Origin: Bacillota bacterium
GTDB taxonomy: Bacteria; Bacillota; Proteinivoracia; UBA4975
Assembly (NCBI GenBank): GCA_012523545.1
Contig: JAAYIH010000006.1
Span: 1 to 50,443, forward strand
Direction: 5' to 3'
DNA: 50,443 bases
Below the pieces are notes generated by a model. That model saw only the letters and a list, made by a program, of their open reading frames with translations, was not told the origin of the DNA and did not search any database. This document shows positions 1 through 50,443 of this stretch, piece by piece. The position numbers and the translations under genes were made by a program. How positions within the stretch are numbered: the first letter of the stretch is position 1; the number at the start of each line of letters is the position of its first letter.

Positions 1-1
1 G

Positions 2-241
2 CCCGCCCGGGACGACAAGGACCTGGCCAGGATGATTCGGCAAGGACAGTTCAGCATTTGGACCAATCCAGAGCGGATCAGCGCAATAAACCAGGATATT
101 GCCGCCAAGGCCAAAAAGCTGCCGGAGTTGCTGAGGACAGGCATGACCACCAGAGATGCCCTACGGGCGGCGGGCATCAGGGGCTACCTTTCCTACGCCG
201 TAGACAATAATTACGATATACTCTTTCCCACAGGAGCATAA
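2..241 (+). CDS. C-terminal end of an unrecognised protein (5' end outside window)
   Basis: The frame is open from the window edge to a TAA at 239-241, giving about 79 residues. The ATG at 32 has no clear ribosome-binding site, so this is most likely the tail of a longer gene that starts upstream. The visible part is hydrophilic and helical, with a Lys/Ala-rich stretch followed by GMTTRDALRAAGIRGYL and an end in DILFPTGA. I do not recognise the family. No signal peptide, membrane segment or cysteine cluster is visible. A strong hairpin with a T-rich tail follows at 323-355, which fits the end of a transcript. Confidence 0.55.
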   Translation, partial: PARDDKDLARMIRQGQFSIWTNPERISAINQDIAAKAKKLPELLRTGMTTRDALRAAGIRGYLSYAVDNNYDILFPTGA

Positions 242-322
242 AATGTCCTGAGCAGCGACCTGGCATATGCCGCAGCGCATGGCCTGGATTTGCTGTACCC
301 TACAGGGCAATTCCAATAAGAA

Positions 323-355
323 GGGCCCCTCATTTAAGAGGGGCCCCTCTTTCTT
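323..355 (+). terminator. Rho-independent terminator
   Basis: Stem of nine pairs (GGGCCCCTC at 323-331 with GAGGGGCCC at 338-346), loop ATTTAA, then a T-rich run. It ends the gene at 2-241. The rest of 356-508 holds no gene that I can support. Confidence 0.75.
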
Positions 356-508
356 AAGCTGATTATCTATCTTTGCATCCTCGAGCGCACTCCCGGACAA
401 TTTCCCCTTCACTGATACCGGCGCCTGGTCACTGTACCCTCAATCTCCATCATGACCGACATAAAGGGCAGGCGGTAGCCCTGATGTCTCGCTCCCTGAA
501 GGCGCAGT

Positions 509-1303
509 TTAGTCCGCCGAGCAGGGCAGGCCCGGAAGCAGAGTGACCTGGGGACGGCCGACCAAGGGGTGTTTGCTGATTTCCACGGAACAGCCATAGA
601 CCGCCAGGATATTTTCCCGGGTAATGACCTGATCCGGGGTGCCGATGGTAAAGATCTTTCCCGCCTTGATGGCCACCAATTCCTTGCAGTACAAGGCCGC
701 CATGTTGACATCATGGAGTACCGCCACCACGGTAATCCCCTCTCGATTGAGCTGGGCCATCAGGGTAAACATCTCCTGCTGAAAGGCCATGTCCAAATAG
801 GTGGTGGGTTCATCCAGGAGGAGGATTTCCGGTTCCTGGGCCAGGGCCTGGGCTACCAGGACCCGCTGGGCCTCGCCGCCGCTGAGGCGGCTGAAAAGCC
901 GGGTGCGGTACCCTTCCAGCTGGGTCAGGGCCAGGGCCCGTTCCACAGCCCGGGCATCCCCAGGCCCTTCGGAGCTCCACCGGCCCAGGTGAGGCAGGCG
1001 GCCCAGGCGGACCATTTCCTCCACGGTAAAGGCAAAGCCCGTCTGCACGCCCTGGGATACCACCGCCACCCGCCGGGCCATTTCCCTGCGCTCCAACTTG
1101 CGCACCGGCTGCCCCGCCAGCAGCACCCGGCCCGAGTCGGGCCGGAGGTACCCGGCCATGAGCTTGAGCAATGTCGACTTGCCCGACCCGTTGGGGCCGA
1201 TGATGCCGGTAAAATCTCCCGCCTTGACTCCAAGGCTGATGTCTGTCATGGCAAAGGCCCCGTTGTAGGAAAAGCTCACCTTGTCCAGGGTCAGGACTTC
1301 CAT
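509..1303 (-). CDS. btuD: Corrinoid/iron-chelate ABC transporter ATP-binding protein
   Basis: ATPase subunit (264 aa) of a FecCD/BtuCD-type importer; it powers uptake of cobalamin or another corrinoid. Visible motifs: Walker A GPNGSGKST at about 36-44, Q-loop Gln near 84, signature LSGGE at 140-144, Walker B ILLLDEP at 160-166 and the switch His in VLHDVN near 197. The frame stays open further upstream to 1540, but the start is placed at ATG 1303 because it overlaps the btuC stop (TGATG) and gives a family-typical N-terminus. It is the last gene of btuFCD. The cobalamin riboswitch upstream of the operon assigns the substrate; from sequence alone siderophore or heme would also be possible. Confidence 0.9.
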   Translation of the reverse strand: MEVLTLDKVSFSYNGAFAMTDISLGVKAGDFTGIIGPNGSGKSTLLKLMAGYLRPDSGRVLLAGQPVRKLERREMARRVAVVSQGVQTGFAFTVEEMVRLGRLPHLGRWSSEGPGDARAVERALALTQLEGYRTRLFSRLSGGEAQRVLVAQALAQEPEILLLDEPTTYLDMAFQQEMFTLMAQLNREGITVVAVLHDVNMAALYCKELVAIKAGKIFTIGTPDQVITRENILAVYGCSVEISKHPLVGRPQVTLLPGLPCSAD

Positions 1304-2364
1304 CAGGCCACCCTCCTTCTGCGGAGCAGGTAGAGGAAGAAAGGCCCGCCCACCAGGGCGGTAATCATGCCCACAGGCAGTTCCAGCGGCGCCAGCAGCA
1401 CCCTGGCCAGCAGGTCGGCCAGGGCCAGGAACACCGCCCCGGCCAGGGCCGCCGCCGGCAGCAGCCGGCGGTGCACCGGTCCCCCGATGAGGCGCACGGC
1501 ATGGGGGACCACCAAACCCACAAAACCGATGAGGCCGCATATCGAGACGGCCGCCGCCGTCACTAGGGCGGCAGCCCAGAGCAGTCGGCCCTTAACCCGT
1601 TCGACGTCGACGCCCAGGTAGTATGCCTGTTCTTCGCCTACGGCCAGGGCGTCCAGTTCCCGGGCATGCCAGAGCATGACGCTGCCGCCCGCCAGCAAAA
1701 AGGGCAGGATGCCGGCGACGTGCAGCCAATTGCGTCCCGAAAAGCCGCCCATCATCCAGAACACCACCTGTTGCAGCTGCTGGCCGCTGAAGAATATCAG
1801 CAGGGACAGGATGGCGCCCAGAAAGGTGCTGACGGCCACACCGGCCAGCAACATGCCGGCAGTGGACCGGCCCCCGCTGCCGGCCAGGCTGTAGACCAGC
1901 ACCAGGGAACCAATGCCGCCGGCAAAGGCCGCCAGGGGGATGGCAAAGGCGCCCAGCGCATTCCAGGCCAGTCCCGTCAGCATTGCCGCCGCCGCGCCCA
2001 CGGCGGCGCCGGAGGAAACGCCCAGGATATAGGGATCGGCCAGGGGATTCTTAAACAGCCCCTGCATGGTGCTCCCGGCCAGGGACAGGCTCGCCCCCAC
2101 CAGCATGGCAGCGATGGTGCGGGGCAGGCGCAGGCGCAACACGATGACAGCCCAGGTTCCGGGAATGTCACCGCCGAAATTCTGCCAGGCGGGCCGGGCC
2201 AGCACCCTGCCCAGGGCCCGCACCGGCGGCGCTGCCATAATCTTCAGGATATCCGCCACGGGAATGGCCACCGAGCCGATGCCGACGCAGGCAATGAGCA
2301 CAAAGAGCAGGAGCAGGGCCAGGGTGAGGCAAACCCCGGTCCCGGATGCTTTCTTCCCCGCCAT
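1303..2364 (-). CDS. btuC: Corrinoid ABC transporter permease (FecCD family)
   Basis: Inner-membrane permease of 353 aa with about ten hydrophobic helices, a normal size for the family. Family signatures visible are RLPRTIAAMLVGASLSLAG followed by MQGLFKNPLADPYILGVSSG, and near the C-terminus GLIGFVGLVVPHAVR, the cytoplasmic helix region that contacts BtuD. The start is taken as ATG 2364, which overlaps the btuF stop in a TGATG; an in-frame GTG at 2367 is an alternative. The 3' end overlaps btuD in the same way, so the three genes look translationally coupled. Confidence 0.93.
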   Translation of the reverse strand: MAGKKASGTGVCLTLALLLLFVLIACVGIGSVAIPVADILKIMAAPPVRALGRVLARPAWQNFGGDIPGTWAVIVLRLRLPRTIAAMLVGASLSLAGSTMQGLFKNPLADPYILGVSSGAAVGAAAAMLTGLAWNALGAFAIPLAAFAGGIGSLVLVYSLAGSGGRSTAGMLLAGVAVSTFLGAILSLLIFFSGQQLQQVVFWMMGGFSGRNWLHVAGILPFLLAGGSVMLWHARELDALAVGEEQAYYLGVDVERVKGRLLWAAALVTAAAVSICGLIGFVGLVVPHAVRLIGGPVHRRLLPAAALAGAVFLALADLLARVLLAPLELPVGMITALVGGPFFLYLLRRRRVA

Positions 2365-3260
2365 CACTTAAACTTGTCCGGGTGGAAGAGCCGGGCCAGT
2401 TCCTCCACCGCATCCGTCACCCGGGGGCCCGTCCGGCTGATGATGTCGGGGTCGATGAAGTAGATCCGCCCTTGCTGCACAGCCTTCACCGCTTCCCAGC
2501 CTTCCCGCTGGGCAAAGGATTCCACCGGCCAGGGCTCGTAGTAGCCGTGGATTATAATGTCGGGGTTGCGGGCCAGCACTTCCTCTTCCTGGATTTCGGT
2601 CCAGCGGGAAATGCCCCAGGCCAGGTTCCTGCCCCCGGCCCAGGCAATGATCTCGTCGATAAAGGTATCCTCCCCGGCTGTCCAGATGCCGGGATACCAG
2701 TTCTCATAGAAGACCACCGGCCGCTCATCCGCCTCCAGCTCCCCCAGGGCCTCGGCCACGGCGGCAAGGCGGTTCTTCATGGCGGTCACCAGCTCTTCGC
2801 CGGCCTGCTCCTCGCCAATGGCCCTGGCCAGGAGCAGGATGTTGGCATAAATTTCCTCAAAGGTCATGGGGTCCAGGGCCAGCACGGGAATGCCCAGGTC
2901 CTCCAGCGCCTCCACCGTCTCTTTGTGCAGGCTGGCCGCCACGACCAGGTCGGGCTCAAGGGCGACGATGGCCTCGAGGTTGGGACCGTCAAAGTCGCCC
3001 ACCCGGGGAACATCCAGCGCGGCCTCGGGGTAATTGCAGTAAGCCGAAACCCCCACCACCAGTTCCCCGGCCCCCAGGGCAAACATAATCTCGGTTACCG
3101 AAGGCACCAGGGATACTACCTTCTGGGCCGGCTCTTCCAGGGTTACTTCCCGGCCAAAGTCATCCACCAGGGTCAGCGTCCCCGGTTCTTCCTGTTGCCG
3201 GGTGCAACCTCCCAACAGCAAGGCAAAGACCAGTATCGCGCACACCAATGTCTTCTTCAT
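2364..3260 (-). CDS. btuF: Corrinoid-binding lipoprotein of ABC transporter (BtuF-like)
   Basis: Extracytoplasmic substrate-binding protein of 298 aa. A lipoprotein signal peptide is visible: MKK, a hydrophobic core, then lipobox LLGGC with the lipid-anchor Cys at 19. The mature part is a class III (helical-backbone) binding protein, with PAQKVVSLVPSVTEIMFALG early and an EPDLVVAA strand typical of BtuF/FhuD folds. The frame is open upstream to 3347, but ATG 3260 is preceded by GGAG at good spacing and yields the signal peptide. It is the first gene of the operon, 138 bases downstream of the cobalamin riboswitch. Confidence 0.92.
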   Translation of the reverse strand: MKKTLVCAILVFALLLGGCTRQQEEPGTLTLVDDFGREVTLEEPAQKVVSLVPSVTEIMFALGAGELVVGVSAYCNYPEAALDVPRVGDFDGPNLEAIVALEPDLVVAASLHKETVEALEDLGIPVLALDPMTFEEIYANILLLARAIGEEQAGEELVTAMKNRLAAVAEALGELEADERPVVFYENWYPGIWTAGEDTFIDEIIAWAGGRNLAWGISRWTEIQEEEVLARNPDIIIHGYYEPWPVESFAQREGWEAVKAVQQGRIYFIDPDIISRTGPRVTDAVEELARLFHPDKFK

Positions 3261-3291
3261 GCTTCTGTCTCCTCTCGTTATCTTGACGACA

Positions 3292-3326
3292 AAACACAAA
3301 AAACCCCCACCGCACAGGTCAGGGGT
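3292..3326 (-). terminator. Riboswitch-associated intrinsic terminator (attenuator)
   Basis: On the minus strand ACCCC-TG-ACC, loop TGTGC, GGT-G-GGGGT is followed by a run of T (3302-3292). It sits between the cobalamin riboswitch and btuF, with no gene to end, so it is best read as the expression platform. A second small hairpin (CCGGG/CCCGG, 3330-3344) lies just upstream and may take part in the antiterminator. Confidence 0.75.
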
Positions 3327-3398
3327 CAACCGGGCGCAACCCGGCAATTGACAAGCATGTAACGTACCCCCCTTTCTCCGCGAAGGAACAGTACATCA

Positions 3399-3558
3399 GG
3401 ACTCAGGCAGGTCTCCTGGCTTCCGGCTCATCTCCGACCGCCTTCCCACGCCCCGTGGGCGCAGTGGCCGCTGGTCGTATTCCATCCGGTTACAGTGGCG
3501 GGACCGCCCGGGACTTTCACCCGGTTCCCTATTCTCCCCCGCAGGGGCACCTGAATCC
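3399..3558 (-). promoter_or_regulatory. Cobalamin riboswitch
   Basis: The minus strand carries the hallmark pieces in order: GGGTGAAAGTCCCGG, CCCGCCACTGTAACCGG, and the B12 box AGCCAGGAGACCTGCC. The outer P1 helix closes the element: GGATTCAGG (3558-3550) pairs with CCTGAGTCC (3407-3399), nine pairs with one G-U. Such elements lower expression of cobalamin uptake genes when adenosylcobalamin is bound. It controls btuFCD. Confidence 0.95.
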
Positions 3559-3581
3559 GACGCTATTGATTTGTCTTTTTT

Positions 3582-3610
3582 ATTATACCCCCGCCGGGGA
3601 ACCGGCGCAA
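3582..3610 (-). promoter_or_regulatory. Promoter of the riboswitch-btuFCD transcript
   Basis: TTGCGC (3610-3605), a 17-base spacer, then a perfect TATAAT (3587-3582) on the minus strand, about 24 bases upstream of the riboswitch P1 helix. Confidence 0.7.
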
Positions 3611-3614
3611 GGGA

Positions 3615-3643
3615 TTGACGGAACCCCCCGTTTCTGCTAATCT
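3615..3643 (+). promoter_or_regulatory. Candidate promoter of the M-box-mgtE transcript
   Basis: TTGACG (3615-3620), 17-base spacer, weak -10 TAATCT (3638-3643), about 25 bases upstream of the M-box. Its -35 lies four bases from the -35 of the divergent btu promoter. The weak -10 limits confidence. Confidence 0.45.
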
Positions 3644-3667
3644 TGATGTGCAAAGCAATAGCGGAAC

Positions 3668-3815
3668 GCTTCGTTAGGTGAGGTTCCTTGCATGAGACAG
3701 GCTGCTGCCCGGAAATGTCGAGAGACGCCAACGGGTAGAGCAGAACCCATCGGCTTAAGGTGGATTCTAAGGCAGCTGAGCCCCAGGCTCTATGCATGCA
3801 AGTGCCAAAGCCCGG
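3668..3815 (+). promoter_or_regulatory. M-box (ykoK leader) magnesium riboswitch
   Basis: Conserved M-box blocks are present in order: TTCGTTAGGTGAGGTTCCT, GCTGCTGCCCGGAAA, GAGAGACGCCAACGGGT, CATCGGCTTAAGGTG, CAGCTGAGCC, and GTGCCAAAGC at the 3' side. CTTGCATG (3687-3694) pairs with CATGCAAG (3795-3802), matching the long closing helix of the family. M-boxes fold on Mg2+ and shut down Mg2+ transporter genes; the next gene is mgtE. Confidence 0.95.
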
Positions 3816-3844
3816 ACAAGGGGGTTATTTTTCATGCTCTTTTT

Positions 3845-3860
3845 GCCCCCTGCCGGGGGC
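3845..3860 (+). terminator. Possible expression-platform hairpin of the M-box
   Basis: GCCCCC (3845-3850), loop TGCC, GGGGGC (3855-3860), between the riboswitch and mgtE. The tail after it is only A/T-rich rather than a clean T run, so termination is uncertain. The hairpin could work together with the T-rich stretch just before it. Confidence 0.45.
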
Positions 3861-3955
3861 ATCGTTAATTTATTGGGGGGTGATGATCTTCAGTCAGGTA
3901 CCGCGACGCACTAAGAAACCGTTTCCTGGACAAGATACAGACAGGAGGTATTGCC

Positions 3956-5317
3956 ATGACCGAAAGGATCACCACCCTGCTCGAGGAGCACAAACTTACC
4001 CAACTCAAGGAACTGCTCAATGAAGAATTGGCCTTCCAGGAACTTTCGGAACTGCTGGAGCAGTTTCCCCCCACGGAACAAGTGGTGTTGTTCCGCCTCC
4101 TGGAAAAGGATACCGCTTTGGAAATTTTCGAGCTCATGGAACCGGCCCAGCAAAAAGACCTGCTGGCTGCCTTCACCGACGCCGAGGTAATCGAGCTCTT
4201 TTCCGGCATCGACCCCTCGGACCAGGTCCGCCTGCTGGGCGAACTGCCGGCCAAGGTGGCCAAGGAACTGCTACGCTCAATTCCCCAGGATGTTCGCGAG
4301 TCTGCCGCCATCCTCATGGGCTTTCGGCCGGGCACTGTGGGCCGGGTCATGTCCCCCCACTACCTGCGCCTGCGCCGTGACGACACCGTCGGCCAGGCCC
4401 TGGAAAAAATTCGCGCCCTCAAGCCCGACCGGGAAGTGCTGCTGGACATCTGGGTCACCGATCAGCACCGGATTTTAGAGGGAGTAGTCACCCTGCGCGA
4501 CCTGGTCCTGGCTGACCCAGACGCAAAAATCGGGGAAATTATGGACGACGACGTGGTCTTCGTCACCGCCGACACCGACCGGGAAGAAGCCGTCAACATC
4601 CTCAAGAAGTTCGACCTGGTCAGCCTGCCGGTGGTGGATTCGGAAAACCGCCTGCTGGGCGTCCTGGAACACGACCGGGCCCTGGACATCATGCAGGAAG
4701 AAGCCACCGCCGACCTGCTGGAAAAGGGCGGGGTCATCGCCCTGCAGAAGCGGGAAGAAAGCCTCAGCCAGCGCCTGGTGCACGGTTCCATCCGCCAGGC
4801 CTTGGCAGTAAGACTGCCCTTCCTGTTCATCACCATGCTGGGCGGACTGTTAGCCGGCTTGATTATCAGCCGGTTTGAACACGCCCTCAGCCAGGTCCTG
4901 GCCCTGACCTTCTTCCTGCCCATCGTCATGGACATGGGCGGCAATGTAGGTACCCAGTCCACCACCATCTTCACCCGCAGCCTCGTCCTGGGGCACATCC
5001 GCCCCAACAAATTTCTCGGGGCCCTGCTCAAGGAAATATCCCGGGGCATAACCATCGGCGCCATTGTCGGCAGCCTCACCGGCATCGTTGCCTCTGTCTG
5101 GCAGGGCAACGCCCAGCTGGGCCTTGTCGTGGGCCTCGCCATATTGTGTACAGTTACCCTCGGTTCAACCCTGGGCTTCCTGATTCCCTGGCTGCTGTTC
5201 AAACTCAGGCTGGACCAGGCCGCCGGCGCCGCCCCTATCCTCACCACCCTCAAGGACATCACCGGCTTGCTAATCTATTTCTACCTGGCTGCTTTTATTT
5301 TAGGGCTGGCATTGTAA
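3956..5317 (+). CDS. mgtE: Magnesium transporter MgtE
   Basis: Mg2+ channel/transporter of 453 aa, the usual MgtE length. Order of domains: N-terminal helical MgtE_N superhelix (about 20-130), two CBS domains (about 135-260) that sense cytosolic Mg2+, a connecting helix, and a five-helix membrane domain (about 280-450). The membrane signature FLPIVMDMGGNVGTQS is intact, as is the pore region APILTTLKD with the ion-coordinating Asp. The start ATG 3956 follows AGGAGG at correct spacing. The M-box riboswitch upstream gives transcriptional or translational control in addition to gating. It stands alone and is closed by a palindromic terminator. Confidence 0.97.
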   Translation: MTERITTLLEEHKLTQLKELLNEELAFQELSELLEQFPPTEQVVLFRLLEKDTALEIFELMEPAQQKDLLAAFTDAEVIELFSGIDPSDQVRLLGELPAKVAKELLRSIPQDVRESAAILMGFRPGTVGRVMSPHYLRLRRDDTVGQALEKIRALKPDREVLLDIWVTDQHRILEGVVTLRDLVLADPDAKIGEIMDDDVVFVTADTDREEAVNILKKFDLVSLPVVDSENRLLGVLEHDRALDIMQEEATADLLEKGGVIALQKREESLSQRLVHGSIRQALAVRLPFLFITMLGGLLAGLIISRFEHALSQVLALTFFLPIVMDMGGNVGTQSTTIFTRSLVLGHIRPNKFLGALLKEISRGITIGAIVGSLTGIVASVWQGNAQLGLVVGLAILCTVTLGSTLGFLIPWLLFKLRLDQAAGAAPILTTLKDITGLLIYFYLAAFILGLAL

Positions 5318-5341
5318 TTCTCCCTTGCCGGCAACACATTG

Positions 5342-5369
5342 AAAAAACCGGACTGCAGTCCGGTTTTTT
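5342..5369. terminator. Bidirectional terminator between mgtE and yccF
   Basis: A perfect 28-base palindrome: A6, CCGGACTG, then its mirror CAGTCCGG and T6. It works in both directions and ends the convergent genes mgtE and yccF; the yccF stop codon overlaps it. Confidence 0.9.
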
Positions 5370-5739
5370 ACTGTACAGTCTTGCCAAAGGGAACCAGGCA
5401 GAGGGAAGCCAGTTTGGCATGTTGCCGGGCAAAGGGCAACCCCACAACGGTGAGGGCAAGGAGCAGGCCAAAGACAAGATGGAGCACGGCCAGCTCAAGC
5501 CCCCCGACGAGGAGCCAGATGATATTCATCAGCGTCGCCAGGCAGCCCGTTGCCGCCGGGCGTTCCACAATTCTGCGGCCAAAAGGCATGAGCCCCAGCA
5601 TCGCCAGTTTGAAACACTGGATGCCAAAAGGTATTCCCACCACCGTCAGGCACAGGACCAGGCCGCCCAAAAAGTAAAAGAAAAACACAAAAATACCTCC
5701 ACCCAGGACTATCCAGAGCAAGTTGCCCATCAAGCTCAT
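5368..5739 (-). CDS. yccF: YccF (DUF307) family membrane protein
   Basis: Small inner-membrane protein of 123 aa with two repeated halves, each a hydrophobic stretch followed by a conserved block: GIPFGIQCFKLAMLGLMPFG in the first and GLPFARQHAKLASLCLVPFG in the second. This internal duplication is the YccF signature. The molecular function of the family is not established. ATG 5739 follows GGAG. It is monocistronic and shares the palindromic terminator at 5342-5369 with mgtE; its TAA lies at the edge of that palindrome. Confidence 0.85.
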   Translation of the reverse strand: MSLMGNLLWIVLGGGIFVFFFYFLGGLVLCLTVVGIPFGIQCFKLAMLGLMPFGRRIVERPAATGCLATLMNIIWLLVGGLELAVLHLVFGLLLALTVVGLPFARQHAKLASLCLVPFGKTVQ

Positions 5740-5831
5740 TTTCTCCTGCCCTCCCCGGCGTTAAGTCTGCAGCCCGCCTTGGGCCGTATTTTCACCCCTT
5801 GGTTCACAATCCCGACCCGGAGCTGGCCAAC

Positions 5832-5864
5832 GGCAACAAAACAAAGGGAGGCCTCCTGCCTCCC
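5832..5864 (-). terminator. Terminator of the DUF1538/P-II operon
   Basis: Minus strand GGGAGGC (5864-5858), loop AGGAG, GCCTCCC (5852-5846), then a T-rich tail to 5832. It follows the second P-II-like gene by a few bases. Confidence 0.85.
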
Positions 5865-5870
5865 CGCTTG

Positions 5871-6209
5871 TTATTGGGAGCAATCTTCCAAATGGCAGAT
5901 ACCCACCGTCCGCTCCACATTGAGGACGAAGGCGATGCCCTTGCCCGCCTCCTGGAGGCCCACTTCGTCGGAAATGGCCTGCAGCACCTGTTCGGTCTTG
6001 GTGTGATCGATAAGGGTGAGCACTATGTCCTTTTCCGGCTCAATGGGGATGCCAAAAAGCTTGGCAGTCTCATGGATGCCGGAACCGCGGCCGTTGATGA
6101 TGGTGCCGCCTTCGGCCCCGGCCCGCTTGGACGCCTCCACCACGTCAATGGCGGCGCCCCGGTTGACTATGGTTACAATCAAGTCGAACTTGATTTTGTC
6201 GGCAGTCAT
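5871..6209 (-). CDS. P-II-like signalling protein (second copy)
   Basis: 112 aa, P-II (GlnB/GlnK-like) fold by pattern: strand FDLIVTIVN, helix with VVEASKRAGAEGG, then TIINGRGSG where classical P-II proteins have the T-loop base, a central EKDIVLTLID strand, helix TEQVLQAI, and AGKGIAFVLNVERTVGI matching the TGKIGDGKIF-type region. The classical T-loop with the uridylylated Tyr is not evident, so this is a divergent P-II member and need not sense nitrogen. The ATG follows GGAGGAGG. It is the last gene of the DUF1538 operon, 30 bases after the other P-II-like gene. P-II proteins commonly gate transporters, which suggests that DUF1538 proteins are the partners (inference). Confidence 0.8.
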   Translation of the reverse strand: MTADKIKFDLIVTIVNRGAAIDVVEASKRAGAEGGTIINGRGSGIHETAKLFGIPIEPEKDIVLTLIDHTKTEQVLQAISDEVGLQEAGKGIAFVLNVERTVGICHLEDCSQ

Positions 6210-6239
6210 GATAAATACCTCCTCCGGATTAAAGCCATA

Positions 6240-6575
6240 TTACACCATTGAGCCAAGATGTGCAACCCCGTATACTTTCGCCAGGTCCAGGACAAAGCCG
6301 ATTCCCTTGCCCGGCTTATCGAGGTTGCCCGTCTCGGTGACCGCCGCCAGGACTTTATCCGCCAGGGACGCCTCGACGCTGACGAGAACCAGCTCCTTTT
6401 CGGGCTCGTAGTCGATGCCGAGAATGGTCTCGTAAATGCTCCTGGGCGCAGTCCCCCGCCCGTGGATTATGGTCCCGCCGTGGGCCCCCGCCGCTTTGGC
6501 GGCGGCCACGATCTTGCTGGCCATTCCCTTGCCGACAATTACACCAATTAACTTATGCCCGCTGCCGGACGGCAT
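6240..6575 (-). CDS. P-II-like signalling protein (first copy)
   Basis: 111 aa, paralogue of the next gene: LIGVIVGKGMASKIVAAAKA, then GGTIIHGRGTAPRSIYETIL, EKELVLVSVEASLADKVLAAV and PGKGIGFVLDLAKVYGVAHL. The T-loop segment is different in length and sequence from the second copy (it contains a Tyr in RSIYETIL), so the two may form homotrimers with distinct ligands or a heterotrimer. ATG 6575 is chosen over the upstream frame because AAGGAG precedes it. The start overlaps the end of the DUF1538 gene by 23 bases, indicating translational coupling with the membrane proteins. Confidence 0.8.
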   Translation of the reverse strand: MPSGSGHKLIGVIVGKGMASKIVAAAKAAGAHGGTIIHGRGTAPRSIYETILGIDYEPEKELVLVSVEASLADKVLAAVTETGNLDKPGKGIGFVLDLAKVYGVAHLGSMV

Positions 6576-7311
6576 CTCTCTCTCCTTCCTTTCCTTTGGC
6601 TTCGCTCCTGGCATAAAGAGCGCCAAGAATTAAGAGGGACAGAATCGGCACCATGGCCACCAGCGCTATCATGCCGAACCCGTCGAAAAGGGGATTGCTC
6701 CCCGGCACGGCCTCGCTGCTTCCCACAGTAAACGCCAGGATAAAAGTGGCGATCATAGGGCCGGTGACAACTCCGCCGGAATCAAAGGCCAGCCCCACAA
6801 AGAGTGGTTTTACCTTGCGGGCCAGGATAAATATAATCAGATAGCCCGGGACAATAAAGTACCACAGGGATATGCCCAGCAGTATCCTGAGCATGGACAG
6901 GGCTACCGCCACCGCCACCCCGATGGAGAGGAAGTACAGCATCACTTTATTGTGGATGTAACCCCCGGTGACTTTCTCCACCTCCATGTTCAGGACCTGG
7001 ATGGCGGGCTCGGCCATGGTAACCACAAAACCCAGGACAAAGCCGATGGGAACCAGAATCCAGTTGTAACTGGCCCCGCCCAAAGCACTGCCAATGGCCT
7101 TGCCCATTTTGTCAAAACCGACATTTACCCCCTGCATGAACAGGGTGAGGCCGATAAAAGCAATCAATATGCCGCGAAAAAACCGGAGTACCTGGCGCCG
7201 GGGGAGCTTCCAGTAAAAATAGTTAAAGAACACGTAAAATACAATCAGGGGTAAAAAGGCCAGGGTGACGTCCACGATGGTTTGGGTAAACCCGGCAAAC
7301 AATTTGGCCAT
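6553..7311 (-). CDS. DUF1538 membrane protein, second subunit
   Basis: 252 aa, about six to seven transmembrane helices. It carries the DUF1538 core: GFVVTMAEPAIQVLNMEVEKV, then GGYIHNK, and FVGLAFDSGGVVTGPM with the conserved Asp-Ser-Gly-Gly. DUF1538 proteins are often one polypeptide with two such repeats; here the two repeats are separate genes. The start is ATG 7311 in a TGATG overlap with the preceding DUF1538 gene (GTG at 7314 is an alternative). The C-terminal tail is charged (KGKEGERDAVRQR) and cytoplasmic by the positive-inside rule, a plausible docking site for the P-II-like proteins encoded next. The substrate is unknown. Confidence 0.85.
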   Translation of the reverse strand: MAKLFAGFTQTIVDVTLAFLPLIVFYVFFNYFYWKLPRRQVLRFFRGILIAFIGLTLFMQGVNVGFDKMGKAIGSALGGASYNWILVPIGFVLGFVVTMAEPAIQVLNMEVEKVTGGYIHNKVMLYFLSIGVAVAVALSMLRILLGISLWYFIVPGYLIIFILARKVKPLFVGLAFDSGGVVTGPMIATFILAFTVGSSEAVPGSNPLFDGFGMIALVAMVPILSLLILGALYARSEAKGKEGERDAVRQRA

Positions 7312-8000
7312 CACTTGAAGATCACCCCCAGCAGCAGCACGGCAAGAATGGGGCCGACGGAACCCAGGCCCACAAAGCCAAAGCTGTCCTGGGAAGCGGT
7401 CCGGGACCCCCGGATTGCCGAGACCCCCACGCCCAGGGAGAGGATAAAGGGCACCGTCACAGGACCGGTGGTAGCCCCTCCGGCATCAAAGGAGACGGCA
7501 AGAAATTCGGGGGCTGTGAAGATGGCCAGGGCAAAAACCAGGATATAGCCCACCAGCAACAGTTTGAGCAGCGAAATGTTGAAGATTACCCGGAGCATGG
7601 CCAGGGCCAGATATATCCCCACTCCCAGGGCCACCACCGCCACCAGGAGGTAACGGGAAATCTCTCCGCCCGAAACAACGTCAACCTGGTTGGCCAGCAC
7701 CTGCACCCCCGGCTCCGCCACCGTCACGGCAAAGCCCACGGCAATGGCAAAAGCCACAATAAACCAGAGTTTGCCGCTTTGGAGCAGGGACTTGCCCACC
7801 AGTTCGCCGATGGCCAGCAGACTTTCCTTGACCCCGATTAAAAAGAGGGTAAGGCCGGCCATGGTCATGAGCACGCTGAACAAAAAAATCAGGAATTCGG
7901 ACCATGGCTGCCGTACCACGGTTATCTGCAACAAAATAACCGCTGCAGTAATCGGTAATACAGAGCGCACTACTTCGTTGACTGTCTCCTTTACACTCAC
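7311..8000 (-). CDS. DUF1538 membrane protein, first subunit
   Basis: 229 aa from the GTG at 8000, which follows GGAGG with seven bases between; the frame is open further upstream but without a better signal. It has about seven hydrophobic helices and the same core as its neighbour: GFAVTVAEPGVQVLANQVDV, then GGEIS, and FLAVSFDAGGATTGPVTVPF. It is presumed to form a transporter or channel with the second subunit. It is the first gene of a four-gene operon (DUF1538, DUF1538, P-II-like, P-II-like) directly downstream of a c-di-AMP riboswitch. That context suggests control of ion or osmolyte flux (inference). Confidence 0.85.
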   Translation of the reverse strand: MSVKETVNEVVRSVLPITAAVILLQITVVRQPWSEFLIFLFSVLMTMAGLTLFLIGVKESLLAIGELVGKSLLQSGKLWFIVAFAIAVGFAVTVAEPGVQVLANQVDVVSGGEISRYLLVAVVALGVGIYLALAMLRVIFNISLLKLLLVGYILVFALAIFTAPEFLAVSFDAGGATTGPVTVPFILSLGVGVSAIRGSRTASQDSFGFVGLGSVGPILAVLLLGVIFK

Positions 8001-8040
8001 CACAACACCTCCAACGATGACGAGTGGGGACCCCCGGCAA

Positions 8041-8082
8041 GAAAAAGCCACAAAAGGAAATATATCCTTGCCTTTTGTGGCT
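8041..8082 (-). terminator. Expression-platform terminator of the c-di-AMP riboswitch
   Basis: Minus strand AGCCACAAAAGG (8082-8071), a 13-base loop, CCTTTTGTGGCT (8057-8046) and then T5. It lies between the riboswitch and the first DUF1538 gene, so readthrough must be regulated. Confidence 0.85.
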
Positions 8083-8086
8083 GCAT

Positions 8087-8186
8087 GCTTACGGGGTTAG
8101 CTGTCGGGTTAGGGTAACCGCCCCTTTTCCAATCTGGAAATTCACCCCAGGGAATTGGGTCCCCCCGCTTCGAATCCGAATACAGC
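8087..8186 (-). promoter_or_regulatory. c-di-AMP riboswitch (ydaO-yuaA class)
   Basis: The minus strand shows the conserved blocks of the ydaO class: GCGGGGGGACCCAATT, GGGGTGAAT, a variable arm, GGTTACCCTAACCCG and finally ACAGCTAACCCCGTAAGC. These match the two ligand sites of the family in order and spacing. In this class c-di-AMP binding favours termination. A strong intrinsic terminator follows directly, and the operon downstream encodes DUF1538 and P-II-like proteins. Confidence 0.93.
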
Positions 8187-8195
8187 TTTTTTTTA

Positions 8196-8226
8196 ATTAT
8201 AGCATATCAGAGGGGGGAGGATACAA
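8196..8226 (-). promoter_or_regulatory. Promoter of the c-di-AMP riboswitch operon
   Basis: Extended -10 TGCTATAAT on the minus strand (TATAAT at 8201-8196), with a poor -35 (TTGTAT at 8226-8221, 19-base spacer). It sits about ten bases upstream of the riboswitch, immediately after the copA stop. Confidence 0.65.
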
Positions 8227-8235
8227 TAAGTCACT

Positions 8236-10689
8236 TCAGATTTTCGCCCGTCTCAGCAAATTGGCGTTGCTCACCACGGTGACAGAACTCATGGCCATGG
8301 AGATTTCGGCTATCACCGGGTGCATCAGGCCAAGAATTGCCAGGGGGATAGCCACGGTGTTGTAGATGAAAGCCCAGAACAGGTTCTGGCGGATTTTGCG
8401 GAAGGTGGCCCGGGCCAGTTTCACGGCGCTGACCACGGCGCTCAAATTCCCCCGCACCAGCGTGATATCTGCCGCCTCGATGGCGATGTCGGTGCCGGTG
8501 CCGATGGCGATGCCGACGTCAGCTTGGGTCAGGGCAGGGGCATCGTTGATGCCGTCGCCCACCATGGCCACCCGCAGGCCCTGTTGCTGCAGGCGTTTAA
8601 TCTCCTCTACCTTGCCGTCGGGCAGCACCTCCGCCAGCACCTGGTTAATGCCCACCCTGGCGGCAATGGCCTGGGCGGTGCGCTCGTTGTCGCCGGTGAT
8701 CATGGCCGTCTGCAAACCCAGGTCCTGGAGTTCCTTAATGGCCCGGACGGAATCGTCCTTGAGGGTATCAGCCACCGCCACGATGCCCTGGACTTTGCCC
8801 CGGGCGCCCACCAGCATGGCGGTCTTGCCCTCCCCTTCCAGCCGGGCCAGTTCCGCCTCCAATTCCCCCACCTCGATGCCGTTTTCGGACATCAGGCGGC
8901 GGCTGCCCACCAGCACCGCTTCGCCTCCGACCTCCGCCCGCACGCCCAGGCCGGTGAGGGCGGTGAAATTCTCGGGCTCGGTCAGCTCCAGACCCTGTTC
9001 CCGGGCCCGGTTGACCAGGGCCTTGCCCAGGGGGTGTTCGGAGCCCAGTTCGGCACTGGCCGCCAGGCGCAGGACTTCGTCGGCGCCGTTGCCGGCTGCG
9101 GGAATGATGTCGGTGACCTCTGCCTTGCCCTGGGTGATGGTCCCGGTCTTGTCAAAGACCAGCACATCCACGGTGCTCATGGCCTGGATGGCCGCCCCGT
9201 TGCGGATGAGGATGCCGTTTTCGGCGCCCAGGCCGCTGCCCACCATCAGGGCGGTGGGAGTGGCCAGGCCCAGGGCGCAGGGGCAGGAAATGACCAGCAC
9301 AGCAATGGTGGCAAAGAGGGCCAAAGTAACCCCGCTGAGCCCGGGATCCACCCAGGGCAGGATGTCCCGCAACCGTGCGCCCGCCGCCGCCATCTCCGTC
9401 GGGAACAACAGCCAGGCGGCAAAGGTCAGGGCGGCAATTATTAACACCGCCGGGACGAAAATGCCGGTGACCCGGTCGGCAAACTCCTGGATGGGCACCT
9501 TGGTCCCCTGGGCTTCTTCCACCATTTTGATGACCTGGCTGAGGAAGGTGTCTTTGCCCACCTTGGTTGCCCGGACCTTGAGCAGGCCGTGCTGGTTGAC
9601 GGTGGACCCTATGACTTCATCGCCGGGACGGCGGCTCACCGGCAGAGATTCGCCGGTGGCCATGGATTCGTCCACGGCGCTCTCTCCTTCCAGGATGACA
9701 CCGTCGGTGGGGATTTTTTCACCAGGACGCACAATCATGACGTCGCCGATTTGCAGCTGCCGGATGGGCACTTCCCTTTCCTCGCCGTCCACCAGGATGG
9801 TGGCGGTCTTGGCCCCCAGCTCCAGCAGCTTTTTAATGGCCTGAGACGCCCGGCCCCGGGCCTTGGTCTCGATGTAGCGGCCTGTAAGATGGAAGGCCAT
9901 GATCATCGCCGCCACTCCGGCATAGTTCTCCACCGGCCAGAAGAATACCATGACGCCGGTGGCGATGGCGGCAAGGGTGCCCACGGCAATGAGGGTATCC
10001 ATGTTGGCGCTGCCGTGCCGCACCGCCCGCCAGGCCGACCGGTACACGTGGCCCCCTGCCCAGCCCAGCACCGGCAGTGCCAGCAGCACCATGCCCAGGT
10101 TGAAAGCAAAGGGGGTGGGCCAGCCGTGGTCATGCCTGCCCATGGTCATAGCGATGAGCATCCACACCGCCGCCGGCAAAGTAAAAGCCCAGGCCGTCCG
10201 CATCCTCCTGGCCGCCAACTGCAGTTTGGCCTCGTCCTCGTCTTGCCGTTCCTCGTCCTCCTCCTGATGGAGATGGGCCAGGTACCCGGCCTTTTCCACG
10301 GCGGCCAGCAGCTGGTGCACATCGGCCTGGGCGGGATCGTATTCGATGCTGGCCCTTTCGGTATTCAGGTTGACCACCGCTTCCCGCACCCCGGGAGCAG
10401 CCTGCAGGCTCCTTTCCACCCGGCTGGCGCAGGCGGCACAGGTCATGCCTTCAATCCTCAGTTCCAGCTTTTGGATTTTGGGCACCGCCCGGTAGCCGGC
10501 CCTTTCCACTGCCGCGTACAGCTCCGCCGCCGTTATCTGGCCGGGCCGGTATTCCACCCGGGCCTCTTCGGTGGCGAGGTTGACGACGGCGGAAACAACC
10601 CCGTCCAGCCGTTGCAACGCCTTTTCCACCCGATTAGCGCAGGCGGCGCAGGTCATGCCCTCGATTTTAAAACTAATGGTCTCAACCAT
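8236..10689 (-). CDS. copA: Copper-exporting P1B-type ATPase CopA
   Basis: 817 aa Cu+ efflux pump. Two N-terminal heavy-metal-associated domains carry GMTCAAC (Cys 14/17 and Cys 84/87). After eight predicted membrane helices the motifs are in order: TGES actuator loop, CPC ion-binding motif ([13 protein letters not shown], Cys near 467), phosphorylation site DKTGTIT (Asp near 511), the HP motif in SEHPLGKAL, and hinge [13 protein letters not shown]-terminal membrane helices carry the expected Asn/Tyr and Met/Ser residues (FIYN, SMAMSS). ATG 10689 follows GGAGGTGAT. The palindrome at 10704-10724 just upstream looks like a CsoR operator, so induction by copper is likely. No csoR or copZ is in the window. 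Confidence 0.96.
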
Positions 10690-10703
10690 TAATAATCACC
10701 TCC

Positions 10704-10724
10704 ATATACCCCATCCGGGTATAT
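10704..10724. promoter_or_regulatory. CsoR-type copper operator upstream of copA
   Basis: Inverted repeat ATATACCC-CATCC-GGGTATAT, eight-base arms and a five-base G+C-containing spacer, matching the usual CsoR operator form (TACCC...GGGTA). It is centred about 25 bases upstream of the copA start codon, adjacent to its ribosome-binding site. Confidence 0.75.
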
Positions 10725-10740
10725 TTAACTTACCCGATTT

Positions 10741-11508
10741 TCACTGGCCTGTCAATTGCTTTTTCCCGCCCCACCACCAGACCAGGACGAAGCCTGCCAG
10801 GCCCAGGAAGACCTGGCCCGCCGGGTGCACCCAGGCGGCGGGGATGAGCATCCGGGCCGAACCCAGAATGAGGCCGGAAAACAGCCAGCTGATGGACGCC
10901 CGGTGCCGGGCAAAGAGATTGTCCAGGGCGTTGGAAAGCCCAAAGGCGCCCACGGCGGCGCCGACAATAAAGACGCTTAACAGCAGCCAGTCCAGACGGC
11001 CCAGGGCTGCCAGCATGTCGTCATACACGCCCAGCATGAGCAACACCGAGCTGCCCGCCACCCCCGGCAGTATCATGGTGGCGCAACCCAGGGCGCCGGC
11101 GATAAAGATGAGGCCCGGACTGGGGCTGGCCCTTCCTTCCGCCGGCGCCAGCGGCTGCCCGGCCAGGAGCAGGCCAATGGCCGCTCCCAGCGCCAGCAAG
11201 CCGATGCGGCGCCAATTGGGGCGGAAATTGCCGCCCATTACCGCCCGCACCGAAGCCAGCATGCTGCCCAGCAAAAAAGCCGTGACAAAGGGGGCATAGG
11301 CTTGCAGCAGCCAGGAAAAGGCGGCTCCATTAATCAGGATACCCGCCGCCGCCCCCGCTATAAACGGCAGCCACGGCCATATCCGCAGGCGGGACAGATC
11401 CCGCATCAACTTTTCATACAACCCCAGCAACAGGAGCAGGGTTCCGCCGCTCATGCCCGGCACCACGAGAATAAATCCGGTAAGCATTCCCTTTAACAGC
11501 ATTTCCAT
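10741..11508 (-). CDS. DUF368 family protein, probable undecaprenyl-phosphate translocase (PopT-like)
   Basis: 255 aa polytopic membrane protein with eight or so helices and internally repeated motifs: LVVPGMSGGTLLLLLGLYEKL near the N-terminus and a matching ATMILPGVAGSSVLLMLGVYD in the middle. This repeat is the DUF368 signature. Members (PopT) have been reported to return the lipid carrier undecaprenyl phosphate across the membrane for cell-wall synthesis; assignment here is by family. Start ATG 11508 is chosen as it lies 12 bases after GGGAGG; ATG 11520 abuts that site. No operon partner is visible: copA follows 51 bases downstream with its own operator. Confidence 0.85.
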   Translation of the reverse strand: MEMLLKGMLTGFILVVPGMSGGTLLLLLGLYEKLMRDLSRLRIWPWLPFIAGAAAGILINGAAFSWLLQAYAPFVTAFLLGSMLASVRAVMGGNFRPNWRRIGLLALGAAIGLLLAGQPLAPAEGRASPSPGLIFIAGALGCATMILPGVAGSSVLLMLGVYDDMLAALGRLDWLLLSVFIVGAAVGAFGLSNALDNLFARHRASISWLFSGLILGSARMLIPAAWVHPAGQVFLGLAGFVLVWWWGGKKQLTGQ

Positions 11509-11590
11509 TGTGCATTCCATCCTCCCTAGCACAGCCTGCGCCAAGGGCAGGCCATAGCCTGTCCTGTTTCCGCCGGCAAAAAGCGGCGGC

Positions 11591-11619
11591 TTGAAAAAGA
11601 CCTCTTTTTCTTTTATAAT
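11591..11619 (+). promoter_or_regulatory. Strong sigma-A promoter with an inverted repeat in its spacer
   Basis: TTGAAA (11591-11596), exactly 17 bases, TATAAT (11614-11619). The spacer region contains GAAAAAG-ACCT-CTTTTTC (11593-11610), an operator-like inverted repeat overlapping the -35. It drives the small zinc-ribbon gene. Confidence 0.8.
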
Positions 11620-11660
11620 GCCTGAAGTGACTATAACTATTATAAGGGAGTGGAGACCCG

Positions 11661-11819
11661 ATGGCCAAGCAAAATCGCGGCAAGAGCCTGTGGAGCAAAC
11701 CGGGCCGCGGCAAAGGCACCTGTCCCCTGTGCGGCCGCACCAGCGCCAAATTGCTGTGGCAAACCAAGGACGATAACGGCAACGACGTGCAGGTCTGCAA
11801 GCGCTGCAAAAACCGCTAG
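11661..11819 (+). CDS. Small zinc-ribbon protein (52 aa)
   Basis: Begins MAKQNRGKSLWSKPGRGK, a basic N-terminus, then a single zinc ribbon: CPLC, a 20-residue hairpin with KLLWQTKDDNG, and CKRC close to the C-terminus. Ribosomal-type proteins (for example L32 or S14 relatives) have similar size, charge and ribbons, but I do not recognise this one as a known ribosomal protein. It has a near-consensus promoter, a ribosome-binding site (GGAG) before ATG 11661, and its own terminator, so it is a real and probably well-expressed monocistronic gene. Nucleic-acid binding is the natural guess from the basic N-terminus. Confidence 0.8.
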   Translation: MAKQNRGKSLWSKPGRGKGTCPLCGRTSAKLLWQTKDDNGNDVQVCKRCKNR

Positions 11820-11820
11820 A

Positions 11821-11866
11821 AAAAAGCCGATCCCATGCTGTGCAACAGCCGGGGAACGGCTTTTTC
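11821..11866. terminator. Bidirectional terminator (zinc-ribbon gene / feoB)
   Basis: AAAAAGCCG (11821-11829) pairs with CGGCTTTTT (11857-11865). The inside is further paired (TCCC/GGGA and GCTG/CAGC), giving one long hairpin with A and T tracts on either side. It ends the convergent small gene and feoB. Confidence 0.85.
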
Positions 11867-11867
11867 C

Positions 11868-13961
11868 TTATACCAGTCCCAGCAGCCTGGCCGCGGCGGC
11901 GGACAGCAAACAGGCCGCTGCCCCAGCCGCAGTGGGCACCAGGAAGGCAACCAGAGTCCACTTCCAGCTCCGGGTTTCCTTGCGAATGGTCAGCAGGGTG
12001 GTGCCGCAGGGAAAATGCATCAGGGTCAGCAGCATGACGTTTAGCGCCGTCAGCCAGGTCCAGCCGTTGGCCGTCAGCACGTCCCGGAGGGCAGCCAGAC
12101 TCTGCGGCTCTTCCAGGACGCCCATGCCCAGGTAGCTCATTACAGCGATGGGGATGACGATTTCATTGGCCGGCAAGCCCAGCAAAAAGGCCATTAAAAT
12201 GCATCCGTCCAGGCCCATGGCCCGGCCGGCGGGCTCCAGCAACCCTGCTCCGTAGGCCAGCAGGCTCCTGCCCCCCGCCGGGATATTGGCCAGCAGCCAG
12301 ATCACCGCCCCGGCCGGAGCGGCCACCATGACCGCCCGCCCCAGCACAAAAAGCGTTCTGTCCAGCACGGACCGGACAAGTATTCTGCCCACCTGGGGCT
12401 TCCGGAACGGGGGCATCTCGAGAATAAAAGATGAGGGCAATCCCCGAAGTATGGTCTTAGCCAGCAATTTGGACATGGCCAGGGTCACCGCCACTCCCAC
12501 AAGGACCATAGCCAATACCGTCAGCGCCGCCAGGCCGTTGCCCGGGGCGCCGCCGGCGCCGCCGAAAAAGATGGCGGCCAGGGTGATCAGGATGGGGAAA
12601 CGCCCGTTGCAGGGCACAAAATTATTGGTGATGATGGCCAGCATGCGTTCCCTGGGCGAATCGATGATGCGGCACGCCGTCACTCCGGCGGCATTACAGC
12701 CAAAACCCATGCACATGGTCAGGGCCTGTTTGCCGTGGGCGCAGGCCTTTTTAAAATAGTGGTCCAGGTTAAAGGCCACCCTCGGCAGGTACCCCAGGTC
12801 CTCCAGCAGCGTAAACAAGGGAAAGAAGATTGCCATGGGCGGCAGCATCACAGAAACCACCCAGGCCAGGGTGCGAAACACTCCGAGGACGACCAGGCCG
12901 AAGACCCATTCCGGGAGCAGGGCCCAGAATGCCTGCCCCGCCAGCCAGCTTTCGGCCCGGGCAAAAGCCCCGGCCAGCAGTTCCGAAGGGTAGTTGGCCC
13001 CCTGGACGGTCAGCCAGAACACCAGCCCCAGCAAGCACAGCATGAGGGGAATGCCCCAGGTTTTGGAGGTCAGGGCCTCGTCGATTTTTCTCCCCAGGTC
13101 GGGCCCCCTGTCCTGTTCCAGCGTCACAACCCGGCGGAATATCTTCTCGGCCTCCGCCACGATGGCCGCCGCAATGGCGTCCCGCATGCCGTCGCCTCCC
13201 CGGTTCCCGGGCGGCAATTCCCCGGCCGTCATTCTGGCCAGGGAAGCCAGCAGGGCTTCATCCCCCTCCACCAGCCTCAGGGCCAGCCAGCGCCGGTTGA
13301 CTGCCGCTCCCGACAGGTTCTCCAGCAAGGGCTTGACGGCGGCAACAGCCGCCTCTACTTCCCGGGGGTACGCCACCCGGCGGGGCGCAGTTTTTTCCCC
13401 CGCTGCCACCCTGGCGATGGCGGCCTTGAGCTCATCCAGCCCCTGACCGCTGCGGGCGCTGGTTCCCACCGCCGGCACGCCCAGTTCCCTGCTCAATTTA
13501 GCCAGGTCTACGCGGATTTTTTTCCGCGCCGCCTCTTCCATGAGGTTGACGCAGACCACAACCCGGGGCGTAATCTCCAGCACCTGCAATACCAGGTTGA
13601 GGTTGCGCTCCAGGCAGGTGGCGTCGGTCACCACCACCGTAACGTCGGGGCGGCCAAAACAAATAAAATCCCGGGCCACCTCCTCTTCCGCCGACATGGA
13701 CAGCAGGGAGTAAGTCCCGGGCAGATCCACCAAACGGTAGCTGCGCCCGCCGTAGCGGTACCTCCCCTGGGCGACGGCTACGGTCTTGCCCGGCCAGTTT
13801 CCGGTGTGCTGGTTCATCCCTGTCAGGCTGTTGAAGACGGTGCTCTTGCCGGTATTGGGGTTGCCCGCCAGGGCGATGACCGGCTCCCCCTCCCGGCCCG
13901 GGGGCGCCGACAGCAATTCCTTTAAGACACCGCTTCCCGTCGACTGTTTGGTAAGCCCCAC
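11868..13961 (-). CDS. feoB: Ferrous iron transport protein B
   Basis: 697 aa membrane GTPase that takes up Fe2+. The N-terminal G domain shows G1 GNPNTGKST (33-41), G3 DLPG (about 79-82) and a G4-like NLMEE (usual NxxD/E). A helical GDI-like region follows (about 180-280), then the polytopic core with the duplicated gate regions (for example NNFVPCNGRFPILI and LPANEIVIPIAV). The GTG at 13961 is chosen: it lies ten bases after the feoA stop, with GAGGG before it. Length is normal. It is cotranscribed with feoA and ends in a shared bidirectional terminator. Confidence 0.95.
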   Translation of the reverse strand: MGLTKQSTGSGVLKELLSAPPGREGEPVIALAGNPNTGKSTVFNSLTGMNQHTGNWPGKTVAVAQGRYRYGGRSYRLVDLPGTYSLLSMSAEEEVARDFICFGRPDVTVVVTDATCLERNLNLVLQVLEITPRVVVCVNLMEEAARKKIRVDLAKLSRELGVPAVGTSARSGQGLDELKAAIARVAAGEKTAPRRVAYPREVEAAVAAVKPLLENLSGAAVNRRWLALRLVEGDEALLASLARMTAGELPPGNRGGDGMRDAIAAAIVAEAEKIFRRVVTLEQDRGPDLGRKIDEALTSKTWGIPLMLCLLGLVFWLTVQGANYPSELLAGAFARAESWLAGQAFWALLPEWVFGLVVLGVFRTLAWVVSVMLPPMAIFFPLFTLLEDLGYLPRVAFNLDHYFKKACAHGKQALTMCMGFGCNAAGVTACRIIDSPRERMLAIITNNFVPCNGRFPILITLAAIFFGGAGGAPGNGLAALTVLAMVLVGVAVTLAMSKLLAKTILRGLPSSFILEMPPFRKPQVGRILVRSVLDRTLFVLGRAVMVAAPAGAVIWLLANIPAGGRSLLAYGAGLLEPAGRAMGLDGCILMAFLLGLPANEIVIPIAVMSYLGMGVLEEPQSLAALRDVLTANGWTWLTALNVMLLTLMHFPCGTTLLTIRKETRSWKWTLVAFLVPTAAGAAACLLSAAAARLLGLV

Positions 13962-13971
13962 GTCCCGGCCC

Positions 13972-14214
13972 TCACTTGGGGTATTCCACCAGGATTTGCC
14001 CGGCTTCCTCGCTGCGCAGCGCAATCAGCGCTCCCCGCACCCGGTAAGCCTTGGGGTCTCCGGCGGGACTGCGCAACACCGCCTCTACCCTGGTTCCCTG
14101 CACCAGGCCCAAGTCCAGCATGCGCCTTCGGGTTGCACCGCTGACCGCCAGTTCCCGGACGATACCCGCACCGCCCAGGGGCAACGCACACAGGGGTATT
14201 TGCTGGAATTTCAT
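13972..14214 (-). CDS. feoA: Ferrous iron transport protein A
   Basis: 80 aa SH3-like cytosolic protein that supports FeoB. The FeoA pattern is clear: IPLCALPLGGAGIVREL, then RRRMLDLGLVQGTRVEAVLRSPAGDP, YRVRGALIALRSEEAGQILVE. ATG 14214 follows GGGAGGG by six bases (ATG 14217 is the alternative). First gene of feoAB, divergent from an MntR-like regulator 133 bases away. Confidence 0.93.
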   Translation of the reverse strand: MKFQQIPLCALPLGGAGIVRELAVSGATRRRMLDLGLVQGTRVEAVLRSPAGDPKAYRVRGALIALRSEEAGQILVEYPK

Positions 14215-14347
14215 CATGCACCCTCCCGACATTGTTTTCGGACCCAAACAAAGTTTCCTACAAGCAAGTTTATGCAAATATTACCCCGGGGTGCTGAATA
14301 GTCATAACACAGGGGCAAATGTCCAGCCCGCGGAGGAGGTGGCTAGG

Positions 14348-14824
14348 GTGCAAGAAAAGGAATTCCGCACCGCCCGGGGGTACCAGCGCCTGGTGCAGGA
14401 ACAAAAAAACCTCACCCCCAGCATGGAAGACTACCTGGAAATGATTTACCGCGACTGTCTCAGGGAGGGCTACACCCGAGTCAATATCCTGGCCGAGCGC
14501 CTCAATGTCCAGGCCCCCTCGGCCAGCAAAATGGTGCAAAAGCTCACCGAAATGGGCCTGCTGGATTACGAAAAGTACGGCATCATCCGCCTCACCGATG
14601 CGGGCCGGGAATTGGGGGAATTCCTGCTTCACCGGCACATGGCCATCGAACAATTCCTGGCCAACCTGGGAGTGCGGGAATCCCTGCTGGCCGAAACCGA
14701 GATGATCGAGCACCACTTCAGCCTCGCCACCCTGAACAAAATCATAAAACTGAATCAGTTCTTTGCCGACCACCCCGAAATCCACGCCCGGTTCCTGCAG
14801 TACTCCCGCCAAACCGACCCCTGA
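14348..14824 (+). CDS. mntR: DtxR-family metalloregulator, MntR-like
   Basis: 158 aa, the two-domain MntR size without the SH3-like third domain of DtxR. An N-terminal winged helix (TPSMEDYLEMIY, then VNILAERLNVQAPSASKMVQKL as the recognition helix region) precedes the dimerisation/metal domain. All MntR metal ligands can be matched: Asp28 and Glu31, the His in LHRHMAIEQFL, and Glu-x-x-Glu-His in ETEMIEHH. GTG 14348 sits eight bases after GGAGGAGG; the longer upstream frame runs through the divergent promoter and is rejected. Its divergent arrangement with feoAB suggests that it represses Fe2+ (or Mn2+) uptake when metal is plentiful. The gene ends five bases before the first REP copy. Confidence 0.88.
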   Translation: MQEKEFRTARGYQRLVQEQKNLTPSMEDYLEMIYRDCLREGYTRVNILAERLNVQAPSASKMVQKLTEMGLLDYEKYGIIRLTDAGRELGEFLLHRHMAIEQFLANLGVRESLLAETEMIEHHFSLATLNKIIKLNQFFADHPEIHARFLQYSRQTDP

Positions 14825-14828
14825 CCCC

Positions 14829-14855
14829 GGACACCGGGGACGGTTCTTTTTGTCC
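14829..14855 (+). repeat. REP copy 1
   Basis: 27-base unit with GGACA and TGTCC ends and core GGGGACGGTTC; plus orientation. Confidence 0.9.
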
Positions 14856-14861
14856 AGTTCC

Positions 14862-14888
14862 GGACACTGGGGACGGTTCCTGTTGTCC
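14862..14888 (+). repeat. REP copy 2
   Basis: Same 27-base unit with three changes from copy 1, same orientation, six bases downstream. Confidence 0.9.
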
Positions 14889-14908
14889 AGGGCTGGCCCG
14901 CCCACATA

Positions 14909-14939
14909 AAAAAGCTCAACCCCTGCGGTTGAGCTTTTT
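14909..14939. terminator. Bidirectional terminator between mntR and the RAYT gene
   Basis: AAAAAGCTCAACC (14909-14921), loop CCTGC, GGTTGAGCTTTTT (14927-14939). Perfect 13-base stem with A and T tracts. Confidence 0.88.
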
Positions 14940-15015
14940 GTTCATACTTGTTGCCCTTGGCAAACAGTGCGCAATGTAATAGAATGTTCATAAAAGTTAC
15001 TTTGGGGGTGAGACC

Positions 15016-15849
15016 ATGCCCAGACGCCCCAGGCGGTTGAGCCCCACCGATATCTACCACATTGTAGTCCGGGGCCTGAACAAGGCGGTGCTGTTCCACT
15101 CTCCTGCCGACTACTCTTTTTTCCTCACCGCCCTGGGCAAAATCCTCAAGGACGGCGAATTCGATTTGTACGCTTACTGCCTGATGAACAACCACGTCCA
15201 CCTGTTGCTCAAAGCGGAAAGCCAGTACCTGGAAAGGACCATGAAGCGCCTGCTGGTAGTTTACGCCAACTACTACAACAAAAAGCTCCAGCGCATCGGC
15301 CACGTGTTCCAGGACCGGTTCCGCAGCGAACCCATTGACAGCCAGCGCTACTTCATGGCATGCGCCCGCTACATCCACAACAACCCGGTAAAGGCGGGAA
15401 TCGTTTCCGCTCCCCAGGCCTACCCCTGGAGCAGTTACCGCGAATACATCGCCCCGGGGCAAAAGAGCCTGGTCAACCGAAGGCCGCTGTACGACTGCTT
15501 TGCGCCCCAAACTGCCGATGCCGTTAAATTGCTGGTACAGTTTACCGGCCAGGATTCGGATTTGACCTTTTTGGATGTGACAGATCAAAAACAGGTCGTC
15601 GCAACGATACAGGAGATCCTCAAAGAACATGGCCTGGCCCGTCCGGAGGAGCTCAGGCTGCTGCCGGCGGAACGGCGCAACATCTTGATTCGCAAAGTTT
15701 TTGCTGCCGCCAACGTCTCGCGGCGCGAGCTGGCGCGTCTGCTGGGACTCAACAAGCAAATGGTCTACAATGCTCTGCCCACTGGACAGAAAGAACCGTC
15801 CCCGGTGTCCGAAACTGGACAAAAAGAACCGTCCCCGTTGTCCAGCTAA
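15016..15849 (+). CDS. REP-associated tyrosine transposase (RAYT, Y1_Tnp/IS200-like)
   Basis: 277 aa single-strand HUH transposase related to IS200/IS605 TnpA. The HUH motif is NNHVHLLL (His60, His62). Candidate catalytic Tyr is in YANYYNKK (84-90), and FQDRFRSEP and ARYIHNNPVKAGIV are typical RAYT blocks. A C-terminal helix-turn-helix (SRRELARLLGLNKQMVYNAL) is visible. ATG 15016 follows GGGGGTGA. The last 20 or so residues are encoded by two inverted REP copies and read as a doubled TGQKEPSPVS / TGQKEPSPLS. RAYTs bind and process REP hairpins, and the flanking copies are the expected substrates. The two stop codons (this gene TAA, anti-sigma TAG) overlap. Confidence 0.92.
   Translation: MPRRPRRLSPTDIYHIVVRGLNKAVLFHSPADYSFFLTALGKILKDGEFDLYAYCLMNNHVHLLLKAESQYLERTMKRLLVVYANYYNKKLQRIGHVFQDRFRSEPIDSQRYFMACARYIHNNPVKAGIVSAPQAYPWSSYREYIAPGQKSLVNRRPLYDCFAPQTADAVKLLVQFTGQDSDLTFLDVTDQKQVVATIQEILKEHGLARPEELRLLPAERRNILIRKVFAAANVSRRELARLLGLNKQMVYNALPTGQKEPSPVSETGQKEPSPLSS
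15784..15810 (-). repeat. REP copy 3 (inside the RAYT 3' end)
   Basis: 27-base REP unit in minus orientation, within the coding sequence of the transposase. Confidence 0.9.
15817..15843 (-). repeat. REP copy 4 (inside the RAYT 3' end)
   Basis: 27-base REP unit in minus orientation, six bases from copy 3, ending three bases before the stop codons of the two convergent genes. Confidence 0.9.
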
Positions 15850-17132
15850 GGCAGTATTATCTCCACTTGCTCCCGGTCTTCCAGTACAAAGCCGCCAATT
15901 TGCAACACCCACTGGTCCCCGGCGGCACCGGGGAAAACCAATTCTATTTGGTCTTCCTCGACACTGAAACCCTCAAGGCACAATTCTCTCTCTTCGACCG
16001 GATCGCGCAGGGCAGCATCCATCTTCGCCACCTTAGTCTCTCCCGTCCAAGTGAGAGTAACCCGCGTGTCCCCGTTTCGGACAATCCCTGCCACCGAAAG
16101 ACTTCCCCGGCCTGTGTTGACTGCAACTCCAACTTTTAAAGGCAGCGCAAAGTGTTCTGCGACAAACTCGCTTTGTCCCAGGAAATTTATAACGAGACTG
16201 CGCTCGTCAGTAGGCGAAAACCGGCTTACTCCTTTATACCCCGAGCCATGGGAGCCGAAAGTTCCGCCCAGGGGCATTAGTTCAGCGCCTTTCGGGGTTT
16301 TGACAGACCAATTGCACATCGCCCCCCGACCCCCTTTGACGGTGTACTTCAGCACTGTCTGGGCCGGGGAAAAAGCTATTTCATTCAGAGTCACTTCCAT
16401 ATCGCCATAGGAAAAGGTTTTGTTGACCTGAACAGTATCAATATGCCGGCTGGAAACGGCCTGGACAGGGAACCTCACCTGCCATACCGGTTCGCCGTAG
16501 GGCTTGGCTGCTATCTGCAGCACTTCGGAGCGGCCAAGGCCCAAAAAACGGCGGTGATTATCGGCACTGACCAGGCCATAAATTACGCCTTCAGCCTCAT
16601 CCAGTTGCAGTGTACTGCTTCCGGACCCTGCTCCTTTTAACCGCGGCCACAATTCAAGGTTCTCCGGCCTGCTCTCTGCCCAAGGTGCATATGTGCCGTC
16701 CCATACCTGCCGGATAAGGTTTTTGTCAGCGCTGGTCAAAGTGAACATCACCGTGGTCTCCGTTGGGTCGGCATAGGCGCCAAGGACAGTAAGCGTAATG
16801 TCGTACCGGTGATCCTGGCTGCCCAGTTCAGTTACAAACCCGGCCTGATAGGCAATGTCCAAACCGCTCCCCTTGATGAAGCTAAGGTAGGCCTCGCCAA
16901 TCAGGGGAACCGAAGAGATGGCCCGGGCCACCGCAGGCATGTTCAGGCTGGCAAAAGCCAGGAGCAAACACGCAGCGGCAGCAATACCCGAGTTTATAAG
17001 CCGTTTCCTCCGCCGCTTTCTGGCTGCACTCAAAATTTGTCTTGCAGTCCGTCCCGGACCTATTTCTGCAAAGCCTTTTGCCAGCAGGGCCTTAATCTCC
17101 CCATGCTCAAAAAGGTATCTGTCTTGCACCAA
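15846..17132 (-). CDS. DUF4179 anti-sigma factor-like membrane protein
   Basis: 428 aa. A short cytoplasmic N-terminus (1-45, basic RKRRRKRLI before the membrane) is followed by one transmembrane helix (about 46-63), then a large extracytoplasmic beta-rich region. The first part (about 70-160) fits DUF4179; the rest resembles the domain that often follows it. Such proteins pair with ECF sigma factors and hold them at the membrane until an envelope signal arrives. It is directly downstream of the sigma gene, with a 26-base overlap. TTG 17132 or GTG 17129 both lie a suitable distance from GGAGG. Its stop codon touches the RAYT element. Confidence 0.8.
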   Translation of the reverse strand: MVQDRYLFEHGEIKALLAKGFAEIGPGRTARQILSAARKRRRKRLINSGIAAAACLLLAFASLNMPAVARAISSVPLIGEAYLSFIKGSGLDIAYQAGFVTELGSQDHRYDITLTVLGAYADPTETTVMFTLTSADKNLIRQVWDGTYAPWAESRPENLELWPRLKGAGSGSSTLQLDEAEGVIYGLVSADNHRRFLGLGRSEVLQIAAKPYGEPVWQVRFPVQAVSSRHIDTVQVNKTFSYGDMEVTLNEIAFSPAQTVLKYTVKGGRGAMCNWSVKTPKGAELMPLGGTFGSHGSGYKGVSRFSPTDERSLVINFLGQSEFVAEHFALPLKVGVAVNTGRGSLSVAGIVRNGDTRVTLTWTGETKVAKMDAALRDPVEERELCLEGFSVEEDQIELVFPGAAGDQWVLQIGGFVLEDREQVEIILP

Positions 17133-17637
17133 TCTCAGCCTCCTTCATCCGGGCTTTCAGCTTGGCCACACCTTGGTAAAGTCTGGTCTTGGCAGTGCTC
17201 AGGGGAACACCTGTCAGGGCAGCGATGTCCTCCAGAGACAAATCCAGCCAGAAACGGAGCAGTATTGCCTCCCGCTGCTGTTCCGGGAGAGAGACCAAAT
17301 AATCCTGCAGAACCAGTGAATCCGTCCTGTCCTGGGTTTCAGTGCCTTCCGGCAAAGAGGGAACGGGAATTGGAGCCCTCCGCCGCTGGCGCAGTATTGC
17401 TTTGGCTTCATTTAAGAGAATCCGGGTAATCCAGGTTTTGAAATGGGGGCCGCGCAAGCTTCGGATATGGCGCCATGCGTTGAGGACGGTATTCTGCCAG
17501 GCATCTTCAGCATCATGGCAATTGCCGAGAATGCCCAAGGCCGTCTGGTACAAATGTCTTTCTAGTGGCTCCACCAGGGCAAGAAAGGCCTCCTGATCGC
17601 CCTTTTTAGCAGCAGTAAGCAGGCTCAGTTCATTCAA
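17107..17637 (-). CDS. ECF RNA polymerase sigma factor
   Basis: 176 aa, two-domain sigma-70 of the ECF group. Region 2 is visible as EAFLALVEPLERHLYQTALG and AEDAWQNTVLNAWRHI; region 4 as LPEQQREAILLRFWLDLSLE, DIAALTGVPLSTAKTRLYQG (helix-turn-helix). The start is TTG 17637, seven bases after a G6 run; the frame stays open upstream to 17922, but that part crosses REP copies 5 and 6 and is rejected. It is coupled to the anti-sigma gene downstream. REP copy 5 lies about 60 bases upstream of the start, close to the promoter region. Confidence 0.9.
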   Translation of the reverse strand: MNELSLLTAAKKGDQEAFLALVEPLERHLYQTALGILGNCHDAEDAWQNTVLNAWRHIRSLRGPHFKTWITRILLNEAKAILRQRRRAPIPVPSLPEGTETQDRTDSLVLQDYLVSLPEQQREAILLRFWLDLSLEDIAALTGVPLSTAKTRLYQGVAKLKARMKEAEIGARQIPF

Positions 17638-17695
17638 GCGCGTTCCCCCCTTGCTCTTATTAGATGCCGGCAATGCCCGAAAAAGTTTGCCTGCC

Positions 17696-17722
17696 GGACA
17701 AGGGGGACGGTTCTTTTTGTCC
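17696..17722 (+). repeat. REP copy 5
   Basis: 27-base REP unit, plus orientation, upstream of the ECF sigma gene. Confidence 0.9.
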
Positions 17723-17893
17723 AGCAGGCGCGGGATATAAGTTATCCTTCTGGCTCTGGTCGCTCTTGCCCTGGTTTGCCTGCCCAAAAAGCTTCGGAAG
17801 CTGTATGAATCCCTTGGATTATCAACACCTGCTGTTACTTCAGCAGCATGGGCAACTGAGAAGCAACTGCCGTCAGATGACTTTGCGGAGGAT

Positions 17894-17920
17894 GGACAAG
17901 CGGAACCGTCCCCGTTGTCC
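17894..17920 (-). repeat. REP copy 6
   Basis: 27-base REP unit, minus orientation; forms an inverted pair with copy 5 about 170 bases away. Confidence 0.88.
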
Positions 17921-17924
17921 AAGG

Positions 17925-17951
17925 GTAAAGCCCCTGTAACAGGGGCTTTAC
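17925..17951. terminator. Strong hairpin, probable terminator
   Basis: GTAAAGCCCCTG (17925-17936), loop TAA, CAGGGGCTTTAC (17940-17951), followed on the plus strand by TTTTGC. It lies between REP copies 6 and 7. Confidence 0.6.
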
Positions 17952-17971
17952 TTTTGCAATGGGATTTGGGT

Positions 17972-17998
17972 GGACAGAAAGAACCGTCCCCGGTGTCC
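17972..17998 (-). repeat. REP copy 7
   Basis: 27-base REP unit, minus orientation, identical to copy 3. Confidence 0.9.
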
Positions 17999-18004
17999 GG
18001 AACT

Positions 18005-18031
18005 GGACAGAAAGAACCGTCCCCTATGTCC
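18005..18031 (-). repeat. REP copy 8 (overlaps the 3' end of the oligopeptidase gene)
   Basis: 27-base REP unit, minus orientation, six bases from copy 7. Its GGACATAGGGG end supplies the TAG stop codon of the prolyl oligopeptidase gene. Confidence 0.9.
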
Positions 18032-20042
18032 GGGTTTGGGTGAGGATGAAGGTGTAAATGTCGGCGGCTTCGTCGATGAGCTTGGAAACGGGCTTGCCGA
18101 AGCCGTGGCCGGCCTTGAACTCCACTCGCAGCAGTATGGGGTTTTTGCCCTTGTATTTCTCCTGCAGGGTGGCGGCAAATTTCAGGGCGTGGCCGGGGAC
18201 AACCCGGTCGTCGGTGTCGGCGGTCATGATCAGAGTGGGAGGATACTCCACCCCTTCACGGACGTTGTGCAGGGGCGAATAGGCATACATAAATTTAAAG
18301 TGCTCGGGGTTGGCCTCGGCGTTGCCGTACTCGGGTATCCAGAAGCGGCCGACGGTAAATTTGTGGTAGCGCAGCATGTCGATGACGGGAACCCAACAGA
18401 CTACGGCGCCGTACAGGTCGGGGCGCTGGGTCATGCACGCCGCCACCAGCAGGCCGCCGTTGCTGCGGCCCAGGATGGCCAGGCGCTCCCGGCGGGTATA
18501 CTTGTTGGCTATCAGCCATTCCGCCGCGGCGATGAAGTCGTCAAAGACGTTCTGCTTGTTCTCCAGCATGCCCGCCCGGTGCCACTCTTCGCCGTACTCA
18601 CTGCCGCCCCGGAGGTTGGCCACTGCATACACTCCTCCCCGCTCCATAAACATCAGGTGGGCCGGGGAAAAGGCGGGAGTTACGCTGATGTTGAAACCGC
18701 CGTAGCCGTACAAAACAGCGGGGTTGTCGCCGTTGAGCTGCAGACCTTTTTTGTGGGTGATAAACATGGGCACCCGGGTTCCGTCCTTGGACTGATAGAA
18801 AATCTGCCTTGTCTCAAAGGCCCCGGGGTCAAAGGAAAGCTTCATTTCGCCGAAGGGCTCCAGCCTGCCCTGCTCCAGGTCATAGCTGAATACCGTGGGC
18901 GGGCAGAGGAAGGAAGTGAAGCTGAAGTAGAACTTCTGCGCCGCGTACTTGCTCCACAGCCCCACCACTGTACCCAGGCCGGGGAGCTCCACTTCCCCTT
19001 CCCGCTCTCCGGCGGTGCTGAATATTTCAATGCGGTGGCAGGCGTGGCGCATATACACCACCACCAGCTTGCCCCCAGCCAGGTGGGCGCGGGCCATGAC
19101 ATCTTCGCCCTCGGGGATAATCTCCTGCCACTGGTCCCGGGCGGGGTTGTTCACGTCGATGGCGATAATTCTGCCCCGGGGAGCGTCCAGGTTGGTGCGG
19201 AAGTAAAACTTGCTCCCCAGGTTGCCAATGGGCCAGTATGCGGCATCTTCATCGTCCAGCAAGCGCACGAAATCCTCCCGGCTGTCCAGCGGCCGGTAAT
19301 AGAAGCGGTTGCGGGAAGCCGTCCCGCGGACAACCACCAGGCCCAGGTACTGTTCGTCTTCGCTGATGAAGGGAGAGAAGCTCAGTTCCTTGGCATCGGG
19401 CCGGTGATAGACCAGGATGTCTTCCTCCTGGCTGGTCCCCACCCGGTGGTACCAGACCTGGCAGAAATTGCTCTGGTCTTCGGGAGGCACGCTGCCGGGC
19501 TCGGGGTAGCGGCTGTAAAAGAAACCCTTGCCGTCGGGTGTCCAGGGCAAATTGGTAAACCGGCACCAGCGGATGGTTTCGGGAAAGTCTTCGCCGGTGT
19601 CCACATTGCGGATGCGGACCTGCTGCCAGTCGCTTCCGCTTTCCGAGGTGGCGTAGGCCAGCAGCTTGCCGTCCTTGCTTACCTCAAACCGGGTCAGGGC
19701 CACGGTGCCGTCGGCGCTGAAAGTATTGGGATCCAGCACCGCAAAGGGCTCGCCGCCGGGCTCCTGACAGTAGAGCACGGGCTGGTTCTGCAGGCCGTCG
19801 TTTTTCTGGAAAAAAAGCCGTCCGCCCGCTTCCAGGGGCAACTCGTATTGGGGATAGTCCCACAGTTCTTCCAGGCGCCGTTTCAGCTCCTCCCGCAGGG
19901 GGATGTCCAAATGCTGCCTGGTAATCCGGTTCTGCTCTTTGACCCAGGCCTGAGTGTCGGGATCGTTGCTGTCTTCCAGCCAGCGATAGGGGTCGGCCAC
20001 CAGAGTGCCGTGGTAATTCTCGACGATGTTATCCTTGCGCAT
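18024..20042 (-). CDS. Prolyl oligopeptidase (S9A family)
   Basis: 672 aa serine peptidase that cleaves short proline-containing peptides; no signal peptide, so cytosolic. The N-terminal YHGTLVADPYRWLED is the family opening, followed by a seven-bladed beta-propeller (about 70-400) and the alpha/beta-hydrolase domain. The catalytic triad is visible: Ser near 528 in GRSNGGLL, Asp near 611 in DTDDRVVPGHALK, His near 646 in GHGFGKP. The oxyanion and substrate region GGSEYGEEWHRAGML is also present. ATG 20042 follows GGAGG by six bases. The 3' end runs into REP copy 8, which provides the stop codon. Confidence 0.95.
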   Translation of the reverse strand: MRKDNIVENYHGTLVADPYRWLEDSNDPDTQAWVKEQNRITRQHLDIPLREELKRRLEELWDYPQYELPLEAGGRLFFQKNDGLQNQPVLYCQEPGGEPFAVLDPNTFSADGTVALTRFEVSKDGKLLAYATSESGSDWQQVRIRNVDTGEDFPETIRWCRFTNLPWTPDGKGFFYSRYPEPGSVPPEDQSNFCQVWYHRVGTSQEEDILVYHRPDAKELSFSPFISEDEQYLGLVVVRGTASRNRFYYRPLDSREDFVRLLDDEDAAYWPIGNLGSKFYFRTNLDAPRGRIIAIDVNNPARDQWQEIIPEGEDVMARAHLAGGKLVVVYMRHACHRIEIFSTAGEREGEVELPGLGTVVGLWSKYAAQKFYFSFTSFLCPPTVFSYDLEQGRLEPFGEMKLSFDPGAFETRQIFYQSKDGTRVPMFITHKKGLQLNGDNPAVLYGYGGFNISVTPAFSPAHLMFMERGGVYAVANLRGGSEYGEEWHRAGMLENKQNVFDDFIAAAEWLIANKYTRRERLAILGRSNGGLLVAACMTQRPDLYGAVVCWVPVIDMLRYHKFTVGRFWIPEYGNAEANPEHFKFMYAYSPLHNVREGVEYPPTLIMTADTDDRVVPGHALKFAATLQEKYKGKNPILLRVEFKAGHGFGKPVSKLIDEAADIYTFILTQTRT

Positions 20043-20115
20043 AAACAACCTCCAGGCTTATGTTGTTAAAGATTGCTTCTACAAAAAAAGGGAAAATCCT
20101 TCGCCTGGCGAAGAA

Positions 20116-20784
20116 TTACCCCTGCTTGCCCGCCGCTTCCGGCACCGCCGCCCTGCCCCGGCGGCGGGTGAGATAAAGGCCGCTGATGATCAGCGCGGCG
20201 CCGGTCGCCTGCAGCCAGGTGACTGTTTCGTCCAAAAAGAGGCTTCCCGTCACCATGGCCGTCACCGGCGTTAGGTTGTTGTAAACAGCTGTCCTGGCTG
20301 CGCCCAGCTTGCGCACGCCGTTGGTCCACACGTAGTTGCCGGCCGCAATGGCCAAAGTTGCCGAGTAGACCAGTCCGCCCCAGCCGGTGAGACCCACGGC
20401 GCCCCAGTTCTGGGCGGCCAGACCCCGCAGGGACAGCAGCGTCAGCCCCGCAGCGCCCGCCGTCATGGTCCAGGCGGTAAACTGCAGCGGAGAATACTTT
20501 TGCAACAGGTCCTTGCTCTTGAGGGTAAAAAAGGCAAAGAAAAAGGTGCCGAAGACCAGCAACAGGTCCCCCCGCCAGGTGTCGCCGCCCAGGGTTACGC
20601 TCTTGCTGCCGCCCAGGGTGACCAGGACTATTCCGGCCACCGACAGGCCGATGCCCAGCCAGATCAGGGGCCCGGTAGCTTCAGCCCTGGTCAGGGCGGC
20701 CTTGACCACCGCCACGTTGACCCCCCAGATTATGGCCACCGTCAAGAGGAGCAGGTCGGCAGGGGAAAATCTCCGGGACGTCAT
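20116..20784 (-). CDS. EamA/DMT-family transporter, internally shortened
   Basis: 222 aa, against about 290-300 for a complete ten-helix member. The first helix (LLLLTVAIIWGVNVAVVKAA) is normal, but it is joined within a dozen residues to a segment (LIWLGIGLSVAGIVLVTLGG) that normally is the fifth helix of the first EamA repeat. The second repeat is complete, ending in LFLDETVTWLQATGAALIIS. Helices two to four, about 70 residues, therefore seem to be missing in frame. Seven predicted helices remain. It may be non-functional or may work as a dimer; the substrate is unknown. It is 29 bases downstream of the phosphodiesterase gene, with GAAAGGAT before its ATG. Confidence 0.8.
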   Translation of the reverse strand: MTSRRFSPADLLLLTVAIIWGVNVAVVKAALTRAEATGPLIWLGIGLSVAGIVLVTLGGSKSVTLGGDTWRGDLLLVFGTFFFAFFTLKSKDLLQKYSPLQFTAWTMTAGAAGLTLLSLRGLAAQNWGAVGLTGWGGLVYSATLAIAAGNYVWTNGVRKLGAARTAVYNNLTPVTAMVTGSLFLDETVTWLQATGAALIISGLYLTRRRGRAAVPEAAGKQG

Positions 20785-20813
20785 GGGCCTTCATCCTTTC
20801 GGGAAAAATTTCG

Positions 20814-21302
20814 CTACTCAAAATATAATATCTCGCCAACAGCCCGCTTTGTCAAGGTCAGTACGGCCAGGGAAAACAGGGGCTGGCGGCGTTTATCCGT
20901 GGGCGAACCGGGATTGATTAACAATACCCCTTGTTTTACCGCCTTAAGGGGCTGGTGGCTGTGACCGAATACCACCACGTCGGCCTTGCCCCGGAAGGTA
21001 TTGAAAGCCCTGTCCAAACTGGTCTGCCCCCGGCCCAGGTGGCCATGGGTCAGCCCTATGCGAAAACCCGCCAGGTCCAGGAGCAGCTCGGTGCCCAGGG
21101 CTTCCACCATGCCGGGCGGATCGGTGTTGCCGGCCACGGCCTCGGTGGGCGCAATGGCGCTGAGCGCCCGCAACACCGAATAGTCGTTGATGTCCCCGGC
21201 ATGGAGAATCAGCTCCACGCCGGCAAAGGCCCGGGACACAAAGGCCGGCAGTTGCGGCGCCCGGGAAGGGATGTGGGTGTCGGAGATGATGCCTATGCGC
21301 AC
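20814..21302 (-). CDS. YfcE/MJ0936-type metallophosphoesterase
   Basis: 162 aa. The calcineurin-like metal motifs are complete: ISDTH (D-x-H), HAGDIND (GD), GNTD (GN-x-D instead of GNHE/D), THGH, and FGHSHQP (GHSH). Members of this family are Mn2+-dependent phosphodiesterases; the physiological substrate is generally unknown. GTG 21302 follows GGGAGG by seven bases. It is divergent from the VOC-family gene and precedes the shortened EamA gene on the same strand. Confidence 0.9.
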   Translation of the reverse strand: MRIGIISDTHIPSRAPQLPAFVSRAFAGVELILHAGDINDYSVLRALSAIAPTEAVAGNTDPPGMVEALGTELLLDLAGFRIGLTHGHLGRGQTSLDRAFNTFRGKADVVVFGHSHQPLKAVKQGVLLINPGSPTDKRRQPLFSLAVLTLTKRAVGEILYFE

Positions 21303-21325
21303 GGCAGGGCCTCCCTGTCATATGG

Positions 21326-21331
21326 TATAAT
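21326..21331 (+). promoter_or_regulatory. Extended -10 promoter element for the VOC gene
   Basis: TGGTATAAT with TATAAT at 21326-21331, about 70 bases upstream of the VOC gene start. No good -35 is seen. Confidence 0.5.
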
Positions 21332-21402
21332 TCCGTCAGATACATAGTATTGCCGAAAAAAAGCGGCGGTGCAAACCAGAGCCGGTTAAAGGGGGAAGAA
21401 CA

Positions 21403-21765
21403 GTGGCAGCGAAATACCAAGGACTCATTGTGTTTCTGGGCGTCCGGGACCTGGAAGCGACGGACAGGTTCTACTCCGGCCTGCTGGGCCTGAAACTCTG
21501 GAAAGACCAGGAGGTGTGCCGAATATACGAAGTGCCCGGCGGCGGGCGCCTGGGCTTTTGCACCCACCTCCCCGTTACGCCGGCGGAAAGAAACCCCATT
21601 ATCACCTTGCTCTCCGCCGACGTCGACGCGGATTATGCCCGGTTGCAGCAAGGGGGATGCGCCCCCCTGCACCCGCCCCGGGAAAACTCCCGCTTCGGCA
21701 TCTATCACTTCTTTGTCCGGGATCCCGACGGTTATTTGCTGGAAATTCAACACTTTTTGGACTAA
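21403..21765 (+). CDS. VOC (glyoxalase/bleomycin-resistance) family protein
   Basis: 120 aa, one vicinal-oxygen-chelate module made of two beta-alpha-beta-beta-beta repeats: VFLGVRDLEATDRFYSGLLG opens the first and FFVRDPDGYLLEIQHF closes the second. A metal-ligand Glu is visible in LLEIQHF; the usual first His or Gln position is not obvious. The substrate cannot be inferred. GTG 21403 follows GGGGGAAG. It is a single gene that ends in a bidirectional terminator shared with thrB. Confidence 0.85.
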   Translation: MAAKYQGLIVFLGVRDLEATDRFYSGLLGLKLWKDQEVCRIYEVPGGGRLGFCTHLPVTPAERNPIITLLSADVDADYARLQQGGCAPLHPPRENSRFGIYHFFVRDPDGYLLEIQHFLD

Positions 21766-21767
21766 AA

Positions 21768-21794
21768 GAAGGCGCCTCGTCCGGAGGCGCCTTC
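21768..21794. terminator. Bidirectional terminator (VOC gene / thrB)
   Basis: GAAGGCGCCTC (21768-21778), loop GTCCG, GAGGCGCCTTC (21784-21794), flanked by A- and T-rich runs. Confidence 0.88.
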
Positions 21795-22692
21795 ATTTTA
21801 TCGCCCTGACTCCTCGGGTGTCAGGCCGCAAAACGACCCACCGCGCCTGCACGCCCCAACGGCCGAAGGCGGCCGCCATGGCCCGGCCCGCCTTTTCGCC
21901 GTCGGCTGCGGAGACGACGAAGGCCAGCAGGGAGGGGCCGGCTCCCGACAGCGTACAGGCCAGGGCCCCGGCCTCGACAGCGGCGGTCACCACCGCATCG
22001 AAGCCGGGGATGAGGTCCTTGCGGTACTCCTGATGCAGGCGGTCCCGGGCGGCCGTCCCGAGCAGGTCCAGGCGCTTTTGGGCCAAAGCCGCCAGCAACA
22101 GGGCGGTGCGGGACAGGTTGAAGACGGCGTCAGCGTGGGCCACGGTGCGCGGCAGCACTGCCCGGGCCGCCTGAGTAGAAAGGGAAAAGTCGGGAATGCA
22201 GACCGCCAGGCGCAAGTGCGGGGGCAGGTCCCAGTTGAGGGCAATGGTCCGCCCCGCTTCCGTTACTGACAGGCACAGGCCGCCCAGCAGGGCCGGCGCC
22301 ACGTTGTCGGGGTGCCCCTCCAGTTCGGCGGCAAGCTGCAGCAGTTCCTCCTTGTCCAGGGGCTTGTCCAGCCAATGATTGGCCAGGCTCAGACCCCCGA
22401 CAATGGCGGCTGCGCTGCTGCCCAACCCCCGGCCCAGGGGAATTCCGTTGACCAGCGTCAGTTTTACACAGGGCACAGGAGTCCCCGTTTGCCGCCAGAG
22501 GTGCTCCATGCTCTGCCACACCAGGTTGCTCTCGTCCCGGGGCAAACTTTCGGCGCCCTCGCCGCGGATAACCAGCTGCCAGCGGCGAGCCGGTTCCAGT
22601 TCCAGGTAATTGTACAGTGCCAGGGCCAGTCCCAGGCAATCGTAGCCCGGACCCAGGTTGGCCGCTGTGGCAGGAACCGCCAGCCTCACCAT
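21793..22692 (-). CDS. thrB: Homoserine kinase
   Basis: 299 aa GHMP kinase that phosphorylates L-homoserine in threonine synthesis. VRLAVPATAANLGPGYDCLG at the N-terminus and the ATP-binding PLGRGLGSSAAAIVGG loop (about 85-97) are clear, as is the C-terminal ACTLSGAGPSLLAFV motif. The start overlaps the thrC stop by seven bases. The expected hom (homoserine dehydrogenase) is not adjacent. The stop codon lies inside the bidirectional terminator. Confidence 0.96.
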   Translation of the reverse strand: MVRLAVPATAANLGPGYDCLGLALALYNYLELEPARRWQLVIRGEGAESLPRDESNLVWQSMEHLWRQTGTPVPCVKLTLVNGIPLGRGLGSSAAAIVGGLSLANHWLDKPLDKEELLQLAAELEGHPDNVAPALLGGLCLSVTEAGRTIALNWDLPPHLRLAVCIPDFSLSTQAARAVLPRTVAHADAVFNLSRTALLLAALAQKRLDLLGTAARDRLHQEYRKDLIPGFDAVVTAAVEAGALACTLSGAGPSLLAFVVSAADGEKAGRAMAAAFGRWGVQARWVVLRPDTRGVRAIK

Positions 22693-23744
22693 TCCGTCAC
22701 CCCCAAGGCCCGGGCAATATCTTCCTTAACCGGATCCACCGCCTGCGGCTGCCCGGCGCCGGCCATGGCGTTGTCCGGGTCCTTGAGCCCGTTGCCGGTG
22801 AGCACGCAGACCACCCGGGCCGGAATGTCCAGGCGGCCTTGCTTGTACAGCTTCTGCACCCCGGCCAGGGACGCCGCCGACGCCGGCTCGCAAAATATCC
22901 CTTCGGCCCGGCCCAGCAGGCGGTAGGCTGCCAGGATCTCTGCATCGCTGACCCAGTCGATGCAGCCCCCGGACTGCTGCGCGGCGGCCACTGCCCCCTG
23001 CCAGCTCACGGGGTTGCCGATGCGGATGGCAGTGGCCACCGTCTCCGGCTGCAGCACCGGTTCCCCCCGGGCTATGGCCGCCGCCCCTTCGGCTTCGAAG
23101 CCCAACATCCTGGGCAACCTGGCAATCTCCCCCCGCTCCCGGGAGACCAAAAAGCCCTGCCAGTAGGCGGTGATGTTGCCGGCATTGCCCACCGGGATGG
23201 CCAGGTAGTCCGGGGCATCACCCAGCTCCGCCGCCACCTCCCAGGCGGCGGACTGCTGGCCCATAATCCTGTAGGGATTGACGGAATTGACCAGGGTCAG
23301 GGGATGCTCGGCGGCCAGTTCCCGGGCAATGGCCAGGGCCTGGTCAAAATTGCCCCGCACCGCCACCACCCGGGCGCCGTAATGCAGAGCCTGGGCCAGC
23401 TTGCCCAGGGCGATTTTCCCCTGGGGAATGAGGACGACGCACTCCAGCCCCGCCCGGGCGGCATAGGCCGCCGCCGAAGCCGAGGTGTTGCCGGTGGAAG
23501 CGCAGATCAGCGCCCGGGCCCCCGCCTCCGCGGCTTTGCTCACCGCCAGGGTCATGCCCCGGTCTTTAAAAGAACCCGTGGGATTGGCCCCTTCATACTT
23601 GGCATAGATTTCCAGGCCCGGCAGCATCCGGCTGATTCTGGCCAGGGGAATGAGGGGAGTGTTCCCCTCGCCCAGGGTCACCACCGGCGTGTCCTCCCCC
23701 ACGGGAAACCTGTCGGCAAAGCGATGAATAATGCCCCGATACAT
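22686..23744 (-). CDS. thrC: Threonine synthase
   Basis: 352 aa PLP enzyme that converts O-phosphohomoserine to L-threonine. PLP Lys60 lies in ANPTGSFKDRGM; STGNTSASAAAYAARAGL is the phosphate-cup region; IPVGNAGNITAYWQGF matches the glycine loop. This is the short bacterial/archaeal form without the long N-terminal extension of the plant type. It follows the dipeptidase gene by 54 bases and is coupled to thrB. GAGAGGAGAGG precedes the ATG. No T-box or other leader was found upstream. Confidence 0.95.
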   Translation of the reverse strand: MYRGIIHRFADRFPVGEDTPVVTLGEGNTPLIPLARISRMLPGLEIYAKYEGANPTGSFKDRGMTLAVSKAAEAGARALICASTGNTSASAAAYAARAGLECVVLIPQGKIALGKLAQALHYGARVVAVRGNFDQALAIARELAAEHPLTLVNSVNPYRIMGQQSAAWEVAAELGDAPDYLAIPVGNAGNITAYWQGFLVSRERGEIARLPRMLGFEAEGAAAIARGEPVLQPETVATAIRIGNPVSWQGAVAAAQQSGGCIDWVSDAEILAAYRLLGRAEGIFCEPASAASLAGVQKLYKQGRLDIPARVVCVLTGNGLKDPDNAMAGAGQPQAVDPVKEDIARALGVTEW

Positions 23745-23798
23745 TGCAAACCTCTCCTCTCGCTGTTCAGGCCTGCCTGCCCGCTTCTGCCCTAACGG

Positions 23799-24536
23799 TC
23801 AGCGGCCGTCAGTTATAATATTGTATACTTCCAGGGGCACGTCAAGGATGGGATAGCGCCACCAGGCGTTGTCCTCGAAATGCCACCATTCGTGCTCGAT
23901 GGCCTCAAAGCCGTGGCGGCACATGACCTCGGTCAGCAGGTCCAGGTGGGCCCGGGCCGCCCCGGACATGGGCGCATTCCTGTGTCCGGCCCCGGAGAAA
24001 TCGTCGAAATCCGAGGGCATCTCCACCGGCCGGCCGCGGGCATCCACCAGGGTGACATCCACCGCCGCGCCCCGGTTGTGCACCGAACCAAAGCGGGGGT
24101 CGGCAAAGAAATGGCGCTTGTCCCCGGCGGCTTGCCACAGTTGCAGGTGCAGGCTGTACGGCCGGTAGGCATCCCAAAGCTTTATGCGATAGCCCTGCTC
24201 CATGAGCTCGGCATTGGCCGCCGCCAGCTTGCGGGCTGTCTCCCGGCGCAGCAAGGCGATGTGGACGGGATACACCGCCCGGCCGGTGAAATTGTCCGCC
24301 GTGGCATAGCGCAGATTGACGACGACGTCCGGCGCGACTTCCTCCACCCGGACCAGGTCGGCGGCGTCAAGCAATGCCTCCCAGGCCAGCCGCCACCGGG
24401 CATTCTCGGCCCGCAGCGCAACCATCTCTGCCTCAACTTCCTCCGGGGCAGGCGCAACCGGCCCGCAACCAAAGTGGTCGGCGGCAGCCGCCGCCAGTGC
24501 CAGCAGCATGATCAGCACAGGGATCAGCCCCTTCAT
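23799..24536 (-). CDS. D-alanyl-D-alanine dipeptidase (M15D, VanX/DdpX-like), exported
   Basis: 245 aa. The first 20 residues (LIPVLIMLLALAAAAA) form a signal peptide or anchor, followed by a short Glu-rich helix. The catalytic domain has YRIKLWDAYRP (substrate Arg), the zinc motif SVHNRGAAVDVTL (SxHxxGxAxD, His near 153) and EHEWWHFE with catalytic Glu and third zinc His near 217. It hydrolyses D-Ala-D-Ala; the export signal argues for cell-wall dipeptide scavenging rather than vancomycin resistance, as no vanHA-type genes are near. It lies upstream of thrCB on the same strand, a loose association that may be only positional. Confidence 0.88.
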   Translation of the reverse strand: MKGLIPVLIMLLALAAAAADHFGCGPVAPAPEEVEAEMVALRAENARWRLAWEALLDAADLVRVEEVAPDVVVNLRYATADNFTGRAVYPVHIALLRRETARKLAAANAELMEQGYRIKLWDAYRPYSLHLQLWQAAGDKRHFFADPRFGSVHNRGAAVDVTLVDARGRPVEMPSDFDDFSGAGHRNAPMSGAARAHLDLLTEVMCRHGFEAIEHEWWHFEDNAWWRYPILDVPLEVYNIITDGR

Positions 24537-24611
24537 GCTTTCACTCCTTAGGCGCCATTCTCTTCTTTATTCTGCCCCAACCCGTCTGGCACCAAGCGCA
24601 CGGCACATCAT

Positions 24612-24645
24612 AAAAAACGGAGCAGGCCCGGGGCCTGCTCCGTTT
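24612..24645 (-). terminator. Terminator of the HD-PhzF operon
   Basis: AAACGGAGCAGGCCC (24615-24629) pairs with GGGCCTGCTCCGTTT (24631-24645); on the minus strand the T run follows. It begins eight bases after the phzF-like stop. Confidence 0.85.
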
Positions 24646-24652
24646 GCGCTGT

Positions 24653-25456
24653 TTAAATCCCGTCCGGCAACAACTCACCTTTGAAGACCAGGACGGCCTG
24701 ACCGCCCAGTTTGACCCGGTCCCCCTCCAGGCGCACCCGCACCGCGCCGCCCCGCCGGGACGCCTGCCAGGCCATGAACTGATCCTTGTGCAGCCGCTGC
24801 TGCCAGAAGGGGCCCAGGCAACAATGGGCCGACCCGGTAACCGGGTCTTCGGCGATGCCGATGCCGGGGGCGAAGAAGCGGGAGACGAAATCGTAACCCG
24901 CCCGGGCGGCGGGGGCAGTGACCATTACCCCGCGCTCAGTCAAGGCGCCCAGTTTGGCCAGGTCGGGCTTCAGTTCAAGTACTTCCTGCTCGGTGGCCAC
25001 TTCCACCAGGTAGTCGATGCGGTTGCGCCCGGTAAACAAAGGCTTGACTCCCAGAGCCGCTATGATGCCGGGGTCAATTTCCTCGGCCCAGGGCGGCTCG
25101 GCCGGAAAATCCAGCTCAATCCACCGGCCCTGTTGCCGGGCGGTGAGCAGGCCGCTGAGGGTGTGAAACCGTATTGTCTCGCCGGCCCCGGCCAGACCCT
25201 GGCTGAAGAGGACATGGGCGGCGGCCAGGGTGGCGTGGCCGCAGAGGTCCACTTCCACCTCAGGGGTAAACCAGCGCAGCTTCCAGCCCTCCGGGTGCGG
25301 CATCACAAAGGCCGTCTCCGACAGGTTCAGCTCCCCGGCCACCTTTTGCATCCATTCCGCCTTCCGGTCGCCGTCGAGAAGCAAGCACACCCCGGCGGGA
25401 TTGCCGGCAAAGGGCTCGGCGGCAAAGGAATCTACCTGGAATATGGCAATGCCCAT
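24653..25456 (-). CDS. PhzF-family isomerase-like protein
   Basis: 267 aa, two-lobed diaminopimelate-epimerase fold. The PhzF catalytic Glu is present (Glu47 in NLSETAFV), together with the glycine motifs LCGHATLAAAHVLF and EDPVTGSAHCCLGPFW. Chromosomal homologues of unknown substrate are common; no phenazine genes are near, so no phenazine role is claimed. ATG 25456 overlaps the stop of the HD gene (TGATG), and GGAGGGAAG precedes it. The upstream extension of the frame is rejected. Confidence 0.88.
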   Translation of the reverse strand: MGIAIFQVDSFAAEPFAGNPAGVCLLLDGDRKAEWMQKVAGELNLSETAFVMPHPEGWKLRWFTPEVEVDLCGHATLAAAHVLFSQGLAGAGETIRFHTLSGLLTARQQGRWIELDFPAEPPWAEEIDPGIIAALGVKPLFTGRNRIDYLVEVATEQEVLELKPDLAKLGALTERGVMVTAPAARAGYDFVSRFFAPGIGIAEDPVTGSAHCCLGPFWQQRLHKDQFMAWQASRRGGAVRVRLEGDRVKLGGQAVLVFKGELLPDGI

Positions 25457-26052
25457 CAGTCTTCCCTCCAGTCCTCCAGTATCCCGGCAGCCTCCGCCTC
25501 GTCCAGGGCCCGGGAAATGTATGCCCACAGCGTCACCGAACCTTCAGCCATGGGCGAATTGCGCTCTTCAACCTGAGCCCGGGTGATGCCGTGGCGGGTC
25601 CAGGTGCCGCCGCCGGTGTGCAGGTTGTGCAGTACCGGCATGAACCTGTCCAGGGCGGCGGCGAAGCGCGCCTCGGGAGTAGCCCGCTCCTCAAATTCCT
25701 GCCACAGGGCCCGGAATTCCCTGCCCTGCTCTTGGGGCAACAGGCCGAAGATGCGCTCTGCAGCCCGCTCTTCCCGCAGGGCCTTGTCCGCGTAGCCCGC
25801 GTAGTCGTAACAGAAAGTATCCCCGGCATCGATTTCCACCAGGTCGTGAATGAGGACCATTTTAAGGACTTTGGCCAAATCGATGCTGTCATTGGCGTGC
25901 TCCGCCAGCACCATGGCCGCCACCGCCAAATGCCAGGAATGTTCGGCGCTGTTTTCCCTGCGGTCGGCGTCAATAAGGCGGGTTTGGCGCAAAACGGTTT
26001 TCAGCTTGTCGATTTCGACGAGAAATTGGATTTGCTGTAACAAACGCTCCAT
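25456..26052 (-). CDS. HD-domain phosphohydrolase (YfbR/HDDC2-like)
   Basis: 198 aa. Metal-site residues of the HD superfamily are visible: His38 in RENSAEHSWH, His69-Asp70 in VLIHDLVEIDAGD and a later Asp in AALDRFMP. ENSAEHSWH followed by HDLVEI is characteristic of the HDDC2/YfbR group, which removes phosphate from deoxynucleoside monophosphates. It is the first gene of a two-gene unit with the PhzF-like gene. The ATG follows GGGAGG. Confidence 0.88.
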   Translation of the reverse strand: MERLLQQIQFLVEIDKLKTVLRQTRLIDADRRENSAEHSWHLAVAAMVLAEHANDSIDLAKVLKMVLIHDLVEIDAGDTFCYDYAGYADKALREERAAERIFGLLPQEQGREFRALWQEFEERATPEARFAAALDRFMPVLHNLHTGGGTWTRHGITRAQVEERNSPMAEGSVTLWAYISRALDEAEAAGILEDWRED

Positions 26053-26114
26053 CCATTGCCCTCCCGGGAGCTTTTTTCTTTCTGCCTAACTTCTCCGCCC
26101 CGGGGGCCAATTCC

Positions 26115-26141
26115 TGCAAAAAAGGGCGCCGGGGCGCCCTT
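26115..26141 (-). terminator. Terminator of the GNAT-fusion gene
   Basis: Minus strand AAGGGCGCC/GGCGCCCTT with a T6 tail. The hairpin overlaps the stop codon of the gene. Confidence 0.85.
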
Positions 26142-29100
26142 ACTGCCGGAATCGGGTATGGGTCAAAGGCCGCAGCGCCGCAACGGGGATGTCTTCGGCG
26201 GTGAAGAACAGGAACAGCGGCGGCGTCACTGTTTTGCGGTCGGGAACAAGGGTAAATTTGTGCCAGATTTCGGCAAACATGACATCTTTGTTGGTGTAGG
26301 CAACGATGTCAGCCGTGCTGAATGCCAGCAGCCGTTCCCGGCAGCCTGCCGAGCCGTACACCGCTTTGTTTACCCCGGGGGACTGAAAACCGCTGCCCTG
26401 TTTGTAGCACACCGTTTCCCCCTGGGGTGTAACCACTTCTGCCCAGCTGCCTGCCACAGCGCCGCCGGGAGCCAGGAAGACCTCGTGGTAAAACTCAGCT
26501 CCCGCCAGGGCCAGCCCGCTGTGTTCCAGCTCAACAAAGGTGCACAATCCCGCCAGTCCGGGCAGGGTGAGGAAATAATGGCTGAATTGCAGGCCCCGGA
26601 GCTTTTCGTGCTCCTGCACCTCCACCCGGAGGACCAAGCCCTGCCAGCGGTTGCCGGCGCTGTCCTCCCGGACGGCAAAATCGCAGGTGCGGGGCTGTTT
26701 GAGCAGGGAATGCCTGGACAGCCCTTCAATGTTCAGGCCGCAGCCGCCCAGCCAGGGATGCCACCAGGAACAGGGGCGCGGCGCCGGGAAGGAAGAGTCC
26801 AGCCATTCCCGCCCCCGGTACTGCAGGCTGAACAACACGGGGCCAAATTCCGCAGCAGCGGAAAAGCGCAACACGCCGTTGTCCGCCGTCACGATGTCCA
26901 TGTCGCCCTGCCGCTGTTGCCGGCAACGGACGGCGCCGCCGATTCCAAACACGGCCACCTGGCGCCGCAGCACCACCGTCTCGGTATCGGCTTCCACCCG
27001 GATCAGATCCACTGCGCCCGGCGCCGGGGCGGCCAGGGTGAGGCGCGCCGCGTTGGCTTCAATGGGCGCCGAACCTGCAACTTCCCGCCCGCTAACCTGC
27101 ACCCGGCCGGCCAGGGCGACGTTCTTGCAGTCGGCCAGGGTCAGCTCATACTCTCCCTGCACAAAGGGATTGCCCCCGTTGACCAGCACCGCCAGGCTGT
27201 CAGCGCTGACTGCCCCGGCCTCCGCCCGCCCCAGGGCAAAGTTGCGAAACTCCTGCCAGGAGGCAAAGGCGCCCAGGGCAACGGTGACGGGCTCGATAAC
27301 CGCCTCCTGTCCCGGAAGCAAATCACCCAGTGCGCAGGCAAAGCACAGCGTGCCCTGGACACAGGCGGGCTTGACGTCCCGGGGCCAGCAGATTCCCCAG
27401 CCGCCGCCCCGGCTGTAGAGCCAATTCTCGGTGAAGCGGGACAGGGGAAAGTTGGAAAGCAGCTCGCCGTAACCGTCCCGGGCCTCAACCGCCTGGCCCA
27501 CCAGTGGCGCCACGGCGCCCTGCAGGGTTGCGCGCACCATGGTGCGAAAATGGAGGTCGGCTGCTGCCGCAGACCCGGTGTTGCGCAGGCGCCACTCCTG
27601 CCAGGCAATTCCGTCGGCCCGCAGGAAGACAAGGCGCTCCACTTCCAGGCCTGGGTGCGTCCGGGACAGGTACACCGCCTTGAGGTAGGCGACCCCCTTT
27701 TCCACCCCGTGTTCCACCGCCGCCGGCCTGGTCTTGGCAAATTCCACTGAATAGGGGAGCCCCAGCTCGGGCCGGAAAAACTGAACGCCGGAACCGGGCC
27801 TGCCGTTCCTGGGCCCGGCTTCCAGTATATTGCTGGACTTTTGCAGGGTCAGGGCATACCGGCCGTTGACGGCAAACCAGCTCTCGTCGTCTTCGCCGCT
27901 GAAGGCCGCCCCGGGACCGGCAAAGACCGCCGTCAGTGTCGCCTGGAACTCGATGGCGCCGCCCCCGCGGGGATGGGCCGTCGCCCTCACGGCGCCGGTC
28001 AAATGGCCCGGTTCCTTAAGGGTGTATGCAACGGGCACTGCCTTCTTTGCGCCTGCCTCCAGGTCCAGTTCCAGCTGCTGCCGCTCCAGGCTTACGCAGT
28101 CCGCCCGGGGCAGGAGGAAACTGAAGCGGGCCGGCTCGGCAAATCCGTTCTCGACGTTGAGCCAGAGGAAACCGGAACTGCCGGCATAACATTCCTGCTC
28201 CGGCACAACCGCCTTGAGTACGGCAGGGAACTTGGGAAGCAGCCCCACTTTAAACAGCGCCTTTTTGCCGTTGATGAGGATTTCGGCGCCTACACCGGGA
28301 TGGGTGCGCCAGTCGTTGTGTTCTTCGGCAATTTCGCCCACGCTGAACCGGCCCTCCACCACCGCTTCGTCCTGCACCGAAAGGGAGCGCTCCAGGGCAA
28401 ACGAGATGTTCTCGTCATCCCTGCCCCGGATGGTCACCGTCAGGGGTTTGCCGCTCTTGTTGCGCACGCGGTAGCAGGCTTTGTAACTGCGGCCAAAGAC
28501 CAGGGCAGGACCTTCAATCCATGCTTCCACCAGCCAGTCGTCGGTCTCGATGAGGCGCAGACCCCGGCCCCGGCGCTCAAATTCCATGCGCAGCATGCTG
28601 TCGCCGTGTTGCCAGCGGTACTGGTAGTACTCAAAACCATTTTCGATGCGTCCGTCGGGCTCGGCGGTAATCTCCCGGACTGAGTCGGCATACCAGTCGG
28701 CGTGCCGGAAAAAGTCGGCCACCGCCTCGGTGCGCAGCACATAGGGCATGAAATTCATCAGGTGGGTGCTGTCGTCCCGGTTTTCCCAAAAGAAACCGCA
28801 TTTTTTGTACAGGGGCATGGCCTTGGTGTTGCCCGGCCATGTAAACAGGTCCAGGCGCGGCCAGGGGTGCTGGCAGGCCTCCTCCACCGCTTTAAGGACC
28901 AGGAGTTTGCCCACTTTTTTGCCGTGGTAGTCGGGGCGCACATTGAGCAGGGGTATGTACGACGCCCCCTGGTCCTGCCTGTATTCGGAAAAGCTGCAGT
29001 AGCCCACCACCTCGTCGCCGTCCAGGGCCACCCAAATTTTGATGTTCTCGGAGTTCTCATTATCCCGAATCACCGACTCTTCTGTCTCCACCGCCTGCAG

Positions 29101-29190
29101 GCCGCCCCAGTAGTCGGCGCTCATATTCCACATTTTGGCCAGCCCGGCAGCATACTGACGGGCGTATTCCACAATGCGAATGCCGCTCAC
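26140..29190 (-). CDS. GNAT acetyltransferase domain fused to a very large beta-rich region
   Basis: 1016 aa. Residues 1-150 are a GNAT fold: EVVGYCSFSEYR (beta4), LLNVRPDYHGKKVGKLLVLK with the acetyl-CoA loop, and TWPGNTKAMPLYKKCGFFWENR. The remaining 850 residues show no signal peptide or membrane helices and consist of many beta-strand-like segments, Ig-like early on (VVPEQECYAGSSGFLWLNVE, LKEPGHLTGAVRATAHP), then a part rich in Trp and aromatic residues (REWLDSSFPAPRPCSWWHPW, LEHSGLALAG), reminiscent of carbohydrate-binding or mutarotase-like beta-sandwiches. I do not recognise the C-terminal family. GTG 29190 follows GGGGAGG by seven bases. It is monocistronic, with a leader that contains a small ORF and a terminator. 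Confidence 0.8.
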   Translation of the reverse strand: MSGIRIVEYARQYAAGLAKMWNMSADYWGGLQAVETEESVIRDNENSENIKIWVALDGDEVVGYCSFSEYRQDQGASYIPLLNVRPDYHGKKVGKLLVLKAVEEACQHPWPRLDLFTWPGNTKAMPLYKKCGFFWENRDDSTHLMNFMPYVLRTEAVADFFRHADWYADSVREITAEPDGRIENGFEYYQYRWQHGDSMLRMEFERRGRGLRLIETDDWLVEAWIEGPALVFGRSYKACYRVRNKSGKPLTVTIRGRDDENISFALERSLSVQDEAVVEGRFSVGEIAEEHNDWRTHPGVGAEILINGKKALFKVGLLPKFPAVLKAVVPEQECYAGSSGFLWLNVENGFAEPARFSFLLPRADCVSLERQQLELDLEAGAKKAVPVAYTLKEPGHLTGAVRATAHPRGGGAIEFQATLTAVFAGPGAAFSGEDDESWFAVNGRYALTLQKSSNILEAGPRNGRPGSGVQFFRPELGLPYSVEFAKTRPAAVEHGVEKGVAYLKAVYLSRTHPGLEVERLVFLRADGIAWQEWRLRNTGSAAAADLHFRTMVRATLQGAVAPLVGQAVEARDGYGELLSNFPLSRFTENWLYSRGGGWGICWPRDVKPACVQGTLCFACALGDLLPGQEAVIEPVTVALGAFASWQEFRNFALGRAEAGAVSADSLAVLVNGGNPFVQGEYELTLADCKNVALAGRVQVSGREVAGSAPIEANAARLTLAAPAPGAVDLIRVEADTETVVLRRQVAVFGIGGAVRCRQQRQGDMDIVTADNGVLRFSAAAEFGPVLFSLQYRGREWLDSSFPAPRPCSWWHPWLGGCGLNIEGLSRHSLLKQPRTCDFAVREDSAGNRWQGLVLRVEVQEHEKLRGLQFSHYFLTLPGLAGLCTFVELEHSGLALAGAEFYHEVFLAPGGAVAGSWAEVVTPQGETVCYKQGSGFQSPGVNKAVYGSAGCRERLLAFSTADIVAYTNKDVMFAEIWHKFTLVPDRKTVTPPLFLFFTAEDIPVAALRPLTHTRFRQ

Positions 29191-29224
29191 TTTTGTTCCT
29201 CCCCATCTCTCTATATTGCCCAAC

Positions 29225-29258
29225 AAAAAAACCCTTTTCCCGGAAGCGGGAAAAGGGC
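29225..29258 (-). terminator. Intrinsic terminator in the leader of the GNAT-fusion gene
   Basis: Minus strand CCCTTTTCCCG / CGGGAAAAGGG with a T7 tail, between the small ORF (29287-29373) and the GTG start at 29190. It is either the end of the small-ORF transcript or an attenuator. Confidence 0.8.
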
Positions 29259-29286
29259 CCTCGCCTTCCAAAAAGCCAGAGCACAA

Positions 29287-29373
29287 TCAGCCCTGCAGGC
29301 AGAACTGCACGGGCTGTGAAGCGTGACCCAATCCCGTCGACGGCGCAACATTACTACGGTATACCTTGGTCAT
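29287..29373 (-). CDS. Candidate 28-residue small ORF (leader peptide?)
   Basis: MTKVYRSNVAPSTGLGHA followed by SQPVQFCLQG. The ATG is preceded by GGGGGTGTGAAG, and a candidate promoter TTGACG-17-TAAGCT lies just upstream (29433-29405). An intrinsic terminator follows within 30 bases of the stop. It has no recognisable family. It could be a leader peptide that controls the GNAT-fusion gene or a free-standing small gene; coding is not proved. Confidence 0.35.
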   Translation of the reverse strand: MTKVYRSNVAPSTGLGHASQPVQFCLQG

Positions 29374-29404
29374 CTTCACACCCCCGCTCTGCACTGCTTC
29401 CCCT

Positions 29405-29433
29405 AGCTTAACCCAATTCCCGCCGGCCGTCAA
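29405..29433 (-). promoter_or_regulatory. Candidate promoter of the GNAT-fusion leader
   Basis: TTGACG, 17-base spacer, TAAGCT on the minus strand. The -10 is weak. The rest of 29434-29643 holds no gene that I can support; it contains a GCGCCGGC repeated twice around AAAAATA. Confidence 0.4.
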
Positions 29434-29643
29434 GGGATTATTTGACACAGCGCCGCGCCAGCCGGCAAGCGAAACTTTTCCCTTGTTTTGCCGCTTGCTT
29501 TCTGCTTAAAAGATACTCCTGCCGGGTACAAAAAACAGGCCGGGCGCCGGCAAAAATAGCGCCGGCGGAGCGAAATTCCTTGTCAGGCGCCCCGAAATGT
29601 GCTTATGTACTTCTTATAGTCCATCTTGTGCGGAGGGGAAACC

Positions 29644-30519
29644 ATGCAGACTGATTCCAACCGACGGCCTTCTCTCAATCCCCGGTGGGTGCTGGCCCTG
29701 GGGGTAACGGCGGTATCATTTTCCGCCATCCTGGTCCGCTTCACCCTGGCCCCGCCCACCGTCACCGCCTGCTACCGCCTCCTCATCACCTGCCTCCTCC
29801 TGCTGCCCCTGGCCTGGGGCAAGAGGAGGGAAGCAGCGGCAATAAAAAAAGGCGACCTGCTCCTCTGTTTGCTGGCCGGGATCTTCCTCAGCTTCCATTT
29901 TACCTTTTGGTTCGCCGCCCTCAGGCTGACCAGCGTCAGCACCGCCACCCTGCTGGTCAACATCCACCCCTTGCCGGTGATATTTCTGAGCTGGCGGCTT
30001 TTGGGGGAAAAGTTTCCCCTGAGAGCATTGCCCTGGGCCCTGGCGGCTGCGGCAGGAATTGTGTCGTTAAGCTGGGGCGAGCTGCAGCTGTCGGGCACCC
30101 TGTCCGGCAACATATTGGCGGCCGGCGGCGGACTGATGCTGGGCGGTTACTACCTGGTGGGCCGGCGGGTGCGCCCCCGCATCCCCACCGCCCTCTACGC
30201 CCTTCTGGTCTACGGCGCCAGCGCCCTTCTGCTGGTAGCCTACAACCTGTGCGCCGCCATCCCCATGGCGGGCTACTCCGCCCGGGACTGGCTGGTCTTT
30301 GCCGCCCTGGCGGCGGTGCCCACCATCCTTGGGCACACGCTGCTCAACTGGTCCCTGCGCTACCTGCCGGCCAGCGCCGTTTCCATCAGCGTGCTGGCCG
30401 AGCCGGTGCTGGCCACTCTGGCAGCCATTCCCCTCTTCGGCGAAGTGCCGGGTCCCCTCCACCTCGCCGGAGGCATACTGGTGCTGGCGGGAATCGGCAT
30501 GATTATGCGGCACAGCTGA
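29644..30519 (+). CDS. EamA/DMT-family transporter (complete)
   Basis: 291 aa, ten hydrophobic helices in two EamA repeats. Typical blocks are FSAILVRFTLAPPTVTACYR at the start, LTSVSTATLLVNIHPLPVIF with LLGEKF in the first repeat, and GHTLLNWSLRYLPASAVSIS then EPVLATLAAIPLFGE in the second. Drug/metabolite exporters of this kind move amino acids, nucleosides or other metabolites; the substrate is unknown. ATG 29644 follows GGAGGGG; an in-frame upstream start at 29626 has no such site. It contrasts with the shortened EamA gene at 20116. Confidence 0.92.
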   Translation: MQTDSNRRPSLNPRWVLALGVTAVSFSAILVRFTLAPPTVTACYRLLITCLLLLPLAWGKRREAAAIKKGDLLLCLLAGIFLSFHFTFWFAALRLTSVSTATLLVNIHPLPVIFLSWRLLGEKFPLRALPWALAAAAGIVSLSWGELQLSGTLSGNILAAGGGLMLGGYYLVGRRVRPRIPTALYALLVYGASALLLVAYNLCAAIPMAGYSARDWLVFAALAAVPTILGHTLLNWSLRYLPASAVSISVLAEPVLATLAAIPLFGEVPGPLHLAGGILVLAGIGMIMRHS

Positions 30520-30564
30520 AACTGTTGCCGCCTTCCCGGACACACTATACGGGGAGGTGTTGGC

Positions 30565-30954
30565 GTGCGCAGAGTTCTTTTTGCCCTGCTGGCGGCCCTG
30601 GGGCTGGTGGCCCTGGCTGCCGCGCTGGATTGGTTTGCTTTTTCCGAGGATTTCGGGCTTTGGACATATACCCTGGGCACCATCGGCGGCCTGGGTCTGG
30701 TCCTGGCGGGCCTGCTCATCTCCATCGGCACCCTGCTGGCCGCCAGGAAAAAATGGCCCGGCCTGGCCCTGGGCGGTCAGATTATCTTCACCGGGCTGCT
30801 GGCCTTTGCCCTGGCCCTCCTCATCTGGTTTGCCACCGGTCAGCCGGTCCACGGAGCAACAAGCCGCCCCGGCCCCGTTTATTCTCCGGCGGCAGCGGCC
30901 AGGGCGGGGAGAATTTCACCGGCGCGGCCCCGGATTACGACCTCGGCCAGGTAA
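30565..30954 (+). CDS. Small hypothetical membrane protein
   Basis: 129 aa with three hydrophobic segments (LFALLAALGLVALAAAL, LGTIGGLGLVLAGLLISIG and IIFTGLLAFALALLIWFATG). The tail from about residue 95 is Arg/Ala/Pro-rich and is encoded opposite the end of the sir2 gene, so the natural end may have been lost or extended. GTG 30565 follows GGGAGGTG. It lies 45 bases downstream of the EamA gene, perhaps cotranscribed. I recognise no family. Confidence 0.6.
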   Translation: MRRVLFALLAALGLVALAAALDWFAFSEDFGLWTYTLGTIGGLGLVLAGLLISIGTLLAARKKWPGLALGGQIIFTGLLAFALALLIWFATGQPVHGATSRPGPVYSPAAAARAGRISPARPRITTSAR

Positions 30955-31607
30955 TCGCACTGGGTGCTGCCCATGTTGATGATGGCCACCCGCTTGGCTT
31001 CGGGGACCAGCCAGCAAACCGGAGCCACCTCCAGGCTGGAACCCACCACCACCAGGAGGTCGCACACCCGGGCCCAGCGCCAGGCGGTATTAAAGCATTC
31101 GGGCAACTGGTCGCCAAAGAGCACCACATGGGGACGGAAGATTTGCCCGCACCTGCACTGCAGCGATTCCCCTGCCGCCACCCGGTCCAGAAATGCCGGC
31201 ATGTCTTCCTCTGCCCCGCACCCGGGACAGTACACGCTGCGCAGGTGGCCGTGCACTTCCAGGACGACGTTGGCGCCTGCTTTTTGGTGCAGGGAATCGA
31301 TGTTCTGGGTAACCACCCCGCGAATGAGGCCGGCTTTTTCCAGCCGGGCCAGGGCATAGTGGCCCTCATTGGGACGGGCCTCCGCCATCTGCCTGAACAT
31401 GGGCTCCACCCGCCGCCAAAAGCCCACCGGGTCTCTCTCCAGCGCCGGGCGCGACAAAAGTTCCATGGGATCCATCCTGGTCCAAAGCCCGGTGCCGGGA
31501 CTGCGGAAATCGGGGATGCCGCTCTCGGTGGAAATACCGGCCCCCGTCAAAACCAAAGTGTCCTTGCTTTGCCGAAGCATTTCCGCCAGTTTCTTAATTT
31601 CATCCAT
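30879..31607 (-). CDS. Sir2-family NAD-dependent protein deacetylase
   Basis: 242 aa sirtuin. NAD-binding GAGISTESGIPDFRS, catalytic TQNIDSLHQKAG with His in LEVHGHL, a four-Cys zinc module (CPGC ... CRCG) and VVGSSLEV are all present. The family removes acyl groups from lysines using NAD. ATG 31607 follows AGGGG. The gene overlaps nth by eight bases and forms a unit GNAT-nth-sir2. Its 3' end overlaps the convergent small membrane-protein gene by 76 bases. Confidence 0.93.
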   Translation of the reverse strand: MDEIKKLAEMLRQSKDTLVLTGAGISTESGIPDFRSPGTGLWTRMDPMELLSRPALERDPVGFWRRVEPMFRQMAEARPNEGHYALARLEKAGLIRGVVTQNIDSLHQKAGANVVLEVHGHLRSVYCPGCGAEEDMPAFLDRVAAGESLQCRCGQIFRPHVVLFGDQLPECFNTAWRWARVCDLLVVVGSSLEVAPVCWLVPEAKRVAIINMGSTQCDYLAEVVIRGRAGEILPALAAAAGE

Positions 31608-32316
31608 GCTGCTTTCCCCTTTCCTTGGCCGCCGCCAGGCGGCCTTTGTGTTTGCGCGCGGTCCGGCTCCCGCCATGCGCACCCGAAGCTGCATCTTTCC
31701 TTTCCAGGCCGTACTTGCAGTGGGGCGCCAGGGGGCACTCCCCGCACAGGGGCTTGCGGGCCTTGCACAGGTTGCGGCCGTGAAAAATCAGGAGGTGGTG
31801 GGCATGGCTCCAGCGCTCCCGGGGGATGACCGCCATCAGCTGTTCTTCGGTCTGGCGGGGGTTGGAAGCGTTGCTGAGCCCGATGCGGTTGGCCACCCGA
31901 AACACGTGGGTATCCACGGCAATGGCGGGGACGCCAAAGGCATTGCTCAGCACCACATTGGCAGTTTTCCTGCCCACCCCGGGGAGGGCCTCCAAATCCT
32001 CGCGCCTGCCGGGGACCCGGCCGCCGTGCTTGTCCAGCAACACCCGGCAGGCGGCCAGGATGTTGGCGGCCTTGGTGTTATACAGGCCGCAACCGCGGAT
32101 GAGCTCCCTGAGCTTGTCCTGGCCCAAAGCCACCATATCTTCGGGAGTGGCGGCCCGGGCAAAGAGGCGCCGGGTAATCTGGTTGACCCTGACGTCGGTG
32201 CACTGGGCGGAAAGGATGGTGGCAATGAGCAGCTCAAAGGCATTGCGGTGCTCCAGGGCGCAGGCGGCCTGGGGATAAGTCTCCGCCAGAATGTCCAGTA
32301 TTTTATTTACGTCCAC
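31600..32316 (-). CDS. nth: Endonuclease III (DNA glycosylase/AP lyase)
   Basis: 238 aa base-excision repair enzyme for oxidised pyrimidines. Helix-hairpin-helix LPGVGRKTANVV with the catalytic Lys, catalytic Asp in AVDTHVFRVANR, and the [4Fe-4S] cluster Cys pattern C-x6-C-x2-C-x5-C (CKARKPLCGECPLAPHC). A basic tail of about 30 residues after the cluster exceeds the usual length and reaches into sir2. GTG 32316 follows GGGAG. It overlaps the GNAT gene upstream by 14 bases. Confidence 0.95.
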   Translation of the reverse strand: MDVNKILDILAETYPQAACALEHRNAFELLIATILSAQCTDVRVNQITRRLFARAATPEDMVALGQDKLRELIRGCGLYNTKAANILAACRVLLDKHGGRVPGRREDLEALPGVGRKTANVVLSNAFGVPAIAVDTHVFRVANRIGLSNASNPRQTEEQLMAVIPRERWSHAHHLLIFHGRNLCKARKPLCGECPLAPHCKYGLERKDAASGAHGGSRTARKHKGRLAAAKERGKQHG

Positions 32317-32746
32317 ATTCTCTCTCTCCCTTGCGCATATAAACCCAATCTATGCCGTGAATATCTACTTCCAGCACGGCTTCCGGCACATAACCCAGCC
32401 TGGCAAAGAACTGCTGGCTGGGGCTGTCTTTATAAGTCTTAAGAGCCAGCTTATGACAGGCGGAACATTCCCGCTCAAAGGCGGTAACCAGCCGGGCGCC
32501 AATGCCCCGGCGCCGGTGGGCGGCACTCACCAATATTTGACTCAGGTAACCCACCCCGCCCATCTGCCAGAACAACGCCGCCCCCAAGATTTCCCCGTTT
32601 TCCTCATAAGTCAGCACCGTATACTTCTTTTGCCAGCGTTCCTGTTCCCCCCAGCCAAAGATTTCGCGGTTTGCCTGGGGCCAATTATCCTGGAAAAACC
32701 GGCGGCAACGCACGTCAGGCGGGCCGGAACGCATATTAATAACCAC
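32303..32746 (-). CDS. GNAT-family N-acetyltransferase
   Basis: 147 aa. GNAT core: EEILGAALFW-type strand (GEILGAALFWQMGGVG), SQILVSAAHRRRGIGARLV with the acetyl-CoA pyrophosphate loop RRRGIGA, and FFARLGYVPEAVLEVDIHG. The acceptor is unknown. GTG 32746 is chosen, seven bases after GGGAGG; the longer frame has no site. First gene of the GNAT-nth-sir2 unit. A lysine acetyltransferase next to a sirtuin would be an attractive pair, but nothing in the sequence proves it. Confidence 0.85.
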   Translation of the reverse strand: MVINMRSGPPDVRCRRFFQDNWPQANREIFGWGEQERWQKKYTVLTYEENGEILGAALFWQMGGVGYLSQILVSAAHRRRGIGARLVTAFERECSACHKLALKTYKDSPSQQFFARLGYVPEAVLEVDIHGIDWVYMRKGERECGRK

Positions 32747-32935
32747 GGCAACTCCTCCCGGTTGTGAACCGGAGCACTTTTCCCGCATATTCCCGGCGCC
32801 GGGCGACCCCGGACGCAGGAAAAATCCCCGGCCTGTATATCTATTATAACCCATGGCAAGTACCGTGCGGAACTTGGTCCCAATTGGCAGGAAAGCCGGC
32901 GCTTAGGGCGAAGAGATTACTGCGGAGGTGAAAAT

Positions 32936-33196
32936 ATGCTCTATAACCTCTTACACGCAGCAGTGCTTCTGGCCCTTTTGGTCAAGGCCTTTACCAGCAT
33001 CATGAGCGTTCTTTCCGCTTCGCCCCTTTGGTTTAATAGCTCCGGCATTTCCTCCGGCGCCACGGTCATCCTGGGCATAGTGTGGGCCGCAGTGTTTCTG
33101 CGGGGAGACAACTTTGCCAAAATCCCCGCCTGGGCAAAAATCCTGCTTCCCGCCGCCGCAGTCCTGGCCGTAGTCAGCATCATTATCAGCGTTTAG
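32936..33196 (+). CDS. Small hypothetical membrane protein (86 aa)
   Basis: Three hydrophobic segments (LLHAAVLLALLVKAF, GATVILGIVWAAVFL, ILLPAAAVLAVVSIIISV) with short polar loops. GGAGGTG lies eight bases before ATG 32936 and an intrinsic terminator follows the stop, so it is a real monocistronic gene. No family is recognised. Confidence 0.7.
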   Translation: MLYNLLHAAVLLALLVKAFTSIMSVLSASPLWFNSSGISSGATVILGIVWAAVFLRGDNFAKIPAWAKILLPAAAVLAVVSIIISV

Positions 33197-33199
33197 GCC

Positions 33200-33227
33200 A
33201 CCCCTGCAATCCTGCGGGGTTTTTTTT
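33200..33227 (+). terminator. Rho-independent terminator
   Basis: ACCCC (33200-33204), 11-base loop, GGGGT, then T7. Ends the small membrane-protein gene. Confidence 0.8.
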
Positions 33228-33236
33228 GCCCGTGGG

Positions 33237-34847
33237 TTAGACATAGAATATGCCCTTGAGCCGCCGGTACTGGTCCTCAATTATGGCAACGTCAATGCTG
33301 CCCAGGCCGTACAACCGGTAGACTGCCTGGTCGAGACCTCTGCCCCGGGCGCGGAAACAGGCTTCTATTTCCCGCTGCATCTCCCGGGAACCCACTTGCA
33401 GGGGCAGTTGTTTCAGGTGCCGCGTCAGCACCTTGCCGGTGGAAAATCTGTACATGTACAGGGTATTCAGCAGCCGGCTGTTGAAGAGGGCGGCCAGGTA
33501 TTCCAGGGAAAAAGGCAGGCGCAAGGGCAACAAGATGTTGAGGTCGTTGAGGGTCAGTGAGCCGCTGTAATCAACGGCAGCAATTATTTCCCGGGCGACG
33601 AACCTGTAGACAATTTTGGCCGGAACCCGGTACTTTTCCAGCGGCGCTGCCTGCTGCAGGGAACTGGCGTCGTATTCCAGCCACCAGCCCGGCGGCGCAA
33701 TGCGAAAGGGTTGCACGTCCCTGGCCCGGAGCAGGGGCAGGTGACGGGGGGTAAAGCGTTCCCGGGCCAGAAAGCGCCGGTTGTCGCCGGTGACGATGCC
33801 CAGGGAAAAATCCACCACCGCCTCCCCCGGCGGCGTCTGAGCGCCCCAGTTGCCTTCCCGGAGGAAAACAGCCCCCCGGCTGCACTGGGCCCAAATCCTT
33901 TCCATCTCCTCTGCCCAATTGAGGTTGAACCGTTCCGGCGTCAAGGCCGCCGGCGGCAACGTGTTGTAGCGGGTCTTGGCCCGGCGGAGCCCGGCCTGGT
34001 ACCACACCGGTATTGCGGCGGGGGCAGGGGCAGGACGGCGTCGGGCAGCCAGAATCAGGGCAGGGGCATAGTAGTCCTTGAACAGGTTGGGGATATAGTG
34101 CAGGGCGGTAATGGCAAAATGCGCCAGCAGCCACTGCCGCACCTGGCGGTAGGCCCAGACCTTGCACAGGGCTTCCGGCAGTATGTACACCATTTGCCCG
34201 CCGGGCCGCAACAGGCGGGCCGCCAGCTCAAGAAAGTACACAAAAGCATTGGCAGGGGCTGGAAAGGCAGTGGACCGGGGCGCCTCTGCTGTGGCCGGGG
34301 TGCGGCCCCAGGGCGGGTTGCCCACCACCAGGTCAAAATCCGCCGCCCACGCTCCGCTCAGGGCGTTGTCGTGGCGCAATTCCGCTTCCACCCCGGCCAG
34401 GCGCAGGCGCACGCCGGCCACCGCACAGGCCAGGGCGTCGATTTCCACCCCTGTCAACAGCGCGCCGGGCCAGCGCCGGGCGGCGTGGAGCAAAAAGTCT
34501 CCAGCCCCGCAGGCCGGGTCGACAATTCTTTGCGGAGAACCCTGCACCAAATTAAGGGCAGATTCCACAGCCGGAGCCGGGGTAAAGACCTGGCCCAGGC
34601 TCTTTTTTTCTCCTTTCCGGCGCAGGCTCTGGCAGAGCTGGCCCAGATCCCTGGCCAGACCGGCCTTGTCAGCCAACACTGCCGCCGCCACGTCCCGGTT
34701 GCCCCGGCAGGCAAACAGTCTCAATTCGGGAAAACCGCCTGAATCGACAAGACGGGCCAGTTCCTCGGGAGAGGGATACCGGCCCGTCCTGTGTAAGGCA
34801 AGTCTGGCCCCGGCGTGGTGGGCCAGAATTTCTTTTACTCCCCTCAT
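33237..34847 (-). CDS. N6-adenine DNA methyltransferase with fused specificity domain
   Basis: 536 aa. A helical N-terminus (1-85) is followed by GQVFTPAPAVESAL, the SAM motif DPACGAGDFLLHA, a motif II acid (VEIDALACAVAG) and catalytic NPPW in LVVGNPPWGR. The C-terminal half (about 330-536) has the TaqI/Eco57I-type target-recognition features: SLGIVTGDNRRFL, YRVPAKIVYRFV and LEYLAALFNSRLLNTLY. No nuclease domain is present and no restriction gene is adjacent, so it is an orphan methylase or a solitary remnant. It is downstream of a small zinc-ribbon gene and another methyltransferase gene on the same strand. Confidence 0.9.
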   Translation of the reverse strand: MRGVKEILAHHAGARLALHRTGRYPSPEELARLVDSGGFPELRLFACRGNRDVAAAVLADKAGLARDLGQLCQSLRRKGEKKSLGQVFTPAPAVESALNLVQGSPQRIVDPACGAGDFLLHAARRWPGALLTGVEIDALACAVAGVRLRLAGVEAELRHDNALSGAWAADFDLVVGNPPWGRTPATAEAPRSTAFPAPANAFVYFLELAARLLRPGGQMVYILPEALCKVWAYRQVRQWLLAHFAITALHYIPNLFKDYYAPALILAARRRPAPAPAAIPVWYQAGLRRAKTRYNTLPPAALTPERFNLNWAEEMERIWAQCSRGAVFLREGNWGAQTPPGEAVVDFSLGIVTGDNRRFLARERFTPRHLPLLRARDVQPFRIAPPGWWLEYDASSLQQAAPLEKYRVPAKIVYRFVAREIIAAVDYSGSLTLNDLNILLPLRLPFSLEYLAALFNSRLLNTLYMYRFSTGKVLTRHLKQLPLQVGSREMQREIEACFRARGRGLDQAVYRLYGLGSIDVAIIEDQYRRLKGIFYV

Positions 34848-34911
34848 AGTTTCACCGCCCGGCGCCGCCGGCCAGTGCTCAGCGCTGGCATGGCATTCTC
34901 CTCCTGTTTCC

Positions 34912-35148
34912 CTAAATCAACTGCTTGGGAACAGAGAATCGCTGGTCCAGAGCACAAAAAGGACAGCAGTATAAATGGACGCAGTCCCCGGTCCCGGCAA
35001 AATTCTCGCCCAGTTCCTGGCTGAGATAAGGGCTGTACGGGTCGATGAACTCCTGCAGCGCTCCCTTATCTTCCATCTCCTGTCCGCAGCGGGGGCACAA
35101 CTTCGGGGCAACCTGCAAACCGTTGCACAGAGGGCAGACTCGTGCCAC
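34912..35148 (-). CDS. Small protein with zinc-binding Cys pairs
   Basis: 78 aa. Two N-terminal CxxC motifs (CPLC and CPRC, 11 residues apart) make one zinc ribbon; a third pair, CCPFC, lies near residue 61 with another Cys in GDCVHLYCC. The middle is acidic (EFIDPYSPYLSQELGENF). GTG 35148 follows GGGAGG by eight bases. It lies between two methyltransferase genes, with 50 and 64 bases on either side. No family is recognised with certainty. Confidence 0.75.
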   Translation of the reverse strand: MARVCPLCNGLQVAPKLCPRCGQEMEDKGALQEFIDPYSPYLSQELGENFAGTGDCVHLYCCPFCALDQRFSVPKQLI

Positions 35149-35198
35149 GCTATTTTCCTCCCGGCTTTTTACTGGTAGTATGCCACCCCGTGCTCAGG

Positions 35199-36332
35199 TT
35201 ATCTGTTCGCGAAGGCCTGCAAATATTCCTCCAGGGGCAGGACGCCCTGCACCAGCTTTTGCAGCTCCTGGTAATCCTTCCTGGTCCCGCCGCCCCGGTG
35301 CACCGCCCGCAACATGATGTTCTTGGGCGTGTCCAGGGGCGACACGTATTCCACCACCGATACTTTGTATCCCCGGGCCTCCAGGGCGGCAACGCGCAGG
35401 CCGTCGGTGATGACGTCGGCCAGCCGGTTGCGGAATATGCTGTGCCGGGCCACCGCCTGCCACGGCCGGTAATCGATGCGTTCCCGCAGGGCAGCCTGGC
35501 AGCAGGGCACGGCAATGATATACCGGCAGCCCAGATGAAGGGCCAGGGCCAGGGCTTCATCGGTGGCGGTGTCGCAGGCATGGAGGCTCAACACCATGTC
35601 CACCGGCCCCGACGGCCGGTAAGAACGGATGCTGCCCACGATAAACTCCATATTGCGGTAATTGAGCCGGCGCTGGATTTCCCGGGCGGTGCGGATTACC
35701 TCCGCATTGCCGTCGATACCGATTATGCGGCAGGGAATGCGGCGCTTTTCCGTCAGCCAGTAATTGAGGACAAAGGAAAGGTAGGACTTGCCGCAACCGC
35801 AATCCAAAATGACCAGGGGACGTTGCCTTTGCTGCTCCGCCAGCATCTCGTCCACCAGTTCCACAAACCTGTCCACCTGGAAAAACTTGCGGCGCTTGTC
35901 GGCCCGGATTTTACCGTCGGAGGAGGCAATATCCAGGGCCTGCAGCAATTCCATGGCCTCCTGCGCCTTGATGAACTGCTGGCGCGTGCCGTACGCCACC
36001 GGGTGGTGCTGAAATTCCGCCGGCGCGTCCAGCGTACTGATGCTCATCTTGACGTCGGCGGGAAACAGCTCCAGATTGACTGCCGTACCGCGCTCCACAA
36101 TGCGGATGAGGGCCCGGGGCTCGGCGGCCACCTGAGCCTTGAGATAGCCAGGCAACCCGGCAAGGAGAACCCGGCCGTCCTCGCCGCACAGGGCGCCGCC
36201 ATTGGGATCGGCCTGCAATACCAGCTTACGCCGGCCGGCCTCCACCTCCACCCGTTGCAGAGCAGCGCCGTCCTGCACCCGCAGCATGGCCAGCTGCAGG
36301 GCCTGGTCCAGTTTTTGTGCGCGTTTATCCAT
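35199..36332 (-). CDS. SAM-dependent methyltransferase (Methyltransf_32-like)
   Basis: 377 aa. A long N-terminal region (1-120) precedes HPVAYGTRQQFIKAQEAMEL and IRADKRRKFFQVDRFVE. The Rossmann domain begins at LVILDCGCGKSYLSFVLNYW (SAM motif I), then IIGIDGNAEVI, and VLSLHACDTATDEALALAL. This HACDTATD arrangement is typical of a family annotated as RNA or protein methyltransferases related to METTL25; the substrate is unknown. ATG 36332 follows AGGTGG. It is the first gene of a possible unit with the zinc-ribbon and N6-methylase genes. Confidence 0.85.
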   Translation of the reverse strand: MDKRAQKLDQALQLAMLRVQDGAALQRVEVEAGRRKLVLQADPNGGALCGEDGRVLLAGLPGYLKAQVAAEPRALIRIVERGTAVNLELFPADVKMSISTLDAPAEFQHHPVAYGTRQQFIKAQEAMELLQALDIASSDGKIRADKRRKFFQVDRFVELVDEMLAEQQRQRPLVILDCGCGKSYLSFVLNYWLTEKRRIPCRIIGIDGNAEVIRTAREIQRRLNYRNMEFIVGSIRSYRPSGPVDMVLSLHACDTATDEALALALHLGCRYIIAVPCCQAALRERIDYRPWQAVARHSIFRNRLADVITDGLRVAALEARGYKVSVVEYVSPLDTPKNIMLRAVHRGGGTRKDYQELQKLVQGVLPLEEYLQAFANR

Positions 36333-36436
36333 ACGTACCACCTGCCCCTATCCTAACCCATCCCCGTCCCCGATTGCAACCGCTGAAGTATAGGCCCTGC
36401 TCTTCCCCGGCAAACTAAGAGATGAGGTGAATTGTC

Positions 36437-37270
36437 ATGGAAAAACCCAGCAACACTGGGCTGTTCTGGGCTGCTCTGGCCGGATTGGCCGCGGCGGGGG
36501 GCGTGTACACCTGGCAGCGCCTGCGCCAATTCGCCCCGGCGCGGCCCGGGGATGCCAAAGACGCTGCCCACATCATGCTCCAGGGCGGGCAAAAGGTGCT
36601 GGCCTTTGCCCTGTCCCCGGCTGAACTGGAAATCCTGGCCGGAGGAGCACTGCGCCTCCTGCACCGCCTGGGCAACCCCATCACCGCGGCGACCGTTGAG
36701 GAGTCCGGAAACCGCCGGGCACGGCGGCGCAACGGCATTGCCGGTTGCGGCGAAATCAAGCTCATATCCCTGGCCGGCGAGGCCGGGCGGGACGGCAACA
36801 GGCTCCGAGACCAGGTGCGCGCCGCCATCGACGCCGAAAACCCCCACCTCATCCTGACCTATGACCATGTCCACCTGCATCCCTGGCTGGACCATCCCCG
36901 GCGCACTGCCCTGGGCGAAGCCGTAGTCCATGCCGTCAATGAAAAGGATTCCGACGCCCTGGTCTACCTGTGCGGCAGCGCCAAACCCACAGTGGCGGTG
37001 GACATCGGGCTGGTATTGCAGCCAAAGGTCCGGGCCCTGGCCGCCCGCTGCGGCCGGCTTGCCTTCCTGGCGCAAACCCTGGCCGCCGTCACTGCCTGGG
37101 GCAGCGGCTATCGCCATGCCGAAGCCTTTCGCAGCCTGCACAACGTCCACACCTTTGTCCCGCCCCGGAAGCATTCCCCCCGGCACTCCCCGCCCGGGGG
37201 CGCCGCTTGCCCGGAACAGGGATTTGGCTGTCGCCTGGCAAGTAATGTAAAGGTACCTGTACACAGCTAA
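36437..37270 (+). CDS. PIG-L deacetylase-like protein with a degenerate metal site
   Basis: 277 aa, one N-terminal transmembrane helix (GLFWAALAGLAAAGGVYTW). The body aligns by pattern to PIG-L/LmbE deacetylases: VLAFALSPAELEILAGGALR sits where the family has VL.F.PHPDDE..GCGG, and HPWLDHPRRTALGEAVVHAV where it has P.D.HPDH...G.AV. The HPDDE zinc triad is replaced by SPAEL, so catalysis by the usual mechanism is unlikely. The C-terminus is basic and low in complexity. The assignment to this family is my reading and needs a profile search. Single gene, divergent from the methyltransferase at 36332. Confidence 0.6.
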   Translation: MEKPSNTGLFWAALAGLAAAGGVYTWQRLRQFAPARPGDAKDAAHIMLQGGQKVLAFALSPAELEILAGGALRLLHRLGNPITAATVEESGNRRARRRNGIAGCGEIKLISLAGEAGRDGNRLRDQVRAAIDAENPHLILTYDHVHLHPWLDHPRRTALGEAVVHAVNEKDSDALVYLCGSAKPTVAVDIGLVLQPKVRALAARCGRLAFLAQTLAAVTAWGSGYRHAEAFRSLHNVHTFVPPRKHSPRHSPPGGAACPEQGFGCRLASNVKVPVHS

Positions 37271-37294
37271 GAGCAGGAGGATGACCTCCTGCTC
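37271..37294. terminator. Hairpin between convergent genes
   Basis: GAGCAGGAGG (37271-37280), loop ATGA, CCTCCTGCTC (37285-37294). No T run on the plus strand; it may still help end either gene. Confidence 0.5.
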
Positions 37295-37310
37295 ACGCCA
37301 GCGCCTGCCT

Positions 37311-38420
37311 TTACAGGTCCAGGAGAAACTTGCCCCCCTGGTAAATCAGTTCGTCGTCGGCGTAAATCTCCCCGCCCTGGCGCATGTCGCACAGCATATC
37401 CCAGTGGATGCCGGACTGGTTTTTGCCGCCGCTTTCGGGATAAGAAGAGCCCAGGGCCAGGTGCACCGTGCCGCCGATTTTTTCGTCGAACAGCATGTTG
37501 CGGGTAAACTTCTGAATGCCGAAATTGGTGCCCACGGCTACCTCGCCCACGTAACGGGCCCCGGCGTCGGTCTCCAGCAAAGCGTGGAGCAACTCCTCGC
37601 CCTTGGCCGCCGAAGCCTTGACCACTTTGCCGTCCTTAAATTCCAGGCAGATATCTTCGATTTCCTTGCCCGAAAAGATGCCGGGGAAGCTAAAGCGTAT
37701 GTGGCCGTTGACGCTGTCCTCCACCGGACCGGTGAATATCTCGCCGTCGGGGAAGTTTTCATGGCCGCTGCAATTGATCCATTTGCGGCCGGCAATGCTC
37801 ATGGTGATATCTGTATCCTGGGATACTATGCGCAGCCGCGACTTGCCGTCGAGAAACCGGCAAATCTTTTCCTGTTGCCGGTCGATCTCCTGCCAGCGGG
37901 CAACGGGGTCCTCTTCATCCAGCAGCCCGGCGGCAAAGACAAAGTCGGCGTATTCCGCCAGGGACATATTGGCGTCCTGGGCGGCGGCGTTGGTGGGGTA
38001 AGCCGTCAGGGTCCAGCGCAGTTCACCCCGGGACGCCCGTTCCAGAAAGCGCTTTTGCAACTCCGCCCCGGCCCGGCGCGCTTTGGCGATGCGCTGGGGG
38101 TCGACGCCGGACAGGGCCTTGGTGTTGTATGATGCTATAATGTTGAGGAAGGCGTCGAAATGTTCATTGATGAATTTCTCCAGCGGGCTGACGTATTCCA
38201 GCTGGGCATCGCTGGCGTTCTTGTAAAAAATCTCGGGGGCATTGGGCAAACCCAGCATGCAGGTGACATGGGCGCCCGCCTTTATTGCTTCTGTATACAC
38301 AGCCTCCAGCAAGGGCTCGGCTTGCAGGGTGCTGCGCAGCAGCAGGCTCTGCCCCTCCTTTATGCCCAGGGAATAGTGCACCAACAGCCTGGCCAGCTTT
38401 TCAATCCGGGGATCAAACAT
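37311..38420 (-). CDS. M29-family aminopeptidase
   Basis: 369 aa thermophilic-type metallo-aminopeptidase. The opening FDPRIEKLARLLVHYSLGIKEG is typical, as are the C-terminal dinuclear-metal elements: Glu in GEVAVGTNFGIQ, TRNMLFDEKIGGTVHLALG, YPESGGKNQSGIHWDML. No signal peptide, so cytosolic peptide degradation. It probably heads a unit with the ATP-grasp gene upstream (27 bases apart); there is no signal for a separate promoter. Confidence 0.93.
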   Translation of the reverse strand: MFDPRIEKLARLLVHYSLGIKEGQSLLLRSTLQAEPLLEAVYTEAIKAGAHVTCMLGLPNAPEIFYKNASDAQLEYVSPLEKFINEHFDAFLNIIASYNTKALSGVDPQRIAKARRAGAELQKRFLERASRGELRWTLTAYPTNAAAQDANMSLAEYADFVFAAGLLDEEDPVARWQEIDRQQEKICRFLDGKSRLRIVSQDTDITMSIAGRKWINCSGHENFPDGEIFTGPVEDSVNGHIRFSFPGIFSGKEIEDICLEFKDGKVVKASAAKGEELLHALLETDAGARYVGEVAVGTNFGIQKFTRNMLFDEKIGGTVHLALGSSYPESGGKNQSGIHWDMLCDMRQGGEIYADDELIYQGGKFLLDL

Positions 38421-38447
38421 AACACATTCACTCCTCGCTATATTAAT

Positions 38448-39512
38448 TTACCGCGGACGTATTCTCTTCAACCCCAGTTCGGCTAAATCCTGCCGCAACT
38501 CAGGGGTAAGCAACCCGCCCACAAAGGCCTGGCCCAGGGTAGGACCCCATGCGCTGTTGCCCTCCACCAGCACCGGCCCCGATGGGGTAATGGCCACATC
38601 CCAGCCCACCGTGGCACACGGCAGAGTCAAGGCAGCCCTTTTCACCAGGTCCAGCAATTCCTGCCAGTGGGGAAGAACCTGGCCCACAAAGGGCTTGCCG
38701 CTGTCGGGATGGCAGTCCACCCAGCCGCCGCCGTATTGGGGCAGGATCCGGCCCCGGCCCATGACACCGGTGGGCAAATCGACGCCGACAGCCACCCCTC
38801 CGGCGCCCCAGTTGTCAGCAACGCTGCCCTTGCGGCCAAAGCGGGCTGTGGCAAACAGGAACTTGCATTCTCCCGCCGCGGTGACCAGGGTCACCACGCG
38901 GCAGGTGTTGAGAGAACTGGGGTTATAGGCCCTGATCTCCGGGTGGTTGACCAGGCATTCTTCCAGGAGGAAGCCGTCGCTCCACCCGCAGGCTTTTGCC
39001 AGCGCTTCTCCTCCCTGGACAACTTCCCCCTGGGCTCCCGTCCGCACCTTGAAAACGCCGCTGCCCTTGAATCCGCCCACCGGCTTGACAATGAGCTCCC
39101 GGCCGGGCAGGGTCGCCAGCAGGGCCTCCAACTCCCCTGGAGCGCGCAGAGGAGCGCCGGCGGCGGTGCGACCGAACCGGGGGTGGAAAAAGCCGTAGAA
39201 CTCCGCGCCCGGCAAATTATGCGCCGTCAGATGCTGACGGAAAAGGACCTTGTTGCGCAGTACCTGCCCCCACAGGCTGGAAGTGAAGCGGGGGCGCATT
39301 ACCTTTACCGCCCAGCGGGTTATGATGTATTCCCGCAGTGCTTGGGCGGGAAAATCCCGCCGGCCCATTTCATACAAGCTGTACTCAATGGGAGAGAGGC
39401 GGTACAGCAAAAACAGCCGCGTCATTTCCCAGTACTGGCGCACGCCTGTCTTGTACTCCTTGCCTTTGGTGGGCCGAAACACAGCGAAAAAATCTTTCAG
39501 TCTTTGCAGCAT
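38448..39512 (-). CDS. ATP-grasp protein (sugar-transfer-associated type)
   Basis: 354 aa. N-terminal region (to about 110) is basic and Trp/Tyr-rich. The ATP-grasp part has ELIVKPVGGFKGSGVFKV (ATP-binding Lys strand), a Glu-pair in DGFLLEECLVNHPEI, SLNTCRVVTLV and VGWDVAITPSGPVLVEGNSAWGP with the metal ligands. This fits the ATPgrasp_ST family that occurs in polysaccharide and cell-envelope gene sets. No such genes are near, so the product is open. ATG 39512 lies six bases after GAAGGG; ATG 39518 abuts it. Confidence 0.8.
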   Translation of the reverse strand: MLQRLKDFFAVFRPTKGKEYKTGVRQYWEMTRLFLLYRLSPIEYSLYEMGRRDFPAQALREYIITRWAVKVMRPRFTSSLWGQVLRNKVLFRQHLTAHNLPGAEFYGFFHPRFGRTAAGAPLRAPGELEALLATLPGRELIVKPVGGFKGSGVFKVRTGAQGEVVQGGEALAKACGWSDGFLLEECLVNHPEIRAYNPSSLNTCRVVTLVTAAGECKFLFATARFGRKGSVADNWGAGGVAVGVDLPTGVMGRGRILPQYGGGWVDCHPDSGKPFVGQVLPHWQELLDLVKRAALTLPCATVGWDVAITPSGPVLVEGNSAWGPTLGQAFVGGLLTPELRQDLAELGLKRIRPR

Positions 39513-39608
39513 ATTCATCCCTTCTTTCCGTACTAAGCCAATTATACCGCAATTGCCCTGGCCCAACCAGCAAAATTATCCAGCAACCCCGTGGAGGAGG
39601 TGATTGTA

Positions 39609-40229
39609 ATGTTTGCCGATCGCAGCCATGCCGGCAGGGAATTGCTCCCGCTGGTTAAGCAGTACAGCCACGACATCGACCTGGTGCTGGCCATTCCCCG
39701 GGGCGGCGTCGTCGTGGCGGATGGCATTGCCCGGGAACTGGGCAAGCCCCTGAAGCTGATCGGGGCCGGCAAAATCGGGGCGCCCCACAATCCCGAGCTG
39801 GCCATCGGCGCAGTGGCCCCCGACGGCGAGACCTGGATTAACGAGGAAATCAGCCGCCAGCTCAACCTGGGTCCCCAGGCCGTCGAGGATCTGGGCCGGC
39901 AAGTTGCCCGCCAAAAGGCCGGCCAGGGATATGGCCATGAAGCCGACCTGGAGCAAGTGGCCGAAAAAGGCGTCCTCGTCGTCGACGACGGCGCCGCCAC
40001 CGGCGCCACCCTCATGGCCTGTGTCCAGGCCCTGCACCGGGCGGGCGCGCGCCCCATCGGAGCCGCAGTTCCCGTGGCCTCCCTGGAAGCACTCTCCATT
40101 CTGGAAGACCATACCGATTACTTTTTGGCCGTGGAGACGCCGCGGGATTTCATGGCCGTAAGCCGGTACTACCGGGATTTCAGCCCGGTGGAAGACGATG
40201 CCGTGCAGGAAATTCTCAGCAAATACTAA
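39609..40229 (+). CDS. Phosphoribosyltransferase-domain protein
   Basis: 206 aa, type I PRTase fold. VLAIPRGGVVVADGIARELG at the start, the PRPP loop VLVVDDGAATGATLMACVQA, and ETPRDFMAVSRYYRDF at the C-terminus; the last is typical of the broad family annotated as 'predicted phosphoribosyltransferase'. The base or ring substrate is unknown. ATG 39609 follows GGAGGAGG by eight bases. Single gene ending in a bidirectional terminator. Confidence 0.9.
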   Translation: MFADRSHAGRELLPLVKQYSHDIDLVLAIPRGGVVVADGIARELGKPLKLIGAGKIGAPHNPELAIGAVAPDGETWINEEISRQLNLGPQAVEDLGRQVARQKAGQGYGHEADLEQVAEKGVLVVDDGAATGATLMACVQALHRAGARPIGAAVPVASLEALSILEDHTDYFLAVETPRDFMAVSRYYRDFSPVEDDAVQEILSKY

Positions 40230-40258
40230 AAACAGGCAGCACAACCTGCTGCCTGTTT
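40230..40258. terminator. Bidirectional terminator (PRTase gene / nucleoside transporter operon)
   Basis: AAACAGGCAGCA (40230-40241), loop CAACC, TGCTGCCTGTTT (40247-40258). Confidence 0.88.
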
Positions 40259-40272
40259 CTTGTGCAGTTCGG

Positions 40273-41226
40273 TTAGCGGGCGCTCTTGTCGTATGGCACG
40301 CCGGCAGCCTTGGGCGCCCGGGACTTTTTGGAAGTGAAGGTCAGCACCACCAGGGTGGCTATGAAGGGAGTCATCCGGTAAAAGTAGTTGGGGATGCCCA
40401 AACCGGCCAGGAAGGGAATCCCCGAATAGGCCGAGGCAATGGCCTGCATTAAACCGAAGAAGAAGGCCGCCAGGAGGATGCGCCCCGGTTTCCACTGGCC
40501 AAAGATCAGCACCGCCAAAGCCAGGAACCCGTAACCCGCCACGGTGGCGTTAAAGTTGGTGGATGTGGGGATTACGAAGACCAGGCCGCCAATGCCCGCC
40601 AGCAGGCCCGAGATCAGTACGCCGGCATAGCGCATCTTGTATACATTGATGCCCACCGAATCGGCGGCCTGGGGATGCTCGCCGCAAGCCCGCAGGCGCA
40701 GGCCAAAGCGGGTGCGGTACAGCACCAGGGCCGAAACGATCAGGATGGCAAACCCCAGGTAGGTGGTAAGGTAAGTATTTTGGAAGAACAGGGGTCCGAG
40801 GACGGGGATATTGCCCAAAAGAGGCACCGAGACAATGCGGAAGGTGTTGACAAAGCCGATTTGCTGGATTTGCTGAATCATGCGGGCGACGTAGATGGCC
40901 ACCGCCGGCGTCAGCATGTTGATAGCGGTGCCGCTGATGACCTGGTCGGCCTTCATGTGGATGGAGGCATAGGCGTGAAGCAGGGAGATCAGCATGCCCG
41001 ACACCGCCGCCACCGCAATGGCCAGAATCAGCAGGAGCTGGCCCTGCATGGTGTCCTGCATCTGATTAATGAAGAGGATGCTGGTAAAGGCGCCAAAGAC
41101 CATGATTCCCTCCAGGGCGATGTTGACCACGCCGCTGCGCTCGGAAAACATGCCGCCCAGGGCGACGATGAGCAACGGTATAGAAAAGGTCATGGTCTGT
41201 TGAACGATGAAATAAATTATTTTCAC
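40273..41226 (-). CDS. nupQ: Nucleoside-type ABC transporter permease (second)
   Basis: 317 aa, about eight to nine membrane helices, branched-chain/ribose permease superfamily. MFSERSGVVNIALEGIMVFG is the conserved loop of this subfamily, with RACGEHPQAADSVGINVYKMR as the cytoplasmic contact region for the ATPase. It matches NupQ/YufQ of the guanosine/BMP-type transporters. The start overlaps the preceding permease stop by four bases. Last gene of the operon. Confidence 0.9.
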   Translation of the reverse strand: MKIIYFIVQQTMTFSIPLLIVALGGMFSERSGVVNIALEGIMVFGAFTSILFINQMQDTMQGQLLLILAIAVAAVSGMLISLLHAYASIHMKADQVISGTAINMLTPAVAIYVARMIQQIQQIGFVNTFRIVSVPLLGNIPVLGPLFFQNTYLTTYLGFAILIVSALVLYRTRFGLRLRACGEHPQAADSVGINVYKMRYAGVLISGLLAGIGGLVFVIPTSTNFNATVAGYGFLALAVLIFGQWKPGRILLAAFFFGLMQAIASAYSGIPFLAGLGIPNYFYRMTPFIATLVVLTFTSKKSRAPKAAGVPYDKSAR

Positions 41227-42293
41227 TTGGCTCCTCCTCCCCCGGTTCTGATGGCGCGGCGCTGAATAAAGGTCCTGATAATCAGGGCAAAGGCGCTGAA
41301 GTAGATGATGGCGGCCAGAATGACGTCAATGATTTCGGGAGCAAAATCGTAGAGTTGCAGGTAGTCGCCGCCCACAGTCAAATAGCCGATGAACAGACCG
41401 GCAAAAAGGATGCCGATGGGGTGGGACAGACCCAGCAGGGCGACGGGAATGCCGGTAAAACCTTCCGGGGCCAGGTGATTGACTACCTCGATGTGCTTGC
41501 CCGTCCCGGCCAGGTAGAGGAGCCCGCCGCCCAAGCCGGCCAGTGCGCCGGCGATAACCATGGAGAGGACGATGTTGCGCTTTTCGTTGATACCGGCATA
41601 CCTGCTGGCATCCCGGTTGTAGCCCACCGCCTTGAGCTCAAAGCCGAATTTCGTCTTGTAAAGGATGACGTACATGGTTACAGCGGCCAGCACGGCAATG
41701 AAAAAGCCGGCATTGACGTTGGAGCGGGGGAAAATTTTGTCCAGGCCCCATCTGGGAATTACGGCGCTTGCCGCCACCGGCAGCGACTGGTTGCGCAGCT
41801 GGTCGAAAACGGTCTGCACCACCAGGTAATTGACCAGGTACATGCCGATGTAGTTCATCATGATGGAAGCGATAACTTCGTGGACATTGGCCAGGGCTTT
41901 GAGCAGCCCGGGGATCAGCGCCCAGAGGGCGCCGCCGGCGATGGCGGCCAGCAGGGCCACCACCCAGTGCGCGCCGCCCAGGGCAGCGCCCTTGTTCCCC
42001 ACCAGTACCGCCAGGTACGCCCCGACGATTAACTGTCCCGAGGCGCCGATGTTGAAAAGGCCGGTCTTAAAGGCAAAGCACACCGAAAGCCCGGTGAGGA
42101 TTATTGGCGTGGCGAAATACAACACCCGGCCGACGCTGCGCATGTCCCGGAAAGCGCCGGTAAGGATGGTCCCAAAGCCGTCACCGGCCTGGGCCGGATT
42201 GCTGATGAGCAGGATGACGTAACCAAAGAGAAGGCCGACGCAAATTGCAAAGAGGGATGACAAAAAGTTGAGATTCAGGGGACGTTTTTTCAT
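41223..42293 (-). CDS. nupP: Nucleoside-type ABC transporter permease (first)
   Basis: 356 aa, eight to ten helices. FKTGLFNIGASGQLIVGAYL is the signature loop and KAVGYNRDASRYAGINEKR the ATPase-contact loop. It matches NupP/YufP. It overlaps the ATPase gene upstream and the other permease gene downstream by four bases each, so all three are coupled. Confidence 0.9.
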   Translation of the reverse strand: MKKRPLNLNFLSSLFAICVGLLFGYVILLISNPAQAGDGFGTILTGAFRDMRSVGRVLYFATPIILTGLSVCFAFKTGLFNIGASGQLIVGAYLAVLVGNKGAALGGAHWVVALLAAIAGGALWALIPGLLKALANVHEVIASIMMNYIGMYLVNYLVVQTVFDQLRNQSLPVAASAVIPRWGLDKIFPRSNVNAGFFIAVLAAVTMYVILYKTKFGFELKAVGYNRDASRYAGINEKRNIVLSMVIAGALAGLGGGLLYLAGTGKHIEVVNHLAPEGFTGIPVALLGLSHPIGILFAGLFIGYLTVGGDYLQLYDFAPEIIDVILAAIIYFSAFALIIRTFIQRRAIRTGGGGAK

Positions 42294-43843
42294 ACCACTT
42301 CACCTCCCGCAGCGACTCCGGCCTGGCGCCTGGAGCCGGCCATGTACAGGCCCAGTTCCTGGATGGTAATTTCTTTGGGGTTGAGGTCGGCGACGATGGC
42401 ACCTTCGTAGATGACCAGGATCCGGTCGCTGAGGTTCATGACCTCGTCCAGTTCCAGGCTGACCAGGAGCACGGCCTTGCCGGCATCCCTTTGCTGAACC
42501 AGCTGCCGGTGAATGTACTCGATGGCGCCGACATCCAACCCCCGGGTGGGCTGGACAGCTATGAGCAGGTCGGGGTCCCGGTCAATTTCCCGGGCGACTA
42601 TGGCCTTCTGCTGATTGCCCCCGGACATGCTGCGGGCAGGAGTGTAGGCCCCCTGGCCGCTGCGGATGTCGTACTTTTGAATGAGGGTTTCTGCATAGGC
42701 GTAAATATTGTCATAACGCAGGAACCCGTACCTCTGGAAACGGGGCTGGAAATAACTTTGCAACACCAGGTTCTCCGCCAGGCTGTAGTCCAGGACCAGG
42801 CCGTGTTTATGCCGGTCTTCGGGGATATGGGCCAGACCGTGGGTGTTGCGATGGCGGATGCTCTTCCTGGTCACGTCCCGGCCCAGCAGTTCGATGCTGC
42901 CGCCATCGGGGGCGATGAGGCCGGTGAGGGCATAGACCAGTTCCGTCTGGCCATTGCCTTCGATGCCGGCAATGCACACGATTTCGCCCCGGTGCACGGT
43001 GAAGCTGACGGCGTCCACCACCTTCTTGGTTTGGCCCCGGCGCCGGGAGTGGACGGTGAGCTTGTCCACCTTCAGCACAGGCTCGCCCGGCTCCCGGGGA
43101 GTAAGCCGGATATTGAGGTCGACCTTGCGCCCCACCATCATTTCCGAAAGGGTTTCCTTATCGGTGCCGGCCACGTCCACCACGCCGACCAGCTTGCCCC
43201 GGCGCAACACGGTGCAGCGGTCGGCCACCGCCTTGATTTCGTTGAGCTTGTGGGTGATGAAGATGATGGACTTGCCCTCCGCCGCCAGGCCACGCATGAT
43301 ATGCATCAGCTCGTCGATCTCCTGGGGCGTCAGCACCGCCGTGGGCTCGTCCAGAATGAGGATTTCGTTGTCACGGTACAGCATCTTGAGGATTTCCACC
43401 CGCTGCTGCATGCCCACCGAGATATCGGAAATCAGGGCGTCGGGATCCACCCGCAGGCCGTACCGCTCGCTGAGGGCCAGCACTTTTTCCCGGGCCTCGT
43501 CCATTTTGAGAAATCCGCCCCTGACCGTCTCGGCCCCCAGGACGATGTTCTGGAGGACGGTAAAATTCTCCACCAGCATGAAGTGCTGGTGGACCATGCC
43601 AATCCCCAGGGCATTGGCTTCCCTGGGCCCGGCAATGTGTACTTCCTTGCCCCGGACCTTAATCTTGCCCCGGTCAGGCTGATAGAGCCCGAAAAGCACG
43701 TTCATCAGGGTCGACTTGCCCGCTCCGTTTTCACCCAGCAGGGCGTGAATTTCTCCCCTTTTCACCCGCAGCGTGACATTGTCGTTGGCCACAATGCCGG
43801 GGAACTCCTTGGTAATGCCCAGCATTTCGATAATATACTCCAC
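42290..43843 (-). CDS. nupO: Nucleoside-type ABC transporter ATPase (two NBDs)
   Basis: 517 aa with two fused nucleotide-binding domains, as in RbsA/NupO. First NBD: Walker A GENGAGKST (about 37-45), signature ISVGMQQRVEIL, Walker B EILILDEPTAVL. Second NBD (from about 260): GIEGNGQTELVYALTG in the Walker A position (degenerate, as usual for this family), signature MSGGNQQKAIVARE and QPTRGLDVGA. It sits 157 bases downstream of the BMP lipoprotein gene, past a hairpin. Confidence 0.93.
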   Translation of the reverse strand: MEYIIEMLGITKEFPGIVANDNVTLRVKRGEIHALLGENGAGKSTLMNVLFGLYQPDRGKIKVRGKEVHIAGPREANALGIGMVHQHFMLVENFTVLQNIVLGAETVRGGFLKMDEAREKVLALSERYGLRVDPDALISDISVGMQQRVEILKMLYRDNEILILDEPTAVLTPQEIDELMHIMRGLAAEGKSIIFITHKLNEIKAVADRCTVLRRGKLVGVVDVAGTDKETLSEMMVGRKVDLNIRLTPREPGEPVLKVDKLTVHSRRRGQTKKVVDAVSFTVHRGEIVCIAGIEGNGQTELVYALTGLIAPDGGSIELLGRDVTRKSIRHRNTHGLAHIPEDRHKHGLVLDYSLAENLVLQSYFQPRFQRYGFLRYDNIYAYAETLIQKYDIRSGQGAYTPARSMSGGNQQKAIVAREIDRDPDLLIAVQPTRGLDVGAIEYIHRQLVQQRDAGKAVLLVSLELDEVMNLSDRILVIYEGAIVADLNPKEITIQELGLYMAGSRRQAGVAAGGEVV

Positions 43844-43954
43844 ATAATCCCTCCTGACCCCATACAGATACCCGACAAGGTTTATATTATGGCAAGTTTA
43901 TCATAGCACTAACCCCGGTGGACATCAATGCACAGGAACGGCATTTGCCGCCAT

Positions 43955-43987
43955 AAAAATACCGGGACCTGGCCAGCCAGGTCCCGG
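43955..43987 (-). terminator. Intercistronic terminator after the BMP lipoprotein gene
   Basis: CCGGGACCTGG (43962-43972), loop CCAG, CCAGGTCCCGG (43977-43987), followed on the minus strand by TATTTTTAT. It lies between the binding-protein gene and the ATPase gene, which would give more binding protein than transporter. Confidence 0.75.
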
Positions 43988-44000
43988 AAATATACTTTGC

Positions 44001-45092
44001 CTACTCTACATAATTGACCTTGACGATCTCGGTGCCGAGCTGGGTGGGATCGTCGGCATCGGTATCCTTGAGCAGAGTGATGGAGCCGTCCACCAGCTTG
44101 GCGAAGATGGCGTCGTAATCTTCCTGGGTAAAGGTCTTAAACTTGGAGCTTTCCATGGGCAGACCAACGCCTTGCACCTTGGCATCCAGGGTAACGGATT
44201 GGCCGCCGGGGAAATTGCCCGCATAGTAGGCGGCGATGCCGTCATAGACCGAGATGGCCAGTTGCTTCATGGCCGAGGTGATGACGGTGTCGGATTCGCC
44301 GGACTGGTCGACGTCGACGCCGATGACGGCTGTGCCCGCTTCTTCGGCAGCGCGCATGACAGAGTTGCCCATGGCGCCGCCGCAGGCAAAGATTACTTCG
44401 ATACCGGCGTTGTACCAGGAAGCGGCCGTGGTCTTGGCTTCCGGTGTGGAATCAAAGCCGCCGGTGTAGTGGTAGTTCAGTTCGATGGAGCTGATGCCCA
44501 TTTCTTCGGCAGCATACTCGGCGCCCTGGACAAAACCGTAGCCAAAGCGGATGACGGCGGGCACCGCCATGCCACCCATGAAGCCCAGCTTGGTATACCC
44601 GTCCTTGACGGCAGCATAGCCTGCCAGGAAGCCGGCCTGCTCTTCGGCATAAAAGACAGAGTAGACGTTGTCTTTGACCACAGGCGTATAGTCTCCGGCA
44701 TGGGGAACGCCGTCCAGGATTATAAATTTGACGTCAGGATACAGATCCTGGGCCTCATAAATGGCGCCCTCGAACAAGAAACCGGGGCAGACCACCAGCT
44801 TGGCGCCGCCCTGCACCGCCAGGTCAATGGCGTCCAGGTAAGCAGCGGTAGTCTTGTCTTGGGGCTGGTAATACTTGTGGGTGATGCCATGTTCTTCGGC
44901 ATATTTCTTGAGGCCTTCCCAGGCGCCCTGGTTAAAGGACTTGTCGTCGATGGTCCCGATGTCGGTGACCAGGGCCAGTTCATAGCCTTCTTCCTTGGGC
45001 TCGCCGTTGCCCGGTTCATCATCCTTGGGCCCGCAAGCGGCAAGCGGCAGCACCAGGGCCAAGGCCAGCAACACTACCAGAAATTTTTTCAC
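44001..45092 (-). CDS. nupN: BMP-family nucleoside-binding lipoprotein
   Basis: 363 aa. The lipoprotein signal ends at lipobox LAAC with Cys20. Mature part is a periplasmic-binding-protein fold of the Bmp/PnrA type: ALVTDIGTIDDKSFNQGAWE is the family hallmark (Asp and Asn contact the nucleoside), with FMGGMAVPAVIRFGYGFVQG and IGVDVDQSGESDTVITSAMK later. It binds purine nucleosides in characterised relatives. GTG 45092 follows GGAGGGG by six bases. First gene of the operon, with a good sigma-A promoter. Confidence 0.93.
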   Translation of the reverse strand: MKKFLVVLLALALVLPLAACGPKDDEPGNGEPKEEGYELALVTDIGTIDDKSFNQGAWEGLKKYAEEHGITHKYYQPQDKTTAAYLDAIDLAVQGGAKLVVCPGFLFEGAIYEAQDLYPDVKFIILDGVPHAGDYTPVVKDNVYSVFYAEEQAGFLAGYAAVKDGYTKLGFMGGMAVPAVIRFGYGFVQGAEYAAEEMGISSIELNYHYTGGFDSTPEAKTTAASWYNAGIEVIFACGGAMGNSVMRAAEEAGTAVIGVDVDQSGESDTVITSAMKQLAISVYDGIAAYYAGNFPGGQSVTLDAKVQGVGLPMESSKFKTFTQEDYDAIFAKLVDGSITLLKDTDADDPTQLGTEIVKVNYVE

Positions 45093-45130
45093 AATACACC
45101 CCTCCTGAATTTATGTTGGTGCCTGCTCGT

Positions 45131-45159
45131 ACTATACTACAGATGCTATGATTTTACAA
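45131..45159 (-). promoter_or_regulatory. Promoter of the nucleoside transporter operon
   Basis: TTGTAA (45159-45154), 17-base spacer, TATAGT (45136-45131). About 38 bases upstream of the BMP gene start. A hairpin (45176-45208, GGCGCCTGCC/GGCAGGCGCC) lies just upstream, after the oppF stop. Confidence 0.75.
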
Positions 45160-45216
45160 TATGTGATATGCGATTGGCGCCTGCCCGGGGCGTTCAGCGG
45201 CAGGCGCCCGGACAGT

Positions 45217-46707
45217 TCACGCCCCGCCGCCCCGCAAGGGATAGTGGCAGGCAACGAAACGGCCCGGCTTCAGTTCTCGCCACCGGGGCGCAACTTCTTT
45301 GCACTTGTCCGCGGCGTAGCGGCACCGGGTGTGGAATTTGCAGCCGCCGGGCGGGAAGATGGGGCTGGGGGTTTCTCCCTCGAGGACAACCGGTTCTTTC
45401 CCCGCCTCATCCGCGGCAGACGGTATGGCGGCCAACAACGCTTCGGTATAGGGATGAAGCGGTTCCCGGAAGATGTCTTCAGCGCTGCCCAGCTCCACCA
45501 GCGAGCCCAGGTACATTACGCCGATGCGGTCGCTGATGTACCTGACGGTACTGAGGTCGTGGGATATAAACAAGTACGTCAGATCTTCCTTTTCCTTGAG
45601 GTCCATGAGCAGGTTGATGATCTGGGCCTGGATGGAGACATCCAGGGCGCTGACCGCCTCGTCGCAAATTATAAACCGGGGGCGCAGGGCCAGGGCCCGG
45701 GCTATACCCACCCGCTGCTGCTGCCCGCCGGAAAGCTGGTGCGGATAGCGGCGGTACAAGGATTCCTGCAGTCCGCACTTGGCCATTATCTCCAGCACGT
45801 ATTTTTCCAAACTGGCGCGGTCCCCTGTAAAGAATTTATGCGCCCTGAGGGCATCGCCAATCAGCTGGCCCACCGTCATGCGCGGGTTGAGGGAAGAGTA
45901 GGGATCCTGGAAGATAATCTGCATTTCCCGGCGCAACAGGCGCATCTCCCTGCCGCTCAGCCGGGCCAGGTCGATGCCGGCGTCCCGTTCCCGGTCCAGC
46001 TCGGCAAAGCCCGGCGTGTCGGCATAGCGTGCCCGCAGCCGGTCAAGAGCGGCGTGCCTGGCGGCCAGCGTCTCCGCCGCCTGGGCCAGCTTCCCCTGCA
46101 GTGCCCGGATTTCCCGGTCCAGCCCGGCCATTTCCGCCGGGCTGTCTCCCCGGGCAGCCAGGGCGGCGCGCCGGGCGGTCAGGTCATCGAGCCTGCTCCG
46201 CAGGGCAAAATGGGCGACGCCGGCCTCATATTCTTCCAGCAGAACCCGGGCCGCTTCGTCAGGATCGGCAGCCAAAACCAGCCCCCCGGCGATGCGCAGG
46301 GCATCGCCGTATCTGCGCAGCACCCTGGCCGCGCCTCTGTCCCGCCGGGCTTTTTCCTGCAACAACCCGCCGTACTTCCGGCTTAACTTTCTGTACCGGG
46401 CCACAATCCCTGGCAGGGCCGCAATGGTGCGCCGGACGTAGCGCGGCCGCAACTCGGATATTGTCCTGCCGTAGTAGAGGACTGTTCCCGCCTTCTGCCT
46501 GTACAGCTGCAGAATGACCCGGGCCAGAGTGGACTTGCCGCACCCGCTTTCGCCCACCAGGCCAAAGGTCTCGCCGGCATAGATGGTCAGGCTGATGTCT
46601 TCATTGGCCCGGACGTGCAGCCGGCGCCTTTGCAGCAACCACTGTTTTTTTACGGGAAAGTAATGGGTCAGGCCCTGGATTCTGAGCAGGGGTTTTTTAT
46701 TCTCCAC
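45217..46707 (-). CDS. oppF: Oligopeptide ABC transporter ATPase OppF-like with a large helical insertion
   Basis: 496 aa against about 320 for ordinary OppF. Walker A GESGCGKST (about 53-61), Q-loop QIIFQDPYSSLNPRM, signature QLSGGQQQRVGIARAL, Walker B FIICDEAVSALD, switch His FISHDL, and the C-terminal Cys-containing CKFHTRCRYAADKC region. Between the strand after Walker A and the Q-loop lies about 160 extra residues, charged and Ala/Leu/Arg-rich, probably a helical coiled coil. The start overlaps the oppD stop by 11 bases. No permease or binding-protein gene is adjacent, so the substrate is unclear. Confidence 0.9.
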   Translation of the reverse strand: MENKKPLLRIQGLTHYFPVKKQWLLQRRRLHVRANEDISLTIYAGETFGLVGESGCGKSTLARVILQLYRQKAGTVLYYGRTISELRPRYVRRTIAALPGIVARYRKLSRKYGGLLQEKARRDRGAARVLRRYGDALRIAGGLVLAADPDEAARVLLEEYEAGVAHFALRSRLDDLTARRAALAARGDSPAEMAGLDREIRALQGKLAQAAETLAARHAALDRLRARYADTPGFAELDRERDAGIDLARLSGREMRLLRREMQIIFQDPYSSLNPRMTVGQLIGDALRAHKFFTGDRASLEKYVLEIMAKCGLQESLYRRYPHQLSGGQQQRVGIARALALRPRFIICDEAVSALDVSIQAQIINLLMDLKEKEDLTYLFISHDLSTVRYISDRIGVMYLGSLVELGSAEDIFREPLHPYTEALLAAIPSAADEAGKEPVVLEGETPSPIFPPGGCKFHTRCRYAADKCKEVAPRWRELKPGRFVACHYPLRGGGA

Positions 46708-47692
46708 CGCTTCTCACTCCCTTCCGGGGATAGAAGCAACGCACCGTCTGGAAGGCACTGACCACCTGCAGTTGCGGTTCCTCCTGCCGACAGCGGTCGG
46801 TGGCGTACTTGCACCGGGGGGCAAATTTACATCCCGGCGGCAGTTCCAGGGGGTGGGGCGCAGAACCGGGAATTGCCTCCAGCCGCCGTCCCCGCCGGGC
46901 GCCCGGGAGCGGGACTGAGCGCAACAGGGCCTCGACGTAGGGATGGGAAAAGGGGCTGCGGTCCTTGAAGATATAGTCCACTGGGGCCGTTTCCACCACC
47001 TGGCCGCAATACATGACGGCGACATCGTCTGCCATCTGGTTAATCACCGCCAGGTTGTGGGTAATGAACAGGATGGACGTATTAAACCTGGCTTTAAGCT
47101 CATTCATCAGGCGCAGGATCTGGGCCTGGATGGTGACGTCCAGGGCCGTGGTGGGCTCGTCGGCAATGAGCAGCCTGGGTTGGCAGGCCAGGGCCATGGC
47201 GATGACAACCCGTTGCCGCATACCGCCGGAAAGCTGGTGGGGATACTGCCTGGCCACTTCCCCGGGGTTGGGGATTTTGACGGCTTCCAGCATTTCCAGG
47301 GTGCGGGCACGGGCCTGCTTCCTGGTGAGCCCCTGGTGCAGGATCAGCACTTCGCTGATCTGGCTCCCCACGGTAAACACCGGGTTGAGGGACGTCAGCG
47401 GTTCCTGGAAGATCATGGCTATGTCATTGCCCCGGAGGGCGTACATCTCTTCCCTGGGCAGGCTGGATATTTCGCGGCCGGCAAAGATAATTCTGCCGGC
47501 ATATATGCGCTGGTTGGGCTCAAAGAGTTGCAGTATGCTCAGGGCGGTTTGCGTCTTGCCGCTGCCGGACTCCCCGACGAGGCCCAGGGTTTTGCCCTCG
47601 TCCAGCTTCAAAGAGACCCCGTTGACGGCCCTGATAAGGCCGCGCGGGGTTTCAAAATAGGTATGCAGCTCCTTTATCTCCAGCAGACTCAT
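46697..47692 (-). CDS. oppD: Oligopeptide ABC transporter ATPase OppD-like
   Basis: 331 aa, normal OppD length. Walker A GESGSGKTQ (about 37-45), Q-loop IAMIFQEPLTSLNPVF, signature QLSGGMRQRVVIAMAL, Walker B LLIADEPTTALDVT, switch His in FITHNLAV, and the C-terminal CKFAPRCKYATDRC that in relatives binds a [4Fe-4S] cluster or pairs with OppF. ATG 47692 follows AGGAGAGG; the longer upstream frame is rejected. Heterodimer partner of the OppF-like protein. Confidence 0.92.
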   Translation of the reverse strand: MSLLEIKELHTYFETPRGLIRAVNGVSLKLDEGKTLGLVGESGSGKTQTALSILQLFEPNQRIYAGRIIFAGREISSLPREEMYALRGNDIAMIFQEPLTSLNPVFTVGSQISEVLILHQGLTRKQARARTLEMLEAVKIPNPGEVARQYPHQLSGGMRQRVVIAMALACQPRLLIADEPTTALDVTIQAQILRLMNELKARFNTSILFITHNLAVINQMADDVAVMYCGQVVETAPVDYIFKDRSPFSHPYVEALLRSVPLPGARRGRRLEAIPGSAPHPLELPPGCKFAPRCKYATDRCRQEEPQLQVVSAFQTVRCFYPRKGVRSGGE

Positions 47693-47790
47693 TTCCTCTC
47701 CTCCCAGCTGCGTCGGGATTCCGGGCAGGGTGCCTGAAAACAGCCTGGACAGCAACCCGGTTGCTCCGCATTCCTCCGGGCTGTCGCCCC

Positions 47791-47815
47791 AAAAAAGGGG
47801 GCGCCTGCGGCCCCC
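47791..47815 (-). terminator. Terminator of kbl
   Basis: Minus strand GGGGGC (47815-47810), seven-base loop, GCCCCC (47802-47797), then T6. It begins five bases after the kbl stop and separates tdh-kbl from oppDF. Confidence 0.85.
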
Positions 47816-47819
47816 AATA

Positions 47820-48998
47820 TTATATCAGATTTAGCTCCCGCCCCACCTTGGCAAACACTTCCAGGGCAAAGTCCAGGTCCTCCCTGCTGTGAGCGGCGGA
47901 AAGCATAACCCGAATGCGGGCTTTGCCGTGGGGCACCAGGGGGAAGCCGATGGAGGTGGCAAAAATCCCCTCTTCAAACAGGCGCTTGCTGAACTGCGCA
48001 GCGTCCCGGGCGTCGCCAATCATCACCGGGGTGATGGGAGTCTGGGTGGCGCCGGTATCAAAGCCCAGCTCTTTCAGGCCGGCCTGGAAGATCCTGGCAT
48101 TGTCCCACAGTTTTTCCACCAGATCGCCGCTTTCCCGCAGGATGCGCACCGCCTCCAGAGTGGCGGCGGTATCGGGAACCGTCAGGGCGGAACTGAAAGT
48201 AAAGGGACGGGCCTTTTGCTTGATGTACTCCACCACTTCCTTGCTGCCGGCGATGCAGCCGCCCATTACGCCCAGGGCCTTGGAAAAAGTGCCCACCTCC
48301 ACATCCACCTGGCCGTGGAGGCCGAAATGGTCGACAATGCCGCGGCCGGAACGGCCCAGGACGCCCTCGCCGTGGGCGTCGTCGACGTAGGTCATGGCCC
48401 CGTACTTCCTGGCCAGCGCCACGATGTCGGGCAGCAAGGCGATGTCCCCGTCCATGCTGAAGACGCCGTCGGTAATAATCAGCACCCGGCCTTCCAGGTC
48501 TTCCTGCAGAATCTTTTCCAGCTCTTCCATGTCGTTGTGGGGGTAGACGCGAATAGTCGCCCGGCTGAGGCGGGCGCCGTCGATAATGCTGGCATGGTTG
48601 AGCTCGTCGCTGACAATGGTGTCTCCCCTGCCCACCAGGGAAGGAATGGCGCACAGGTTGGCGTTAAAGCCCGACTGCACCGTCAGGCAAGCTTCCACGC
48701 CCTTGAACTCGGCCAGTTCCCGCTCCAGCTCCTGGTGGATGGACATGGTTCCGGCAATGGTCCTGACAGCGCCGGGCCCCACGCCGTACTTGTCGATGGC
48801 TTCCTTGGCAGCCCGGCAAATCCGCTGGTGGGCGGCAAAACCCAGGTAGTTGTTGGAACAGAAATTGAGCACCTTCCTGCCTTCGATTTGCACCCAGGCG
48901 CCCTGGGCGCTTTCGATGGTGCGGATATTTTTGTACAGTCCTTTTTCCCTCAGTTCATCCAGTTCCGGCTGGATGAAGTCCAATGTTCTGGCTCCCAT
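47820..48998 (-). CDS. kbl: Glycine C-acetyltransferase (2-amino-3-ketobutyrate CoA ligase)
   Basis: 392 aa alpha-oxoamine synthase, PLP-dependent; with Tdh it converts threonine to glycine and acetyl-CoA. [51 protein letters not shown], the PLP Asp in [18 protein letters not shown] and PLP Lys in [15 protein letters not shown] (near 241) are clear. Coupling with tdh fixes Kbl rather than 8-amino-7-oxononanoate synthase. GGGAG precedes the ATG. It is 18 bases downstream of tdh. Confidence 0.95.
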
Positions 48999-49016
48999 GC
49001 TATCTCCCTTCCTTAA

Positions 49017-50042
49017 TTACGGATACAGAATGATTTTGCCGCTGTTGCCGCTGGCAGCCAGGGCAAAAGCTTCTTCAAACTCTTCGAACTTAAAGCGGTG
49101 GGTAATCATGGGTGTCAAATCCAGCCCCGCCCGGAGCAGGGCCTGCATCTGGTACCAGGTTTCATACATCTTGCGCCCGTTGATGCCGTACACCTTGGCC
49201 CCTTTGAAAATGATGCCGTCGGCCAGGTCGACTTCCACGGGCTTGGACGGCAATCCCAGCAGGGCTGCCCAGCCGCCTTTGCGCAGGGCCCGGAAGCCGT
49301 CGTTAATGGCACTGGCGGCGCCGGCCATTTCCAGCAGCACGTCGGCGCCCAGCCCGTCGGTTTCCCGCAGCACGTCGGCCACCATGTCGTCCCGGCCCGC
49401 CTTGTAAACCTTGTCGGCGCCCATTTTTTTGGCCAGTTCCAGGCGGTAGTCGTTGACGTCGCTGGCAAACACCTTGACGGCGCCGGCCTTTTTGGCTATG
49501 GCAGCGGCAGCAAGGCCGATGGGACCGCACCCGGTGATGAGCACCGTTTTACCGACGATGGTGTCGGCCAAAGCGGTGTGCACGGCGTTGCCAAAGGGAT
49601 CGTGAATGGCTGCAACCTCGGTGGGGATTTCGGAATCCAGTTCCCAGATATTGGACCGGGGCACCCGCACATATTCGGCAAAGCAGCCGTCGGTGTCGAC
49701 GCCGATAATTTCCACGTCCTGGCAGATATGGGCCTGACCGGTACGGCAGAAATAGCACCTGCCGCAGACAAAATGGCCTTCGGCGCTGACCCGCGTACCG
49801 ACGGCCAGGTCATCCACACCTTCCCCCAGCGCCGCCACCTCGCCGCAGAATTCGTGCCCGAACACCAGGGGCGGCTTGATGCGGCCGGCGGCCCAGGGAT
49901 CCCAGTTGTAAATATGGATATCGGTACCGCAGATGGCGGCAGCGGTGACTTTTACCAGCACCTCGCCGTACCCGGGCTTGGGAACAGGAACCTGCTCCAG
50001 TCTTGCGCCCTTTTCCGGGGCATGCTTGACCAGAGCCTTCAT
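49017..50042 (-). CDS. tdh: L-threonine 3-dehydrogenase
   Basis: 341 aa (from ATG 50042) zinc medium-chain dehydrogenase. AAAICGTDIHIYNWDPWA has the catalytic-zinc Cys, VFGHEFCGEVAALG the His-Glu pair, and the structural zinc Cys residues are in HFVCGRCYFCRTGQAHIC. NAD-binding ITGCGPIGLAAAAIA follows, and HDPFGNAVHTAL is typical of Tdh. The ribosome-binding site GAGGAG sits 8 bases before an in-frame TTG at 50054 and 20 before ATG 50042, so translation may start at 50054. It makes 2-amino-3-ketobutyrate for Kbl. Confidence 0.94.
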   Translation of the reverse strand: MKALVKHAPEKGARLEQVPVPKPGYGEVLVKVTAAAICGTDIHIYNWDPWAAGRIKPPLVFGHEFCGEVAALGEGVDDLAVGTRVSAEGHFVCGRCYFCRTGQAHICQDVEIIGVDTDGCFAEYVRVPRSNIWELDSEIPTEVAAIHDPFGNAVHTALADTIVGKTVLITGCGPIGLAAAAIAKKAGAVKVFASDVNDYRLELAKKMGADKVYKAGRDDMVADVLRETDGLGADVLLEMAGAASAINDGFRALRKGGWAALLGLPSKPVEVDLADGIIFKGAKVYGINGRKMYETWYQMQALLRAGLDLTPMITHRFKFEEFEEAFALAASGNSGKIILYP

Positions 50043-50171
50043 AGTGTCAACCAAGGCTACCACTCCTCAAAATAGATTTAACGCCCAATTGCATTGGCTA
50101 TGCAATGAATACGACAGAACAAAGGCAAATTCCTGCCATGTTTCTCTCTTCTTCGGCCCTGGCGGGGTAAA

Positions 50172-50210
50172 CACAACACCGCGGCCGCAGGGTTCCCTGC
50201 TGCCGCGGTG
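50172..50210 (-). terminator. Terminator of the transketolase gene
   Basis: CACCGCGGC (50177-50185) pairs with GCCGCGGTG (50202-50210), with GCAGGG/CCCTGC inside; on the minus strand a T-rich run (TTGTGTTTA) follows. Confidence 0.75.
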
Positions 50211-50216
50211 CAGCAA

Positions 50217-50443
50217 TTATCTCTTTAGTTTGAGCCCGGCCGCGACGATCTTTTGAGCCGTCAGGCCGTACTTCTCCAACAGTTGGCCGGGTTTGCCCGA
50301 CTCGCCGAAGGTATCGCGGATGCCGATGCGCACCATGGGGGTGGGGTGCTCTTCGCCCAGCACCTCGGCCACGGCACCGCCCATGCCCCCGATAATGCTG
50401 TGTTCCTCCGCAGTAACCACAGCACCGCACCGTTGGGCATACC
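50217..50443 (-). CDS. Transketolase, C-terminal subunit (partial, continues beyond window)
   Basis: Only the last 75 residues are inside the window: YAQRCGAVVTAEEHSIIGGM, then GGAVAEVLGEEHPTPMVRIG, GIRDTFGESGKPGQLLEKYG and KIVAAGLKLKR. The VTAEEH-x-IIGG-x-GGAV-EVL pattern is the C-terminal domain of transketolase or the split transketolase B subunit; 1-deoxyxylulose-5-phosphate synthase is less similar. In Bacillota this often is the second of two half-size genes. The 5' end is at or past base 50443. Confidence 0.88.
   Translation of the reverse strand, partial: YAQRCGAVVTAEEHSIIGGMGGAVAEVLGEEHPTPMVRIGIRDTFGESGKPGQLLEKYGLTAQKIVAAGLKLKR

Follow-up and report, generated by a model that had tools for sequence, protein, structure and literature searches.

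A ydaO-class riboswitch upstream of an operon encoding a putative UmpAB-type antiporter and two P-II-like proteins

The operon and its promoter region

We analyzed a 50,443-nucleotide stretch of DNA (the window) from a Bacillota genome, G000, that comprises 1.73 Mb in 55 contigs. On the minus strand, between positions 8204 and 5845, a riboswitch and a terminator are followed by four co-directional genes in the order DUF1538, DUF1538, P-II, P-II (Table 1). Pfam profiles (PF07556 and PF00543) bear out an earlier note on this DNA, which had described an operon of two half-DUF1538 and two P-II-like genes. The first gene, DUF1538-A, starts with GTG and has a GGAGG 7 nt upstream. The same note had the genes coupled by overlaps: this holds for the first three, which overlap by 1 nt (DUF1538-A/-B) and 23 nt (DUF1538-B/P-II-like-1), but P-II-like-2 lies 30 nt beyond P-II-like-1 and has its own ribosome-binding site. 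A hairpin is indeed found where the note had placed a terminator closing the operon, but terminator-like hairpins are no commoner here than in shuffled sequence.

The operon probably has its own promoter. Between the stop codon of the upstream P-type ATPase gene and the aptamer lies an extended -10 promoter-like element, TGCTATAAT. Its -35 is weak and an automatic promoter scan did not list it; TGTTATACT is its equivalent, in the same place, in the ortholog of a sister genus (L085).

Table 1. Features of the operon and its leader, in the direction of transcription.
Feature	Position	Strand	Evidence
Extended -10 promoter-like element	8196..8204	-	sequence; between upstream P-type ATPase stop and aptamer
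c-di-AMP (ydaO/yuaA) riboswitch aptamer, RF00379	8070..8197	-	74.9 bits; 87.1 bits with own model
Predicted antiterminator P1', GCUGUAU (8186-8180) with AUGCAGC (8086-8080)	8080..8186	-	ViennaRNA, inference
Intrinsic terminator, 12-bp stem and U-rich tail	8041..8082	-	sequence, folding; both arms kept in L085 2395-2432
umpA-like DUF1538 membrane protein (DUF1538-A), 229 aa	7311..8000	-	PF07556 E 4.8e-68; UmpA model 108 bits
umpB-like DUF1538 membrane protein (DUF1538-B), 252 aa	6553..7311	-	PF07556 E 2.1e-71; UmpB model 97 bits
P-II-like protein 1, 111 aa	6240..6575	-	PF00543 E 4.2e-7, 30.7 bits
P-II-like protein 2, 112 aa, more conserved of the pair	5871..6209	-	PF00543 E 2.1e-7, 31.6 bits
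Terminator-like hairpin ending the operon	5845..5865	-	8 pairs; statistically weak

The leader RNA and the sign of the switch

The leader had been assigned to the ydaO class from its conserved blocks, and a covariance-model search confirmed the assignment. cmscan matched the leader to RF00379 over the full length of the model (model positions 1-134) at 74.9 bits (E 1.2e-15), the gathering score being 38, and a covariance model that we built from 29 aptamers, the window's own included, gave 87.1 bits. The conserved core blocks GCGGGGG, GGGGUGAAU and ACAGCUAACC are present, all 31 invariant columns of the 29-sequence alignment are kept, and most helix changes are compensated when the aptamer is aligned with the 28 others, which come from the same phylum. 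By aptamer identity, the leader upstream of the DUF1538 operon is a genuine ydaO-class c-di-AMP riboswitch, and its aptamer is expected to bind c-di-AMP.

In B. subtilis, for example, riboswitches of the ydaO/yuaA class precede kimA and ktrAB, and in B. thuringiensis one precedes kdp. The window's element has in common with them the aptamer class, a terminator as expression platform and an ion-transport target. It differs in its predicted target, a cation/proton antiporter accompanied by P-II proteins instead of a K+ importer, an osmolyte gene or a cell-wall gene, and in two near-invariant aptamer positions that deviate.

A source of the ligand is encoded in the genome: there are two DAC-domain c-di-AMP synthases, the first followed by a glmM-like gene and the second preceded by radA. 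These are the usual surroundings of CdaA and DisA, and the two proteins are identified on this basis as CdaA (cdaA-glmM arrangement) and DisA (next to radA), so that the host is predicted to make c-di-AMP. Only two RF00379 elements were found in the genome. The second one lies on contig C16 ahead of the gene for a 502-aa protein that has a Na_H_Exchanger domain (PF00999, E 1e-57) and a TrkA_C domain, and a terminator hairpin with a U-run lies between this element and the exchanger gene. Both elements thus precede predicted cation/proton antiporters, of unrelated families.

The intrinsic terminator already recognized in the earlier note has a 12-bp stem, in which AGCCACAAAAGG (8082-8071) pairs with CCUUUUGUGGCU (8057-8046), followed by the U-rich tail. 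The aptamer helix P1 consists of GCU/AGC only (nt 12-14/109-111). Folding with ViennaRNA, in which the energies leave out pseudoknots and the ligand, predicted a competing helix, P1' (GCUGUAU/AUGCAGC, nt 12-18/112-118), that uses the same 5' strand as P1 and captures the AGC at the base of the terminator stem. When the transcript is 118-127 nt long, the antiterminator fold is the minimum (-35.5 versus -30.5 kcal/mol with P1 forced); once the terminator is complete, P1 with the terminator reaches -49.6 kcal/mol versus -47.2 kcal/mol for P1' with a shortened terminator. In a third fold of the apo RNA (AGCUGU/ACAGCU, -50.4 at 158 nt) the terminator stays free even when no ligand is bound, and the switch would thus depend on folding kinetics. 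Because the antiterminator steals the base of the terminator and shares a strand with P1, an OFF switch is most likely: the simplest reading of the predicted folds is that c-di-AMP induces the terminator.

The opposite sign would be an ON switch, in which c-di-AMP, abundant at high K+, switches an exporter on. This would be sensible for a K+/H+ antiporter: UmpAB exchanges K+ too (PMC5484666), and both riboswitches of the genome precede antiporters, which are efflux systems. However, P1 and the complete terminator are compatible and it is the competing P1' that weakens the terminator in the ViennaRNA folds, and known ydaO switches terminate with ligand, both in B. subtilis (PMC5575661) and in the Na+/c-di-AMP tandem switch of Dehalobacter, which was tested in vitro (PMC9337991). 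We therefore regard an ON switch as unlikely.

A different objection concerns the aptamer itself, which may be degenerate or altered in ligand specificity, the leader now being a fixed or otherwise controlled terminator. Two positions deviate where the 28 other aptamers are invariant: nt 16 is U instead of A (28/28), and an extra G at nt 37, where the 28 others have A, makes GGGGGGACCC out of GGGGGACCC and places GGGGGG ahead of ACCC. The crystallized aptamer, as quoted in PMC5393176, agrees with the 28 others, having GCUGAA and five G's. Given U16 and the extra G37, affinity for c-di-AMP may be reduced. The leader is also evolutionarily labile: L085 has kept the upstream ATPase (78% identical), the promoter and both arms of the terminator, yet its leader contains no aptamer, so the aptamer was gained or lost within the family. 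Yet every other invariant position is intact, changes in the helices are for the most part compensated, and the RF00379 match lies 37 bits above the gathering cut-off, making a degenerate aptamer quite improbable. We retain the reading of a ligand-responsive OFF switch.

A conserved DUF1538/P-II pair with a rare riboswitch

PF07556 covers the full domain in both DUF1538 subunits, with 229 and 240 bits against a cut-off of 22.6. The NCBIfam UmpA and UmpB models gave 108 and 97 bits, below the equivalog cut-offs of 490 and 500. Judged by these profiles, the window pair is a relative of UmpAB in the same family and not its equivalog; because the scores fall far below the equivalog cut-offs, transfer of the substrate to the window pair is uncertain. 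UmpAB of Halomonas zhaodongensis (2017) is a heterodimer with Na+(Li+,K+)/H+ antiport activity in E. coli KNabc, where the DUF1538 pair cloned alone suffices, without a P-II gene (PMC5484666). Both systems consist of two overlapping half-size DUF1538 genes with a full-length Pfam match in each; the window pair has two P-II genes after it and a riboswitch before it, neither of which is seen on the cloned Halomonas fragment. An ion-transport role for DUF1538, which the earlier note had only inferred, is therefore backed by a published antiporter of the family. The window pair probably also exchanges monovalent cations for protons, an activity assayed for the Halomonas pair alone.

The fold of the family may be new. 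An AlphaFold2 model of a fused DUF1538 homologue (pLDDT 84, pTM 0.83) had no PDB match at E 0.001 in a fold search (best E 0.017, TM 0.18), and no sequence match of DUF1538 to PDB chains was found; an experimental structure would thus be new.

The association with P-II is nearly invariable. P-II-like domains, one or two, as separate genes or a tandem fusion, lie directly downstream of DUF1538 at 38 of the 39 loci that were read in the phylum; the 39th is a broken gene, so the count is 38/38 for intact loci. In a set of named loci (the best 80 from GTDB genomes), 76 have a P-II-like gene beside DUF1538, among them loci of Bacillota, Methanoculleus, Balneolales, Planctomycetaceae and Pseudodesulfovibrio; the four others belong to the Sutcliffiella/Bacillus horikoshii group (three) and to Clostridium (one). 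The same gene order was seen on the three Pseudomonadota/Bacillota plasmids inspected (two in Alphaproteobacteria).

The riboswitch follows a very different pattern. Among 399 genomes of the phylum, 138 encode DUF1538 and 260 carry RF00379, which is also present in 85 of the 138. It directly precedes DUF1538 in just two of them, the window and a distant genome, G110 (aptamer at L105 4249-4396 on the minus strand, DUF1538 start codon at 4180). No further case turned up among the other eight family members of G110 or in the 80 named loci (794 kb), and the 12 other genomes of the window's class carry no RF00379 at all. The rough chance expectation for such a placement is 0.01, and the second case is thus unlikely to be random; the window itself, however, had been chosen for its riboswitch. 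The arrangement pointed out in the earlier note narrowly escapes being unique through this one distant case; it is rare (2/138), and the census rejects the idea that DUF1538 genes generally carry the riboswitch. An RF00379 element in G048 was also rejected as a DUF1538 switch: it lies after the P-II genes, precedes an asparagine-synthase-like gene and belongs to that gene.

Taken together, the conserved unit is DUF1538 plus P-II-like, in bacteria and archaea, and the riboswitch is a rare local addition: the operon adds a new and rare target to a known riboswitch class, and for a relative an antiporter role has already been published. The near-invariable adjacency suggests that the P-II-like proteins are dedicated regulators of the antiporter, and the pairing keeps the control by P-II partners proposed in the earlier note plausible. 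It is conceivable that the P-II-like proteins are functionally unlinked to UmpAB or that monovalent cations are not what the DUF1538 pair carries, since a single pair of the family has been assayed and the equivalog similarity is weak here. We consider this just as improbable as a degenerate aptamer: DUF1538 and P-II are adjacent almost universally across phyla, fused and unfused, and many hosts of the named loci are alkaliphiles or halophiles, as expected for Na+/H+ antiport.

The P-II-like proteins and a model for regulation

Both P-II-like proteins reach the PF00543 gathering score (30.7 and 31.6 versus 25 bits). P-II-like protein 2 is predicted to adopt the PII fold (AlphaFold2, pLDDT 84.7), and the best Foldseek match of the model is GlnK1 (E 5e-7, TM 0.65). 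In the PDB, a profile of the P-II-like proteins picks up classical PII proteins and, marginally, SbtB; DarA/PstA was not among its matches. In 51 homologues we found neither the canonical B-loop of GlnB/GlnK (TGxxGDGKI, 0/51) nor the PstA motif (TKLxxxGGFLxxGNTT, 0/51), both as defined in PMC4316997. A PGKG-type loop replaces the B-loop in 40 of the 51, and 48 retain K60, which the profile alignment puts at Lys-58 of PII. Sequence comparison thus places the two proteins in a divergent PII subfamily without the canonical ATP B-loop.

Could these proteins read c-di-AMP, as the earlier note had suggested? They have the PII-type core fold in common with the c-di-AMP receptors DarA/PstA (PF06153), but differ from them by the missing PstA motif, a short B-loop and the lack of a family match, neither protein matching PF06153 at E 0.01. 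The genome has a separate gene for DarA (PF06153, 159 bits, contig C30:5811-6131). We rejected their assignment to DarA/PstA on these grounds and on the PDB profile matches. That one or both nevertheless bind c-di-AMP, a single signal then governing both transcription and the antiporter, has a parallel in the riboswitch-controlled KimA of B. subtilis, for which the title of a paper cited in PMC9337991 names effects of c-di-AMP on expression and activity. For the reasons just given, and because the DUF1538/P-II module is also present in lineages without the riboswitch, it is nevertheless the least probable of the alternatives.

For ammonium and bicarbonate transporters, control by P-II proteins is textbook knowledge: GlnK controls AmtB and SbtB controls SbtA, each encoded beside its transporter. 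The DUF1538 loci resemble these systems in that a P-II-fold protein is encoded directly after a transporter. They differ in that DUF1538 is an unrelated transporter family, that two P-II proteins or a tandem fusion are usually present, and that the B-loop TGxxGDGKI is missing.

We propose the following model. The operon would encode a two-subunit antiporter of the UmpAB type, exchanging monovalent cations for protons, together with two dedicated P-II-family proteins, and would be transcribed from its own promoter through the c-di-AMP riboswitch. At low c-di-AMP the nascent leader would form the P1' antiterminator and RNA polymerase would read on; with c-di-AMP bound, P1 would form, the base of the terminator would be freed and transcription would stop. 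The P-II-like proteins, which would not be the readers of c-di-AMP, most likely act on the antiporter protein once it is made, through direct contact that depends on a nucleotide; the gene linkage and the GlnK/AmtB and SbtB/SbtA precedents suggest such an action on UmpAB. We put the probability of this explanation as a whole, a c-di-AMP OFF riboswitch on a UmpAB-type antiporter with P-II regulators of the finished protein, at roughly 0.6.

An OFF switch on an exporter raises a sharp question about the sign of control. On a K+ exporter it is counter-intuitive; the fit would be better if Na+ were the main substrate.

More broadly, there is about an even chance that DUF1538/UmpAB with its adjacent P-II-like proteins is a widespread, undescribed module, in which this P-II subfamily senses a nucleotide and sets antiporter activity, c-di-AMP being added transcriptionally in this lineage to give two independent nucleotide inputs. 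In the literature searched, no paper named DUF1538 and P-II together and P-II control of a cation/proton antiporter was not described. The linkage makes it testable which small molecule gates UmpAB and whether a P-II trimer contacts it.

The riboswitch would add cation/proton antiporters to the direct transcriptional targets of c-di-AMP; an earlier mention is possible, the classic ydaO target papers lying outside the literature searched. In a survey of about 90 RF00379 elements from other genomes of the phylum, four more were followed by PF00999 genes, and others by kamA-like, SulP-like, glycine-betaine-like and further genes, recognized from sequence only.

Leader of the sister-genus operon

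In the sister genus, the leader of the orthologous operon (genome G007, locus L085, 2320-2474) has retained the promoter and the terminator arms. The position of the aptamer is taken by a different short hairpin, CGGGGAGGGCGACCUUCCCCG, and the locus gave no Rfam match.

Predicted fold and damaged copies of DUF1538

A fused DUF1538 protein (L187, model m74f0a5948f88) was confidently predicted to adopt a helical membrane fold. This predicted fold had no match in the PDB (E 0.001); the model is possibly that of an unsolved transporter fold. Damaged loci were found elsewhere in the phylum: umpA of the G048 umpAB-P-II operon (L091) is truncated and adjoins transposase-like genes, and several stop codons interrupt DUF1538 of G005 (L093, 2576-3182, minus strand), beside which no P-II gene was detected.

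Riboswitches at other genes

The second c-di-AMP riboswitch of our genome (contig C16, L103, 3350-3564) precedes a Na_H_Exchanger/TrkA_C antiporter. One in G048 (L091, 4491-4663) lies directly 3' of the umpAB-P-II operon, ahead of an asparagine-synthase-like gene (102 bits). Several others in the phylum precede apparent SulP-like anion transporter genes (L212, L219, L225, L226), as probably do those at L237, L258 and L260; the SulP-like assignments were made by sequence recognition.

The Cobalamin and M-box riboswitches of the window are arranged back to back; 5 kb thus holds three riboswitches, each with a different ligand.

Other riboswitches of the window and their downstream genes
Feature	Position	Strand	Score (bits)	Context
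Cobalamin riboswitch	3389-3569	-	123	ahead of Peripla_BP_2 gene
Peripla_BP_2 gene	2364-3347			downstream of Cobalamin riboswitch
M-box Mg2+ riboswitch	3663-3830	+	136.6	ahead of mgtE
mgtE	3956-5317			downstream of M-box Mg2+ riboswitch
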